The notes under the pieces: generated by a model
The model's input: only the letters and a program-made list of their open reading frames with translations
The model's database searches: none
Told to the model about the DNA's origin: nothing
Made by a program: the position numbers and the translations under genes
Part shown: positions 1-59,027 of the stretch, one piece after another
How positions within the stretch are numbered: the stretch's first letter is position 1
Layout: the number at the start of each line of letters is the position of its first letter
NCBI GenBank assembly: GCA_013041745.1
Contig: JABDRN010000028.1
Location: forward strand, 1-59,027
DNA from: Gammaproteobacteria bacterium
GTDB taxonomy: Bacteria > Pseudomonadota > Gammaproteobacteria > SZUA-229
Direction of reading: 5' to 3'
Length of the DNA stretch: 59,027 nt

Positions 1-1931
1 GCTGCCGGTTTCTCCAGCTTGAAGTCATAGCTGGCGGTCAAGGTATAGTTATGGATTGCCAGGGCATCAGAGCCTGCCGTGGTCAAACCCAGCTCTGATC
101 GTTGCTCGGTGAACTGCCAGGCAGGAAACCACCATCGTGGATGCACGTTAGACCAGGCAGAGTAATCACGCGGCTGGTGCGGGGTGATGACGTAATCAAC
201 CGCCTGTAATCGATCATCATCAAAAACCACCGCCTGTGAAAATGCCGAAACATCATCCAGCCTGTTGATGGAATAACCTTCAGCGCTATAACCGGCATAA
301 TAAACCGGCCCGTCTACGCTGGCCTGGCTGGACTGAAAGGCGCCGCCCAGGAGATTGGTCAGCTGATCGATCTCGCCAGTCTCAGGATAGAATCGATAGA
401 GGTTGTAGACACTTTCTGCTTCGAGGCTGAACAGGATATTTCCATCCGGTGTATATTGCGGATTGGCTGCAATATCGGTACCGGAAGTTACAGCCGTCCA
501 GCCTCTGCTGTTAACATCAAAAATCTCTATATTCCAGCCGCTGCTTTTACGCCATACGGAGGCAACGATGGCTTCACCTCCGGGTGATACATCTATCTGA
601 CCAATGACTTGTCCATTATCACTGCGCCACAACACATCCTTTGGTTGTGCCTGCTCATCCAGTAGCTGAAGCTCGAAATGCCCGGCATCGTGTTTAACCG
701 CGACTATCTGTTTAGCGTCTGGCAGCCAGGCCGCGTAAAGGTAACGCCCACACTCGGTCAGCCGGTCTAGCCTGTTTCGATCTTTGTCGTATGTATAGAT
801 ATCACTATATATCGTGTAATTGTTACAATACTCGTTCTGCGTCAACAATAATCCTGCGTCAGGATGCATATCAAGGTTGATCACACTGTTTAAACTTATC
901 AGCGATTCTGATTGACCCTCGGTATCGACATGCATCAGTGTTGCCCGTTGATAACCGGTATTACTCACATAATATATCTCATCGCCTTTTTCGGTAGAAA
1001 AGGCATGCACAGCATTGCTCCGGTAAGCGCCGACTGATAACTGCTCACCCTGTTTTATACCCTTTGCTTTAATCAGCTCTATCTGAGACTGAAACTTGCC
1101 CTGTAGCCACTGCTCGAACTCCTGCCATAGCGGCGTCAGGTTTTTACCGAGCGTCTGCCTGGCATTGGTATTGATAAAAAATGGCAACAGGTTATTACCA
1201 TATTCCTCTATCCATTCATGCAGCTTATCTTCTCCGTATTCCTCTACCAGGAAATTCATGAAATACACACCATAGAGATAGCGTGTAGTGCCTGCGGGCC
1301 ATGTACTCACCGGCAGGTTTACATGAGACACAGGCTGCAGGCCATTGCCAAGCTCTTCACGCATCATAGAAGCAAAAAGGGCGCTTTGCCCACGACCGGT
1401 GCCATGTTCGATATCGGTTTCTTTTAGCGTCGCCACACCTTCGAGAACCCAGCTCGGTTGAAAAAGGTTGGGGAACAGGAATAAAAACCGTCCAAATACA
1501 TTTCTTAAGTATTCCGGCGAACCTGAACTTTTATCGAGATGAACGATATGTGTATATTCATGGACGATCAGGGTAGTAAACCAGTCATCGAAGTCTTCTA
1601 ATGTATTTACGCTTGATGGTGGTGCAAGAAATAATACCGTGCGGTTAAAAAAGACAGGCGTGGCATAACCGTTTGGCTGGTCGCTCTCGTCACTCAGGAT
1701 GATGTGTGTTTTTTCTACAGGCTCCCAGTTGAACTCTTCTGTCAGGCGCTGATGCGCCAGTTCTGCAATCACTAGTGCTCTTTCCGCCAACGGTTTATTG
1801 CCTTCAGCGTAATGCACATAGAGGTGTTCGCTCTCGATGGTCTTCCAGTCCAGACCCGGGTCTACGGCAAAGGCGAAGCGTCCTGTAATAAAGAAACAGC
1901 AGATAAATAGAACGAGCTGCTGGCTTTTCAT
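1..1931 (-). CDS. Secreted HExxH peptidase-like / beta-propeller protein, C-terminus cut by window edge
   Basis: The frame is open from the ATG at 1929-1931 to the window edge, giving about 643 residues without a stop. The N-terminus is a signal peptide (hydrophobic core LVLFICCFFIT, likely cleaved near FAFA). Residues 124-128 are HEYTH, the zinc-binding HExxH of gluzincin (peptidase MA-like) proteins. A long middle part resembles TolB/WD40-type beta-propeller repeats. The last visible part (PRWWFPAW, then alternating hydrophobic residues such as NYTLTASYDF) looks like the entry into an outer-membrane surface-antigen barrel, which would be encoded beyond the window. The start lies 11 nt after the ubiB stop, so it is probably cotranscribed. 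Function is inferred only: a cell-envelope protease or assembly factor. Catalytic activity is unproven. Confidence 0.7.
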   Translation of the reverse strand, partial: MKSQQLVLFICCFFITGRFAFAVDPGLDWKTIESEHLYVHYAEGNKPLAERALVIAELAHQRLTEEFNWEPVEKTHIILSDESDQPNGYATPVFFNRTVLFLAPPSSVNTLEDFDDWFTTLIVHEYTHIVHLDKSSGSPEYLRNVFGRFLFLFPNLFQPSWVLEGVATLKETDIEHGTGRGQSALFASMMREELGNGLQPVSHVNLPVSTWPAGTTRYLYGVYFMNFLVEEYGEDKLHEWIEEYGNNLLPFFINTNARQTLGKNLTPLWQEFEQWLQGKFQSQIELIKAKGIKQGEQLSVGAYRSNAVHAFSTEKGDEIYYVSNTGYQRATLMHVDTEGQSESLISLNSVINLDMHPDAGLLLTQNEYCNNYTIYSDIYTYDKDRNRLDRLTECGRYLYAAWLPDAKQIVAVKHDAGHFELQLLDEQAQPKDVLWRSDNGQVIGQIDVSPGGEAIVASVWRKSSGWNIEIFDVNSRGWTAVTSGTDIAANPQYTPDGNILFSLEAESVYNLYRFYPETGEIDQLTNLLGGAFQSSQASVDGPVYYAGYSAEGYSINRLDDVSAFSQAVVFDDDRLQAVDYVITPHQPRDYSAWSNVHPRWWFPAWQFTEQRSELGLTTAGSDALAIHNYTLTASYDFKLEKPA

Positions 1932-1942
1932 GGTCTTACTGA

Positions 1943-3604
1943 TTATTTTTTAAGTCCGTTGATGACAAGCAATACGCCGGTAATGCCTGACAACCATGCC
2001 AGTACCGGGGCACCCAATATCATTGGCACAGAGTCTGCTAAGGCATAGATTACCGAAGCACCGATAATTGCTGCAGAGCCGCTGGTAACATAGGTGCTGC
2101 GCTGGTGGTTGCGGTCTAACTGCTGGCGAATTTTTCTCATATCATCTAACTGTTGTTGATGATATTCACCATCAGCATACGCTTTCAGGCTCTTGTATAT
2201 GAGACCAGGCATCTCTGGCAGCTTTTCCACCAGGTAAGGCATATCATCTTTCAGAGCACGCAACATAGCTCGCGCGCCCACCTGCTCTTCCATCCACTGT
2301 TCCAGGAAAGGTTTAGCCGTGCGCCATAGATCCAGCTCTGGATATAACTGCCTGCCTAGCCCTTCGATATTCAACAAGGTTTTCTGCAGCAGGACCAGCT
2401 GTGGCTGGACTTCCATGTTGAATCGTCGAGCAGTCTGAAATAGGCGTAACAGTAACTGGCCAAATGAAATTTCTTTTAACGGCTTTTCAAAGATGGGCTC
2501 ACAGACACTCCTGATCGCTGATTCAAACTCATCGACTCGTGTATGAGAAGGCACCCAGCCGGACTCGACGTGGAGCTTGGCGACCTTGTAATAATCCCGC
2601 TGAAAGAATGCCAGGAAATTTTCAGCCAGGTAACGCTTATCCGTCTGGCTCAGCGTACCCATGATACCGAAATCAACCGCAACATATTTCGGATTCTTAG
2701 GGTCGGTAGTATCGACAAATATATTTCCCGGATGCATATCGGCATGAAAAAAGTTGTGGCTGAACACCTGGGTGAAGAATATTTCAACACCCAGCGCAGC
2801 CAGTCTCTCCATGTCGGTGTTCTGCTCAAGCAGGCTATCGACATCACGGATAGGTGTGCCATAGATCCGCTCCATGACCAGAACATTTTTACGAACATAA
2901 TCCCAGTACACTTCCGGTACATATAGATCGTTTGAACCTTCGAAATTACGGCGCAGCTGGCTCGCGTTAGCCGCCTCTCTTAGCAGATCAAGTTCATCGA
3001 GAATCGTCTTCTCATATTCTTCTATCACCTCGACCGGACGTAAACGCCTTAACTGTGACGAATATCTGGCAGCAAGTTCAGCGATAATATAGAGCAGGGA
3101 TATATCACGTTTGATGACCGGCAGAATATCGGGACGCAGAACTTTGACGATGACCTCTTCGCCGGTTTTGAGAACGGCGGCATGTACCTGCGCGATCGAA
3201 GCTGATGCCAGCGGCTGCTCGTCGAATGACTCGAACAGATCGTCTGTATTTTCACCAAATGCTTTTTCGATGATATTCCTGGCCTGGTTGCCAGGAAATA
3301 CCGGGACGTTATCCTGTAATCGCTGCAGTTCGTCTGCTATATCATCCGCCAGCAAGTCTCGCCTGGTCGAAAGCATCTGGCCAAACTTGATAAAGATCGG
3401 CCCAAGATCTTCCAGCGCTTCTCGCATTCGCACCGCACGCGGTTTACGTTTGCGGCGAAACCAGTTCCAGGGAAAAAGATAGATGATGAAACGGAAAGGA
3501 CGGAACAGGTGTGTAGTAAAAACGATATCGTCCAGGCCATGCCGCATCAGAACCCAGTTGATGTGCAGCATTCGAATAAATTGTCCGGGCGTTAGTAACG
3601 GCAT
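1943..3604 (-). CDS. ubiB: Ubiquinone biosynthesis protein UbiB (ABC1/ADCK atypical kinase family)
   Basis: This 553-residue protein matches E. coli UbiB along its whole length. The family hallmark KxGQ appears as KFGQ at residues 73-76, followed by LSTRRDL, and the Ala-rich nucleotide loop ASASIAQVH is at 133-141. A VKV lysine follows near 154, then the catalytic-type HADMHPGN and a VDFG segment. Two hydrophobic helices at the C-terminus would anchor it in the inner membrane. UbiB-family proteins are ATPases needed for coenzyme Q synthesis, probably by extracting or presenting lipid precursors to the Ubi complex. It is last of the ubiE-ubiJ-ubiB group, in the usual gammaproteobacterial order. 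Confidence 0.97.
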
Positions 3605-3635
3605 CTATATCAAGCTCTGTTATTAAATATATTTT

Positions 3636-4238
3636 TTATTCTTTCGATTTTAATCGGGAGCCGATCATCACATTGATTTTTGCCTGCAGGCGATCAACAT
3701 CATTTCTTAGCCGGTCGACATCTTCATTAAAAATTTCCAGCTCCGTTTCGCTAACTACATCTCGGCTCTCCTCCTGTAGATATTCACTAAAACTGCTGGA
3801 CACAGACTTGACTGAGTCCTTACCCCATCGACCCAGTTTACTGCCTGCCTGCTGTAGCTGGTATGCTAGATCATCGCCTAGCAGTCCTGCCAGTGGCTCG
3901 GACCAGTCGATATCCATCTGTGAAAATAAATTTTTAAACTTGTGCCCGAGGCGGGTATCACCGCTTATCTCTACCTCGCCTTTCAACAGCAGGTTGGCAG
4001 CATTAGATACCAGGCCCATTTTAAACAGGGAGATCGGCGTACCGCGTAATACGGTGTCGGCATCACCGTCATATTCTGCCAGCACCTGGATGCCGCTCTC
4101 ATTAGGCAGCATATAAAGCGTTTTATTGATACCGATCATTTCCAGCTTGATGACCTTGCCGTCAAATTCACTAAGCTTGCCCAGCATCTCCGGGTCAAGC
4201 GCCAGGTAACGGTTGATGACCGATTCAAGGACTAGCAT
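3636..4238 (-). CDS. ubiJ: Ubiquinone biosynthesis accessory factor UbiJ (SCP2 domain)
   Basis: A 200-residue protein between ubiE and ubiB, the standard position and size of UbiJ. The first about 110 residues form an SCP2-like sterol-carrier fold (pattern LGKLSEFDGKVIKLEM, then GDADTVLRGTP and LLLKGEVEISGD). The C-terminal about 40 residues are a heptad-like coiled coil (VDRLRNDVDRLQAKINVM). UbiJ binds lipids and scaffolds the soluble Ubi hydroxylase/methylase complex. Overall sequence similarity is low, as is usual for this family, so the call rests on domain pattern plus neighbours. Confidence 0.93.
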   Translation of the reverse strand: MLVLESVINRYLALDPEMLGKLSEFDGKVIKLEMIGINKTLYMLPNESGIQVLAEYDGDADTVLRGTPISLFKMGLVSNAANLLLKGEVEISGDTRLGHKFKNLFSQMDIDWSEPLAGLLGDDLAYQLQQAGSKLGRWGKDSVKSVSSSFSEYLQEESRDVVSETELEIFNEDVDRLRNDVDRLQAKINVMIGSRLKSKE

Positions 4239-4256
4239 AGATAGATCAACATATAG

Positions 4257-5003
4257 CTACAGCTTGAAGCCTTTATGCAGTGCGACGATACCGCCCGTCA
4301 TATTATGGTAGGTGCAACGCTCAAAGCCGGCTTCGGACATCATCTGTTTCAGGGTTTCCTGGTCCGGATGCATGCGGATGGATTCTGCCAGGTAACGGTA
4401 ACTGTCTTCATCATTGGCGATAAGCTTACCCATCTTCGGCAGGATGTTAAAAGAATAGAAATCATATACTTTATTGAGCCCGGGCATTACCGGTTTTGAA
4501 AACTCCAGCACGAGTAGACGGCCACCAGGTTTCAGCACACGATACATAGACTGTAGCGCTTTCAGCTGGTGTGTCACGTTACGCAGACCAAACGCGATGG
4601 TGATACAGTTGAAGCTATCGTCATCGAACGGCAAGTCTTCCGCATTGGCTTCGACAAACTCGATATTTCCGGCATAACCTTTATCAAGCAGTCGTTTACG
4701 CCCTTCTTCCAGCATGGCCGCATTGATATCAGAGATGATGATTTTTCCGCTAGGCCCAACCTGTTTCGACATCTGCATGGTCAGATCACCGGTACCACCA
4801 GCGACATCAAGCGCCATATCTCCCGGTTTTAACCCGGTATGCTGCATGGCGATCTTCTTCCAGAGCCGGTGAATGCCAAATGACATCACATCATTCATGA
4901 TATCGTATTTACTGGCCACCGAATCAAACACACCAGCCACCAGACCTTCTTTCAGGTTTTCATCAACAGTCTTGTATCCGAAGTGTGTTTCTTTTTTTGA
5001 CAT
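4257..5003 (-). CDS. ubiE: Ubiquinone/menaquinone C-methyltransferase UbiE
   Basis: 248 residues, close to the family norm. The N-terminal [11 protein letters not shown] and [17 protein letters not shown] blocks are typical of UbiE. The SAM-binding glycine motif reads [10 protein letters not shown] and is followed by the acidic ISDIN loop; further class I methyltransferase signatures are AFGLRNVT and [14 protein letters not shown]. It methylates the C2 position of the demethylated benzoquinol (or naphthoquinol) ring during ubiquinone and menaquinone synthesis. The gene starts 32 nt after the DUF971 gene stop and ends 18 nt before ubiJ, indicating one operon. Confidence 0.98.
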
Positions 5004-5035
5004 GTTTATCTCTGCTCTAAATTGATCAACCAGTC

Positions 5036-5392
5036 TTAATCTATTTTCCTGCGTTCATGCCCGGCTTCTTTTAAGCGATCGAGGTAATCCTGCCATCTCT
5101 CATCGTAATTAGAACCCAGTTCATAGAGATAGTCCCAGGTGTAGATGCCGGTGTCATGTTTATCGTCATAGATGAACTTTAGCGCATAGTTACCCTGAGG
5201 TTCGATCGATTCGATATTAACCTCTTCCTTATTTAACTGCAGGACTTCCTGACCCGGGCCATGTCCGGTCACTTCTGCCGAAGGTGAATATACACGCAGG
5301 TACTCACAGGGTAGTTCAAATTTAGCACCGTCGTCATATTCTATCTCTAGCACACGGCTCTTCTGGTGCAGGTTTATATTTACTGGTCTCAT
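5036..5392 (-). CDS. DUF971 / gamma-butyrobetaine hydroxylase N-terminal-like protein
   Basis: A 118-residue protein of the DUF971 family (GBBH-like N-terminal domain). The start [22 protein letters not shown] and the segment [15 protein letters not shown] are characteristic, as is [11 protein letters not shown] near the end. Single-domain members like this are commonly found beside hslU in gammaproteobacteria, as here (hslU ends 40 nt upstream). The full-length enzymes use this domain for zinc binding and dimerisation. No biochemical role is established for the stand-alone form, and the neighbourhood with protease and ubiquinone genes does not settle it. Confidence 0.85.
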
Positions 5393-5432
5393 AGTTTTGC
5401 CTTCTTAACTCAAATGTTTCTGCTTGTTCTTT

Positions 5433-6764
5433 CTACAAAATGTAACGGCTCAGGTCTTCGTTGATGATCAGCTCGCCCAGGCTGTTATTTACATGTTCCG
5501 CATCGATGGAGATGGTCTCACCCGATTTATCCGGTGCTGAGAACGAAATATCCTCTAGCAGACGCTCCATGATGGTGTGTAAACGTCGCGCACCGATATT
5601 TTCAGCACTCTCATTAACATGATAGGCAGACGCTGCGATCTGTTTGACACCGTCTTCGGTAAAATTAATGGTTAAACCTTCAGTATTCATCAACGCTTTA
5701 TATTGTACCGTTAATGCAGCATCCGGCTCGGTCAATATGCGCTCGAAGTCTTCCGCATTTAATGCAGAAAGTTCTACACGTATCGGCAATCGACCCTGCA
5801 GTTCGGGAATCAGATCACTCGGCTTGGTCAGATGAAATGCGCCGGATGCGATAAACAGGATATGGTCAGTTTTAACCATGCCGTATTTAGTCGAGACGGT
5901 ACAGCCTTCTACCAGGGGCAGCAGATCACGCTGTACGCCTTCGCGTGATACATCTGCACCACCGCCGCTATCTGCACGTTTTGCTACTTTATCGATCTCA
6001 TCGATAAATACGATACCATTTTGCTCGGCATTCTCGACCGCCTGCGCCTTGATCTCCTCTTCCTTGATGAGTTTTCCTGCCTCCTCATCGAGGATAACTT
6101 TGCGGGCTTTATCAATGCGCAGTTTGCTCATTTTTTTCTTATCACTGCCCATGTTCTGAAACATGCCCTGCAACTGAGAGGTCATCTCTTCCATTCCCGG
6201 CGGTGCCATGATCTCAACGCCTACAGGAGAAGCCGAGATCTCCAGCTCGATCTCTTTATCATCAAGTTCGCCATTACGCAGTTTATCTCTGAACTTCTGC
6301 CGAGTGGCGTTATCCCGGTCATCAACCGGTTCGCCAAACTCGTTCCTGGCCGGCGGTAGCAGTGCATCTAAAATGCGCTCTTCTGCCGCCTTCTCCGCCA
6401 GGTGGCGCACTTTAGCCATTTCCTGTTCACGAGTCGTTTTTACCGACATATCAACAAGATCACGGATGATAGAGTCCACTTCCCTGCCAACATAACCAAC
6501 TTCGGTGAATTTAGTCGCTTCCACCTTGACGAACGGTGCGTTTGCCAGGTGCGCCAGGCGACGAGCAATCTCGGTTTTTCCGACACCCGTGGGGCCGATC
6601 ATCAAAATATTTTTCGGCGTAATCTCTTCTCGCAATTCTTCATGAATCTGCATACGACGCCAGCGATTACGCAATGCAATCGCTACGGCCCGCTTGGCAT
6701 CATTCTGACCAACGATGTGCTTGTCTAATTCCTGAACTATTTCACGAGGCGTCATCTCAGACAT
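5433..6764 (-). CDS. hslU: ATP-dependent protease ATPase subunit HslU
   Basis: 443 residues, full length. The Walker A motif [15 protein letters not shown] lies near residue 56-70 and Walker B reads [10 protein letters not shown]. The insertion (I) domain lies between them. The C-terminus ends DLSRYIL, the tail that docks into HslV and opens its active site. HslU is the hexameric unfoldase of the HslVU two-component protease that degrades misfolded cytoplasmic proteins under heat stress. The gene follows hslV by 84 nt on the same strand. Confidence 0.99.
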
Positions 6765-6848
6765 AAAAATTAACCTTTACTAAAAACCATTAAATTGCTG
6801 ACAAATGTCGCCAAAAGTATCATTATGTTGCTTGATTAGCACGATCAG

Positions 6849-7382
6849 CTAAATTTCCTGAACTGTGCGCGAATGATTGGTATAAATACAGATATCTCCC
6901 GCGATCTCCAGGCTTTTCTCTACGATATCTCTGGCTGATAACTCTGTGCTATCAAATAACGCTCTCGCCGCAGATTGTGCATACGGCCCACCTGAGCCGA
7001 TAGCAATCAGGTCATCTTGAGCTTCGATCACATCACCGGTACCGGAAACAAGCAAAGACGCATCCTTATCCGCAACGATCAGCATGGCTTCCAGCTTGCG
7101 CAACACGCGATCTGTGCGCCAGTCTTTGGCTAATTCGACTGCCGCGCGCCTCAACTGGCCGCTATGGCGTTCAAGCATAGCCTCAAACCGCTCCAGTAGA
7201 GTAAAGGCATCAGCTGTCGCACCGGCAAAACCAGCGATGACCTTGTCGCCATAGATCTTTCTAACCTTGGTGGCATTTCCCTTCATCACGGTATTGCCCA
7301 GTGTTACCTGGCCATCGCCACCGACGACGACTTTGCCTGCGCGGCGCACGGTTAGGATAGTTGTACCGTGAAATGTCTCCAC
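6849..7382 (-). CDS. hslV: ATP-dependent protease proteolytic subunit HslV
   Basis: 177 residues with the N-terminal-nucleophile fold of the proteasome beta family. The start codon is GTG at 7380-7382, preceded by a GGAG ribosome binding site six bases upstream. The chain begins with a six-residue leader METFHG before the conserved TT, so the catalytic residue should be Thr7 after processing, rather than Thr2 as in E. coli. Other family blocks are [28 protein letters not shown] and [16 protein letters not shown]. It forms a double hexamer capped by HslU. Confidence 0.98.
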
Positions 7383-7576
7383 TTTTTTACTCCAGATAAT
7401 AGGCTGTTTGCTACAGGCGAATTATGACCTGTATAAGGATAACGTGAATTTTACACTATGGGGCGGCCCGCTCATACCATGAGTGACATGACGTTATTTT
7501 ATCTGTGGGCTAGCGGAAAATTATCAAGATGGCCATTAAAATTATAGTCTTTTTCCTGCCTGATAGAGTAGCCCGT

Positions 7577-8350
7577 TCATGGCTGGGGCCGTTTAAACGT
7601 CCATTGCTTGTCGTCTGACATATTCTTGTCAAATTTATAACCGCCCAGTTTGAATTTCTTGAGATCTTCCGGTTTCTCGATTCGGTTACGGATGATGTAG
7701 TCAGCCATCATGCCACGTGCACGTTTGGCAAAGATGGCGACGACGCGTGTCTTACCAGCTTTGGTCTCTTTGAAGTTTATGTTCAATAAACGACCTTCGA
7801 GCAGTTTCGGTTTTACCGATTTAAAGTATTCGTTCGAGGCCAGGTTGACCAGTACCGGTTCCTGCTGCTTCTTCAGTTCCTTATTAAGACTTTTAGTTAT
7901 CCTGTCATCCCAGAACTGGTAGAGATTATCGCCACGTGCATTCTTCAGTTTGGTTTTCATCTCAAGTCTGTAGGGCTGAATCAGGTCCAGCGGACGCAGA
8001 CAACCATATAATCCGGACAGGATCCGCAAGTGGTCCTGGGCATAGCTGAAATCGTCTTCGTCAAATGATGCCAGGTCGAGGCCACCGTATACATCGCCCT
8101 TGAACGCAAAAATTGCCTGCTTGGCATTCTTCGTGGTGAAGGGCGTCTGAAATGTTTTATATCGCTCGACATTTAGATCGGCGATATTCTCACTGACCGT
8201 CATCATCTCCTGTAGTTCTTTACTCTTTATCTTGCGTAGCTCTTTTATAAGCAGTTCAGAATCTTTCAGGTCAGCTGGCTTGCTGTATTTTTTAGAGAGG
8301 CTGGGCTCTTCGAAATCCTGGCCTTTTGAGGGTGACAGAGTTATTAACAT
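7577..8350 (-). CDS. yaaA: Peroxide stress response protein YaaA (DUF328/UPF0246)
   Basis: A 257-residue protein beginning MLITLSPSKG, the hallmark of the YaaA family. Other conserved blocks are VYGGLDLASF, HLRILSGLYGCLRPLDLIQPYRLEM and VNLASNEYFKSV. In E. coli YaaA is induced by OxyR and limits intracellular iron and oxidative DNA damage during peroxide stress; it binds DNA. No OxyR site was identified here. It stands alone, with 194 nt before hslV and 92 nt after xerC, so it may have its own promoter. Confidence 0.95.
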   Translation of the reverse strand: MLITLSPSKGQDFEEPSLSKKYSKPADLKDSELLIKELRKIKSKELQEMMTVSENIADLNVERYKTFQTPFTTKNAKQAIFAFKGDVYGGLDLASFDEDDFSYAQDHLRILSGLYGCLRPLDLIQPYRLEMKTKLKNARGDNLYQFWDDRITKSLNKELKKQQEPVLVNLASNEYFKSVKPKLLEGRLLNINFKETKAGKTRVVAIFAKRARGMMADYIIRNRIEKPEDLKKFKLGGYKFDKNMSDDKQWTFKRPQP

Positions 8351-8442
8351 TATCGATTAGTTTATACATTGGCTAAATTAATTATGGCACTAATTTAAGC
8401 TGATATGACGATTAAAACAACCAGCTTAACGTAGGGACTCTA

Positions 8443-9384
8443 TTACTTTTTTCTGGCCCTGGGGTGTGCATCATCATAAACACCGGCGAGGTGCTGAAAG
8501 TCCAGATGGGTATAGACCTGAGTTGTACTCAGGTTTGCATGCCCCAGCAGTTCCTGCACGGCGCGCAGGTCTTTGGAAGACTCGAGGATATGCGACGCAA
8601 ATGAATGCCGCAGCATGTGTGGATAGACATTGGTGTTTATCCCCTGTGTCAGCGCCATTTTCTTTAACCGCTTTTGAATACTGCTATTACACATACGCGT
8701 ACCGCGCGAACTAATAAAAAGCGCACTCTCCGTCTCTTTAGCAACCAGCGCTCGATACTTCAGCCAGTGCCGGGTTGCATCCCTGGCTTTACCACCAAAA
8801 GGCAGGCGGCGCTGCTTCTGGCCTTTTCCCGTCACCTGGATGGTTTGCTGCTGCCAGTCTATATCCTGCAGATTCAAACCGCTTAACTCTGAAAGGCGCA
8901 AACCGCAGGCATACATAAGCTCCATCATGGCTATATCACGAATGATTAGCTTGTTTTCTTTCGTGCCAGTATCGGCGGCACGATTATTTAATAACTGGTT
9001 TATCTCATCTGCATTTAGAGTGTCTGGCAACCGTTTAGCTGCCCTTGGTGCTGGTACGCCGATAGCCGGGTTGTTCGTAGCCCGTTTAAATCGGCATAAA
9101 AATTTATATAGACTACGGATTGAGGACAACCATCGTTGCAGGCTTTTACCAGACAGGCCCTGACGATGCAGCATGGCAACACATTGCCGGATATCAGCCT
9201 GCTTGATTTCATCCCAGCTGATATTAAGCGTTCCATCCAGATCACAGCATTTAAGAAAATGGTCGATATCACGCCGGTAGGCTGAAACAGTATGCTTAGA
9301 ATAACGCCGCTCGGACTGAAGATAGTCAAAAAACCTCTGCAGGTCATGGTTCGGCAGAACAGTTTCCCGGGGCGCTTTATTCAT
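8443..9384 (-). CDS. xerC: Site-specific tyrosine recombinase XerC
   Basis: 313 residues, with an N-terminal SAM-like core-binding domain (about 10-105) and a C-terminal catalytic domain. The catalytic residues can be read directly: Arg163 in CGLRLSEL, Lys187 in TGKGQKQR, His256 and Arg259 in HMLRHSFASHI, His282 in LLGHANLSTTQ, and nucleophile Tyr291 in VYTHLD. XerC works with XerD at dif to resolve chromosome dimers. The gene starts 5 nt after the DUF484 gene, in the conserved dapF-DUF484-xerC order. The XerC rather than XerD assignment follows from that context. Confidence 0.97.
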   Translation of the reverse strand: MNKAPRETVLPNHDLQRFFDYLQSERRYSKHTVSAYRRDIDHFLKCCDLDGTLNISWDEIKQADIRQCVAMLHRQGLSGKSLQRWLSSIRSLYKFLCRFKRATNNPAIGVPAPRAAKRLPDTLNADEINQLLNNRAADTGTKENKLIIRDIAMMELMYACGLRLSELSGLNLQDIDWQQQTIQVTGKGQKQRRLPFGGKARDATRHWLKYRALVAKETESALFISSRGTRMCNSSIQKRLKKMALTQGINTNVYPHMLRHSFASHILESSKDLRAVQELLGHANLSTTQVYTHLDFQHLAGVYDDAHPRARKK

Positions 9385-9389
9385 GCTGT

Positions 9390-10139
9390 TTATTGTTCCA
9401 GATGTACCGCCAGAGAAGCGCTGACCAGTTCACCTATATGCGAGAGAAAATCTGTACCCATCGAAGAGTTAAAGCGCATAGCATCATTTGCTCCGAGCCC
9501 GATGAGACCGAGATTGGCACCCGCCACCAGCGGGATCACAGCGACAGACTTTATCTCTTCTGCTTTATCAGCAAATAAATAGGCTTTCTGTTCATCGGTG
9601 GAACGGCCACAGACGGTATTTTTATGTTGCAGCATGGTTTTGAATGCCGTCAATGCTTCATCGTCGACATCTACAAACAGACCCGCAGACTGCTCGATCT
9701 GCTCTTTATCCTTACTGAATAGTTTTACTACAGCGTGATCTGCAGATAGTTCTGTTTTGAATGTATCAAGAACGGTACTGATGACATCATCCGTATCATG
9801 TGACGAGAATAGCTCGATTGCCAGACGATGACGAATTTTAGATAATCGCTCATTATCACGAGCCACATCCATCAGTTCGAGCATACGCTTTTCCTGCTCC
9901 TGCAACTGTGAGCGCAATATAGCAACCTGTCGCTCGATAAGTGATACTGCACCGCCACTCTGGTGGGCCAATTCCAGTACTTTTAATAGTTCGGGGTGAC
10001 GATTTAATATATCTGCATTTTCACGCAGCATACTGACCAGTTGTAGTTCGGTTGCTAGCTGCTGTTCCTGTTCTGTAGAAATATCTTCGTTATTTAATTC
10101 TTGTTTCATTTTATTTGCTGCAGTTTTTATTTCACTCAC
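9390..10139 (-). CDS. DUF484 family protein (GAF-like)
   Basis: 249 residues from the GTG at 10137-10139; an in-frame ATG at 10107-10109 (residue 11) is an equally possible start, since neither has a strong ribosome binding site. The N-terminal segment LRENADILNRHPELLKVLELAHQSGGAVSLIERQVAILR is typical of DUF484. It is followed by a coiled coil and a GAF-like domain (DHAVVKLF, AVIPLVAGANLGLIGLGAND). The family is nearly always found between dapF and xerC in gammaproteobacteria, but its function is not established. Residues suggest a soluble cytoplasmic protein. Confidence 0.9.
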   Translation of the reverse strand: MSEIKTAANKMKQELNNEDISTEQEQQLATELQLVSMLRENADILNRHPELLKVLELAHQSGGAVSLIERQVAILRSQLQEQEKRMLELMDVARDNERLSKIRHRLAIELFSSHDTDDVISTVLDTFKTELSADHAVVKLFSKDKEQIEQSAGLFVDVDDEALTAFKTMLQHKNTVCGRSTDEQKAYLFADKAEEIKSVAVIPLVAGANLGLIGLGANDAMRFNSSMGTDFLSHIGELVSASLAVHLEQ

Positions 10140-10159
10140 ACTATTTGCCCATTTTATTT

Positions 10160-10987
10160 TTATATATTTATTTTACCTTCAAAAACCGTTGTTGCTGGTC
10201 CTGTCATTAATAAGGCCCGACCCTCACCCGGCCACTCTATCATCAGGTCACCGCCCGGCAGATGCACCGTCACTCGTTCATCGAGCAAAGCCAGTGATCG
10301 TCCAACAGCCACAGCTGCACAAGCGCCTGTACCGCACGCCCTGGTTTCACCGGCACCACGCTCATATACCCGCAGACGTATCTCATCACGTTTAACAACC
10401 TGCATAAAGCCGGCATTTACACGATTTGGAAACTGCGGATGACTCTCTATTTCCTTTCCAAGCGTTTCAATATCTACAGTATCCACGTCTTCTACAGGCA
10501 TTACCGCGTGAGGATTTCCCATCGATACAGCACCTATAGCATATTCAGCACCGTTCACCATCAGATTGTAGCTTTCTGCCTGATAATCTACTAAAAACGG
10601 CAAACTTTGTGGACGAAAGTCTGGCACACCCATATTTACTACCACCTGGTTGCCTTCTATCCTCAGCTCGATCAAACCACCAGCCGTCTCTACCGGGATA
10701 GTACTACTTGTGGTTAAACCATGCTGACGAACAAAAAGAGCAAAACAGCGCGCCCCGTTTCCACATTGCTCCACTTCACCACCATCACTATTATAGATCC
10801 GATAACGAAATTCAGCCTGATCTGTCGTCGGCTTTTCGACCAGTAGCAATTGATCACAGCCAACACCCAGATGCCTGTCAGAGATTGCCACTATCTGCTC
10901 AACTGTCAAATCTATCGTCTGGGTAATCGCATCAATCACGACAAAGTCATTGCCCAGACCATGCATCTTAGTAAATTTTATTTCCAT
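10160..10987 (-). CDS. dapF: Diaminopimelate epimerase DapF
   Basis: 275 residues with the two pseudo-symmetric halves of the family. The start MEIKFTKMHGLGNDFVVIDA is diagnostic. The two catalytic cysteines are Cys75 in EQCGNGARC and Cys218 in ACGTGACA. The enzyme interconverts LL- and meso-diaminopimelate, supplying peptidoglycan and lysine synthesis. It would usually follow lysA directly; here lysA lies about 2 kb upstream, separated by three unrelated genes. The gene is divergent from the peroxiredoxin gene across a 157-nt AT-rich spacer. Confidence 0.99.
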   Translation of the reverse strand: MEIKFTKMHGLGNDFVVIDAITQTIDLTVEQIVAISDRHLGVGCDQLLLVEKPTTDQAEFRYRIYNSDGGEVEQCGNGARCFALFVRQHGLTTSSTIPVETAGGLIELRIEGNQVVVNMGVPDFRPQSLPFLVDYQAESYNLMVNGAEYAIGAVSMGNPHAVMPVEDVDTVDIETLGKEIESHPQFPNRVNAGFMQVVKRDEIRLRVYERGAGETRACGTGACAAVAVGRSLALLDERVTVHLPGGDLMIEWPGEGRALLMTGPATTVFEGKINI

Positions 10988-11144
10988 TCAATCTCGTAAA
11001 CCCGGTAAACACTACCTTAAAACAATACCTTATAAACAATTTGAGCATAACCTGTGTATCACCCTGTTAGCAATCTTAATTATTGTTAAATGAAGACTTC
11101 ATGTTATTTTAAGTCATTCGTCTAACTAATAACAGGGGACAAAG

Positions 11145-11810
11145 ATGGACCAACCAGAAATACACAAATCACTGTCTCATAAGATTCAGGCATTCCAGGA
11201 TCAACTACTGCCTACTATTCCACAAGAAACATTGAATACCCTGATACAAGAGCTGCACGGACTGGTCGCTAAAGGTATCGCTGAACAAGCGTTAAACAAA
11301 GGAGACAAGTTTCCATCATTCAATTTACCCAGCGCAAACGATGAGACACGTTCTTTGAGCGACTTCTTATCAAATGGGCCGCTCATCATCAGTTTTTACC
11401 GTGGCGCATGGTGCCCTTATTGCAACCTTGAGATTAATGCCCTGCAACAACGTCTACCGCAAATAAAGGCTACTGGCGCACAGCTGGTTGCGATATCACC
11501 CCAGTTACCGGACAAGTCCGCAGACCAGGTCAACAATTCACACCTGACCTTTGAAGTACTTAGTGATACAGGCAACCTTCTGGCAAAAGCTTGTGGTCTT
11601 GTCTTTACCCTGCCCGAGCCTTTACGGCCGATATATGAAGCATGGGAAATCAACATCCCAGATCATAATGGTGATAACAGTTTTGAGCTGCCTATTCCAG
11701 CAAGCTATATCGTAGATACGACTGGTAAAGTGCGCTTTGCACACGTAGATATGGACTATACCAAACGATTAGAACCGAACATTATTATTGAACAATTAAC
11801 AAATATATGA
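11145..11810 (+). CDS. Peroxiredoxin-like (AhpC/TSA superfamily) protein
   Basis: 221 residues. After a helical N-terminal region of about 50 residues comes a thioredoxin-fold domain (KGDKFPSFNLPSAN, IISFYRGAWCPYC). The redox motif is Cys90-Pro-Tyr-Cys93, a thioredoxin-like CxxC within the peroxiredoxin-like RGxWCPYC block. LVAISPQLPDKS and the later SYIVDTTGKVRFAHVDMDYTKR match the peroxiredoxin-like family that reduces hydroperoxides. There is no signal peptide, so it is probably cytoplasmic. The ATG has an AGGGGAC-like site upstream. It interrupts the usual lysA-dapF linkage and is divergent from dapF. The physiological reductant is unknown. Confidence 0.85.
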   Translation: MDQPEIHKSLSHKIQAFQDQLLPTIPQETLNTLIQELHGLVAKGIAEQALNKGDKFPSFNLPSANDETRSLSDFLSNGPLIISFYRGAWCPYCNLEINALQQRLPQIKATGAQLVAISPQLPDKSADQVNNSHLTFEVLSDTGNLLAKACGLVFTLPEPLRPIYEAWEINIPDHNGDNSFELPIPASYIVDTTGKVRFAHVDMDYTKRLEPNIIIEQLTNI

Positions 11811-11836
11811 CTTATAACACCATTTCATATATAAAA

Positions 11837-11860
11837 AAGCCGCCCTAAAAAGGGCGGCTT
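11837..11860 (-). terminator. Rho-independent terminator after the rhodanese gene
   Basis: A perfect 10-bp stem AAGCCGCCCT / AGGGCGGCTT with an AAAA loop. Read on the minus strand the stem is followed by TTTTTTAT, so it ends the rhodanese transcript. On the plus strand (peroxiredoxin side) there is no T-run, so termination in that direction would be weaker. Confidence 0.85.
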
Positions 11861-11919
11861 CATCACCAAGCAGGTAGTATTTCCAGTCTACCGCGCTATT
11901 TGGTACAACAGCTTTGCTA

Positions 11920-12573
11920 TTATTTTCCTGGAACAGTGCTCAGACCTAGGATCTCCCAGTCTTGCATACCACCACGGTACCATTTGATCTTGTGTGCAGG
12001 ATAACCAAATTTCAGCAGGTTCTTGATATTGTTTGGTGATTGACCACACCACATACCATTACAGAATAAAACCAGTGTTTTTGCTTTACTGAAATTCAAC
12101 AGACCTTCACTTTCTGTAACACCAAAGTTCTCTTCCATAATTTCTAATATAGAAACAGGGTCAGCGCCTTTAGCTGGGTTCAGTTTTGTCCATGGCAGGT
12201 TGATTGCGCCAGGAATCGTACCTTTTTTAACCCAGTCTGGCGTACGTGAATCAACCACCAGAATTGAGTCATCACCGCCTGACATCTTAGAGATGTAATC
12301 GATCATTTCATTTTCTGCGATCGTTTCTACACCAGGTGCCAATACTGCAGGCTGTATACAGAATGGTGGACATGGGCGAGATGTCTTGGCAAAAGACGGG
12401 TTAACGGTGTTCTTGTTGTCCTGGTTACGTGTGATCTTCACCGTTTTGCCATCATGCTGAACAGCGACTTCCATCACGTCTTTTGTAATGCCTACAGGTT
12501 TTCCAGCACTCACATTGGCAGAAAAAATTAAACTAGCCGCGAATGCAGCGATTAAAACTCTTGATTTCATCAT
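11920..12573 (-). CDS. Exported rhodanese-domain protein
   Basis: Start chosen at the ATG 12571-12573 because a GAGG site lies six bases upstream; a TTG four codons earlier overlaps that site. This gives 217 residues. The N-terminus is a clear signal peptide (MMKSRVLIAAFAASLIFSANVSAG). Residues from about 90 onward form one rhodanese domain: DSRTPDWVKKGTIPGAINLPW, then the active-site loop FCNGMWCGQS with two cysteines, then WYRGGMQDWEILGL. Rhodanese domains transfer sulfane sulfur, or hold persulfides, at the first loop cysteine. A periplasmic role in sulfur handling fits the sox and soe genes in the window but is inference. Confidence 0.85.
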   Translation of the reverse strand: MMKSRVLIAAFAASLIFSANVSAGKPVGITKDVMEVAVQHDGKTVKITRNQDNKNTVNPSFAKTSRPCPPFCIQPAVLAPGVETIAENEMIDYISKMSGGDDSILVVDSRTPDWVKKGTIPGAINLPWTKLNPAKGADPVSILEIMEENFGVTESEGLLNFSKAKTLVLFCNGMWCGQSPNNIKNLLKFGYPAHKIKWYRGGMQDWEILGLSTVPGK

Positions 12574-12682
12574 AAGATTCCTCAAATATCTCTTTAGTAG
12601 ATTGTACGGTTTTACTTATATTGTGTTTTTAAACAAACAACATGTCGAATGAACAAGAATGCATCAGCGATGCTTTCATGAT

Positions 12683-12853
12683 CTATTCGCAATCGGGCTC
12701 TTCTTCTTCATCGCCTTTCTTATCACCATCTTTTTTATCTTCATCACTGAAAACTTTACAATCGGTGAACTCAACACTATCAACAGCTGCGTAAGAAGGG
12801 CTAAAAACGCTGACTAACAGCAGAAGGAAAACTATTTTACTTAACAAGCTCAT
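12683..12853 (-). CDS. Small exported acidic protein, unknown function
   Basis: A 56-residue frame from ATG 12851-12853 to TAG 12683-12685, with a GAGGAG site seven bases before the start. Residues 1-22 form a signal peptide (LLSKIVFLLLLVSVFSPSYA). The mature part is about 34 residues. It contains two cysteines (TDCKVF near the start, PDCE at the end) flanking a highly charged Asp/Glu/Lys run (DEDKKDGDKKGDEEEE). It lies 110 nt upstream of the exported rhodanese gene on the same strand and may be cotranscribed. The charged run could bind metal or calcium and the cysteines could form a disulfide; both are guesses. I do not recognise a family. Confidence 0.65.
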   Translation of the reverse strand: MSLLSKIVFLLLLVSVFSPSYAAVDSVEFTDCKVFSDEDKKDGDKKGDEEEEPDCE

Positions 12854-13062
12854 TTGTGACTCCTCAGCATTAAACGATGTAATCTGACAAGAATAACAAA
12901 GCCGGGGAAGAAGAACAGGACAAAATGTCAGGTCTTGACAAAAAACAACGATTTATAAGAGAAATATCTGACATGAAATATGACAACACACTTTTTTGCC
13001 CGGTATTTTCACTTTCAGCCAGGCAACAGACACGTGATGAAGCACTCCTGAACAATTTATTA

Positions 13063-14313
13063 TCAACCGCTTAAGATGGACTCATTTTCATATAACTGTT
13101 CGATAGTTTCACGCTGACGCACAATCTGATAACTGTTGCCGTCGACCATAATCTCGGCCACCCTCGGCCGCGAGTTGTAATTTGAACTCATAGTAAAGCC
13201 ATAAGCCCCCGCTGACATCACTGCCAGCAAGTCTCCTGGCTCTATCGCCAGTTCTCTCTCCTTGCCGAGGAAGTCGCCAGTTTCACATATCGGCCCTACC
13301 ACGTCATAAACCTTTGCTGACACTGGCGAGTCTACAACCACCGGCTTTATAGCCTGCCATGCCTGATACAGCGCCGGTCTCATGAGATCATTCATCGCAG
13401 CGTCGACCACGGCAAAGTTTTTATCTTCATTATGTTTCGTGTAGAGAACATGAGTTAACAGTATACCGGCGTTACCGGCGATAGCTCGCCCGGGCTCGAT
13501 GAGTATTTCAAACTCTCGCCCCTGTAAACGCTGCATCAATGCTGCCATCTGCTCTTCTGGCAAAGGCGGTGTTTCATCCTTATAGCGTATTCCTAGCCCG
13601 CCACCCAGATCCAGATGGTGCAGCTTTATGTTCCTTTCTGCCAGGCGATCTACCAGTGCCAAAACACGGTCTAAAGCATCAACGAAAGGTTTCACATCGG
13701 TCAGTTGAGAACCGATATGACAGTCCACTCCCACTACCTCAAGGTGCTGAGAGTCAGCGATTACCTGATAGACCTCTGCTGCATCCTTAACAGCGATACC
13801 AAACTTGTTGTCTTTTAAGCCGGTAGAGATATAGGGATGTGTTTTAGCATCCACATCCGGGTTAACCCGCAAAGATACCGGTGCACGTACACCTTTTTCT
13901 GCCGCAACCTTTTCCAGCAGCATCAGTTCTGCCTGTGACTCGACATTAAAGCAGCGAATACCGACATCTAACGCTCGGCTCATCTCTTCGGCTGTTTTAC
14001 CAACACCGGAAAAGACAATCTTGTCAGCCTCACCGCCAGCTTTAAGTACACGCTCCAGTTCACCCAGGGAAACTATATCAAAACCGGAACCTAACTTTGC
14101 CAGAATATTTAGAACGGCAAGATTTGAGTTAGCTTTCACTGCATAACATACCAGGTGCGGATGTGAGCCCAGGGCTGAATCAAAAGCTTTCCAGTGCCGT
14201 TCAAACGTGGCACGTGAATATACATAACAAGGAGTGCCCCAGTGATCAATATTTGCTCTTATATCGACTTCTTCAGCCCATAAACGACCTTCTTTGTAAT
14301 CAAAAAAATCCAT
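13063..14313 (-). CDS. lysA: Diaminopimelate decarboxylase LysA
   Basis: Start set at the ATG 14311-14313 (MDFFDYKEGRLWAEEVDI), where family alignment begins and just after the lptM stop; this gives 416 residues, the usual size. The PLP-binding lysine is in CYAVKANSNLAVL. Other alanine-racemase-fold blocks are HIGSQLTDV, HLDLGGGLGIRY and EPGRAIAGNAG, with the active-site cysteine in GPICETGDFLG. It converts meso-diaminopimelate to lysine in the cytoplasm. No clear ribosome binding site precedes the ATG, so translational coupling to lptM, 13 nt upstream, is plausible. Confidence 0.98.
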   Translation of the reverse strand: MDFFDYKEGRLWAEEVDIRANIDHWGTPCYVYSRATFERHWKAFDSALGSHPHLVCYAVKANSNLAVLNILAKLGSGFDIVSLGELERVLKAGGEADKIVFSGVGKTAEEMSRALDVGIRCFNVESQAELMLLEKVAAEKGVRAPVSLRVNPDVDAKTHPYISTGLKDNKFGIAVKDAAEVYQVIADSQHLEVVGVDCHIGSQLTDVKPFVDALDRVLALVDRLAERNIKLHHLDLGGGLGIRYKDETPPLPEEQMAALMQRLQGREFEILIEPGRAIAGNAGILLTHVLYTKHNEDKNFAVVDAAMNDLMRPALYQAWQAIKPVVVDSPVSAKVYDVVGPICETGDFLGKERELAIEPGDLLAVMSAGAYGFTMSSNYNSRPRVAEIMVDGNSYQIVRQRETIEQLYENESILSG

Positions 14314-14326
14314 AAATACATTAATA

Positions 14327-14437
14327 CTATTTGTTCTTTGTTGATTTATCCGGGTTTTCTTCAGGCAGATATAAATCACCCTGCATCCCACAGGCTGATA
14401 TTACTAATACCGATATTAAGACTAAGAGTTTTACCAC
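14327..14437 (-). CDS. lptM: LPS translocon maturation chaperone-like small lipoprotein LptM
   Basis: A 36-residue frame opening with GTG (14435-14437) and ending TAG at 14327-14329. It encodes a short hydrophobic signal followed by a lipobox ISAC-G, then GMQGDLYLPE, matching the C-G-x-K/Q-G-P/D-L-Y-x-P core of LptM/YifL lipoproteins. These sit immediately upstream of lysA across gammaproteobacteria, exactly as here. In E. coli LptM stabilises the oxidised LptDE translocon in the outer membrane. The ribosome binding site is weak and there is no in-frame ATG before an upstream TGA, so the GTG start is the best choice. Confidence 0.85.
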   Translation of the reverse strand: MVKLLVLISVLVISACGMQGDLYLPEENPDKSTKNK

Positions 14438-14557
14438 TTTGAAATAACTACTTCATTGTTGTTTGTTGATTATTATTGCAATATTCAACTGACAACGAAA
14501 CCTATTTTTAGCTGTTGCCTGAAATAAATTAAAACACCTTGCCAGGGATCAAACACA

Positions 14558-15220
14558 ATGTCACAACTGGACTCCATCATCATAGAAACTCATGAAACGC
14601 CGGACACGGCGATAATTTGGCTGCACGGCCTTGGTGCTGACGGCAACGACTTCGTGCCAATCATTGATCAACTACAGTTACCTTCGCATTATGCCATCCG
14701 TTTTATCTTTCCAAATGCACCGTTACGAGCCATCACCATCAACCAGGGTTACCAGATGCCGGGCTGGTATGACATCAGCAGTCTCTCGATCATCGATCAG
14801 GAAGATGAAGCCGGTATCAAAGAATCTTCCGAGATCCTTAAGCAGTTATGTGAATCACAGGAAGCTGATGGTATCGAGTCCAGCCGCATCATTGTCGCCG
14901 GCTTCTCACAGGGCGGGGCTATCGCGCTGCATTGTGGGTGCCGATACCCCAGGCAGCTCGCAGGAATCATGGCACTATCAACTTATATGCCTTTACCTGA
15001 GCAGTTAGCTGAAGAGATCAGTGATGCCAGCAGCGAAACACCATTATTTATGGCTCATGGACGCCAGGATGATGTGGTTGCATATGCCTACGGTAAACAG
15101 AGCCGGGAGCTGCTCGATTCACATAACATAGAGGTCCTGTGGCATGAATATGATATGGGACATGCGGTATGTATCGAAGAGATTCAGCATATACGTCAAT
15201 GGCTTATAGACACTCTCTAA
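14558..15220 (+). CDS. Carboxylesterase/phospholipase-type alpha/beta hydrolase
   Basis: 220 residues with the alpha/beta-hydrolase fold of the small carboxylesterase (acyl-protein thioesterase-like) family. The N-terminal WLHGLGADGNDFVPI supplies the oxyanion loop. The nucleophile is Ser117 in the GFSQGG elbow. The acid is Asp171 or Asp172 in GRQDDVV, and the base is His202 in DMGHAV. There is no signal peptide. It hydrolyses short-chain esters; the natural substrate is unknown. It is divergent from lptM-lysA across 120 nt. Confidence 0.92.
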   Translation: MSQLDSIIIETHETPDTAIIWLHGLGADGNDFVPIIDQLQLPSHYAIRFIFPNAPLRAITINQGYQMPGWYDISSLSIIDQEDEAGIKESSEILKQLCESQEADGIESSRIIVAGFSQGGAIALHCGCRYPRQLAGIMALSTYMPLPEQLAEEISDASSETPLFMAHGRQDDVVAYAYGKQSRELLDSHNIEVLWHEYDMGHAVCIEEIQHIRQWLIDTL

Positions 15221-15342
15221 CTTATATTATTAATATGTCGGAGATATCAGCCAAATATTAATATTAAAAAACTGTTCGCCTTTAATGAATACTTTAGCTA
15301 TATTATCTGAACAGCATGCAAAACCCGTTATTTGGAATATAA

Positions 15343-15729
15343 ATGACAGGTTTTACTACAACCAATTTTGCAATGGATGAAAAAGACTTAAAACTTAGCG
15401 TAGATATCGAACCCGCCCAACCCCTCTGGAAGCTGGCTCCTACGCGGGATGAGGATGGTGGACCGGTAAGTGATCTGCTGATGATCATTCCAAAACTTAA
15501 AACCAAACCCGAACAATATATCAAAGATACCTTGGCAAATATTGAATTTGCTCTGAAACAATTTAGTAATGAGGTGTTATTTGCAAATGTCGACATGAAA
15601 CTCAATACACTATGGGTTTCATTCAAAGCCGTTCCTGGTGTGTATGGTGATATCGTATCTGTTTTAAAAACCAATGTGCCTGAAGCAGTACTCGTCGGCG
15701 ACACCCACTCACGCGTAAACAAAGACTGA
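15343..15729 (+). CDS. Hypothetical protein upstream of an Hpt protein
   Basis: 128 residues, no signal peptide or membrane segment. A GGA site lies about seven bases before the ATG. The first third is rich in acidic residues (MDEKDLKLSVDIEPAQP), and the rest reads as a compact mixed alpha/beta domain (YIKDTLANIEFALKQF, VLFANVDMKLNTLWVSFKAVPGVYGDIVSVLK). The gene ends 18 nt before the Hpt gene, so they are probably one transcript and may work together. I do not recognise the family. Confidence 0.75.
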   Translation: MTGFTTTNFAMDEKDLKLSVDIEPAQPLWKLAPTRDEDGGPVSDLLMIIPKLKTKPEQYIKDTLANIEFALKQFSNEVLFANVDMKLNTLWVSFKAVPGVYGDIVSVLKTNVPEAVLVGDTHSRVNKD

Positions 15730-15747
15730 ATAATACAAGGATTAGCA

Positions 15748-16092
15748 ATGCCACAAACCGCCATGGATGCCTCAGCATTCTCTGAAATGAAAGAACTGAT
15801 GGGTGATACATTCAAAGAGGTGTTAAACCTCTGTATAGAAACTTTGCCAGAGCAACTCAACGCGATAGAAGAAGCTATTGATAACGATAATGCTGAGACA
15901 CTATTCAATGTCTCTCACAAGATGAAAAGTTCGAGTGGCAGCATCGGTGCGTTTGGCTTGGCGGAAAAGGCCGAAGTCATCGAACTGATAGGCCGCGATG
16001 GCTCTACCATGGTGCCTGAGCAGGCCATCACAGACTTACGTGATGCAACAAGGCAGGTACTATCTATAATAAATAAAGAGCTAAATGAATAA
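15748..16092 (+). CDS. Orphan histidine phosphotransfer (Hpt) domain protein
   Basis: 114 residues, consisting of one Hpt four-helix bundle. The phosphorylatable residue is His57 in NVSHKMKSSSGSIGAFGL, the classic HxxKG/S-type Hpt box. The N-terminal helices (FKEVLNLCIETLPEQLNAIEEAI) match the family. Such proteins relay phosphoryl groups between a hybrid kinase and a response regulator. No hybrid kinase lies nearby; the only kinase in the window (18.7 kb) is of the LytS type, which does not need an Hpt. Its convergent neighbour, an AraC-type regulator, ends 1 nt away. Confidence 0.9.
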   Translation: MPQTAMDASAFSEMKELMGDTFKEVLNLCIETLPEQLNAIEEAIDNDNAETLFNVSHKMKSSSGSIGAFGLAEKAEVIELIGRDGSTMVPEQAITDLRDATRQVLSIINKELNE

Positions 16093-16093
16093 C

Positions 16094-17092
16094 TTAGTTT
16101 AGAGAGTTACGATATTCAACCGGTGACTTACCCGTCCATTTTTTAAACGCCCGCGAAAAAGCGCTCTGCTCTGAAAAACCAAGTAAAAAAGCGATGTCAC
16201 TCATCCGGTTCATCGGGTTCTCGATATATTGTTTGGCAACCATCTCGCGAACCCCGTCTAGCAAGAACCTGAACGTCGTTTTGTGTTCCTTTAAACGCCG
16301 CTGCATGCTGCGTTCACTCAGGTTCAGCTGGCTTGCCACCAACTGGTCTGTTACCTGGCCATCAGGCAAGTTTTCCAGGATGATCGATTGTACCTGTTGC
16401 ACGATATCCCCCTTTTTGATCTCTACGAGATATCGCATTAGCATCTCATCGTGCATCAGGGCGATCTGCTTATTACCTGATGGTAACACCAGATCGGCAT
16501 CGCTTCTGGCGATAGATAAACTGGAATGTTCCGCATCAAATAGCACGTCTGTCTGAAAATAATCGATTATCTTATTCGAGCAGGCCGGTTCCGGGTGTGC
16601 CAGCTTGACTTCGGTAGGAATGAGTTCTTCACCAAAATTAAAGCGGCACATATGCATTATTATGGTCAGGATCAGGTCATGGTGTTGCGGCAGCGTGAAA
16701 ACTGAATCTTCCAGGTCAACGCTGACTTTGAATCCTGTAGGTGTATCTGCTACCTCCAGGTTTAGATCTTCAGTAACCACATGTATGTATCTGACGGCAC
16801 GATTAAAACCGCGTCGTAAAGTCGAGCTTGCCAGCCAGGCATAACCTAATGCTCCCATATGAGACGGGTGCCAGAACTCAGCCATGTCTATGGCAAAACA
16901 GGGGTCTTCAATTATGCCCGCTGCCTGCTGCCAGAGTTCATCGACTCTACTTATGCTTATACGCGCATTAGGATTTAATAACAGTTCTGGCTTGATCCCT
17001 GCCTTTTTATATAAAGGCCCAGGATTGATGTCGATACTTTCCAGATACTTCCACAACAGATTAGTTGCTGGAGCAAAGTGCGTTAAAGACAT
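16094..17092 (-). CDS. AraC family transcriptional regulator (arabinose_bd-type N-terminal domain)
   Basis: 332 residues. The N-terminal about 190 residues match the Arabinose_bd ligand-sensing domain of AraC/OruR-like regulators (HPSHMGALGYAWLASSTLRRGFNRAVRYIHVV). The C-terminal 100 residues form a double helix-turn-helix (VASQLNLSERSMQRRLKEHKTTF and MSDIAFLLGFSEQSAFSRAFKKWTGKSPVEYR). Regulators of this group often control fatty acid, lipid or amino acid catabolism. The adjacent esterase gene at 14.6 kb is a possible but unproven target. It lies 43 nt downstream of argH on the same strand. Confidence 0.93.
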   Translation of the reverse strand: MSLTHFAPATNLLWKYLESIDINPGPLYKKAGIKPELLLNPNARISISRVDELWQQAAGIIEDPCFAIDMAEFWHPSHMGALGYAWLASSTLRRGFNRAVRYIHVVTEDLNLEVADTPTGFKVSVDLEDSVFTLPQHHDLILTIIMHMCRFNFGEELIPTEVKLAHPEPACSNKIIDYFQTDVLFDAEHSSLSIARSDADLVLPSGNKQIALMHDEMLMRYLVEIKKGDIVQQVQSIILENLPDGQVTDQLVASQLNLSERSMQRRLKEHKTTFRFLLDGVREMVAKQYIENPMNRMSDIAFLLGFSEQSAFSRAFKKWTGKSPVEYRNSLN

Positions 17093-17135
17093 AATCGCTT
17101 CTCAATATTTAATTCCAACCTTTAGAATACGCCTA

Positions 17136-18563
17136 TTACAATTGACCGGCCAGCTCAGTTTGCGCCCTGGCGATAGCTTTTCTCACCTGGTCCGGCGCTG
17201 TTCCACCAACATGGTTTCGTGAACTGACCGAGCCTTCTAGTGTTAACACTTCAAATACATCTGCTTCGATCTTGTTCGAAAACTGCTGTAACTCGGTGAG
17301 CGAAAGCTCACTTAAATCTTTCCCTGTGCTGACACCCATAGCCACGGCTTTTCCGACCACTTCATGGGCATCACGAAATGGCAGGTCCTTTCTTACCAGG
17401 TAATCAGCGAGATCTGTCGCTGTTGAGAAGCCCTGCTTAGCTGCTTTATACATATTGTCATGTTTACAGGTGATAGCCGGCACCATATCTGCAAATGCGC
17501 GCAGACATCCCAATACGGTATCAACGGTATCGAACAGAGGCTCTTTATCTTCCTGGTTGTCCTTGTTGTACGCCAGAGGCTGTGACTTCATCAGGGTCAA
17601 CAGACTGACCAGGTGACCATTAACCCGGCCGGTTTTACCGCGCACCAGCTCTGGCACATCAGGGTTTTTCTTCTGCGGCATGATAGATGATCCAGTGCAG
17701 AAGCGATCTGGCAGATCAATAAAATCAAACTGGGCTGAAGACCAGATTACCAGTTCTTCTGACATGCGAGACAGGTGAACTAACAGTATCGCCGCATCAG
17801 CACAAAATTCGATGGCAAAATCCCTGTCACTGACAGAATCCAGTGAGTTCTGTGTTGCTGCAGTAAATCCCAGTTCAGTCGCTGTAAACTCCCGGTCGAT
17901 CGGATAACTTGTACCGGCCAGCGCCGCAGCGCCTAACGGCGACATATTCATCCGTTGCTGACAATCAGAGAACCGGGAAGCATCACGCTTCAACATCTCA
18001 TACCAGGCCATGACATGATGTCCAAAAGTTACCGGTTGAGCCACCTGTAAATGGGTAAAACCCGGCATTATAGTTTCGCTTTCTCGTTCCGCCACATCCA
18101 ATATACCATGCTGTAAGCGGCGTATTTCATTAATAATGAACTCAATCTGTTCGCGCAGATATAACCTGATATCAGTAGCTACCTGGTCATTCCTGGAGCG
18201 CCCGGTATGCAGGCGTTTCCCGGCATCACCTATCATAGCGGTTAAACGTGCCTCGATGTTCATATGTACATCTTCACGAGCGATTGACCAGTCAAATTCA
18301 CCTTCGCTTATCTCCTGCTCCACTGCTTCGAGACCACCCAGGATCGCCGCCAGGTCCTCATTACTGAGTACCGATATCCTGTTAAGCATTTTTGCATGTG
18401 CACGCGAACCGGCGATGTCCTGTTTATACATCCGCTGGTCGAACTGAACCGAGGCGGTAAATGCTTCAACAAAGGCATCGGTCTGCTCAGTGAAACGGCC
18501 ACCCCATGCTGAGTTAGTTGTTGGCTTCGTGGCTGAATTCGGCTGATTTTTTTTGTCACTCAT
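17136..18563 (-). CDS. argH: Argininosuccinate lyase ArgH
   Basis: 475 residues; the core begins at WGGRFTE (residue 20), so the N-terminus carries a short extra tail ([19 protein letters not shown]) compared with E. coli. The fumarase/aspartase superfamily signature [12 protein letters not shown] is present and holds the catalytic serine loop. Further substrate-binding blocks are SRNDQVATD and [14 protein letters not shown]. It splits argininosuccinate to arginine and fumarate. It is divergent from the algZ-type kinase gene across 137 nt, as in other gammaproteobacteria. Confidence 0.99.
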
Positions 18564-18700
18564 GATTTTGTTGTAACTCTAGTCTGAAATTATTTTCGGG
18601 AAGTATATCAAACCCTGTTTAAAGCCATCTTTTTAAGCTCAATATAAGCTTTTCCATGATTTACGCTTGCTTTCCATGTGCTCTCGTCTATCTAATGTAA

Positions 18701-19795
18701 ATGACTGAAAACACTGTGAATAATAATGCAAACAATGATAGCGGGATAAACTCATGTTTGCTACCCAACTTTTGCGAGGTCGGTAACCTTTTTATCGTTA
18801 TATTACTGACTGAAGTGCTGGCGATCATATTTGCCATGGCGGCTTCTACCAGCAGTGAGCAGTTCTGGGACTACCTGGCTTTTTCTTCATTGTTGATGAT
18901 ATGGATTGCTTTATTAAACGCCGCTATATTATGTAAGTTTCGTGACTGGTTGCACAAGCGTGAACAAAATCAGTGTCTTTTTATCTCATTCTGCTTGATG
19001 ATGATCGTCAGCCTGGTCGTAGGCCTCACGGCTAACCAGGTTAATCATCTGTTTTATTTTGATTATCAGCGTAACGCTTCCGACAGCCTGTTTCTGATAC
19101 GCATTATGACCATCAGCGCCGTCATATACTTCCTGATATTACGATACTTCTATATCCAGCTGCAGTGGAGAAAAAACCTTGCCGCACAGAGTCATGCTGA
19201 AATACAGGCTCTGCGGGCACGGATACGGCCACATTTTCTCTTCAATAGTATGAATACGATCGCCAGTCTGATAACGATATCTCCAGAAATAGCTGAAAAA
19301 GCTATCGAAGATTTGTCTGACCTGTTTCGAGCTAGCCTGAGCGAACAGAACATGAGCCACCTTGGCGATGAGATCGGACTAACAAAAAGCTATCTCGCTA
19401 TCGAAGCACTAAGGCTCGGTGATCGGTTACAGGTTGAATGGCAGATCGATGATGAATTGCTGGATTTAGAAGTCCCCTCACTGTGTATTCAGCCTTTGGC
19501 GGAAAATGCGGTATATCATGGCATTGAACCTATCGCAGAAGGTGGAAAAATACTGATTTCTGCACTACAAATAGATAACAAACTAAAGTTATCCGTTTGT
19601 AACCCTCTGTTATCGGACAGACAGGCTTCGACATACAGTAAAAAGGGCAATCAAATGGCACAGGATAACATCAGGCAACGCCTGAAACTCGTTTATGGAA
19701 ATGATGGCGAGTTCATAATAAATGACACCAAAGACAATTACACCGTTTCACTCTTAATCCCTTTGGATGTTATAAATGAACGTTTTGATAGTTGA
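18701..19795 (+). CDS. algZ: LytS/AlgZ-type sensor histidine kinase
   Basis: 364 residues. Residues about 27-150 contain four or five membrane helices. The cytoplasmic kinase part has the H-box with His178 in RIRPHFLFNSMNT (HisK_5 type), an N-box PLAENAVYHGIEP and a degenerate G region. This architecture and the position between argH and a LytTR regulator match AlgZ/FimS of Pseudomonas, although the low sequence conservation means the name is by synteny. The ATG at 18701 lacks a strong ribosome binding site. The end overlaps the regulator gene by 20 nt, so they are translationally coupled. Confidence 0.9.
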   Translation: MTENTVNNNANNDSGINSCLLPNFCEVGNLFIVILLTEVLAIIFAMAASTSSEQFWDYLAFSSLLMIWIALLNAAILCKFRDWLHKREQNQCLFISFCLMMIVSLVVGLTANQVNHLFYFDYQRNASDSLFLIRIMTISAVIYFLILRYFYIQLQWRKNLAAQSHAEIQALRARIRPHFLFNSMNTIASLITISPEIAEKAIEDLSDLFRASLSEQNMSHLGDEIGLTKSYLAIEALRLGDRLQVEWQIDDELLDLEVPSLCIQPLAENAVYHGIEPIAEGGKILISALQIDNKLKLSVCNPLLSDRQASTYSKKGNQMAQDNIRQRLKLVYGNDGEFIINDTKDNYTVSLLIPLDVINERFDS

Positions 19796-20513
19796 CGACG
19801 AACAGCTAGCCAGGCAACGTCTGAGAAAGCTCCTCTCTAGTAGCAGCAGTTACCAGGTCATCGGTGAAGCAGTAACCGGTGAAGACGCCTTACGTAAAAC
19901 CCAGGCCTCGCAACCAGATGTTGTACTGATGGATATTCGGATGCCCGGTATGGATGGTATCGAAGCCGCTAGCTATATTAACCGCATGGATAAACCGCCC
20001 GCGATTATTTTTACTACCGCTTATGGCGAACATGCCCTCAAAGCTTTCGAGGCGCATGCGATAGACTATTTGCTGAAACCCATAAAACAGAGCCGTCTCG
20101 AAGCGGCTCTTGAAGCAGCCAAACGTATGAACAAGGCGCAATTGAGTAAATTGCGTGAAGATGAAACCGACGGTGCCAGAGAGAAGATATGCGTGAAGAG
20201 CAGAGGTTCGCTGGAACTCATACCGATTGAAGACGTGGTATATTTCAAGGCTGACCAGAAGTACGTGACCTTGCGTACTGCTGAGCAGGAATTCTTGATC
20301 GAAGAGTCACTTAAAGCTCTGGAACAGGAGTTTTCCTCACTGTTTATCCGTATACACCGCAATGCACTGGTTGCACACCAGAGGTTACATGGCTTAACCA
20401 AGAATAATGATGGCCATGCCTGTTTGAATTTCTCAGATATCGAAGATTTATTGGAAATCAGTCGTAGGCACTTACCTTTAATACGTAAAAAACTAAAATC
20501 GTCGAGAGCCTGA
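19776..20513 (+). CDS. algR: LytTR-type response regulator (AlgR-like)
   Basis: 245 residues. The receiver domain (1-120) has acidic residues in VDDEQ and phospho-acceptor Asp53 in LMDIRMPGMDG, followed by the conserved Thr (TTAYG) and Lys (LLKPIK). The C-terminal LytTR DNA-binding domain begins near residue 140 (ICVKSRGSLELIPIEDVVYFKADQKYVTLRT) and includes FIRIHRNALVAHQ. In Pseudomonas AlgR controls virulence, motility and exopolysaccharide genes; the target set here is unknown. It overlaps algZ, and hemD follows after 76 nt. Confidence 0.94.
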   Translation: MNVLIVDDEQLARQRLRKLLSSSSSYQVIGEAVTGEDALRKTQASQPDVVLMDIRMPGMDGIEAASYINRMDKPPAIIFTTAYGEHALKAFEAHAIDYLLKPIKQSRLEAALEAAKRMNKAQLSKLREDETDGAREKICVKSRGSLELIPIEDVVYFKADQKYVTLRTAEQEFLIEESLKALEQEFSSLFIRIHRNALVAHQRLHGLTKNNDGHACLNFSDIEDLLEISRRHLPLIRKKLKSSRA

Positions 20514-20589
20514 TAAAACCCGTTTCCGGTTATTGCTACAATAGAAGCTCGAATCTTAAAATGCTGTGGCTGCAGCAAAATGAAACCAA

Positions 20590-21363
20590 ATGAACCCGGA
20601 TTATGCGCTGACTGATAAAACTGTCCTCATCACTCGACCTGATGGCCGTGAAGGAAATCTACGGCGCTTGATAGAAAAAGCCGGCGGAAAAGTGATCCAC
20701 TATCCTGTAATAAGCATACAGCCGCCTCCTGAACTGGATATCCAGCAACTGATCATGTTACGTGAACAGTTATATAGCTTTAACATGGCGATATTTATCA
20801 GTCCTACAGCTGTAGAACAGAGCCGAATATACTTCCCTGCTTTGCCTGAACACTTTACTATCGTCTCTATAGGTAATAAAACAACCGAAGCTCTTGAGCA
20901 GCAGAATATCCATGTCGATATAGAAGCGCCGGATAAGAACACCGAGTCATTGTTAAAACATCCGGTTTTCCAGATGCCAAAGATCGACGGCCGCCGTATA
21001 CTTATTTTTCGTGGCAGCGGTGGCCGTGCCTTGCTCGGTGATAGCCTGATACGTCGCGGGGCGCAGATTAGATACGTTGAAACCTATCAAAGAGAACTGC
21101 CACCACATCCGTCACTTGACGAAAAAAAAGTGTCTGAGCTCGATGCTATCACCATCAGCAGTAACGAAGGTCTGGAAAATCTGATAACACTGATGGATGA
21201 TCCAAGCTTGTTGATAGATATCCCTCTCGTTGTGCCGTCTCCCCGTGCACATACACTGGCCAGGCAACATGGCTTCAAAACCATCATTACCGCTGAAAAT
21301 GCCACTGATGAAGCCGTTATCTCCGCTCTTATCAATCATTTTTCCAGTAAATATGATAGCTGA
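20590..21363 (+). CDS. hemD: Uroporphyrinogen-III synthase HemD
   Basis: 257 residues with the two-domain HemD fold. Typical blocks are VLITRPDGREGNLRRLIEKAGGKVIHYPVISI, IFISPTAVE, GRRILIFRGSGGRALLGDSLIRRGAQIRYVETYQRELP and AITISSNEGLENL. It inverts and closes hydroxymethylbilane to uroporphyrinogen III, the branch point for heme, siroheme and cobalamin. The substrate-producing gene hemC, normally just upstream, is absent: only 76 nt separate algR from hemD. Confidence 0.95.
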   Translation: MNPDYALTDKTVLITRPDGREGNLRRLIEKAGGKVIHYPVISIQPPPELDIQQLIMLREQLYSFNMAIFISPTAVEQSRIYFPALPEHFTIVSIGNKTTEALEQQNIHVDIEAPDKNTESLLKHPVFQMPKIDGRRILIFRGSGGRALLGDSLIRRGAQIRYVETYQRELPPHPSLDEKKVSELDAITISSNEGLENLITLMDDPSLLIDIPLVVPSPRAHTLARQHGFKTIITAENATDEAVISALINHFSSKYDS

Positions 21364-21458
21364 TACAGTAGACATAACAGTCAGCTATAAATTTATATCT
21401 AAATAAGATAACCTACAAGCACTTATCGGCAACATAAATACTGTGACAGGTAAATGAA

Positions 21459-22715
21459 ATGAACCGTCTGTTATACATATTGCTCATCTCCGTTATTACC
21501 ATTGTCGGCTTTACCATGTACCAGAATAAAGATCTGGGGCTGGTAAGCTTTAGTTTCATTGGCATTTCATTTCAGACGAATCTCGTAGTTTTTGGTGCAG
21601 CCGTTCTTTGTGCTTTATTTGCCATCCTGGCTTTAATTGAAACCTGGGAGCTTATAAAAAATACCTTTAATTATTTTATCAATCGACATAAGCAAGTTCT
21701 TACAGAAAAAGCACATAACTCACTCACCAAAGGCTTTATCGAGTATGCTGAAGGCCGCTTTGAACAATCCGAAAAAATATTACAAAAACATATCAAATAC
21801 AGTGATAATCGTTTACTGGTCTACTTGACAGCTGCTCGTGCAGCACAACAGCTAGGAGCACATGAGCGTCGTGATGAATATTTGCGTAAAGCTCATTTAG
21901 AAGCTCCCGATGCGGAAATTGCGATCGGACTTACCAAAGCTGAGTTACAGTTGTCACACGATCAAATCGAACAGGCTCTAGCTACATTGGAACAGATTAA
22001 TAGTGTTTCTGAGAATCATCCCTATGTTCTGAATTTACTAGCTAATACCTACAGACAATTGCATGACTGGGATCGCCTTACGCAGATTCTTCCAGCACTG
22101 AAGAAATTCGGAAAATTATCTGCAGAAACACTGCTTACATTTGAAGTCGCGGTATGTAATGGCAAGCTTTCAAATTTAGCCAGGAACAATGATAGTTCCC
22201 CAATGATCAATTTCTGGAATGATACATCCACCCATTTAAAAGTCATTCCTCAAGTCATTGAACATTATGCACGCGAGTTAATCAAGGTAAATGCAGCTGG
22301 AGAAGCAGAACAAGAATTACGTCAATATCTGGATAAAAACTGGCAGGAGAGCACGATCATACTGTATTCCGAACTTGATGTTCTGGTAGATAACATACAG
22401 CTGGAAACTGTCGAAGGCTGGTTAGAAGATCACCAGCAAAACGCCTGGTTATTGCTTGCATTAGGCAAGATGTGTATGTCACGATCATTATGGGGAAAAG
22501 CAAGAAACTACCTGGAGGCCAGTATTTCAATCAGGCCGATGCCAGAAAACTATCTCAAGCTTGCACGCTTGCTTGAAGAGCACATGGAAGAACCAGGTGC
22601 CGCTCAGGAATACTATCGCCAGGGTCTGCATTTACTCGCTGGTGATTACGGTGAAGATGTTCTGGGTAACGATTTTGAACGTGAGACACCACAATTGATG
22701 GTGGTTAAAACCTAG
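21459..22715 (+). CDS. hemY: HemY-like membrane TPR protein
   Basis: 418 residues. Two membrane helices (about 3-20 and 42-64) are followed by a cytoplasmic or periplasmic tail of tetratricopeptide repeats, for example FIEYAEGRFEQSEKILQKHIKYS and LLVYLTAARAAQQLGAHERRDEYLRKA. This matches the HemY N-terminal family encoded after hemD/hemX in gammaproteobacteria. It is linked with heme metabolism by context but has no known enzyme activity, and is distinct from protoporphyrinogen oxidase HemY. hemX is missing between hemD and this gene. Its TAG overlaps the stop of the convergent MOSC gene within the tetranucleotide CTAG. Confidence 0.9.
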   Translation: MNRLLYILLISVITIVGFTMYQNKDLGLVSFSFIGISFQTNLVVFGAAVLCALFAILALIETWELIKNTFNYFINRHKQVLTEKAHNSLTKGFIEYAEGRFEQSEKILQKHIKYSDNRLLVYLTAARAAQQLGAHERRDEYLRKAHLEAPDAEIAIGLTKAELQLSHDQIEQALATLEQINSVSENHPYVLNLLANTYRQLHDWDRLTQILPALKKFGKLSAETLLTFEVAVCNGKLSNLARNNDSSPMINFWNDTSTHLKVIPQVIEHYARELIKVNAAGEAEQELRQYLDKNWQESTIILYSELDVLVDNIQLETVEGWLEDHQQNAWLLLALGKMCMSRSLWGKARNYLEASISIRPMPENYLKLARLLEEHMEEPGAAQEYYRQGLHLLAGDYGEDVLGNDFERETPQLMVVKT

Positions 22716-23194
22716 TTTGCTATTACCTTGTCCTGTAGCTTAATCTCACCAGGTAAAATGACACAGGCATTTATTCCACCGTGGCCCCTGACTGCGTTAT
22801 ACCCGCCTTCACTAAAATTTTCTTCCATACGTGAACAGGGATGACATAATCCGGTCATTTTTAAAACAGCTGTTCCAATCAAAAACTCTTTGTCTTTTAG
22901 TGCCAGTAAATTAATACCGCTGACAACGATATTTCTCCTCAGTGACTGTGGTTCAACTTTTTCTCGATGCAATAAAGATGCTATGACAGGCAGGTGTTCT
23001 GCCTGTAACAAGGTCACGCTACGGTTACCACTACGACCTGCGTAATGGTCACCATCAAGCCCACTTGCTAAAACGATTACTCTTTCGAGTGCTTTTATTG
23101 ATTGCCTTTTTTCAGGCCTTACGCCTATCCATTCGACTTTACCCCGCTGAGGCAGGTTTTTCATCAGCTGTTTTATTGTTGCTTTCTCAGCCAT
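22712..23194 (-). CDS. MOSC domain protein
   Basis: 160 residues forming one MOSC beta-barrel. GKVEWIGVRPEKRQSI opens the domain; LDGDHYAGRSGNRSVTLLQAEHLPVIASLL and LRRNIVVSGINLLAL follow. The conserved cysteine region is GLCHPCSRME. MOSC domains bind molybdenum cofactor or sulfur-carrier intermediates, as in YiiM-like reductases of N-hydroxylated compounds. The start lies 8 nt inside the 3' end of the flavin reductase gene, so the two are translationally coupled. A redox partnership (reductase donating electrons to a Moco/MOSC protein) is a reasonable inference. Confidence 0.9.
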   Translation of the reverse strand: MAEKATIKQLMKNLPQRGKVEWIGVRPEKRQSIKALERVIVLASGLDGDHYAGRSGNRSVTLLQAEHLPVIASLLHREKVEPQSLRRNIVVSGINLLALKDKEFLIGTAVLKMTGLCHPCSRMEENFSEGGYNAVRGHGGINACVILPGEIKLQDKVIAN

Positions 23195-24242
23195 CAGTTT
23201 TCGGTTTTTGAATACCCATCGCCTTTAATGCATCGTCAGAATACTCGAATGAATCCGAGTATATTTGAGTTTCTGGTAATCCTTTCTCATAAAATAGATC
23301 CATACCTGCCTTCACCATAGGTGGTGGTCCGCTCATATAGACATCATAGCCTGACAGATCCGGGTAATGACTGACTACACTTTCATGGACGAAACCAACC
23401 TCACCCTGCCAATCATCAGTTTCATCGGGGTCAGATAAAACAGGTGTATATTTCAGGTTTTTATGTCGTTTAATCCATTCCTTTACCATATCATCCATAT
23501 AAAGGTCACTTTTCGCGCGCACACCACAAAACAGGTGTATTGGGCGATCAAAATTTATATAAAAAGCATGTTCTAACATGCCTTTTAGTGGAGCAAATCC
23601 TGTACCGCCACCCATCAGGATTATCGGACGCTCACTATCTTCACGAAGGAAGTAACTACCCAATGGACCCTCAATACGAAATAGTGTTTTTTCTTTTAAT
23701 CCATCAAATACAAAGTCTCCAAAATGACCATCTGGTACATGTCTTATATGCAGCTCTATAAATGCATCATCATGCGGTGCATTTGCTATGGAAAATGCTC
23801 GACGTTTGCCATCTTTGAGCAAAATTTCTATATATTGCCCGGCCATGAACTGTAATCTCTCTGTCTCTGGCAGTTTTAACTGAAGCTTCATCACATCATG
23901 GGTCAGTAATTCCATTTTCTCGACACGGCAGGGTAATGTTTTGATGTCGATGTCTGTACTTTTTACTACTTCACGTACCTTTATTTCAAGGTCACTGACT
24001 GCACATGCCTGGCAGAATAGCGTTTTGCCTTCTTCAAATTCTTTTTTTGCCGTGGCACGTAGTGCATCTGTATCGTACTCAGTTTCACCTGACAGGACAT
24101 CACCGGCACACTTTCCACACGCCCCATTGCGACAACCATAAGGCAGGCCAACGCCCTGGCGTAGAGCCGCTTCCAGTATGGTTTCATTCTTTTCAGCTGT
24201 AAACTCATGCCCGCTTGCTGGCCCACGTATCTTAAAACTCAT
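23187..24242 (-). CDS. Ferredoxin-type flavin reductase (CDP-6-deoxy-glucoseen reductase-like)
   Basis: 351 residues in three domains. An N-terminal plant-type 2Fe-2S ferredoxin has ligands Cys37, Cys42, Cys45 (YGCRNGACGKC) and Cys77. An FAD-binding domain has RRAFSIANAPHDD, and an NAD(P)-binding domain starts GGGTGFAPLKGML and ends FEYSD. Annotated relatives are called CDP-6-deoxy-delta-3,4-glucoseen reductases, but no deoxysugar genes are present. In many gammaproteobacteria such a gene sits near ubiD, where it may supply reduced flavin, as Fre does. Here it is coupled by overlap to a MOSC gene. Confidence 0.9.
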   Translation of the reverse strand: MSFKIRGPASGHEFTAEKNETILEAALRQGVGLPYGCRNGACGKCAGDVLSGETEYDTDALRATAKKEFEEGKTLFCQACAVSDLEIKVREVVKSTDIDIKTLPCRVEKMELLTHDVMKLQLKLPETERLQFMAGQYIEILLKDGKRRAFSIANAPHDDAFIELHIRHVPDGHFGDFVFDGLKEKTLFRIEGPLGSYFLREDSERPIILMGGGTGFAPLKGMLEHAFYINFDRPIHLFCGVRAKSDLYMDDMVKEWIKRHKNLKYTPVLSDPDETDDWQGEVGFVHESVVSHYPDLSGYDVYMSGPPPMVKAGMDLFYEKGLPETQIYSDSFEYSDDALKAMGIQKPKTDG

Positions 24243-24345
24243 GTAAAATAACTCTGTTTATGTATGATTTTGCAGTTATCTGCTAGATTCAGCATTCTCT
24301 CTTATTTTTATTCGAAAAGAAAACAACAGTTTATATGGTCTTTAT

Positions 24346-24600
24346 ATGGCGCGTTTAAAAGTATACAGTACTGGCATCTGTCCAATCTGTGAAAAAACCA
24401 AATCTTTATTAGTGAAATGGGGTATCCCATATGAAGAAGTTCGCGTTGACCAGGACCAGGCCGGATTACGTGAATTCTCACTGGTGACGAACGGAGCACG
24501 AACAGTACCGCAGATTACGATCGACGGCAAATGGATAGGTGGTTTTGCAGAATTGACAGAGATGCACATGGATGACGAACTAGATCAACTGATATCATAG
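24346..24600 (+). CDS. Glutaredoxin-like protein with CPIC active site
   Basis: 84 residues with a compact glutaredoxin fold. The active site is Cys12-Pro-Ile-Cys15 (GICPIC) rather than the common CPYC. The cis-proline loop (ARTVPQITID) and the glutathione-binding GGFAEL are both present. It would reduce disulfides or glutathione adducts in the cytoplasm. It is divergent from the flavin reductase and followed after 12 nt by a small membrane protein gene, with an AGGAGA site between. Confidence 0.92.
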   Translation: MARLKVYSTGICPICEKTKSLLVKWGIPYEEVRVDQDQAGLREFSLVTNGARTVPQITIDGKWIGGFAELTEMHMDDELDQLIS

Positions 24601-24612
24601 GAGACAGTAATA

Positions 24613-24888
24613 ATGAGTGACTTAAAAAAATCAACACCTGCTAAATTACCTCTCTGGGTGTTATTAGCCTTTTCTAGCATAGAAAAACGTAAACACGCCA
24701 TATTACTGATCTGGGTATGTGTTTTTTTTACACTGTATTGTCTGCCATGGGCAAATTTCACCAGTAACAAAATAGTTACCAGTTTTTTTGTTATTGATGA
24801 CTGGAGCTGGCTAGCGATGATGATACCGATATGCTTATGGTATCTGTTAAGCCTTCGCTGGATGGATAAAAATAATGCATGGGGTTAA
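24613..24888 (+). CDS. Small membrane protein, unknown function
   Basis: 91 residues with two membrane helices (about 28-48, ILLIWVCVFFTLYCLPW, and about 67-82, WLAMMIPICLWYLLSLRW). The AGGAGA ribosome binding site is well placed. It follows the glutaredoxin gene closely and is convergent with soxA, 6 nt apart. I do not recognise the family. The positive residues near both helix ends suggest both termini are cytoplasmic. Confidence 0.75.
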   Translation: MSDLKKSTPAKLPLWVLLAFSSIEKRKHAILLIWVCVFFTLYCLPWANFTSNKIVTSFFVIDDWSWLAMMIPICLWYLLSLRWMDKNNAWG

Positions 24889-24894
24889 AATTAA

Positions 24895-25656
24895 TCAGTA
24901 CCTGACAGCGGGCGTTTCTATAGCCAACCCATTAGAGCGAGACATTAGGTATAAGCCTAACTGTTCTATTTCCTTTGAATCCGTTGCAAAAGGTTCAGCT
25001 CTTAATAAAGTCATGCATTGCTGTATTCGCAGATGCAGGTTTGCCATCTCCCCTGTAGCAAGACGATAAGCTGGAAATCCATTCGCCTGCCCCTGACTTA
25101 TCTTCTGTCCTCGTATCATCTGCCCCGGATAAAAATCATGGCAGTGTTGACAGGACATATCGATTAAACCATAACGAGTAGTATAGAGTTTTTCACCTTC
25201 TTTAATCTCTTCTGCCACCGGTCCTTCCGTCTGTATATTTACTATCTCACCATGGGCACGATTTCGTACGAAGGTCTCTAAACTGATTAGATCTGGATGA
25301 TCTGTCTGTAGAGGGTTTTCTGTAATTGTCGCCTGACAATTTCTGATTCGCTTTTGCAGGGTTATAATCTCATTGGACCTGTTTCTATACATCGGATAAC
25401 GAGCAAGTCTCTTTTTATTGAACATCTCGCCTTCTTTACCGTGACAATCTGAGCAGGTTTTATCTGTTTCATATTTCTTATTGAATAACTCTTGTCCGCG
25501 ATCGACAGCTAGTAAACCTGGATTTGAAAAATCATCATCCTGCATAGTACGCGTTTCAGGTTTGATATATTCATAACCTGATACAGGCTCGGCATAGAGT
25601 TTAGTTGTTAATAATGCCAACAAAGCGATCAAAATTATTTTATTGTCTAACTTCAT
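24895..25656 (-). CDS. soxA: Diheme cytochrome SoxA
   Basis: 253 residues with a signal peptide (IILIALLALLTTKLYA). Two heme c motifs are visible, CSDCH at 68-72 and CQHCH at 169-173, so this is a diheme type. Cys107 (RIRNCQAT) is the likely ligand of heme 1. Cys214 in the diagnostic GFPAYRLATGEMANLHLRIQQC is the expected active-site (persulfide-bearing) cysteine ligand of heme 2. With SoxX it would attach thiosulfate oxidatively to SoxYZ in the periplasm. Its start overlaps the soxX stop by 4 nt. SoxYZ, SoxB and SoxCD are not in the window. Confidence 0.96.
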   Translation of the reverse strand: MKLDNKIILIALLALLTTKLYAEPVSGYEYIKPETRTMQDDDFSNPGLLAVDRGQELFNKKYETDKTCSDCHGKEGEMFNKKRLARYPMYRNRSNEIITLQKRIRNCQATITENPLQTDHPDLISLETFVRNRAHGEIVNIQTEGPVAEEIKEGEKLYTTRYGLIDMSCQHCHDFYPGQMIRGQKISQGQANGFPAYRLATGEMANLHLRIQQCMTLLRAEPFATDSKEIEQLGLYLMSRSNGLAIETPAVRY

Positions 25657-26135
25657 TTCAAAGTAACCAGATAGGCGATGACATCCTCAACCTGTTGCGC
25701 AGTTAAAAATGTCCTGCCTATATAATGTATACCAGGTCTATTGATCAAACCGGGATCACGGTAAAAACCCGGCATGATTGACATAGGGTTTATATTCCTC
25801 GTATCGACTACTCTCAGTCTAATAAAAGCTTCACTTTGCCGTGAGCCAATACCTGCTAATGGTGGTCCGATAGTGCCGTAAGCCTCTATTCCATCGATCG
25901 GCAGCTGGTGACAGGCGAGGCAATTGCCTTTACTGCCATCAGATGCGATTGCTTTACCTCTCTCCGCATTCCCGATGTACCCACACAACGGTTTTTCAAT
26001 TGCATAATCCTTCACTTCCCATTTACAATATTTTTCTTCTACTGTCATTATCGAGCCACTACTGGCATAAATGCTATTTATGTAAAACATTATTAAGAGA
26101 AATACGAAGTAATTAATTTTTTTTATCTTAATCAT
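25653..26135 (-). CDS. soxX: Monoheme cytochrome SoxX
   Basis: 160 residues with a signal peptide (YFVFLLIMFYINSIYAS). The heme c motif is CLACH at 72-76. The distal Met ligand is probably Met121 in SIMPGFY. YGTIGPPLAGIG and LTAQQVEDVIAYLVTLK are typical of SoxX. Extra cysteines Cys37 and Cys51 near the N-terminus may form a disulfide. It passes electrons from SoxA to small cytochromes c. The gene overlaps soxA and starts 11 nt after ubiD, so all three are probably cotranscribed. Confidence 0.95.
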   Translation of the reverse strand: MIKIKKINYFVFLLIMFYINSIYASSGSIMTVEEKYCKWEVKDYAIEKPLCGYIGNAERGKAIASDGSKGNCLACHQLPIDGIEAYGTIGPPLAGIGSRQSEAFIRLRVVDTRNINPMSIMPGFYRDPGLINRPGIHYIGRTFLTAQQVEDVIAYLVTLK

Positions 26136-26146
26136 ATATCTTCGAT

Positions 26147-27613
26147 TTAATCGATATGTAAATCAGACCATATCTGATCTATTTTCTGTTTTACTGAATC
26201 ATCCATTGATATAGGTGTGCCCCATTCTCTATCTGTTTCACCTGGTAATTTGTTTGTTGCGTCAATGCCTACTTTAGACCCTAAACCTGACACTGGCGAT
26301 GCAAAATCTAGATAGTCTATGGGCGTGTTATCGACAAAAGTAAAATCACGCACAGGATCGACGCGTGTACTCATGGCCCAAATAACATCCTGCCAGTCTC
26401 TTGTGTTTACATCTTCATCAACGACAATAACAAATTTTGTATACATGAACTGTCTTAAAAAAGACCAGACACCCATCATCACGCGCTTGGCATGACCAGG
26501 ATACTGTTTTTTCATACTGACAACAGCTACACGATAAGAACAGCCTTCAGGCGGCAGATAGAAATCAATTATCTCTGGAAACTGTTTTTGCAATATAGGT
26601 ATGAATACTTCATTCAATGCAACACCTAAGATCGCAGGCTCATCGGGTGGCCTACCAGTGTAGGTACTATGATATACAGGGTCTTTACGGTGAGTGATCT
26701 TTTCAATGGTGAATACAGGAAAAGTTTCTGTTTCATTATAATAGCCTGTATGGTCACCATATGGCCCTTCTTCCGCAACTTCGTTTGGATAGATAAAACC
26801 TTCGAGGATATACTCAGCTGATGCCGGTACCTGGAGATCACTCAGAGAACACTTGACTACCTCGGTCTTACTGCCACGTAATAAACCCGCAAAACCATAC
26901 TCTGATAACGTATCCGGGACTGGCGTTACTGCAGCAAGAATCGTGGCCGGATCTGCACCTAAGGCGACAGCTACTGGAAAAGGTTTATCGGGATTATTTT
27001 GTTGCCATTCTCGATAATCTAATGCACCACCGCGTTGCGCCAACCATCGCATAATCACTTTATTCCTGGCAATAACCTGTTGCCGGTATATCCCCAGGTT
27101 CTGCCTTTCTTTTTCCGGTCCCTTTGTTACCACTAACCCCCATGTTATCAATGCTGCAACATCTCCAGGCCAGCAGGTCTGTATAGGAATCTTACCTAGA
27201 TCAACATCTTCTTTCTGGTGAATAATTTTCTGACATGGTGCTTTCTTAATCTCTTTAGGCGCCATGTTTAACACCTGTTTAAAAACAGGCATTTTTTCCC
27301 ATGCATCTTTCAACCCTTTGGGTGGGTCAGGTTCTTTGAGAAAGGCGAGCAGCTTGCCGACTTCACGTAGTGCTTCGATAGAATCTTCACCCATACCCAT
27401 AGCAACACGTTCAGGTGTGCCAAAAAGGTTAGCCAAGATCGGCACAGAGGAATTTTTAACATTTTCGAATAATAGCGCAGGTCCCTGTCTTTTCAGGGTA
27501 CGGTCACATATTTCTGTTATTTCGAGGTAAGGATCAACTTCTATGCTGATACGTTTTAGTAAACCCTTTTTTTCCAGCTGTTCGATGAAATCACGAAGAT
27601 CGTTATATTTCAT
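26147..27613 (-). CDS. ubiD: 4-hydroxy-3-polyprenylbenzoate decarboxylase UbiD
   Basis: 488 residues, full length for UbiD. Conserved blocks include [42 protein letters not shown] (prenyl-FMN-binding loop), [13 protein letters not shown] and [28 protein letters not shown]. UbiD uses prenylated FMN, made by UbiX (not in the window), to decarboxylate the polyprenylated ring in ubiquinone synthesis. The ORF starts at the ATG 27611-27613. It is upstream of soxX on the same strand. Confidence 0.98.
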
Positions 27614-27684
27614 TGTTTATTTTCTTATTAAACAATATTTATACATTTCAAGTATAAAAATGTCTTTTGTTAGTAAACGTTTAC

Positions 27685-30111
<2,427 letters not shown>

Positions 30112-30191
30112 TTATTTGAACTACTGCATTATATCAGGTCTTCCGCAGTGATATATTAATAAACCGAAGGAATAAACACAGAAAACTTTAC

Positions 30192-31271
30192 TCATGTTTT
30201 ACATGTGATATCACCATGTTCCACGTGGAACAACCTACTGTCTGACCAGTCAGATAAACTAATCTGATCTTCCTCTATAGTTGTTAAAAACAACTGAATA
30301 TCCATCGATGATAATACAGATAAGATCATGCTTTTATGAGCTGCGTCTAATTCCGCAGCGAGATCATCATACAACAGCACACAAGATTTATTTTTTATCT
30401 GCGAAAAATGCATAGCCTGGGCAAGCCGCATCAGAGCTACCAATGTTTTCTGTTGACCTCTAGAAATGCATGTTTGTGCAGACTGATTATTTACTTTAAG
30501 TGAAATGTCAGCTCGATGCGGCCCGTAATAAGTGTATCCCTTTAATCGTTCCTTTTGTAGATTGCGGTCTAAAAGCTCAGATAATTCTACTTCTCTTGGC
30601 CATCCACGTTTGTATTCGATGGAGATATTATCATCAGGAAAAAACTGTTGTATTAAATCATTAAGGTAAGGCGAAAGATTATCAAAGTATTGAGACCTCA
30701 ACTGATCAATATGATTTGATGCAGTACATATTTCATTATTCCATAATTGGCAGACATCATTTTTCTGTTTAGATTTGAGCGCAGCATTTCGTTGACTCAA
30801 AGCTTTCTTGAAACGTTGCCAGGCTTGAAAAAAGCCGTGTTCCACGTGGAACACGCCCCAGTCAATAAACTGACGACGTTGAGATGGACTACCGGTTATT
30901 AATTTATAACTATCAGGATGTATCGCCAATACTGGGAATAATGCTGCTATGTCTGATACTCTTCGTACTGGTTTCTTATCGACGCGTATCTCGGATTTAT
31001 TTCTTGCTCTTCTTATTCCAATAGGTATTGTACTATTATCGCGAGTCTCTATTGATGCGACCAGTTGTAGATAGGAACTTTGCCTTGAAATCAGATCTGT
31101 AACATATTGGCTACGAAAAGATCTTATATGACTAAGGTAGTATATCGCTTCAAGAATACTCGTTTTTCCAGAAGCATTGTCACCCACTATCAGGTTAACG
31201 CCATTTATTGGTGTTAACTGGGTTTTATTCAGATTACGGAAATCTTTTATTTGCAGCTGTTTTAATAGCAT
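30192..31271 (-). CDS. recF: DNA replication and repair protein RecF
   Basis: 359 residues of the SMC-like ABC ATPase family. Walker A is GDNASGKTS at 30-38. The signature region CISRGQQKTLVALMRLAQAM and the Walker B segment VLLYDDLAAELDAAHK are clear. RecF loads RecA at gaps with RecO and RecR. Two perfect parS sites lie within the gene and are read in frame, each giving FHVEHG, once near residues 140-145 and once close to the C-terminus (see the parS entries). The protein ends only a few residues after the second site, so that tail may be dispensable. Confidence 0.98.
   Translation of the reverse strand: MLLKQLQIKDFRNLNKTQLTPINGVNLIVGDNASGKTSILEAIYYLSHIRSFRSQYVTDLISRQSSYLQLVASIETRDNSTIPIGIRRARNKSEIRVDKKPVRRVSDIAALFPVLAIHPDSYKLITGSPSQRRQFIDWGVFHVEHGFFQAWQRFKKALSQRNAALKSKQKNDVCQLWNNEICTASNHIDQLRSQYFDNLSPYLNDLIQQFFPDDNISIEYKRGWPREVELSELLDRNLQKERLKGYTYYGPHRADISLKVNNQSAQTCISRGQQKTLVALMRLAQAMHFSQIKNKSCVLLYDDLAAELDAAHKSMILSVLSSMDIQLFLTTIEEDQISLSDWSDSRLFHVEHGDITCKT
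30217..30232. promoter_or_regulatory. parS: parS centromere site 1 (ParB binding), inside the recF 3' end
   Basis: A perfect 16-bp palindrome TGTTCCACGTGGAACA, the form of parS used by Pseudomonas-type chromosomal ParABS. It lies 25 bp from the recF stop and encodes FHVEH in the recF frame. The cognate parA and parB are at 48.7-50.4 kb in this window. Confidence 0.93.
30838..30853. promoter_or_regulatory. parS: parS centromere site 2 (ParB binding), inside recF
   Basis: An identical perfect 16-bp palindrome TGTTCCACGTGGAACA, 621 bp from site 1, again in the frame giving FHVEHG within the RecF chain. Two exact copies in one gene cannot be chance (one perfect 16-mer is expected about once in 4 billion bases). 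ParB would nucleate here and spread over the origin region. Confidence 0.93.
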
Positions 31272-31325
31272 AAATGCGCTAGTTTATTAAACGCAGTAAA
31301 GCACATTTAAACAGCAGATGTTCAA

Positions 31326-32426
31326 CTACAAACGCATTGGCATGATGACATATTTGCAATCTGCCTGATCAGGATAAGTGAGTAAAAAGCTACTATTTGA
31401 ATCTCGCAGAGAAGCCTGCACCATTTCAGAACCGGTAACATTTAACACATCAAGCATATAATTTACATTAAATCCAATCTCGATATTATCACCACTGTAG
31501 ACTACTTCCTGTTCGACATCTGCTTCTTCCTGGTCAGGATTTTGAGCCTGTAATTTAATCAGGTTCTTTTCGAGTATCAGTCGAATACCGCGATATTTTT
31601 CATTCGAAAGAATAGAAGCTCTTATCAAAGACTGTCTTAACTGATCACGGTCAGCAGTAATAACATTTTCGCCATCTGCTGGCATTACACGGTTATAGTC
31701 TGGAAAACGTCCATCGATTAGTTTTGAAGTAAGCCTTAGAGCATCAAATTCTACCTGTAGATGATTACTACCAAGAGTCATCTTGACTGATTCATCAGTA
31801 TCACTTAACAGGCGGACAAGCTCCAAGACACCCTTACGAGGTAGAATCACCTGTTTTATGTCATCGATATCAGCGTTAGTTTCCTTCTCACAATAGGCAA
31901 GTCGATGGCCATCAGTAGCTACCGCACGTAAGTTATTAGAACTGACTTCAAGCATCAAACCGTTAAGATAGTAACGAACGTCCTGTTGAGCCATAGCAAA
32001 TGCTGTTTTATCGATAAGATCGTGAAGAGTATTCTGAGTAATTTCAAACTCATATACACTATTTATTGCATCTAGTGCTGGAAAATCACTTGCAGGTAGT
32101 GTCGCTAATGAAAAACGACTTCTGCCAGATTGAACTAAGGCTTTATTGTCTTTAACGGTAAAGTTAATGATTGATTCATTTGGTAATGACTTACAGATAT
32201 CCAGTAGTTTCCTCGCAGGTACGGTAATTTCTCCAGGCTCATCTACAACCATAGATATTTGACTGATCAATTCTATTTCAAGGTCAGTAGCAGTAAGTGT
32301 TAATGAATTATCTGTGGCTCTTAATAAAACATTTGATAGTGCAGGCATCGTTTGTCTTTTTTCTACTGCACCGATGATTTGTTGAAGAGGATTAAGCAGA
32401 TTTTCCTTTTCGATTTGGAGTTTCAT
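31326..32426 (-). CDS. dnaN: DNA polymerase III beta sliding clamp
   Basis: 366 residues, the family length, with three clamp domains. The N-terminus MKLQIEKENLLNPLQQIIGAVEKRQTMPALSNVLL and C-terminus YVIMPMRL (hydrophobic pocket tail) are diagnostic. The inner blocks AVATDGHRLAYCE and LIDGRFPDYNRVMP are present. It encircles DNA and tethers polymerase III and many repair factors. The dnaA-dnaN spacer upstream carries the candidate oriC. Confidence 0.99.
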   Translation of the reverse strand: MKLQIEKENLLNPLQQIIGAVEKRQTMPALSNVLLRATDNSLTLTATDLEIELISQISMVVDEPGEITVPARKLLDICKSLPNESIINFTVKDNKALVQSGRSRFSLATLPASDFPALDAINSVYEFEITQNTLHDLIDKTAFAMAQQDVRYYLNGLMLEVSSNNLRAVATDGHRLAYCEKETNADIDDIKQVILPRKGVLELVRLLSDTDESVKMTLGSNHLQVEFDALRLTSKLIDGRFPDYNRVMPADGENVITADRDQLRQSLIRASILSNEKYRGIRLILEKNLIKLQAQNPDQEEADVEQEVVYSGDNIEIGFNVNYMLDVLNVTGSEMVQASLRDSNSSFLLTYPDQADCKYVIMPMRL

Positions 32427-32496
32427 CGTGTTACCTATATATTAATATTATTTTTATATATTTAATTTATTGTTATTATTAAGTTCCACTTCAAAT

Positions 32497-32505
32497 TGTG
32501 GATAA
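32497..32505 (-). promoter_or_regulatory. DnaA box 1
   Basis: TGTGGATAA on the plus strand, i.e. the perfect consensus TTATCCACA on the minus strand, in the dnaA-dnaN spacer. Confidence 0.8.
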
Positions 32506-32594
32506 GTTAAATATTTCTTTATATTTCAATAACTTAATTTTAATATTTAGCTGTTCTAACCAGCTTGTTAATTGCGTCTTAACTGTCAATGAAT

Positions 32595-32603
32595 TGTGGA
32601 TAA
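32595..32603 (-). promoter_or_regulatory. DnaA box 2
   Basis: A second perfect TTATCCACA on the minus strand, 98 bp from box 1; both are followed by the same AAGTT-side context (GGATAAGTT on the plus strand). Confidence 0.8.
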
Positions 32604-32651
32604 GTTGCAGAGTTATTTTTGTTTACAGATTACACAGTACAGTTAAACAAC

Positions 32652-32660
32652 TTATGCACA
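32652..32660 (+). promoter_or_regulatory. DnaA box 3
   Basis: TTATGCACA, matching the TTATNCACA consensus, on the plus strand and so opposite in orientation to boxes 1 and 2. Confidence 0.7.
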
Positions 32661-32699
32661 GTTTATTAATTGTGCGTTTTTAAAGTAATAAAATATTAT

Positions 32700-34058
32700 T
32701 TAGTTACTCAAAATACGAATCATATTTTTATAATCTTCATTAATCTTATTGTCTGATTCTCTAAGCTCAGCAATTTTCCTGCAACCATGTAATACGGTCG
32801 TATGATCACGACCTCCAAATGCAGCGCCTATTTCAGGCAGACTATGATTAGTTAATTCTTTGGATAATGCCATCGCTAATTGTCGAGGCCGAGTGATAGA
32901 GCGACTACGGCGATTTGAATGTAGATCAGAAGTACGTATCTTGTAATACTCTGCGACCGTTTTTTGAATATTGTCGATGGTGATTGTACGCTCCTGAAGA
33001 GCAATCAGATCTCGTAACGCTTCCTTGGCAAACTCTAATGTGATCGGTGACGCAGTAAAATTAGCGGTTGCTAATACACGACGAAATGCGCCTTCTAGCT
33101 CACGGATGTTTGAACGAATGCGTTTAGCAATGAAAAAAGCGACTTCATTGGGTAATTCTATTTTTGATTCTTCAGCTTTTTTCTGAAGAATGGCCACCCG
33201 TGTCTCAAGTTCTGGAGTTTCTATGCATACCGGCAGTCCCCAACCAAAACGCGAACGGAGACGCTCTTCAAGTCCTTCAACTTCTTTCGGGTAACGATCA
33301 CAGCTCAGGATGATCTGACTGCCCTCTTCTAAAAGTGCATTAAATGTATGAAAAAACTCTTCCTGCGACCGCTCTTTACCAGCAAAGAACTGGATATCAT
33401 CGACCAGGATCGCATCCAATGAACGATAATGCTGTTTGAATGCATCTATCGCGTTGTGTTGTAATGCTTTAACCATGTGGCTGACGAATCGTTCTGAATG
33501 AATGTATGTGATTCTAGCGTTCGGCTTGTTCTGTAAGATCATGTTACCCACAGCGTGCATTAAGTGGGTCTTACCTAAACCGACGCCACCATAGAAAAAC
33601 AATGGGTTATATGCGCTGCCAGGGTTTTCAGCGACCTGTATGGATGCTGCTTTAGCGAGCTGGTTGGATTTACCTTCGACAAAATTATCAAAGGTAAATA
33701 GTGGGTTTAGATTGTGTTCAACAAAAGACTGATTGTTCTTCGGTCTATTATTGGTCATGAAAGACTCAGTCTTGACCGGTTCAGCGGGTTCAGGATCTTT
33801 AATTGGGCTTTTGTTCTGGCTGCCGATTTCAATATTTAACTGGATTGATTGTTCAGCATCCATATCGAGCAGGATGGACTGAATTTTTTCGTGAAAATTC
33901 TGTTTGACCCAATCTTGCACAAAACGATTTGGAGCCAGTAATTTTATCTGATTATTCTCTTCGATAACTTGAAGAGGACGAATCCAGGTATTTAGCTGTT
34001 GGTCGGAAAGTTCCTGTTCTAATCGGTGTAAGCAATTGGACCACATTGTTTTGCTCAC
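32700..34058 (-). CDS. dnaA: Chromosomal replication initiator DnaA
   Basis: 452 residues starting at the GTG 34056-34058, with a GAGAGG site nine bases upstream; E. coli dnaA also starts with GTG. Domain I (1-70, [26 protein letters not shown]) is followed by a flexible domain II to about 115. The AAA+ domain has Walker [11 protein letters not shown] near 157-166 and Walker [10 protein letters not shown]. The C-terminal DNA-binding domain has the signature [15 protein letters not shown]. It binds DnaA boxes and melts oriC. Confidence 0.99.
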
Positions 34059-34132
34059 GCAGATTAACCTCTCGTTAGACTGGAGAATCGATTCAAAAGG
34101 GATGAATGACTCAGGATTATCGGGCTGTTGAT

Positions 34133-34162
34133 TGTATACCGGATACTAATACTTATCCACAA
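34133..34162 (-). promoter_or_regulatory. Candidate dnaA promoter overlapping a DnaA box
   Basis: On the minus strand TTGTGG, 18-nt spacer, TATACA, about 75 nt before the dnaA start. The -35 element is embedded in a perfect DnaA box (34153-34161), an arrangement that would let DnaA repress its own gene. The box is certain; promoter function is inferred. Confidence 0.5.
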
Positions 34163-34257
34163 GTGAAAGGTAATATATGCCCTATTATTTCTGCAACTAT
34201 AGGCAAATGTATAAAAATTAACCAATAAAAAAATATCTTTAAATCAGCTAAATATTT

Positions 34258-34286
34258 TTGACTAAGTGTTGCACAGTACGTAAAAT
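34258..34286 (+). promoter_or_regulatory. Sigma-70-type promoter for rpmH-rnpA
   Basis: TTGACT at 34258-34263, a 17-nt spacer, and TAAAAT at 34281-34286, 40 nt before the rpmH ATG. Near-consensus strength fits a ribosomal protein gene. It is divergent from dnaA. Confidence 0.75.
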
Positions 34287-34326
34287 GCGCGGTTCGCTGA
34301 AACATTGACATTATCAGGTAGTAGTC

Positions 34327-34461
34327 ATGAAAAGAACATTTCAACCAAGTTGTTTAAAACGTGCCAGAACACATGGTTTCCGTGCGCGCAGTCGTACTGT
34401 TGGCGGTCGCAAAGTATTAAAAGCTCGTCGTGCAAAAGGTCGTCATAGCTTAACTGTTTAG
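34327..34461 (+). CDS. rpmH: 50S ribosomal protein L34
   Basis: A 44-residue frame from ATG 34327 to TAG 34459-34461. It reads [20 protein letters not shown] and ends [11 protein letters not shown], matching L34 along its whole length, with about one third Arg/Lys. An AGG site lies eight bases upstream. It is part of the large ribosomal subunit and is cotranscribed with rnpA, 27 nt downstream. Confidence 0.98.
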
Positions 34462-34488
34462 TAACAATAAACAGTCAGGAAATAAGCC

Positions 34489-34869
34489 ATGTCCCTGACT
34501 ACATTTATGGCTACTTCCTTGGCATCATTACCAAAAAATGCCAAATTGTTAAATGCAGCTGATTATAATCACGTTTTTGACAAACCAGTTCGCTCCTCAG
34601 ATGGTTACTTCACGGTTTTAGCACGTCCAAACAAGTTGTCACGTGCACGTTTGGGCATGGCCTTTTCTAAAAAAAGGGTAAAACTGGCTGTGGCAAGAAA
34701 TCGACTTAAACGTATTTCTCGCGAAAGCTTTCGATCAACGAAAGAGAAATTTAATGCGGATTTTGTGGTTTTAGCTGGTGCTCGATGTGCAAAAGCAACA
34801 AACCAGCAGTTATTTAATTCGTTAGAACAACACTGGCAACGACTGAATAAAAAATGCGAAAAATTATAA
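34489..34869 (+). CDS. rnpA: Ribonuclease P protein component
   Basis: 126 residues. The RNR motif is present as AVARNRLKRISRES, preceded by RLGMAFSKKRVKLAVARN. The start ATG at 34489 gives a short N-terminal tail before LLNAADYNHVF; a later start at residue 7 is possible. The protein assists the catalytic RNA (not in the window) in maturing tRNA 5' ends. The 3' end overlaps yidD by 16 nt. Confidence 0.97.
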   Translation: MSLTTFMATSLASLPKNAKLLNAADYNHVFDKPVRSSDGYFTVLARPNKLSRARLGMAFSKKRVKLAVARNRLKRISRESFRSTKEKFNADFVVLAGARCAKATNQQLFNSLEQHWQRLNKKCEKL

Positions 34870-35108
34870 TTAGCATAATTACATTTATTATTCGTACATA
34901 TCAGTATGTAATCAGCCCGTATCTGGCGCCTAGCTGTCGCTATAGTCCCACCTGTTCTGAGTATGCGATTGAATCATTTCAACGATTTGGGTTCTTCAGG
35001 GGGCTGATATTATCAGTACGCCGAATATTCAGTTGTCATCCATGGCATCATGGCGGTCATGATCCTGTACCGACTACCTTTACTTTAAAAAAAAATATAA
35101 AAGATTAA
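34854..35108 (+). CDS. yidD: Membrane protein insertion efficiency factor YidD
   Basis: 84 residues with the family core YQYVISPYLAPSCRYSPTCSEYAIESFQRFG and the RIFSCHPWHHGGHDPVP ending. The N-terminal amphipathic helix would attach it to the inner membrane. It assists YidC. It starts inside rnpA, the usual overlapping arrangement, and yidC follows after 15 nt. Confidence 0.97.
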   Translation: MRKIIISIITFIIRTYQYVISPYLAPSCRYSPTCSEYAIESFQRFGFFRGLILSVRRIFSCHPWHHGGHDPVPTTFTLKKNIKD

Positions 35109-35123
35109 TCATCTGGAATCTAA

Positions 35124-36764
35124 ATGGGTAATCATCGCTTACTTTTATACTTCACACTGTTCTTCATCATTTATATGATCTGGGCACAATGGCAGTTAGC
35201 TTACGGGCCAAAATCGGAACCAGTAGCTGAGAGTACTACCCTGGAAAAGGCAGCCAGTGAAGATGCTGCTGTTCCACAGGCGGCTTCTTTACCCACAGAA
35301 GAAGCCTCAGTATCTGCAGACGATAAGGATGATGTGACCGGCAGTCAACGTATAAAAGTTATTACCGACGTGCTGGATATAGAAATTGACAGTAAAGGCG
35401 GTGATATCCTTCGTACTGTTTTGCGTGACTACTCTGTTACCGCGGAAAACCCGGAAGAGAAACTGGTATTGATGACTGATGAAAACATTAATTATTATGT
35501 TGCACAGTCTGGACTGGTTTCTGCTAATAAAGGTACGGCCCCTTCTCATAATGCTGTCTATCGCAGCGAGCAGAATTCGTACCGCTTAGCTGAAGGTACC
35601 GATATTATCGAGGTTCCCTTATATTGGGAAGGTGAAGACGGAACTAAAATTAAAAAGGTTCTGACCTTCAAACGCGGCGATTACGTTATCGATGTTAAGT
35701 ATTATATTACTGCTGGTGGTAAGGACTGGAGTGGTAGCGATTATATGCAGATCGTTCGTTCCCGTCCGGTAGAAACAGGCGGTAATGCATTTATTCATAC
35801 TTATACCGGTGGCGTTGTATATAACGATGAAATCAAATACGAAAAATATGATTTTGATGACATCCTGGAAGAAGATTTAAATTATCAGCTAAAAGATGGC
35901 TGGTTAGCTATGATCCAGCATTACTTTCTCGCCGCGTGGATTCCGGATACTGGCAAAGATAATTATTATTTCAGCCGTTATAACAGGGGCAAGGACCATT
36001 ACACTATTGGCACACGTACGTCGGCTACAACCATCGAAGCAGGACAGACCGGCGAGATCACATCGCGTTTGGTCGTAGGACCCAAGCTACAGAATAAACT
36101 TGAAGAGATTGCGCCAGGTTTAGACTTGACCGTTGATTACGGCATACTAACCATTTTCGCCAAACCTCTCTTCTGGTTACTGGACGCTTTCTACCAGTTA
36201 TTTGGCAACTGGGGTTGGGCAATCATCTTTTTAACCATCACAGTTAAAGCAGTCTTTTATAAGTTGTCAGAGATGAGCTATCGCTCGATGGCAAAAATGC
36301 GCAAGGTCGCTCCGCGTATACAGAAGATGAAAGAACAGTATGGTGATGACCGTCAGGCCATGAGCAAGGCGATGATGGACATGTATAAACGAGAAAAGAT
36401 CAACCCGATGGGTGGCTGTTTTCCGATACTGGTCCAGATGCCTGTATTTATCTCTTTGTACTGGGTGTTACTGGAAAGTGTAGAGATGCGACACGCACCA
36501 TTTGTCTTATGGTTAACTAATCTCACAGACAAAGATCCGTATTTTGTCTTACCTGTGTTAATGGGTGTTTCCATGTATATTCAGCAGAAGCTGAATCCTG
36601 CACCGATTGATCCAATTCAACAGAAAGTATTTCAGATAATGCCGTTTGCATTTACTATCATGTTTGCATTTTTCCCATCTGGTCTGGTGCTTTACTGGGT
36701 AGTAAACAACATATTGTCTATCGCGCAACAATACGTGATTACGAAGCGAATAGAAAACGCATAA
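35124..36764 (+). CDS. yidC: Membrane protein insertase YidC
   Basis: 546 residues of the long gram-negative type. An N-terminal membrane helix (LLLYFTLFFIIYMIWAQW) is followed by a low-complexity Ala/Glu linker and a large periplasmic domain of about 270 residues. The conserved insertase core of five helices starts near FAKPLFWLLDAFYQLFGNWGWAI and includes INPMGGCFPILVQMPVFISLYWVL and FAFFPSGLVLYWVVNNILSIAQQ. It inserts and folds inner-membrane proteins, including ATP synthase subunit c, encoded downstream. Confidence 0.99.
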   Translation: MGNHRLLLYFTLFFIIYMIWAQWQLAYGPKSEPVAESTTLEKAASEDAAVPQAASLPTEEASVSADDKDDVTGSQRIKVITDVLDIEIDSKGGDILRTVLRDYSVTAENPEEKLVLMTDENINYYVAQSGLVSANKGTAPSHNAVYRSEQNSYRLAEGTDIIEVPLYWEGEDGTKIKKVLTFKRGDYVIDVKYYITAGGKDWSGSDYMQIVRSRPVETGGNAFIHTYTGGVVYNDEIKYEKYDFDDILEEDLNYQLKDGWLAMIQHYFLAAWIPDTGKDNYYFSRYNRGKDHYTIGTRTSATTIEAGQTGEITSRLVVGPKLQNKLEEIAPGLDLTVDYGILTIFAKPLFWLLDAFYQLFGNWGWAIIFLTITVKAVFYKLSEMSYRSMAKMRKVAPRIQKMKEQYGDDRQAMSKAMMDMYKREKINPMGGCFPILVQMPVFISLYWVLLESVEMRHAPFVLWLTNLTDKDPYFVLPVLMGVSMYIQQKLNPAPIDPIQQKVFQIMPFAFTIMFAFFPSGLVLYWVVNNILSIAQQYVITKRIENA

Positions 36765-36788
36765 GCGAGATCCATTTTTTATTGAAAC

Positions 36789-38132
36789 ATGAATAACGAT
36801 ACTATCGCCGCCATTGCAACACCTACAGGTCTAGGCGGCGTTGGTATTATTCGTGTCTCTGGTGAAAATGCTCCGCTAATAGCTGAAAAAATCTCAGGAC
36901 TATGCCCTGCCCCGCGGTACGCTTATTATGGTACCTTCTCAGATAAAAGCGAAAACATTGTTGATAGTGGTTTAACGCTTTATTTTAAAAAACCTTTTTC
37001 ATTTACTGGTGAAGACGTTGTCGAGTTTCATGCACATGGCGGTCCGGTAGTTCTGGACATCCTGTTAAAAGAAATTTTGCAATACGATGTTCGTCCAGCA
37101 CGTGCCGGTGAGTTTACAGAACGAGCATTTCTAAATGACAAAATTGACCTCGCTCAGGCAGAAGCGATTGCTGATCTGATCACAGCCGATAGTGAGCAGG
37201 CAGCAAGAGCCGCGATGCGATCCATGCAGGGTGAATTTTCAGCACTGATACATCAGCTGGTAGAAGAATTAATCAGCCTGCGTATTTATGTTGAATCAGC
37301 TTTAGACTTCCCTGAAGAAGAAATTGACTTCCTGGCAGATGAAGCAATTGCTGAGCAGTTAGACAAGGTAATAGAAAAACTAGCCAGTGTTAAACAATCT
37401 GCTACCCAGGGAAGATTGCTAAAAGAAGGTATGACCGTTGTCATTGCGGGTAAACCGAATGCCGGAAAGTCGAGCTTGCTGAATCAGCTGGCTGGCCAGG
37501 AGTCTGCGATCGTAACAGATGTTCCTGGTACTACGCGAGATATATTGCGCGAACATATCCAGATAGATGGTCTGCCTTTACACATCGTTGATACGGCGGG
37601 CCTTCGTGAGAGTGAAGATGTTGTTGAACAGGAAGGTGTGAAGCGCGCTAAAAAGATGATCGAAAAAGCAGACCAGTTGCTTTTTGTTGTAGATATAAAC
37701 GATGATGACCGATCAGAGCTGCAGCGTTTGCCTGATAACATCGGTATCACTACTGTCTATAATAAAATCGATACGCAGCATCATGCTGCACAGTTGATCG
37801 AAAACGCTGAAGGTGATCATCAAGCTGAGATTTATTTATCAGCTAAAACGGGCGATGGAGTCGACATATTAAAAAGCCATTTAAAAAAATGTATGGGATA
37901 CCAGCAGAACAATGAAGGTCAGTTCATTGCACGACGCCGTCACCTTGATGCGATAAATAATGCGGAACAATATCTGCGCTATGCACATGTGAATCTACAC
38001 GAACTAAAAGCGGGAGAACTGCTAGCTGAAGAACTACGCATGGCACAAGAGGAACTGTCATCTATCACTGGCGAATTTAGTAGTGATGATCTGCTGGGAA
38101 GAATATTTTCTGACTTCTGTATAGGTAAATAA
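36789..38132 (+). CDS. mnmE: tRNA modification GTPase MnmE
   Basis: 447 residues. The N-terminal folate-binding domain begins [25 protein letters not shown]. The inserted G domain has P-loop [12 protein letters not shown], switch region [12 protein letters not shown] and DTAGLRES. The C-terminal end [10 protein letters not shown] carries the essential cysteine. With MnmG it installs the 5-carboxymethylaminomethyl group on wobble uridine 34 of tRNAs. mnmG, usually close by, is 8 kb downstream here. The TAA is followed directly by the GTG start of the next gene. Confidence 0.99.
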
Positions 38133-39602
38133 GTGCTGTACACCGGAGCTAAAGTTATTTTAAAAGTGTTGCTCTGTATCAGCCTGTCCCTGGCTTCTAA
38201 CCAGCTCATAGCGAGTGACTACAGTCCCCCGGGCCTCTATGATGTAGACACTATTACCCTTGATAATGGCATCGATGTGATATTTAAGCAGCGTCAGACA
38301 GCACATACTTTTTCCATGCGGGTCTGGGTAGGCATAGGTACACAGGACTTTCCATGTAAGAGCCAGGAGATACCGCATTTTTTAGAACACCTGTTGTTTA
38401 CCGGGACAACGAAACATAGCGAGGTGGAACTTGAGCATCTTGTGGCTGATCATGGAGGTTACTGGAACGCTGCAACGGGAGTAGAAGAAACGACATACCA
38501 GATAGACATATATAGTCGCTATGCTGAGTTTGCCATAGACATGCTTCATGAGATCATTACAGATTCAACTATAACGGCTGAGAATGTCGAAATATCCAGA
38601 GATATTATTCATCGTGAGTCTGGCGGTGAACCTTCAGCGATAAGGCGTTGGTTTAGAGACCGTGGTGTTGGTGTAAACGCTACCATTAAAGCTGTGCGAC
38701 AGTTGGTGCCCGATACCAACCTTGTCTGTGAATCATTGGTGACCGCTACAGATATCAGCCGTGATCAGATAATAGATACCTTCGAAAAATTTTATGTGCC
38801 AGGTAATATGGCAGTAATAATCGTTGGAGATTTCGATCGCGATGAGGTGCTGCAGCAATTGCGTCGAACGTTTGGCAAGATGCCTGTTAAACCGGTACCT
38901 GAAAGGTTAATAACCGGTATCGAAGAAAGTCTTAGTTTTGATCCTGTAACCGGTACGCTATCTCCCCTTATCAGTGATGATGCTAATATCGGTATAATGT
39001 ACCGTCTGCCGGGATATTGGTCTGAAGATCATTATCCGATGATGGTGCTTGAAGAGTATCTACATTATAGAATAAGCGAAGTTATCCGGATGGAACGTGG
39101 TCTCGCCTATGCTCCGGATACCTGGAGTTATAGAACAGACCGGTTCGGTCTGTTCGGTGTCTATGCAGATGTGAACATTGATGATATTGACGATGCACTA
39201 TTTTTGATAAATAGAGAAATGAGAATGCTCACTGAACATTACCTGAGTGAGGAATCGTTAGAACGGTCTAAATTAAAGATATTACTACGCAGTGTCCGGG
39301 GGTATGAATCTAATAGCGAGTTTGCAGGCTATTATTCTGCCCAATATGTTTTATTTAGAAAAAACCGGACCTTCGAAAATGTGGAGCAGAAGATCGAAGC
39401 TGTTACACTTGAGGATATAGAGAGAGTCGTAAAGAAGTATCTTTCGAAGGATAAAGCTGTGACGATATTTGAAACACCGACACTCACATTAACGCAGCTT
39501 TATGTTCTTTTATCAGTACTGTTCCTGGCTGCAATTTTGTTCGTGATGTATGTATATATAAAGCTCCATGTACGATTTAAAAAATCGAAAACCAATAATT
39601 AG
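38133..39602 (+). CDS. M16 family zinc peptidase with signal peptide and C-terminal membrane anchor
   Basis: 489 residues from a GTG that abuts the mnmE stop. A signal peptide (VILKVLLCISLSLASNQLIA) leads to a pitrilysin-type domain. The inverted zinc motif HxxEH is HFLEH at 82-86, and the third ligand is probably Glu162, 76 residues on, the expected spacing. The C-terminal M16 half (YRLPGYWSEDHYPMMVLEEYL, RMERGLAYAPDTWSYR) is present. A membrane helix (about 451-475) and basic tail end the protein. It is thus a tethered periplasmic metallopeptidase. The substrate is unknown. M16 genes are often paired with an inactive paralogue; none is seen here. Confidence 0.9.
   Translation: MLYTGAKVILKVLLCISLSLASNQLIASDYSPPGLYDVDTITLDNGIDVIFKQRQTAHTFSMRVWVGIGTQDFPCKSQEIPHFLEHLLFTGTTKHSEVELEHLVADHGGYWNAATGVEETTYQIDIYSRYAEFAIDMLHEIITDSTITAENVEISRDIIHRESGGEPSAIRRWFRDRGVGVNATIKAVRQLVPDTNLVCESLVTATDISRDQIIDTFEKFYVPGNMAVIIVGDFDRDEVLQQLRRTFGKMPVKPVPERLITGIEESLSFDPVTGTLSPLISDDANIGIMYRLPGYWSEDHYPMMVLEEYLHYRISEVIRMERGLAYAPDTWSYRTDRFGLFGVYADVNIDDIDDALFLINREMRMLTEHYLSEESLERSKLKILLRSVRGYESNSEFAGYYSAQYVLFRKNRTFENVEQKIEAVTLEDIERVVKKYLSKDKAVTIFETPTLTLTQLYVLLSVLFLAAILFVMYVYIKLHVRFKKSKTNN
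39133..39155. repeat. Perfect 10-bp inverted repeat inside the M16 peptidase gene
   Basis: GAACAGACCG and CGGTCTGTTC separated by the 3-nt loop GTT. It lies in frame within the coding sequence and has no T-run, so it is not a standard terminator. Confidence 0.6.
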
Positions 39603-39676
39603 TTCCATATAATAAAGTAGATGGAATACCAGTCTCTAGTAAAAGAATATAGGGGCACATAAGAGTAAGCAGAAAG

Positions 39677-40546
39677 ATGACAAATTCTATAAAGAACTCA
39701 GCCGTTTTATTGATTCATTGTCCTGATAAGCCCGGTATCGTTGTTGCGATCACAGACTTTATACATAAGAATGATGGAAACATTCTCTATCTGGATCAGC
39801 ATGTTGATACAGAACGTGGTGTATTTTTTATGCGCATTGAGTGGGACCTTTCAAAGTTTGTGATCCAGCGTGAAAAGATTGCGGAGTATTTTGACACACT
39901 CGTCGGTAGCCGTTATCAAATGACCTCACAGCTGCACTTCTCAGATACTAAACTGCGGATGGCGTTATTCGTTTCGAAGTTGCCGCATTGCTTCTATGAT
40001 CTATTGGCCAGGTATGAGTGCGGCGAACTCAATGTTGAGATACCCGTCATCATCAGCAATCACGATGATCTAAAACATGTAGCTGATAGATTAGGTATTG
40101 ATTTTCACTGTATAGAGATAAGCGGTGAGAACAAACAGCAGCAGGAAGAAAAACAAAAAGAACTGTTAGTAAAACATGGTATCGATTTCATCGTCCTTGC
40201 AAGATATATGCAGGTGTTGAGCGATGGTTTCGTGAAAGCGTATCCACAGCGAATAATAAATATCCATCACTCATTTTTGCCGGCTTTTCCGGGTGGGCGA
40301 CCTTATCATAGTGCGTTCGAACGAGGCGTAAAAATTATAGGAGCAACCAGCCACTACGTAACAGCCGAACTTGATGCCGGCCCCATCATTGAACAGGATG
40401 TTGTTCATGTCAGTCACAAGGATACAGTTGACGACATGGTGCGGATCGGACGCGACCTGGAAAAGATCGTACTTGCACGTGCTGTACGACATCATGTGCA
40501 TAATGATTTACTGGTTTATGAAAATCGTACGGTGGTGTTTGAATAG
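39677..40546 (+). CDS. purU: Formyltetrahydrofolate deformylase PurU
   Basis: 289 residues. An N-terminal ACT domain (VLLIHCPDKPGIVVAITDFIHKNDGNIL) is fused to a formyl-transferase domain containing RYMQVLSDGFV, the catalytic region IINIHHSFLPAFPGGRPYHSAF and the Asp-containing TAELDAGPIIEQDV. It hydrolyses 10-formyl-THF to THF and formate, balancing one-carbon pools. It sits alone in the block between mnmE and mnmG and is convergent with soeC. Confidence 0.96.
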   Translation: MTNSIKNSAVLLIHCPDKPGIVVAITDFIHKNDGNILYLDQHVDTERGVFFMRIEWDLSKFVIQREKIAEYFDTLVGSRYQMTSQLHFSDTKLRMALFVSKLPHCFYDLLARYECGELNVEIPVIISNHDDLKHVADRLGIDFHCIEISGENKQQQEEKQKELLVKHGIDFIVLARYMQVLSDGFVKAYPQRIINIHHSFLPAFPGGRPYHSAFERGVKIIGATSHYVTAELDAGPIIEQDVVHVSHKDTVDDMVRIGRDLEKIVLARAVRHHVHNDLLVYENRTVVFE

Positions 40547-40659
40547 TTTTGCGGACAAACTACAGATACATTAAGTATCAAAATGCTGTTAATCAAAAGA
40601 CTAAGCCGTTTTGATATTTATGGATTATATTATTTCTACTTGCCAGCTATGAGAACTTA

Positions 40660-41637
40660 TTATAAAGACTGATAATAAAGGTTCTGCGGGTGATTGGCCT
40701 GTGCAAAGAAGAACCATCGTTCGGCCATCAAGCCAATATACTGAACGATAAAAGCCAGCAAGAATAATATAAACATGTCAGTGGCAAGTGCACTTGTTAA
40801 TAGTGCGACAGGAACGACGAAGGCCAGTACCAGGAATATCCATTTAATACTCTTGAATAGTGAAGGTTTCGCGCCATGAAAATACTCACGGGTATTGAAT
40901 GAACCGCCCATTGAGCCCTGCGCCTTCTGTTTGATACTGGTGTGACGAATACCGATGGCAGAGCTCAGGTTAGATTTGTATTTTATGTTGTTGTTTCTGA
41001 TTAACGATGCTGAACGGGTGATAAAAGCAGCCACAGTAAGCACGATCGCCCAGCCGCCATAGAAATGTATCAGGTCAGATTCGACATAGGACGCGAAAGC
41101 CGTGCTCAATGCAAAGCCGGAGGCCATGCCGAGCAATACATAGTTAACCACGGTAAGGGGTGTCGCCCACTCCTGCAGGAACTTGACGCAGGCATAGATC
41201 ATCGCGGTGCAGATAAATAAAGCGAATGCCAGAACCATGTTGATGCCGCCTACAAATAAAGAAAGGTCGACGACGAGAGCATCACTCAAAGAAAACAGCA
41301 CCGGGTTCCAACCACTTATGTGAATCATCGAATAAATAAAAGTGGTACCCATAAACGCCGGTAATACTATTACCTCACGTGACAGCCACGAAGTTTTCCA
41401 TTTGGCAGCAGAGCGCCAGGCGCGCTCTGGACGGCCGAGGTGGAAGAAAGAAGAAAATAGTCCGCCGACTAAAAAAACCAGAGCGAGCAAACTGCCGTAG
41501 CCATAAAAGCCGGGTGAGTCCTGTACAGGTAATACTTTTATCACAGAATATAACTGGCCGGTATACAGGGCGAGAAATAATCCCTGGCCGACGCCGATCA
41601 AGGTGGTTAGAAAAATTACTGAAAAAGCAGGATGCAT
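40660..41637 (-). CDS. soeC: Sulfite dehydrogenase membrane anchor SoeC (DmsC family)
   Basis: 325 residues with about eight membrane helices. The DmsC-family block FHLGRPERAWRSAAKWKTSWLSREV is clear, with further helices GINMVLAFALFICTAMIYACVKFL and FLVLAFVVPVALLTSALAT. It would anchor the SoeAB module at the inner membrane and pass electrons to the quinone pool. It is last in the soeA-soeB-soeC order. The sulfite substrate is inferred from the cytoplasmic-type partner SoeA and the sox genes; a polysulfide or other sulfur-oxyanion reductase cannot be excluded from sequence alone. Confidence 0.85.
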   Translation of the reverse strand: MHPAFSVIFLTTLIGVGQGLFLALYTGQLYSVIKVLPVQDSPGFYGYGSLLALVFLVGGLFSSFFHLGRPERAWRSAAKWKTSWLSREVIVLPAFMGTTFIYSMIHISGWNPVLFSLSDALVVDLSLFVGGINMVLAFALFICTAMIYACVKFLQEWATPLTVVNYVLLGMASGFALSTAFASYVESDLIHFYGGWAIVLTVAAFITRSASLIRNNNIKYKSNLSSAIGIRHTSIKQKAQGSMGGSFNTREYFHGAKPSLFKSIKWIFLVLAFVVPVALLTSALATDMFILFLLAFIVQYIGLMAERWFFFAQANHPQNLYYQSL

Positions 41638-41696
41638 AATATTGTCTCTTTATGAAGGTACGCAAGACTTACCGATTAGTATGTGCACGGTGCTGC

Positions 41697-42428
41697 TTAC
41701 CAACTCATAATATCGTCTAGGGTTTGATCATCATCATCAGGCATAGGCAGCTGACGCTCTTTGTTGAGTGGATTATCAACGCGGGTAAGCTCATCGCGAT
41801 GTATCGTGATATTGGTCTTGCGTCGCGGCAGATAATGGTTGGCTGGTTTTGTGCCCCACTCCGGCATCAACTGATAGCCGCCATTATCACGTATCTGTTC
41901 TGATACGTTAGAATCTGGGTCATTGACGTCACCAAACAGGCGGGCACTGGTTGGGCAGGCAAGGACGCATGCTGGTTTACGTTCAGACTCAGGTAGTGTT
42001 TCGTCATAGATGCGGTCGACACATAAGGTACATTTTTTCATCACCTTCTGGTTCTCGTCGATCTCGCGTGCGCCATAAGGACATGCCCATGAACAATATT
42101 TACAGCCGATACATTTGTCGTAATCAACCAGAACGATACCGTCCAGTTCACGCTTGTAACTTGCACCAGTTGGACAGACTGGAACACACGGCGGCTCTTC
42201 ACAGTGCAGGCAACTTTTTGGGAAGTGTACGGTTTGTGTATTGGGAAACTCCCCTACTTCGAAGGTTTGAACACGGTTAAAAAAAGTACCGGTCGGATCC
42301 TTGTCGTATGGGTTGTAGTCTGACATGTATCCTGCTGTACCAGAAGTATTCCATTCCTTACAGCTGGTTACGCAGGCATGGCAGCCAACACAAACGTTTA
42401 AGTCGATAACTAAAGCAAGTTGTGTCAT
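41697..42428 (-). CDS. soeB: Sulfite dehydrogenase iron-sulfur subunit SoeB
   Basis: 243 residues of the DmsB/NrfC ferredoxin type, with four cysteine groups for four 4Fe-4S clusters: CVGCHACVTSC near the N-terminus, CLHCEEPPCVPVCPTGA, CIGCKYCSWACPYGA and CTLCVDRI with CVLACPTSA. There is no signal peptide, as expected for a cytoplasmic-facing enzyme. It relays electrons from the molybdenum subunit to SoeC. The gene starts 5 nt after soeA. Confidence 0.92.
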   Translation of the reverse strand: MTQLALVIDLNVCVGCHACVTSCKEWNTSGTAGYMSDYNPYDKDPTGTFFNRVQTFEVGEFPNTQTVHFPKSCLHCEEPPCVPVCPTGASYKRELDGIVLVDYDKCIGCKYCSWACPYGAREIDENQKVMKKCTLCVDRIYDETLPESERKPACVLACPTSARLFGDVNDPDSNVSEQIRDNGGYQLMPEWGTKPANHYLPRRKTNITIHRDELTRVDNPLNKERQLPMPDDDDQTLDDIMSW

Positions 42429-42433
42429 ATCAG

Positions 42434-45361
42434 TTACTCTGTCCTGTTAGCCTTGGTTCCGGCAAAATATTTTAACCAGCGGCCACTCATGAATTTATTA
42501 CGAGCTTTTGTGCCAGGTGTTGTTGCACCCGCTTTGAATTGAGGGTAAGTCTCCTCTGGCTCGTCAGCAGTAGCAGGGTAGATTTTCACGCGAACATCGT
42601 ACCAACCAGCCTGACCGGTTACCGGGTCAGAGTTAGACAGGTGCTCCCCTGCCTTGCTCGGCGGAAGTTCTTCGCTGATCAAGTGGTTCAATAAAAAGCC
42701 CTTCTTGGATTCATTAGCCTTTTTCTTCAGGCCCCATGTACCGCTGGCCTTACCGATAGCATTCCAGGTCCACACGGTACCAGGTTCTACGGCTTCAGAG
42801 TGACGGCACATACAGCGAACTTTGCCGTGCATCGACTCTACCCACATCCACTGCTCATCAGCGATGCCGGCAGCCTCTGCCGTTTTAGTATTTACGTACA
42901 GGTAGTTATGGGTGTGGATCTGACGTAACCAGGCATTCTGCGAATCCCAGGAGTGATACATCGCCATTGGCCGTTGCGTGATAGCGTTTAACGGGAATTG
43001 CTGCAGGTCTGTCTGCTGTGCCTCCAGGGTGTCGGAGTAAAACGGAAGCGGATCAAAATGCATATCGATCCGTTCGCGCAGGTGTTCCGGTGGCTGTTTG
43101 CCATCGGACTTGCCCTGTGCGGCGAGGCGAAACTTCTGTAACACCTCACTGTATATATGAATGTTGATGGGCTCGGCATAACGCGTCAGGCTATGGCGTT
43201 TGGCCCACTCCAGGTAGCCCTGGTTCCAGTTACGCATGTACTGGTATGACTTTGGTAGTTCATAGTGGTAGACGCAGTTGTTCTTTTCGTACATCTCCCA
43301 CTGGTTTGGGTTGGGCTCCCCTTTCATGAACTTCTCGCCGCCTTTGCCGCGCCAGCCAGCAAGGAAACCGATACCTGAATCTGGCGCCGTCTCATAATTA
43401 ATGATGAAGTCAGGATAGTTACGGTATTTTCTGCCGCCCTGCTGGTCGATAAAAGCCGGCAGTTTAAGCCGTGTGCCCAGCTCGATCAGGACTTCCTGGA
43501 AAGGCTTGCATTCCCCGGTCGGTGGCAATACGGGAATACGGACCGAGTCGACCGGTCCATCAAACTCCGAGATAGGACGGTCTAGCATCGACATCACGTC
43601 ATGGCGTTCCAGGTAAGTCGTGTCCGGCAGAACCAGGTCGGCGAAGGCGACCATCTCGGATTCGAAGGCATCACAGACGATCAGGAAAGGAATTTTGTAC
43701 TCGCCCTGCTCGTCTTTATCATTTAGCATGTTGCGCACTTCTTCCGTGTTCATGGTCGAGTTCCATGCCATGTTGGACATGAATATCATCATGGTGTCGA
43801 TCGAATAAGGATCGCCACGCCATGCGTTGGTGATCGCATTTTGCATCATGCCGTGTACAGCCAGAGGGTGCTCCCAGGAAAAGGCTTTGTCCAGGCGGAT
43901 GGGTTCACCATCGTCATCAACGAAAAGATCATCCGGGTCAGCTGGCCAGCCTAGCGGCATACCATTCAACGGCGTATTCGGTTGTACATCATCCCAGCTG
44001 GTAGCCGTTTTTGCACATGGCGGAATCGGTCGTGGGAATGGTGCTTTATGTCGAAAACCACCAGGCCGGTCGATGGTGCCAAGGATACTCATCAGAATAG
44101 ACATGCCACGAATGGTCTGAAAGCCATTGGAATGTGCTGCCAGGCCGCGCATCGCATGGAAAGCCACCGGGTTGCCGGTGATATGGTCGTGTTCTTTACC
44201 CCATGTATCGGTCCATGATATGGGCAATTCGATTTTTTCATCACGTGCAGTAATGCCCATCTCATAGGCCAGGCGGCGGATGGTTTCGACGGGGATACCG
44301 GTGATGTCCGATGCCCATTCAGGTGTATAGTCCTTAACCCGGTCTACCAGAAGCTGGAATGCAGGTTTCACAGGTGTTCCATCATCGAGCTTAAATTCAC
44401 CTAGCAGATAAGGGTCGGAACCTTCGGTGTGCATGGAAATGGGCTTGTTCAGATCCCTGTCCCACCAGAGTTTGTTTTGCGCGTCGAAACAGCCCTCTTC
44501 TTTCGGAACTTCGAAGCGGACAAACATACCATGCTCAGAAGAGCTCTCGTCCATATTAACAAGTTCGGCGGAGTTCGTGTATTTTACAAGAAATTCGCGG
44601 TCATATAGACCCTGTTTGATGATCTCGTTTATCAGCGCGAGGAATAAGGCACCGTCTGTACCGGGCTTGATAGGTATCCATTCATCAGCTATACCGGCGT
44701 AACCGCTGCGTACCGGGTTGATGGCGATAAACTTGCCTCCCTGGCGCTTGAATTTGGCTAACTCGATCTTCATCGGGTTGGAGTGGTGGTCTTCAGCGGT
44801 ACCGATCATGATGAATAGCTTGGAGCGGTCAAGATCGGGTCCACCGAATTCCCAGAATGAGCCGCCGATAGTGTAGATCATGCCCGCCGCCATATTCACT
44901 GAGCAAAATCCGCCATGTGCTGCGTAGTTTGGAGTACCGTACTGTTTAGCAAACAGCCCGGTCATCGCCTGCATCTGGTCACGGCCAGTAAACAGGGCGA
45001 ATTTCTTGGGATCGGTCGCGCGGATTGATGCCAGGCGCTCTTCCATGATAGAGAAAGCTTCATCCCAGGAAATTTCTTCAAACTCGTTATCACCCCGCTT
45101 GCTCTTTGCCTTGCGCATCAGCGGTTTGGTAAGGCGTGCCGGGGAGTACTGCTTCATGATTCCAGATGCGCCCTTGGCACAGATCACGCCCTTGTTCAGT
45201 GGATGTTCCGGATTGCCCTGGATATATCGGACTTCCCCGTCACGCAAGGTAACGCGGATGCCACACCGGCAGGCACACATATAACAAGTCGTATTTTTGG
45301 TCTCTATACGACTATTTTCGTCAGTCGCTTTTGATGTCGGATTGTGTACCGGTTGAGACAT
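42434..45361 (-). CDS. soeA: Sulfite dehydrogenase molybdopterin subunit SoeA
   Basis: 975 residues of the DMSO reductase superfamily. The N-terminal 4Fe-4S motif is CYMCACRCGIRV with the fourth ligand in GVICAKGASG. Cofactor-binding blocks include ALFTGRDQMQAMTGLFAKQYGTPNY, RSKLFIMIGTAEDHHSNPM and the C-terminal MYHSWDSQNAWLRQIHTHNYLYVN. No twin-arginine signal precedes the cluster, so the subunit should stay in the cytoplasm, as SoeA of purple sulfur bacteria does. It would oxidise sulfite to sulfate. An AGGA site lies upstream of the ATG. Close relatives reduce polysulfide or tetrathionate, so the direction is inferred from context. Confidence 0.87.
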   Translation of the reverse strand: MSQPVHNPTSKATDENSRIETKNTTCYMCACRCGIRVTLRDGEVRYIQGNPEHPLNKGVICAKGASGIMKQYSPARLTKPLMRKAKSKRGDNEFEEISWDEAFSIMEERLASIRATDPKKFALFTGRDQMQAMTGLFAKQYGTPNYAAHGGFCSVNMAAGMIYTIGGSFWEFGGPDLDRSKLFIMIGTAEDHHSNPMKIELAKFKRQGGKFIAINPVRSGYAGIADEWIPIKPGTDGALFLALINEIIKQGLYDREFLVKYTNSAELVNMDESSSEHGMFVRFEVPKEEGCFDAQNKLWWDRDLNKPISMHTEGSDPYLLGEFKLDDGTPVKPAFQLLVDRVKDYTPEWASDITGIPVETIRRLAYEMGITARDEKIELPISWTDTWGKEHDHITGNPVAFHAMRGLAAHSNGFQTIRGMSILMSILGTIDRPGGFRHKAPFPRPIPPCAKTATSWDDVQPNTPLNGMPLGWPADPDDLFVDDDGEPIRLDKAFSWEHPLAVHGMMQNAITNAWRGDPYSIDTMMIFMSNMAWNSTMNTEEVRNMLNDKDEQGEYKIPFLIVCDAFESEMVAFADLVLPDTTYLERHDVMSMLDRPISEFDGPVDSVRIPVLPPTGECKPFQEVLIELGTRLKLPAFIDQQGGRKYRNYPDFIINYETAPDSGIGFLAGWRGKGGEKFMKGEPNPNQWEMYEKNNCVYHYELPKSYQYMRNWNQGYLEWAKRHSLTRYAEPINIHIYSEVLQKFRLAAQGKSDGKQPPEHLRERIDMHFDPLPFYSDTLEAQQTDLQQFPLNAITQRPMAMYHSWDSQNAWLRQIHTHNYLYVNTKTAEAAGIADEQWMWVESMHGKVRCMCRHSEAVEPGTVWTWNAIGKASGTWGLKKKANESKKGFLLNHLISEELPPSKAGEHLSNSDPVTGQAGWYDVRVKIYPATADEPEETYPQFKAGATTPGTKARNKFMSGRWLKYFAGTKANRTE

Positions 45362-45784
45362 AAGTTTTTATCCTGAATTGTGTCAGCGCTGGTTATCAAA
45401 GTATCAAGTAATAATATCAACAGTTTACTGTACTCGAATAGCCGGGTTTTGGCTAATCAGCATTATTAAAGCAGCTATAAAATATCCTAATATTCTAATA
45501 TAAACTTAGCTTATGGGTGCTCGATTAGCCGTAAACAAAGCTATATATGATCTATCCAAATGGGATATGACAATGAGTTTCATAAGGTTATTTTACTATT
45601 GTCGAGTTTATAACAGGTTGAATACGCAGTTATTAATTAAAAATATGTCATATTTTCGACAAAATAAAATTATGTGCTATATAAAGAGATATAGCTAATA
45701 AAAGTATCGGTTGTCGCTTAACGCCCGCCGATCAAAATGAGACTAAATTTTGACATTTAATTTGAATTTGATGGGACAGGGACT
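45362..45784. other. 423-bp gene-free region upstream of soeA
   Basis: An AT-rich spacer between the divergent soeA and the small membrane protein gene. It should hold the promoters of both, but I could not pick convincing sites: a TTGACA at 45750-45755 has no matching -10 box. A 61-codon frame at 45513-45698 lacks a ribosome binding site and looks spurious. Nothing else was seen. Confidence 0.6.
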
Positions 45785-45982
45785 ATGAATTTATCTCAAA
45801 ATACAAGCTGGTTTATCGGTATTGTTGCATTTGTAGCTTTGTTTACCGGCTCCAGCATACTCACCAGTGACTTAAGTGATGATCAGAGCATGAATCAGTT
45901 TTCTGGTCTGACAGACTCTGATATTGATGTGATTCTTGCTGTAAAGGCTGAAATGCAGGCAGCAAAAATTCAGTCGAATTAA
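45785..45982 (+). CDS. Small single-pass membrane or exported protein, unknown function
   Basis: 65 residues with a GGGAC site just before the ATG. One hydrophobic segment (WFIGIVAFVALFTGSSIL) is followed by an acidic, soluble tail (TSDLSDDQSMNQFSGLTDSDIDVILAVKAEMQAA). The segment could be an uncleaved anchor. A strong terminator follows 58 nt downstream, so it forms its own short transcript, or ends one. I do not recognise a family. Confidence 0.7.
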   Translation: MNLSQNTSWFIGIVAFVALFTGSSILTSDLSDDQSMNQFSGLTDSDIDVILAVKAEMQAAKIQSN

Positions 45983-46040
45983 GACTGCTAGATAAATTAG
46001 CGCTCATTCTGCCTCTCGGTAGACTGAGACGGCAATAGAA

Positions 46041-46076
46041 AACAGCCTGATAGCTTGCTATCGGGCTGTTTTTTTT
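46041..46076 (+). terminator. Rho-independent terminator after the 65-residue protein gene
   Basis: A 13-bp stem, AACAGCCTGATAG pairing with CTATCGGGCTGTT (one G-U pair), a CTTG loop, and a run of eight T from 46069. It insulates mnmG from upstream transcription. Confidence 0.92.
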
Positions 46077-46144
46077 AGTTAAATCACTGATTTGCCATAT
46101 CCTGGTTTGTATTATAATAGGCGGCCTTATATTTGAGGTTGTAC

Positions 46145-48028
46145 ATGTTTTATTCTGACTCTTTTGATGTTGTAGTGATCGGTGGTGGACACGCAGGTAC
46201 AGAAGCTGCGCTGGCTTCAGCGCGTATGGGTGTAAAGACCCTGCTATTGACACACAATATCGAAACCCTGGGTCAGATGAGCTGTAACCCTGCTATCGGT
46301 GGTATCGGTAAGGGCCACCTGGTAAAAGAAATCGATGCCATGGGCGGTATCATGGCAAAAGCAGCGGATCGCGGCGGAATTCAGTTTAGAATTTTAAACA
46401 GCCGTAAAGGCCCCGCGGTAAGGGCAACTCGTGCCCAGGCAGACCGTGTTTTATACAAGGCAGCGGTTCGTGAAGCACTGGAAAATCAGCCTAACCTTTC
46501 GATCTTCCAGCAGGCAGCAGATGACCTCATTGTCGAAAGCGTTGATGGTGAACAACGAGTAACCGGGGTCATCACCCAGATGGGGCTTAAGTTCCATGCC
46601 AGGGCAGTCGTTCTGACGGTTGGTACTTTTCTTGGCGGTTTGATCCATATCGGTGAAAAAAATTATTCTGGTGGCCGTGCCGGTGACCCGCCATCGATAG
46701 CGCTGGCCAATCGATTGCGTGATCTGCCGTTTCGCGTTGAACGATTAAAAACCGGAACGCCGCCGCGAATCGATAACCGCACAATCGATTATTCAGGCCT
46801 GGCGGAGCAACCTGGAGATATGCCGCTTCCTGTTTTCTCATATACCGGAAAAGCAGAAGAGCACCCACGCCAGGTCAGTTGCCATATCACGCATACCAAT
46901 GAGAAGACTCACGATATTATCCGTCAGGGTTTGCACCGCTCACCAATGTATAGCGGCGTTATCGAAGGCATAGGTCCACGCTATTGTCCATCGATCGAAG
47001 ACAAGGTGGTTCGTTTTGCTGATAAGAATTCGCACCAGATCTTTATTGAGCCAGAGGGCTTAACTACTACCGAGGTTTATCCAAACGGTATCTCAACCAG
47101 CCTGCCTTTCGATATGCAGCTGGCGTTCGTTCGCTCGATGAAAGGCTTTGAAAATGCTCATATCACACGCCCGGGATATGCTATCGAGTATGATTTTTTT
47201 GATCCGCGCGACCTTAAAACCTCACTGGAAACCAAGTTTATCAGTGGCCTGTTTTTTGCCGGACAGATAAACGGCACAACCGGCTATGAAGAGGCGGGTG
47301 CACAAGGTTTGCTGGCGGCTATTAATGCTGCGCGTCAGGTTCAGCAGAAAGATGTCTGGGTGCCGACTCGCGATCAGGCATACATCGGTGTGCTGGTCGA
47401 TGATCTGGTCACCTTAGGTACACAGGAGCCTTATCGAATGTTCACATCGCGTGCGGAATATCGTCTCATATTACGTGAAGACAATGCCGATCTCAGGCTT
47501 ACCGAGCCAGCTCATGATATGGGGCTGTTGACCGATGAACACTGGCGTGCCTACTGCGAAAAGCGAGATTCCATTAATAATGAACAGGAGCGTCTGGCGT
47601 CTTTGAATATAGCACCTGATTCTGATTTTGGAAAGCAGTTTTCAACCAGGCTTGGTAAAGCATTAACACGAAACTATAAAGCCTCTGACCTGCTGCGTCG
47701 CCCGGAAATCGACTATTCACAGCTGACCGAAATTATAGGAGAAGGCGATAATGTTACCGCCAGCGTCGCTGAGCAGGTAGAGATACAGGCGAAATACTCT
47801 GGCTACCTGGACCGTCAGCAGGATGAGATAGATAAAGTAAAGCGTCACGAGCAAACAGCCATCCCTAACATAATTGATTATGCCAGTGTACGCGGTCTGT
47901 CAGCAGAAGTTCGGCAGAAACTAAGTGATCATCGCCCGCAAACTATCGGCCAGGCTGGACGAATTCCTGGGATAACACCCGCGGCTATTTCGTTACTGAT
48001 GGTACACCTTAAGAAAGCCTCGAAGTAA
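46145..48028 (+). CDS. mnmG: tRNA modification enzyme MnmG (GidA)
   Basis: Start chosen at the ATG 46145, six bases after a GAGG site; an upstream in-frame TTG overlaps that site. The protein has 627 residues. The FAD-binding Rossmann motif is [21 protein letters not shown]. Other family blocks are [38 protein letters not shown] and [16 protein letters not shown]. With MnmE it modifies wobble uridines in tRNA. rsmG follows after 34 nt. Confidence 0.99.
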
Positions 48029-48062
48029 CCTTGTACGAACATGTAAAAAGAACGGACACACC

Positions 48063-48698
48063 TTGAAAGAGCCTTTACGCCAGCAGCTAGACTTTGGCCT
48101 CAGACAGATGGGGTTGCATTACTCGGTACCGGTGCAGCAGAAACTGGTGCACTATATCCAGCTGATCGCGCGCTGGAATAAAACCTTCAATCTGACAGCG
48201 ATCCGTGATGTCGAGGAGATGGTGAGCAAGCACCTGCTCGATAGCCTGGTGGTGCAGCCTTACGTTGAGGGCAAGACGGTTCTGGATGTTGGCAGCGGTG
48301 CCGGCTTGCCTGGCATCCCATTTGCTATAACATCACCGGAAAAACGCTTTGTTCTCATCGACAGTAATGGTAAAAAAACACGTTTTTTGATGCAGGCAAA
48401 AATAGACCTGAAGCTGGACAACGTCGAAGTGATCCACCAGCGTGTGGAAGATTATCAACCCGTTGCCGATGGACATAGGATATACTTTGACGTTATAACG
48501 GCACGGGCCTATGCCACTACTGACGAAATATTAAGCAGTACAGCGCACCTGCAAGGCGATGACACCAGTATTCTGGTAATGCAAGGTAAGCTGGATGAGC
48601 GTATCGAAAGTGATCGCTACCAGATTGTAGGATCATATGTGCTTGAAGTATATGGCCTGGGTGCTGAGCGGCACCTACTGGAAATTAAGAAGATTTAG
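48063..48698 (+). CDS. rsmG: 16S rRNA (guanine527-N7)-methyltransferase RsmG
   Basis: 211 residues from a TTG codon; no ATG is available before residue 16, and the family N-terminus requires this upstream start. A GGA site is about nine bases upstream. The SAM-binding motif is VLDVGSGAGLPGIPFAI, preceded by ARWNKTFNLTAIRD and KHLLDSL. It methylates G527 of 16S rRNA in the decoding centre. It sits in the conserved mnmG-rsmG-parA-parB order. Confidence 0.97.
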   Translation: MKEPLRQQLDFGLRQMGLHYSVPVQQKLVHYIQLIARWNKTFNLTAIRDVEEMVSKHLLDSLVVQPYVEGKTVLDVGSGAGLPGIPFAITSPEKRFVLIDSNGKKTRFLMQAKIDLKLDNVEVIHQRVEDYQPVADGHRIYFDVITARAYATTDEILSSTAHLQGDDTSILVMQGKLDERIESDRYQIVGSYVLEVYGLGAERHLLEIKKI

Positions 48699-48714
48699 TA
48701 AAATTGAAAGACAT

Positions 48715-49506
48715 ATGTCACGAATACTCGCATTAGCAAATCAGAAGGGTGGTGTTGGTAAGACGACTACCAGCGTTAACCTGGCAGCTTCTCTGGCTGC
48801 GACCAAGCGTAAAGTTCTACTGATAGATCTGGACCCGCAGGGTAACGCGACGATGGGTGTCGGCGTCGATAAAAATTCTCTGGAACACACCTTCTGCGAT
48901 TGTTTGCTCGATGGCCTGGATGCACATCAAGTTGTGCATCACATAGAGAATGCCGGTATAGACCTTTTGCCGGCGAATGCGGATATGACGGCCGCTGAAG
49001 TAGAGTTGATGCGAGCTGATAATGCAGAACAGCGGCTGAAGAATAGTATTGCCTCGATCGTCGATGAATATGACTATGTATTGATCGACTGCCCGCCAGC
49101 ATTGAATATGCTGACCCTGAACGCGCTGGTGGCTTCTGACGGTGTCATCATTCCGATGCAATGTGAATATTATGCGCTTGAGGGTCTTACAGCATTGATG
49201 GATACCATCGACCAGGTCCGTTCGTCAGTAAACCCGGGGCTGAAGATCGAGGGCCTGCTGCGGACCATGTTTGATCCGCGGAATACCCTGTCTAATGATG
49301 TGTCTGCCCAGCTGATAGAGCATTTCGGTGATCGTGTTTACCGTACCATCGTGCCACGTAACGTGAGACTGGCAGAAGCGCCGAGTTACGGCCTGCCGGC
49401 ACTGTTATATGAAAAAACCTCAAGAGGGGCGCTGGCCTACCTGGCACTGGCAGGCGAGATGTTGAGGCGGGAAACACGTACTAATGCCACGCCCGCTGCT
49501 GTCTGA
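48715..49506 (+). CDS. parA: Chromosome partitioning ATPase ParA
   Basis: 263 residues from the ATG 48715, which lies after the rsmG stop; an upstream frame start would overlap rsmG and is not needed. The deviant Walker A motif is KGGVGKTTTSVNLAASL near residue 10-26. DLDPQGNATMGVG and the VLIDCPPALNMLTLNAL Walker B region follow. ParA forms nucleoid-bound ATP dimers that pull ParB-parS complexes apart. Its cognate sites are the two parS copies in recF. Confidence 0.98.
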   Translation: MSRILALANQKGGVGKTTTSVNLAASLAATKRKVLLIDLDPQGNATMGVGVDKNSLEHTFCDCLLDGLDAHQVVHHIENAGIDLLPANADMTAAEVELMRADNAEQRLKNSIASIVDEYDYVLIDCPPALNMLTLNALVASDGVIIPMQCEYYALEGLTALMDTIDQVRSSVNPGLKIEGLLRTMFDPRNTLSNDVSAQLIEHFGDRVYRTIVPRNVRLAEAPSYGLPALLYEKTSRGALAYLALAGEMLRRETRTNATPAAV

Positions 49507-49536
49507 CAGCGGTGAAATAAAGAATTATAGGTTTGA

Positions 49537-50442
49537 ATGATGACGGTTAAGAAAAAGGCGCCAAAGAAACAGGCAGCTAAGAAAAAAGGGCTGGGTCGAG
49601 GTTTGACGGCACTCCTGGGTAACAGCGATGTAGAGGCCATCATAGAAGCAAAAAGCGACGATGAGTTGCGCAACATCGATGTCGACCTGATAGAACGTGG
49701 CCCCTGGCAACCTCGCGAACACTTTGATGAAGAGGCCTTACAGGAGCTTGCAGATTCTATAGCGACACAGGGCGTGGTTCAGCCGATCGTTGTCAGGCAG
49801 CGCACGCAGGCGGGTGGCCAGGACAGGTATGAGATTGTTGCTGGTGAGCGTCGCTGGCGCGCCTGTCAGAGGGCAGGGTTGTCGCAGGTGCCGGCAGTAA
49901 TAAAAACGTTTGATGATCAGACAGCGGCCGCTGTGTCGTTGATAGAAAATATCCAGCGTGAAAATTTGAACCCTCTGGAAGAATCGACAGCGCTGAAGCG
50001 TCTGGTTGATGAGTTTGAGATGACGCATCAGCAGGTTGCTGATACTGTGGCACGTTCACGCGCTTCCGTCAGCAACCTGTTACGACTACAGGACCTGAAC
50101 CCGGATGTTAAAACGCTGCTGGCAATGCGAGATATCGAGATGGGGCATGCCCGGGCATTGCTCGCCATCGACGGTATGGAGCAGAGCAGTGTGGCAAAAG
50201 ATGTGGCCAGAAAAGGTCTATCGGTACGTGAGACCGAAACCCTTATTCGAAAAATCTGTGCGCCTGCAAAAAAGCCCAAGATTATTCGAAAAGACCCGGA
50301 TATCGTCAAGCTGGAAGAACGCCTGACCGAAAGCCTGGGCGCACAGGTGCGTATAAAGCAGAAAGCGAAAGGCAAGGGTAGCCTGGAGATTTCATACACC
50401 AGTCTTGATGTTCTGGATGGCATTTTAAGTAAGATCAGCTGA
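49537..50442 (+). CDS. parB: Chromosome partitioning protein ParB
   Basis: 301 residues. A basic N-terminal tail (KKKAPKKQAAKKKGLGRGLTALL) holds the ParA-interacting region. The CTP-binding ParB/Spo0J domain contains GPWQPREHFDEEAL and the GERR box in VAGERRWRACQRAGL. A helix-turn-helix (MTHQQVADTVARSRASVSNLLRL) reads parS, and a C-terminal dimerisation domain follows. The start could be either of the two adjacent ATG codons. It follows parA by 30 nt. Confidence 0.98.
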   Translation: MMTVKKKAPKKQAAKKKGLGRGLTALLGNSDVEAIIEAKSDDELRNIDVDLIERGPWQPREHFDEEALQELADSIATQGVVQPIVVRQRTQAGGQDRYEIVAGERRWRACQRAGLSQVPAVIKTFDDQTAAAVSLIENIQRENLNPLEESTALKRLVDEFEMTHQQVADTVARSRASVSNLLRLQDLNPDVKTLLAMRDIEMGHARALLAIDGMEQSSVAKDVARKGLSVRETETLIRKICAPAKKPKIIRKDPDIVKLEERLTESLGAQVRIKQKAKGKGSLEISYTSLDVLDGILSKIS

Positions 50443-50532
50443 TAACATCGTTAACAGCCCTGTATATAGTCGTGAAAGGCCCTATATAAGCAACTGATGA
50501 TATAAGGTTTTTATTATGTCTGGATTGATTCC

Positions 50533-50562
50533 TTGACCTTAAATAGTACTCTCTTATATAAT
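50533..50562 (+). promoter_or_regulatory. Strong sigma-70-type promoter for the atp operon
   Basis: TTGACC at 50533-50538, an 18-nt spacer, and a perfect TATAAT at 50557-50562, 61 nt before the chosen atpI start. It lies in the 181-nt parB-atpI spacer. Confidence 0.8.
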
Positions 50563-50623
50563 TCGCGCGCATTCTAACCCCTCCTTGCACATATCCTGTG
50601 GCAGTGTTTTAAGGTTGGCTGAG

Positions 50624-51960
<1,337 letters not shown>

Positions 51961-52004
51961 TCAATATTTGTAAAAGTATTAACGAATTTAAATTTTCTAC
52001 TTAG

Positions 52005-52250
<246 letters not shown>

Positions 52251-52252
52251 TA

Positions 52253-52279
52253 GTCGTTGAGAAACGGTCGTTGAGAAAC
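52253..52279 (+). repeat. Tandem 13-bp direct repeat in the atpE-atpF spacer
   Basis: GTCGTTGAGAAAC at 52253-52265 and again at 52267-52279, a 14-bp period. It lies in the 71-nt spacer directly after the atpE stop. The pair could be a replication slippage product or affect mRNA processing. Confidence 0.6.
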
Positions 52280-52321
52280 AGCCGTTACGATACGAAGTTG
52301 AATATAACAAGGTAAAAGCGG

Positions 52322-52792
52322 ATGAATATTAATCTAACGCTGATTGGTCAATCGATCACTTTCGCGGTTTTTGTCTGGTTCTGTTATGCCTATATATGGC
52401 CACCACTGGTCAATGCATTATCAGAGCGTAAAAAGAAAATTGCTGATGGTCTGGCTGCTGCAGAGCGTGGCCAGCACGAGCAGGAACTTGCTGAAAAGAA
52501 AGCGGCTGAGCGTCTGAAAGATGCAAAAGGCCAGGCTTCGGACATCATCGCACAGGCGCAGAAACGTGCCAGTGAGATCGTTGATGAAGCTAAAGATGAT
52601 GCACGCACTGAAGCTGAACGTATCAAGGCTGGTGCTGATGCTGAAATCGAGCAGGAGATCAATCGTGCACGCGAGCATCTTCGTAAAGAAGTTGTGGTTT
52701 TAGCTATTTCAGGTGCTGAAAAGATACTGAAAAAAGAAGTTAATAAAGATGCACATGCAAGTTCACTCGATGAGCTGGCTGGGCAGCTTTGA
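52322..52792 (+). CDS. atpF: ATP synthase subunit b
   Basis: 156 residues, the E. coli length. One N-terminal membrane helix (LIGQSITFAVFVWFCYAYIW) is followed by PPLVNALSERKKKIADGLAAAERG and a long charged coiled coil rich in Ala, Glu, Lys and Arg. Two copies form the peripheral stalk linking subunit a to F1 through delta. Confidence 0.98.
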   Translation: MNINLTLIGQSITFAVFVWFCYAYIWPPLVNALSERKKKIADGLAAAERGQHEQELAEKKAAERLKDAKGQASDIIAQAQKRASEIVDEAKDDARTEAERIKAGADAEIEQEINRAREHLRKEVVVLAISGAEKILKKEVNKDAHASSLDELAGQL

Positions 52793-52833
52793 TACGGCAA
52801 CCATTACTGAAGACATTCTGAGCGGACACTTTA

Positions 52834-53370
52834 ATGACAGATTTCACAACAGCAGCACGACCTTATGCTAATGCCGTATACGACATTGCCAGCAACACCG
52901 GTACCCAGGACTCATGGGGTGATGCCCTTGCTAACCTGGCAGCAGTAGTCAGTGAGGCACAGGTGAGCGACATGCTTAATGACCCGGAGATGAGCAAACA
53001 GCAAAAAGGCGATATGCTGATAAAAGTGCTGGGTGATAACTTAAGTGAACAGCAGCAGAATCTTGTCAAGCTGATGGCTGAGAATGGTCGTCTGGGTATC
53101 ATGCCAGATGTTCTTGATCAGTTTGAAGCCGCACGTGCAAAGGCGGAAAACAAAGTAGAAGCTGAAGTTGTTTCTGCTTATGAGTTATCTGCGCAGCAGA
53201 CCGACGAATTGGTTAATACTTTAAAGAATAAACTTGGCTGTGATGTCACTCTGACCACAACGGTTGATGAATCGTTGATCGGAGGAGTTATCGTCAAAGC
53301 CGGTGACACTATTATAGACGCGTCAATGAAATCGCAATTAGATTCACTCGCGCTTTCATTAGGACGATAA
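52834..53370 (+). CDS. atpH: ATP synthase subunit delta
   Basis: 178 residues of the OSCP/delta family. The N-terminus [14 protein letters not shown] and the C-terminal [39 protein letters not shown] are diagnostic. It connects the b-dimer to the top of the alpha/beta hexamer. The atpA start follows 11 nt later. Confidence 0.98.
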
Positions 53371-53381
53371 GAGGCAATACA

Positions 53382-54923
53382 ATGCAACTCAATCCATCAG
53401 AAATCAGTGAACTGATAAAATCAAGAATCGAAAACTTCGAGCAGAAGGTCGAAGCACGTACCGAAGGTACCATCGTAAGCCTGACTGACGGCATTATTCG
53501 TATTCACGGCCTGGCCGACGCTATGCAGGGTGAGATGATCGAACTGCCTGGTGACACATACGCGATGGCGTTAAACCTGGAACGCGACTCTGTCGGTGCG
53601 GTGGTTTTAGGTAGTTATGGTCACCTGGTCGAAGGCGACACGGCGAAATGTACCGGCCGCATCCTCGAAGTGCCAATCGGTGAAGCCATGCTCGGACGTG
53701 TTGTCGATGCACTGGGTACTCCGATCGATGGTAAAGGCCCTATCGAAGCAAAAGAAACGGCACCTATCGAAAAGATTGCTCCGGGTGTGATCGAACGTAA
53801 ATCAGTTGATCAGCCAGTACAGACTGGTCTGAAAGCGATTGATGCCATGGTGCCCGTAGGACGCGGACAGCGTGAGCTGATCATTGGTGATCGCCAGACA
53901 GGTAAGACAGCCGTCGCCATCGATGCCATCATCAACCAGGCTAACACCGGCGTAAAATGTATCTATGTAGCGGTTGGTCAGAAAGCGTCAACGGTTGCAA
54001 ATATCGTACGTAAACTGGAAGAGCATAACGCCATGGCTCACACCATCATCGTTGCTGCAACTGCCGCTGAATCTGCGGCCATGCAATATATCGCGCCTTA
54101 CTCTGGTTGTACCATGGGTGAATACTTCCGCGATCGCGGTCAGGATGGCCTGATCATCTATGACGACCTGACAAAGCAGGCCTGGGCATATCGCCAGGTA
54201 TCATTGCTGCTGCGTCGTCCGCCAGGCCGTGAAGCATATCCTGGTGATGTATTCTATCTGCATTCACGTCTGTTAGAGCGTGCGTCACGCGTCAATGCGG
54301 AGTACGTAGAAGAATTTACCAATGGTGAAGTTAAAGGCCAGACGGGTTCATTAACCGCATTACCTATCATCGAGACGCAGGATGGTGACGTATCTGCTTT
54401 CGTACCGACCAACGTTATTTCGATCACTGATGGTCAGATATTCCTTGAGTCAGATCTGTTCAACGCCGGTATCCGTCCTGCGATTAATGCCGGCCTGTCG
54501 GTATCACGCGTGGGTGGCGCAGCGCAGACAAACATTATTAAGAAACTCGGCGGTGGTGTGCGTCTGGCACTGGCGCAATATCGTGAGCTGGCAGCTTTCG
54601 CGCAGTTCGCTTCTGACCTTGATGATGCGACCCGTGCACAGCTGGAACTGGGTGAGCGTGTTACTGAGCTGATGAAACAGGCGCAGTACTCACCGCTGTC
54701 TGTTGCAGAGATGGCTTTCTCACTGTTTGCAGCTAACGAAGGTTATTTGAATGATGTGCCTGTCAACAAGGTTGTTGATTTTGAAGCGGCGATGCTGGCT
54801 GATATCAAGAGCAATCATGCTGACCTGATCGCACAGCTCAATGAGTCTGGTGACTATAACGACGATATCGCAGCGGCGATGAAATCGGCGCTGGATAATT
54901 TCAAAGCGAACGGTGTCTACTAG
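53382..54923 (+). CDS. atpA: ATP synthase subunit alpha
   Basis: 513 residues, full length. The P-loop of this non-catalytic nucleotide site is [13 protein letters not shown]. The alpha-type arginine-containing [12 protein letters not shown] region appears as [22 protein letters not shown]. The N-terminal helix [20 protein letters not shown] docks to delta. Three copies alternate with beta in F1. Confidence 0.99.
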
Positions 54924-54979
54924 AACGGTAGTAGGGCAAACTTGATTTAAACGATAAAGTTTATAAATAGAGATTAGAT

Positions 54980-55843
54980 ATGGCAGGCGCTAAAGAAATA
55001 CGCAGCAAGATCAAAAGTGTACAGAATACACAGAAGATCACCAAGGCGATGGAGATGGTTGCGGCCAGCAAGATGCGTAAGGCACAGGAACGTATGCAGG
55101 CTGCACGTCCTTATGCAGAGAAGATGCGTGATGTCTTGAGCCATCTCGCACAGGCACACTGTGAGTATAAGCACCCTTACTTGCAGGACCGTGAAGAAGT
55201 GAAACGTGTCGGTTACATCGTGGTATCAACAGACCGTGGTCTATGTGGTGGCCTTAATACCAACATGTTCAAAGCGGCTGTCAATGACATGTCCGAATGG
55301 CATGATAAAGGCGTTGAGATAGATGTTTGTACCATCGGTAAAAAGGCCAGTACATTCTTCTCACGGTTCAGCGGTAATATAATCGCAAAGGCTGACAGCC
55401 TCGGTGACCAGCCATCGCAGGAAGCATTGATCGGTACTGTAAAGGTTATGCTGGATGCCTATGATAATGGTGACATCGACCGTCTGTTCCTGGTCAGCAA
55501 CGAGTTTGTTAATACCATGACACAGACGCCCAGCCTGATGCAGCTGATCCCCGCTTCTGGTGAAGTTGATACCGAGCTGGATCATCACTGGGATTACATC
55601 TATGAGCCTGACACCAAGCCGATCATCGATGCGCTGATGATGCGCTTTATCGAGTCTCAGGTTTACCAGGGCGTGGTTGAAAATATCGCCTGTGAGATGT
55701 CTGCACGCATGATAGCGATGAAGAGTGCAACGGATAACGCATCAGACCTGATCAAAGAATTACAAACGGTTTACAACAAAGCTCGACAGGCAGCGATCAC
55801 CCAGGAGATCTCAGAGATCGTCTCGGGTGCGGCAGCTGTCTAG
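54980..55843 (+). CDS. atpG: ATP synthase subunit gamma
   Basis: 287 residues forming the rotor shaft. The N-terminal coiled coil [33 protein letters not shown] and the C-terminal [36 protein letters not shown] are diagnostic; [11 protein letters not shown] starts the Rossmann-like middle domain. It couples c-ring rotation to catalysis in beta. Confidence 0.99.
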
Positions 55844-55856
55844 CTTGTCAAAGTAA

Positions 55857-57272
<1,416 letters not shown>

Positions 57273-57325
57273 AAGCAGCATAATTAAAGCGGCTTTATAA
57301 GTGATACATATTAAGAGCATTTAAA

Positions 57326-57745
57326 ATGGCAATGACCATGCATGTAAATATAGTTAGTGCTGAGAATGAGATATATTCTGGTACAGTAACAGAAGTGTAC
57401 GCGCCTGCGGAAGCAGGTGAGGTAGGCATCATGCCGCGTCATACACAGATGTTGTCTACACTGAAGCCCGGTGTCGTACGGATTGTGACACAGGAAGGTG
57501 AAGAGCATAGCTTTTATGTCAGTGGCGGCATCCTCGAAGTGCAGCCACACATCGTAACCGTTTTATCTGATACTGCATTACGTGCTGCTGATATCGATGA
57601 GTCTGCAGCGCTTGAGGCCAAGACCCGTGCCGAAGCTGCGATGAAGGATAAAGCGTCAGATATGGACTACGCAAAAGCTAAATCTGAACTTATCGAAGCG
57701 GTCGCACAGATCGAAGCGTTGAAGAAGCTTCGTAAGAAGAGATAA
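57326..57745 (+). CDS. atpC: ATP synthase subunit epsilon
   Basis: 139 residues. The N-terminal beta-sandwich ([39 protein letters not shown]) is followed by two C-terminal helices that can insert into F1 and inhibit hydrolysis. The start is the ATG at 57326; an in-frame ATG three codons later is possible. It closes the atp operon and is followed by a terminator. Confidence 0.98.
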
Positions 57746-57800
57746 GGCTTAACATATTCGTTGGCTTAGAATCTAATTTCCCGGAAATAAGCTAAAATGA

Positions 57801-57832
57801 AGGTCGAACCGATTGTGGTTCGGCCTTTTTTA
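57801..57832 (+). terminator. Rho-independent terminator of the atp operon
   Basis: A 10-bp stem, AGGTCGAACC with GGTTCGGCCT (one G-U pair), a six-base loop GATTGT, then TTTTTTATTT. It lies 55 nt after atpC and 42 nt before glmU. Confidence 0.9.
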
Positions 57833-57873
57833 TTTGTAAAAATTTAATGCTATTTAGTAACAGGGAATAAGAC

Positions 57874-59027
57874 ATGAATCTATCCGTCATTATATTAGCA
57901 GCTGGTGCCGGCACACGTATGCGCTCATCAAAGCCAAAAGTTCTGCACAAGCTCGCTGGCATTCCGATGGTTGAGCACGTATATAACACGTGTAAGACAC
58001 TAGGTGCTAAGCAGGTTCAGGTGGTTTATGGTCATGGCGGTGATCTACTGAAGGAACAATGTCAGCATTTTGATGTGGAATGGGTGTTGCAGGCAGAACA
58101 GCTGGGCACCGCACATGCCGTTCAGCAGGCCAGCCCGAAGGTTCAGGCTGATGATGTAGTGCTTATCCTTTACGGTGATGTGCCATTGACGAAAGCTGCA
58201 ACACTGGAAAAGTTAATAAGTAATGTGAGTGCTAACAACGTGTCATTACTTACTGTTGAGCTCGATGATCCAACAGGATATGGTCGAATCGTGCGTAAAA
58301 AAGGCAGGGTAGTCTCTATCGTTGAGCATAAAGATGCATCTGAAGAGGTTCTTAGTATCAAGGAAGTTAATACAGGTATCCTGGCAGTAAATGCGGCATA
58401 TCTGAATGATTGTTTGAGTAAGATAGGTAATGACAATGCTCAGGGAGAATATTATCTGACCGACCTGATCGCGCTGGCAGTCGATGATGGCAATGAAGTT
58501 ATAACGACCATGGTAGACCATAGCTATGAGGTTGAAGGTATAAACAACAGGCAGCAACTAGCTCGACTGGAGAGGATCTATCAACGCGATATCGCTGATA
58601 AATTATTGATCGATGGCATCGGTCTGGCTGACCCTGATAGATTAGATGTACGTGGCAGGCTAAATGCTGGTAACGACAGCTTTATAGATATTAACTGTAT
58701 ATTTGAAGGTGAGGTGACCCTGGGTACGGGTGTGACTATCGGTTCGGGTTGTGTTATCAAGAACAGTAGCATCGCGAGTGACTGCATAATCAAGCCATAT
58801 TCGGTTATAGAAAATGCTGTAATAGACAAGCAGACCGAAGTTGGCCCGTTTGCTCGCATCCGGCCCGGTACACACTTAAGAGAAAATAGCAGAGTAGGTA
58901 ACTTTGTCGAGATAAAAAATACCGAGTTGGGGATTAACAGTAAAGCAAGCCATTTAACCTATCTCGGTGATAGTGAAATAGGTAATAACGTAAATATTGG
59001 TGCTGGTAGCATCACCTGTAATTACGA
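57874..59027 (+). CDS. glmU: Bifunctional UDP-N-acetylglucosamine pyrophosphorylase / glucosamine-1-phosphate acetyltransferase GlmU, C-terminus cut by window edge
   Basis: About 384 residues are visible from the ATG 57874. The uridylyltransferase motif LAAGAGTRMRSSKPKVLHKLAG starts at residue 8; LYGDVPL, GYGRIVR and EVNTGI follow. From about residue 250 the left-handed beta-helix repeats of the acetyltransferase domain begin (VTLGTGVTIGSGCVIKNS, IGNNVNIGAGSITCNY). It makes UDP-GlcNAc for peptidoglycan and LPS. The last part, including the C-terminal catalytic tail, lies beyond the window. The gene follows the atp terminator, the usual gammaproteobacterial position. Confidence 0.99.
   Translation, partial: MNLSVIILAAGAGTRMRSSKPKVLHKLAGIPMVEHVYNTCKTLGAKQVQVVYGHGGDLLKEQCQHFDVEWVLQAEQLGTAHAVQQASPKVQADDVVLILYGDVPLTKAATLEKLISNVSANNVSLLTVELDDPTGYGRIVRKKGRVVSIVEHKDASEEVLSIKEVNTGILAVNAAYLNDCLSKIGNDNAQGEYYLTDLIALAVDDGNEVITTMVDHSYEVEGINNRQQLARLERIYQRDIADKLLIDGIGLADPDRLDVRGRLNAGNDSFIDINCIFEGEVTLGTGVTIGSGCVIKNSSIASDCIIKPYSVIENAVIDKQTEVGPFARIRPGTHLRENSRVGNFVEIKNTELGINSKASHLTYLGDSEIGNNVNIGAGSITCNY

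Follow-up and report, generated by a model that had tools for sequence, protein, structure and literature searches.

Bacteria pull their chromosomes apart by means of a DNA tag, parS. The window, that is, the whole 59,027-nucleotide stretch of gammaproteobacterial DNA analysed here, encodes dnaA-dnaN-recF-gyrB, in this order, on its minus strand, with mnmG-rsmG-parA-parB on the opposite, plus strand, and the exact 16-bp palindrome TGTTCCACGTGGAACA occurs twice within its recF (Table 1). The cumulative GC skew of the window bottoms at 30–33 kb, so that the two recF sites sit at the origin. Used as a query, the window ParA protein finds parA beside parB in L239. Elsewhere in the window, cytochrome c proteins like SoxA/SoxX (24895–26135) and a molybdopterin oxidoreductase operon with three subunits (40660–45361), both recognized by eye in the sequence, suggest that the source organism may be a sulfur oxidiser.

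Table 1. Features of the dnaA-gyrB and parAB loci (positions are those of the window).
Feature	Position	Strand	Place in RecF	Basis
parS site 1 (M1), TGTTCCACGTGGAACA	30838-30853	-	residues 141-145, FHVEH, internal	exact palindrome; class-wide conserved position
parS site 2 (M2), TGTTCCACGTGGAACA	30217-30232	-	residues 348-352, FHVEH, C-terminal strand	exact palindrome; class-wide conserved position
recF, host of both sites	30192-31271	-		ORF, 359 aa; TIGR00611, E=4e-108
gyrB, downstream neighbour	27685-30111	-		ORF; its protein served as tblastn reference
dnaN, upstream neighbour	31326-32426	-		ORF
dnaA, origin region	32700-34058	-		ORF; GC-skew minimum at 30-33 kb
parA	48637-49506	+		ORF, named from sequence; likely true start ~48715, MSRILALANQKGG
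parB, predicted binder of both sites	49537-50442	+		TIGR00180, E=9e-57, sole match in genome

Two parS palindromes in a common frame of recF

As an earlier note on this DNA had described, the two palindromes are perfect, lie 621 bp (207 codons) apart and, in a common frame, both encode FHVEHG, at RecF residues 141–146 and 348–353 of 359. The window contains no further site with up to three mismatches, 0.18 such matches being expected by chance from dinucleotide shuffles. The full-genome search that the note had proposed, carried out on the 2.97 Mb assembly (138 contigs, 95.7% complete), returned solely the two recF sites at 0 or 1 mismatch, and one site with two mismatches on a different contig. 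The note had also assigned the pair to the Pseudomonas type of parS, and the sequence is exactly that of P. aeruginosa parS2 and parS3 (parS1 and parS4 being TGTTCCACGTGGAACC; PMC4368675). Both palindromes fit the pattern TGTTNCACGTGNAACA and lie near the origin of a genome with parA and parB and, as in Pseudomonas, the two are within recF in the FHVE frame. With parA and parB present in the window and the lowest GC skew located at dnaA-recF, both palindromes are almost certainly chromosomal parS sites.

Nine of the ten P. aeruginosa parS fall in coding sequences, and silent mutations of parS1 and parS2 hit the third bases of a frame TG-TTC-CAC-GTG-GAA (PMC4368675). These two sites are located within recF (PA0003; PMC5521831), so that recF-embedded parS has already been reported, for one genus. 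The likeness to the window comprises an intragenic pair near oriC and the same 16-bp sequence, identical in parS2 whereas parS1 ends in CC, and the frame deduced from the published silent mutations equals that of the window. The two were compared by published recF location and frame, and RecF columns were compared in the sampled genomes described below, 101/150 of which have the core at both of the same columns. P. aeruginosa differs in having ten putative parS, with two more high-affinity ones outside recF, whereas in the window genome every site at 0 or 1 mismatch falls in recF. Generic chromosomal ParABS systems (parS TGTTNCACGTGNAACA) share with the window the palindrome, origin proximity and nearby ParA and ParB genes, but have parS in or near parAB, which here lies ~18 kb from the sites, across dnaA.

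Conservation of both sites in RecF across the class

An even draw from the window's class, at roughly one genome per family, gave 185 genomes; recF scored above the family cut-off in 154, and the recF DNA of 150, the window's own included, was analysed. In the RecF alignment, M1 and M2 read FHV[EK] in most genomes. The 14-bp core GTTYCACGTGRAAC was found at M1 and/or M2 in 134 of the 150 (both positions 101, M1 alone 21, M2 alone 12, neither 16), with a spacing of 606–669 bp (median 621) where both were present. Moreover, 149 of the 175 genome-wide TGTTNCACGTGNAACA sites in these 150 genomes are inside recF, and a reversed-pattern control gave zero sites in all 185. Most of the 16 genomes that have the core at neither position are ParB-bearing, from which parS sites would seem able to be moved or replaced. 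In the Vibrionaceae and kin, the recF sites are partly degraded, and all eight genomes tested were ParB-positive, matching the window ParB at 1e-66 or better.

Two further genomes show sites at new places. G142 has lost M2 and has a new in-frame parS (EVFHVKHGF; L247 4311–4326) elsewhere in its recF. In G145, M2 is decayed and three additional TGTTTCACGTGAAACA sites (L246 3194, 4369, 4925) lie between recF and gyrB; these extra sites are a putative instance of parS turnover inside the recF-gyrB interval.

The earlier note had supposed that FHVEHG was an insertion in RecF and that a C-terminal extension hosted the second copy. Neither idea survived alignment: the two motifs line up gap-free with E. 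coli RecF (CFHNEPG and MFTVEKG) and with RecF of the class, M2 being the normal C-terminal strand of the protein. A general RecF motif at M1 could likewise be dismissed, as FHVE is missing there both in the solved structures (Caldanaerobacter, Deinococcus, Thermus) and in the RecF of 20 genomes that belong to the phylum but not to the class. Those 20 proteins have DRLVLAVDP- or DWAIFSRER-like segments at M1 and a loose FxV at M2, and FHV[EK] thus belongs to the window's class. These facts bear in two ways on the possibility that FHVE serves RecF as a protein motif and that the palindrome merely follows from codon choice, with no function as DNA: the C-terminal strand often retains FxV outside the class, as a protein motif might, but M1 has no FHVE there.

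Codon constraint at the two sites

Codon choice also counts against a protein motif. With the codon usage of the window locus (TTC 0.20, CAC 0.20, GTG 0.14, GAA 0.69), an FHVE stretch would be written in the parS codons with a probability of 0.0039 at one site and ~1.5e-5 at both. For the class, we counted CAC-GTG-RAA given FHV[EK], with usage taken from the same locus, motifs excluded, and found these codons in 122 of 126 genomes at M1 (9.2 expected) and 114 of 121 at M2 (9.0 expected), a 12–13-fold excess over the prediction from local usage. GC content was ruled out as the driver, the effect persisting at GC3 below 0.4 (38/41 at M1 and 32/36 at M2, compared to 1.7 and 1.6 expected). When 82 conserved RecF columns were ranked by synonymous bias, the H, V and E codons of the two sites took six of the seven highest ranks, the remaining one going to a serine, whose score the AGY/TCN split may inflate.

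Correlated changes at the two sites

Silent and replacement changes also correlate between the two sites, again at odds with a protein motif. Non-canonical central hexamers co-occur (both sites 7, one only 4 and 4, neither 102; Fisher 2e-6, in statistics on genomes that are mostly one per family, shared ancestry being ignored). Thus, G097 (L134) has TGTTTCATATGAAACA twice, with centre CATATG, and G024 (L039) has TGTTCCACATGGAACA twice, with centre CACATG, both with Val to Met at both RecF places, and G166 (L073) has TGTTCCACGTAGAACA twice, with centre CACGTA. A broad degenerate pattern found no other matches in G166 and G024, and one further, dissimilar match in G097. The shared non-standard centres suggest that ParB specificity may have changed in these three genomes. 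The ParB of G024 has L in the recognition helix where most have K/R; this K/R-to-L change is the sole match between variant parS and recognition-helix changes, and is anecdotal.

Within M1, the wobble base of the Phe codon covaries with the first base of the E/K codon as the palindrome demands, all 16 K sites having TTT (p=4e-7, or 2e-7 after GC3 correction); the covariation is weaker at M2 (p=0.006, or 0.03 after correction).

parS persists where recF is lost

Among 25 ParB-positive genomes without recF above the cut-off, examined with the window proteins as tblastn reference, 16 carry TGTTNCACGTGNAAC. In 14 of the 16, parS lies where recF would be, namely in the short dnaN-gyrB gap (12 genomes) or beside gyrB on a fragment where dnaN was not seen (two). 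The exceptions among recF-less genomes are G107, with sites at mnmG/rsmG next to parAB, and G001. The recF-less relatives with parS between dnaN and gyrB (e.g. L237, L275, L276, L282) resemble the window in locus and in usually having two parS, and differ in that the sites have no host gene and are paired 26–43 bp apart rather than ~621 bp. In G117, which lacks recF, a tandem array of ~14 43-bp units with GTTTCACGTGAAAC, 12 of which fit the pattern exactly, precedes gyrB (L277 1244–1858); it is by all appearances a parS array. That parS remains in the dnaN-gyrB gap after recF loss is a further point against a protein motif.

Class-wide codon invariance, the paired V-to-M changes, the Phe wobble–E/K coupling and the persistence of parS without recF therefore support selection at the DNA level, rather than the protein level, as a force that shapes RecF codons and some residues. 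The proposal of the earlier note that a centromere has been accommodated inside a protein-coding gene gains support from the codon invariance and from parS outlasting recF.

Relaxation of the sites where ParB is lost

E. coli K-12 has GCTTTCACAACGAACC (FHNEP) at M1 and TGTTTACCGTGGAAAA (FTVEK) at M2. In 64 Enterobacteriaceae and kin, F-H-x-E is kept at M1 in every genome, as FHNE, while its His codon is at background (CAC in 37/64 versus 33.5 expected); at M2 some GTG/GAA bias remains (GTG in 48/64 versus 24 expected), which may reflect shared ancestry or a protein or RNA effect. A search with the window ParB in ten of the Enterobacteriaceae-and-kin genomes with M1/M2 data gave no match better than 5e-10. 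Similarly, G173 (L058; 1.0 Mb, one contig), in which no ParB was detectable, is a complete genome with the decayed sites TGTTCCATGCGGAACC and TGTTCCACGTAAAACG, whereas its ParB-bearing congener G027 retains TGTTTCACGTGGAACC and TGTTCCACGTGGAACA. Lineages without chromosomal ParB thus appear to lose the codon constraint, with the M2 bias partly remaining in Enterobacteriaceae.

The earlier note had held that its view would fail if the peptide were conserved in RecF of species lacking ParABS. F-H-x-E does persist at M1 in such species, with M1 codons that are unconstrained, which shows that the protein matters at this position as well; F, H and E at M1 are probably kept by the protein too. This persistence speaks for a protein motif, which on the whole of the evidence is nonetheless very improbable. 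The view in the note that RecF residues are set by DNA constraint accordingly stands in part: codon invariance, the paired V-to-M changes and parS without recF bear it out, and these three M1 residues probably answer to both.

Equally improbable is the idea that some other DNA-binding protein, such as a regulator of the dnaA-dnaN-recF-gyrB operon, recognizes the palindrome: it does lie in that operon, and surplus ParB lowers recF-gyrB expression in P. aeruginosa (PMC5521831), which makes a regulatory effect possible, but its sequence is identical to the published ParB-binding site (PMC4368675), a genome usually has about two of these palindromes, each next to the origin, and their presence tracks ParB, the strict site being found in 121/176 ParB-positive and 2/9 ParB-negative genomes of the class sample (p=0.007; ParB-negative genomes are scarce there, and two still have the site).

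Discussion

We conclude, with a probability of about 0.94, that the two recF palindromes are the chromosomal parS centromere, the sole such sites in the genome, bound by ParB for origin segregation, with selection fixing their codons, and ancient in the class. This reading draws together the sequences and positions of the sites, their codon constraint and correlated changes, their persistence after recF loss and their relaxation without ParB. Dimers of the window ParB would bind each palindrome and, as clamps, spread along dnaN-recF-gyrB near the origin, and bound ParB would let ParA draw new origins apart. recF could come to host parS because translation of TG-TTY-CAC-GTG-RAA-C gives F-H-V-E/K, a peptide that RecF would tolerate in two places, one internal and one in the C-terminal strand. 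The selective demand for ParB binding would then fix which codons are used and, to some extent, which residues: V at M1, the choice of E or K, and V to M where parS changed. Most simply, the recF arrangement would be ancient, both sites having been acquired by an early ancestor and kept by its descendants. With less assurance, we favour the broader view that the centromere of the class has its ancestral seat between dnaN and gyrB, with recF as its host; the DNA site would outrank the protein, RecF residues following parS (paired V to M, E/K switches) and parS outliving a deleted recF.

A recF-embedded parS pair is not unique, its kind having been reported in Pseudomonas, and the pair itself is ordinary; what appears new and unusual is the depth of its conservation and the strength of the DNA-over-protein constraint. 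We found no description of class-wide recF-embedded parS in the literature, in a search that did not cover the standard parS survey (Livny et al., 2007).

The locus would be a clear example of coding sequence that holds a chromosomal centromere and has kept it across a bacterial class. It offers a ready system for studying how the same bases can serve both a DNA site and a protein, with natural experiments in recF-less genomes, in lineages that lost ParB and in genomes with parS changed at both places. It also yields a simple prediction of where the centromere of an unstudied gammaproteobacterium would lie, in recF or the dnaN-gyrB gap, and a warning that deleting recF in such species would remove parS too.
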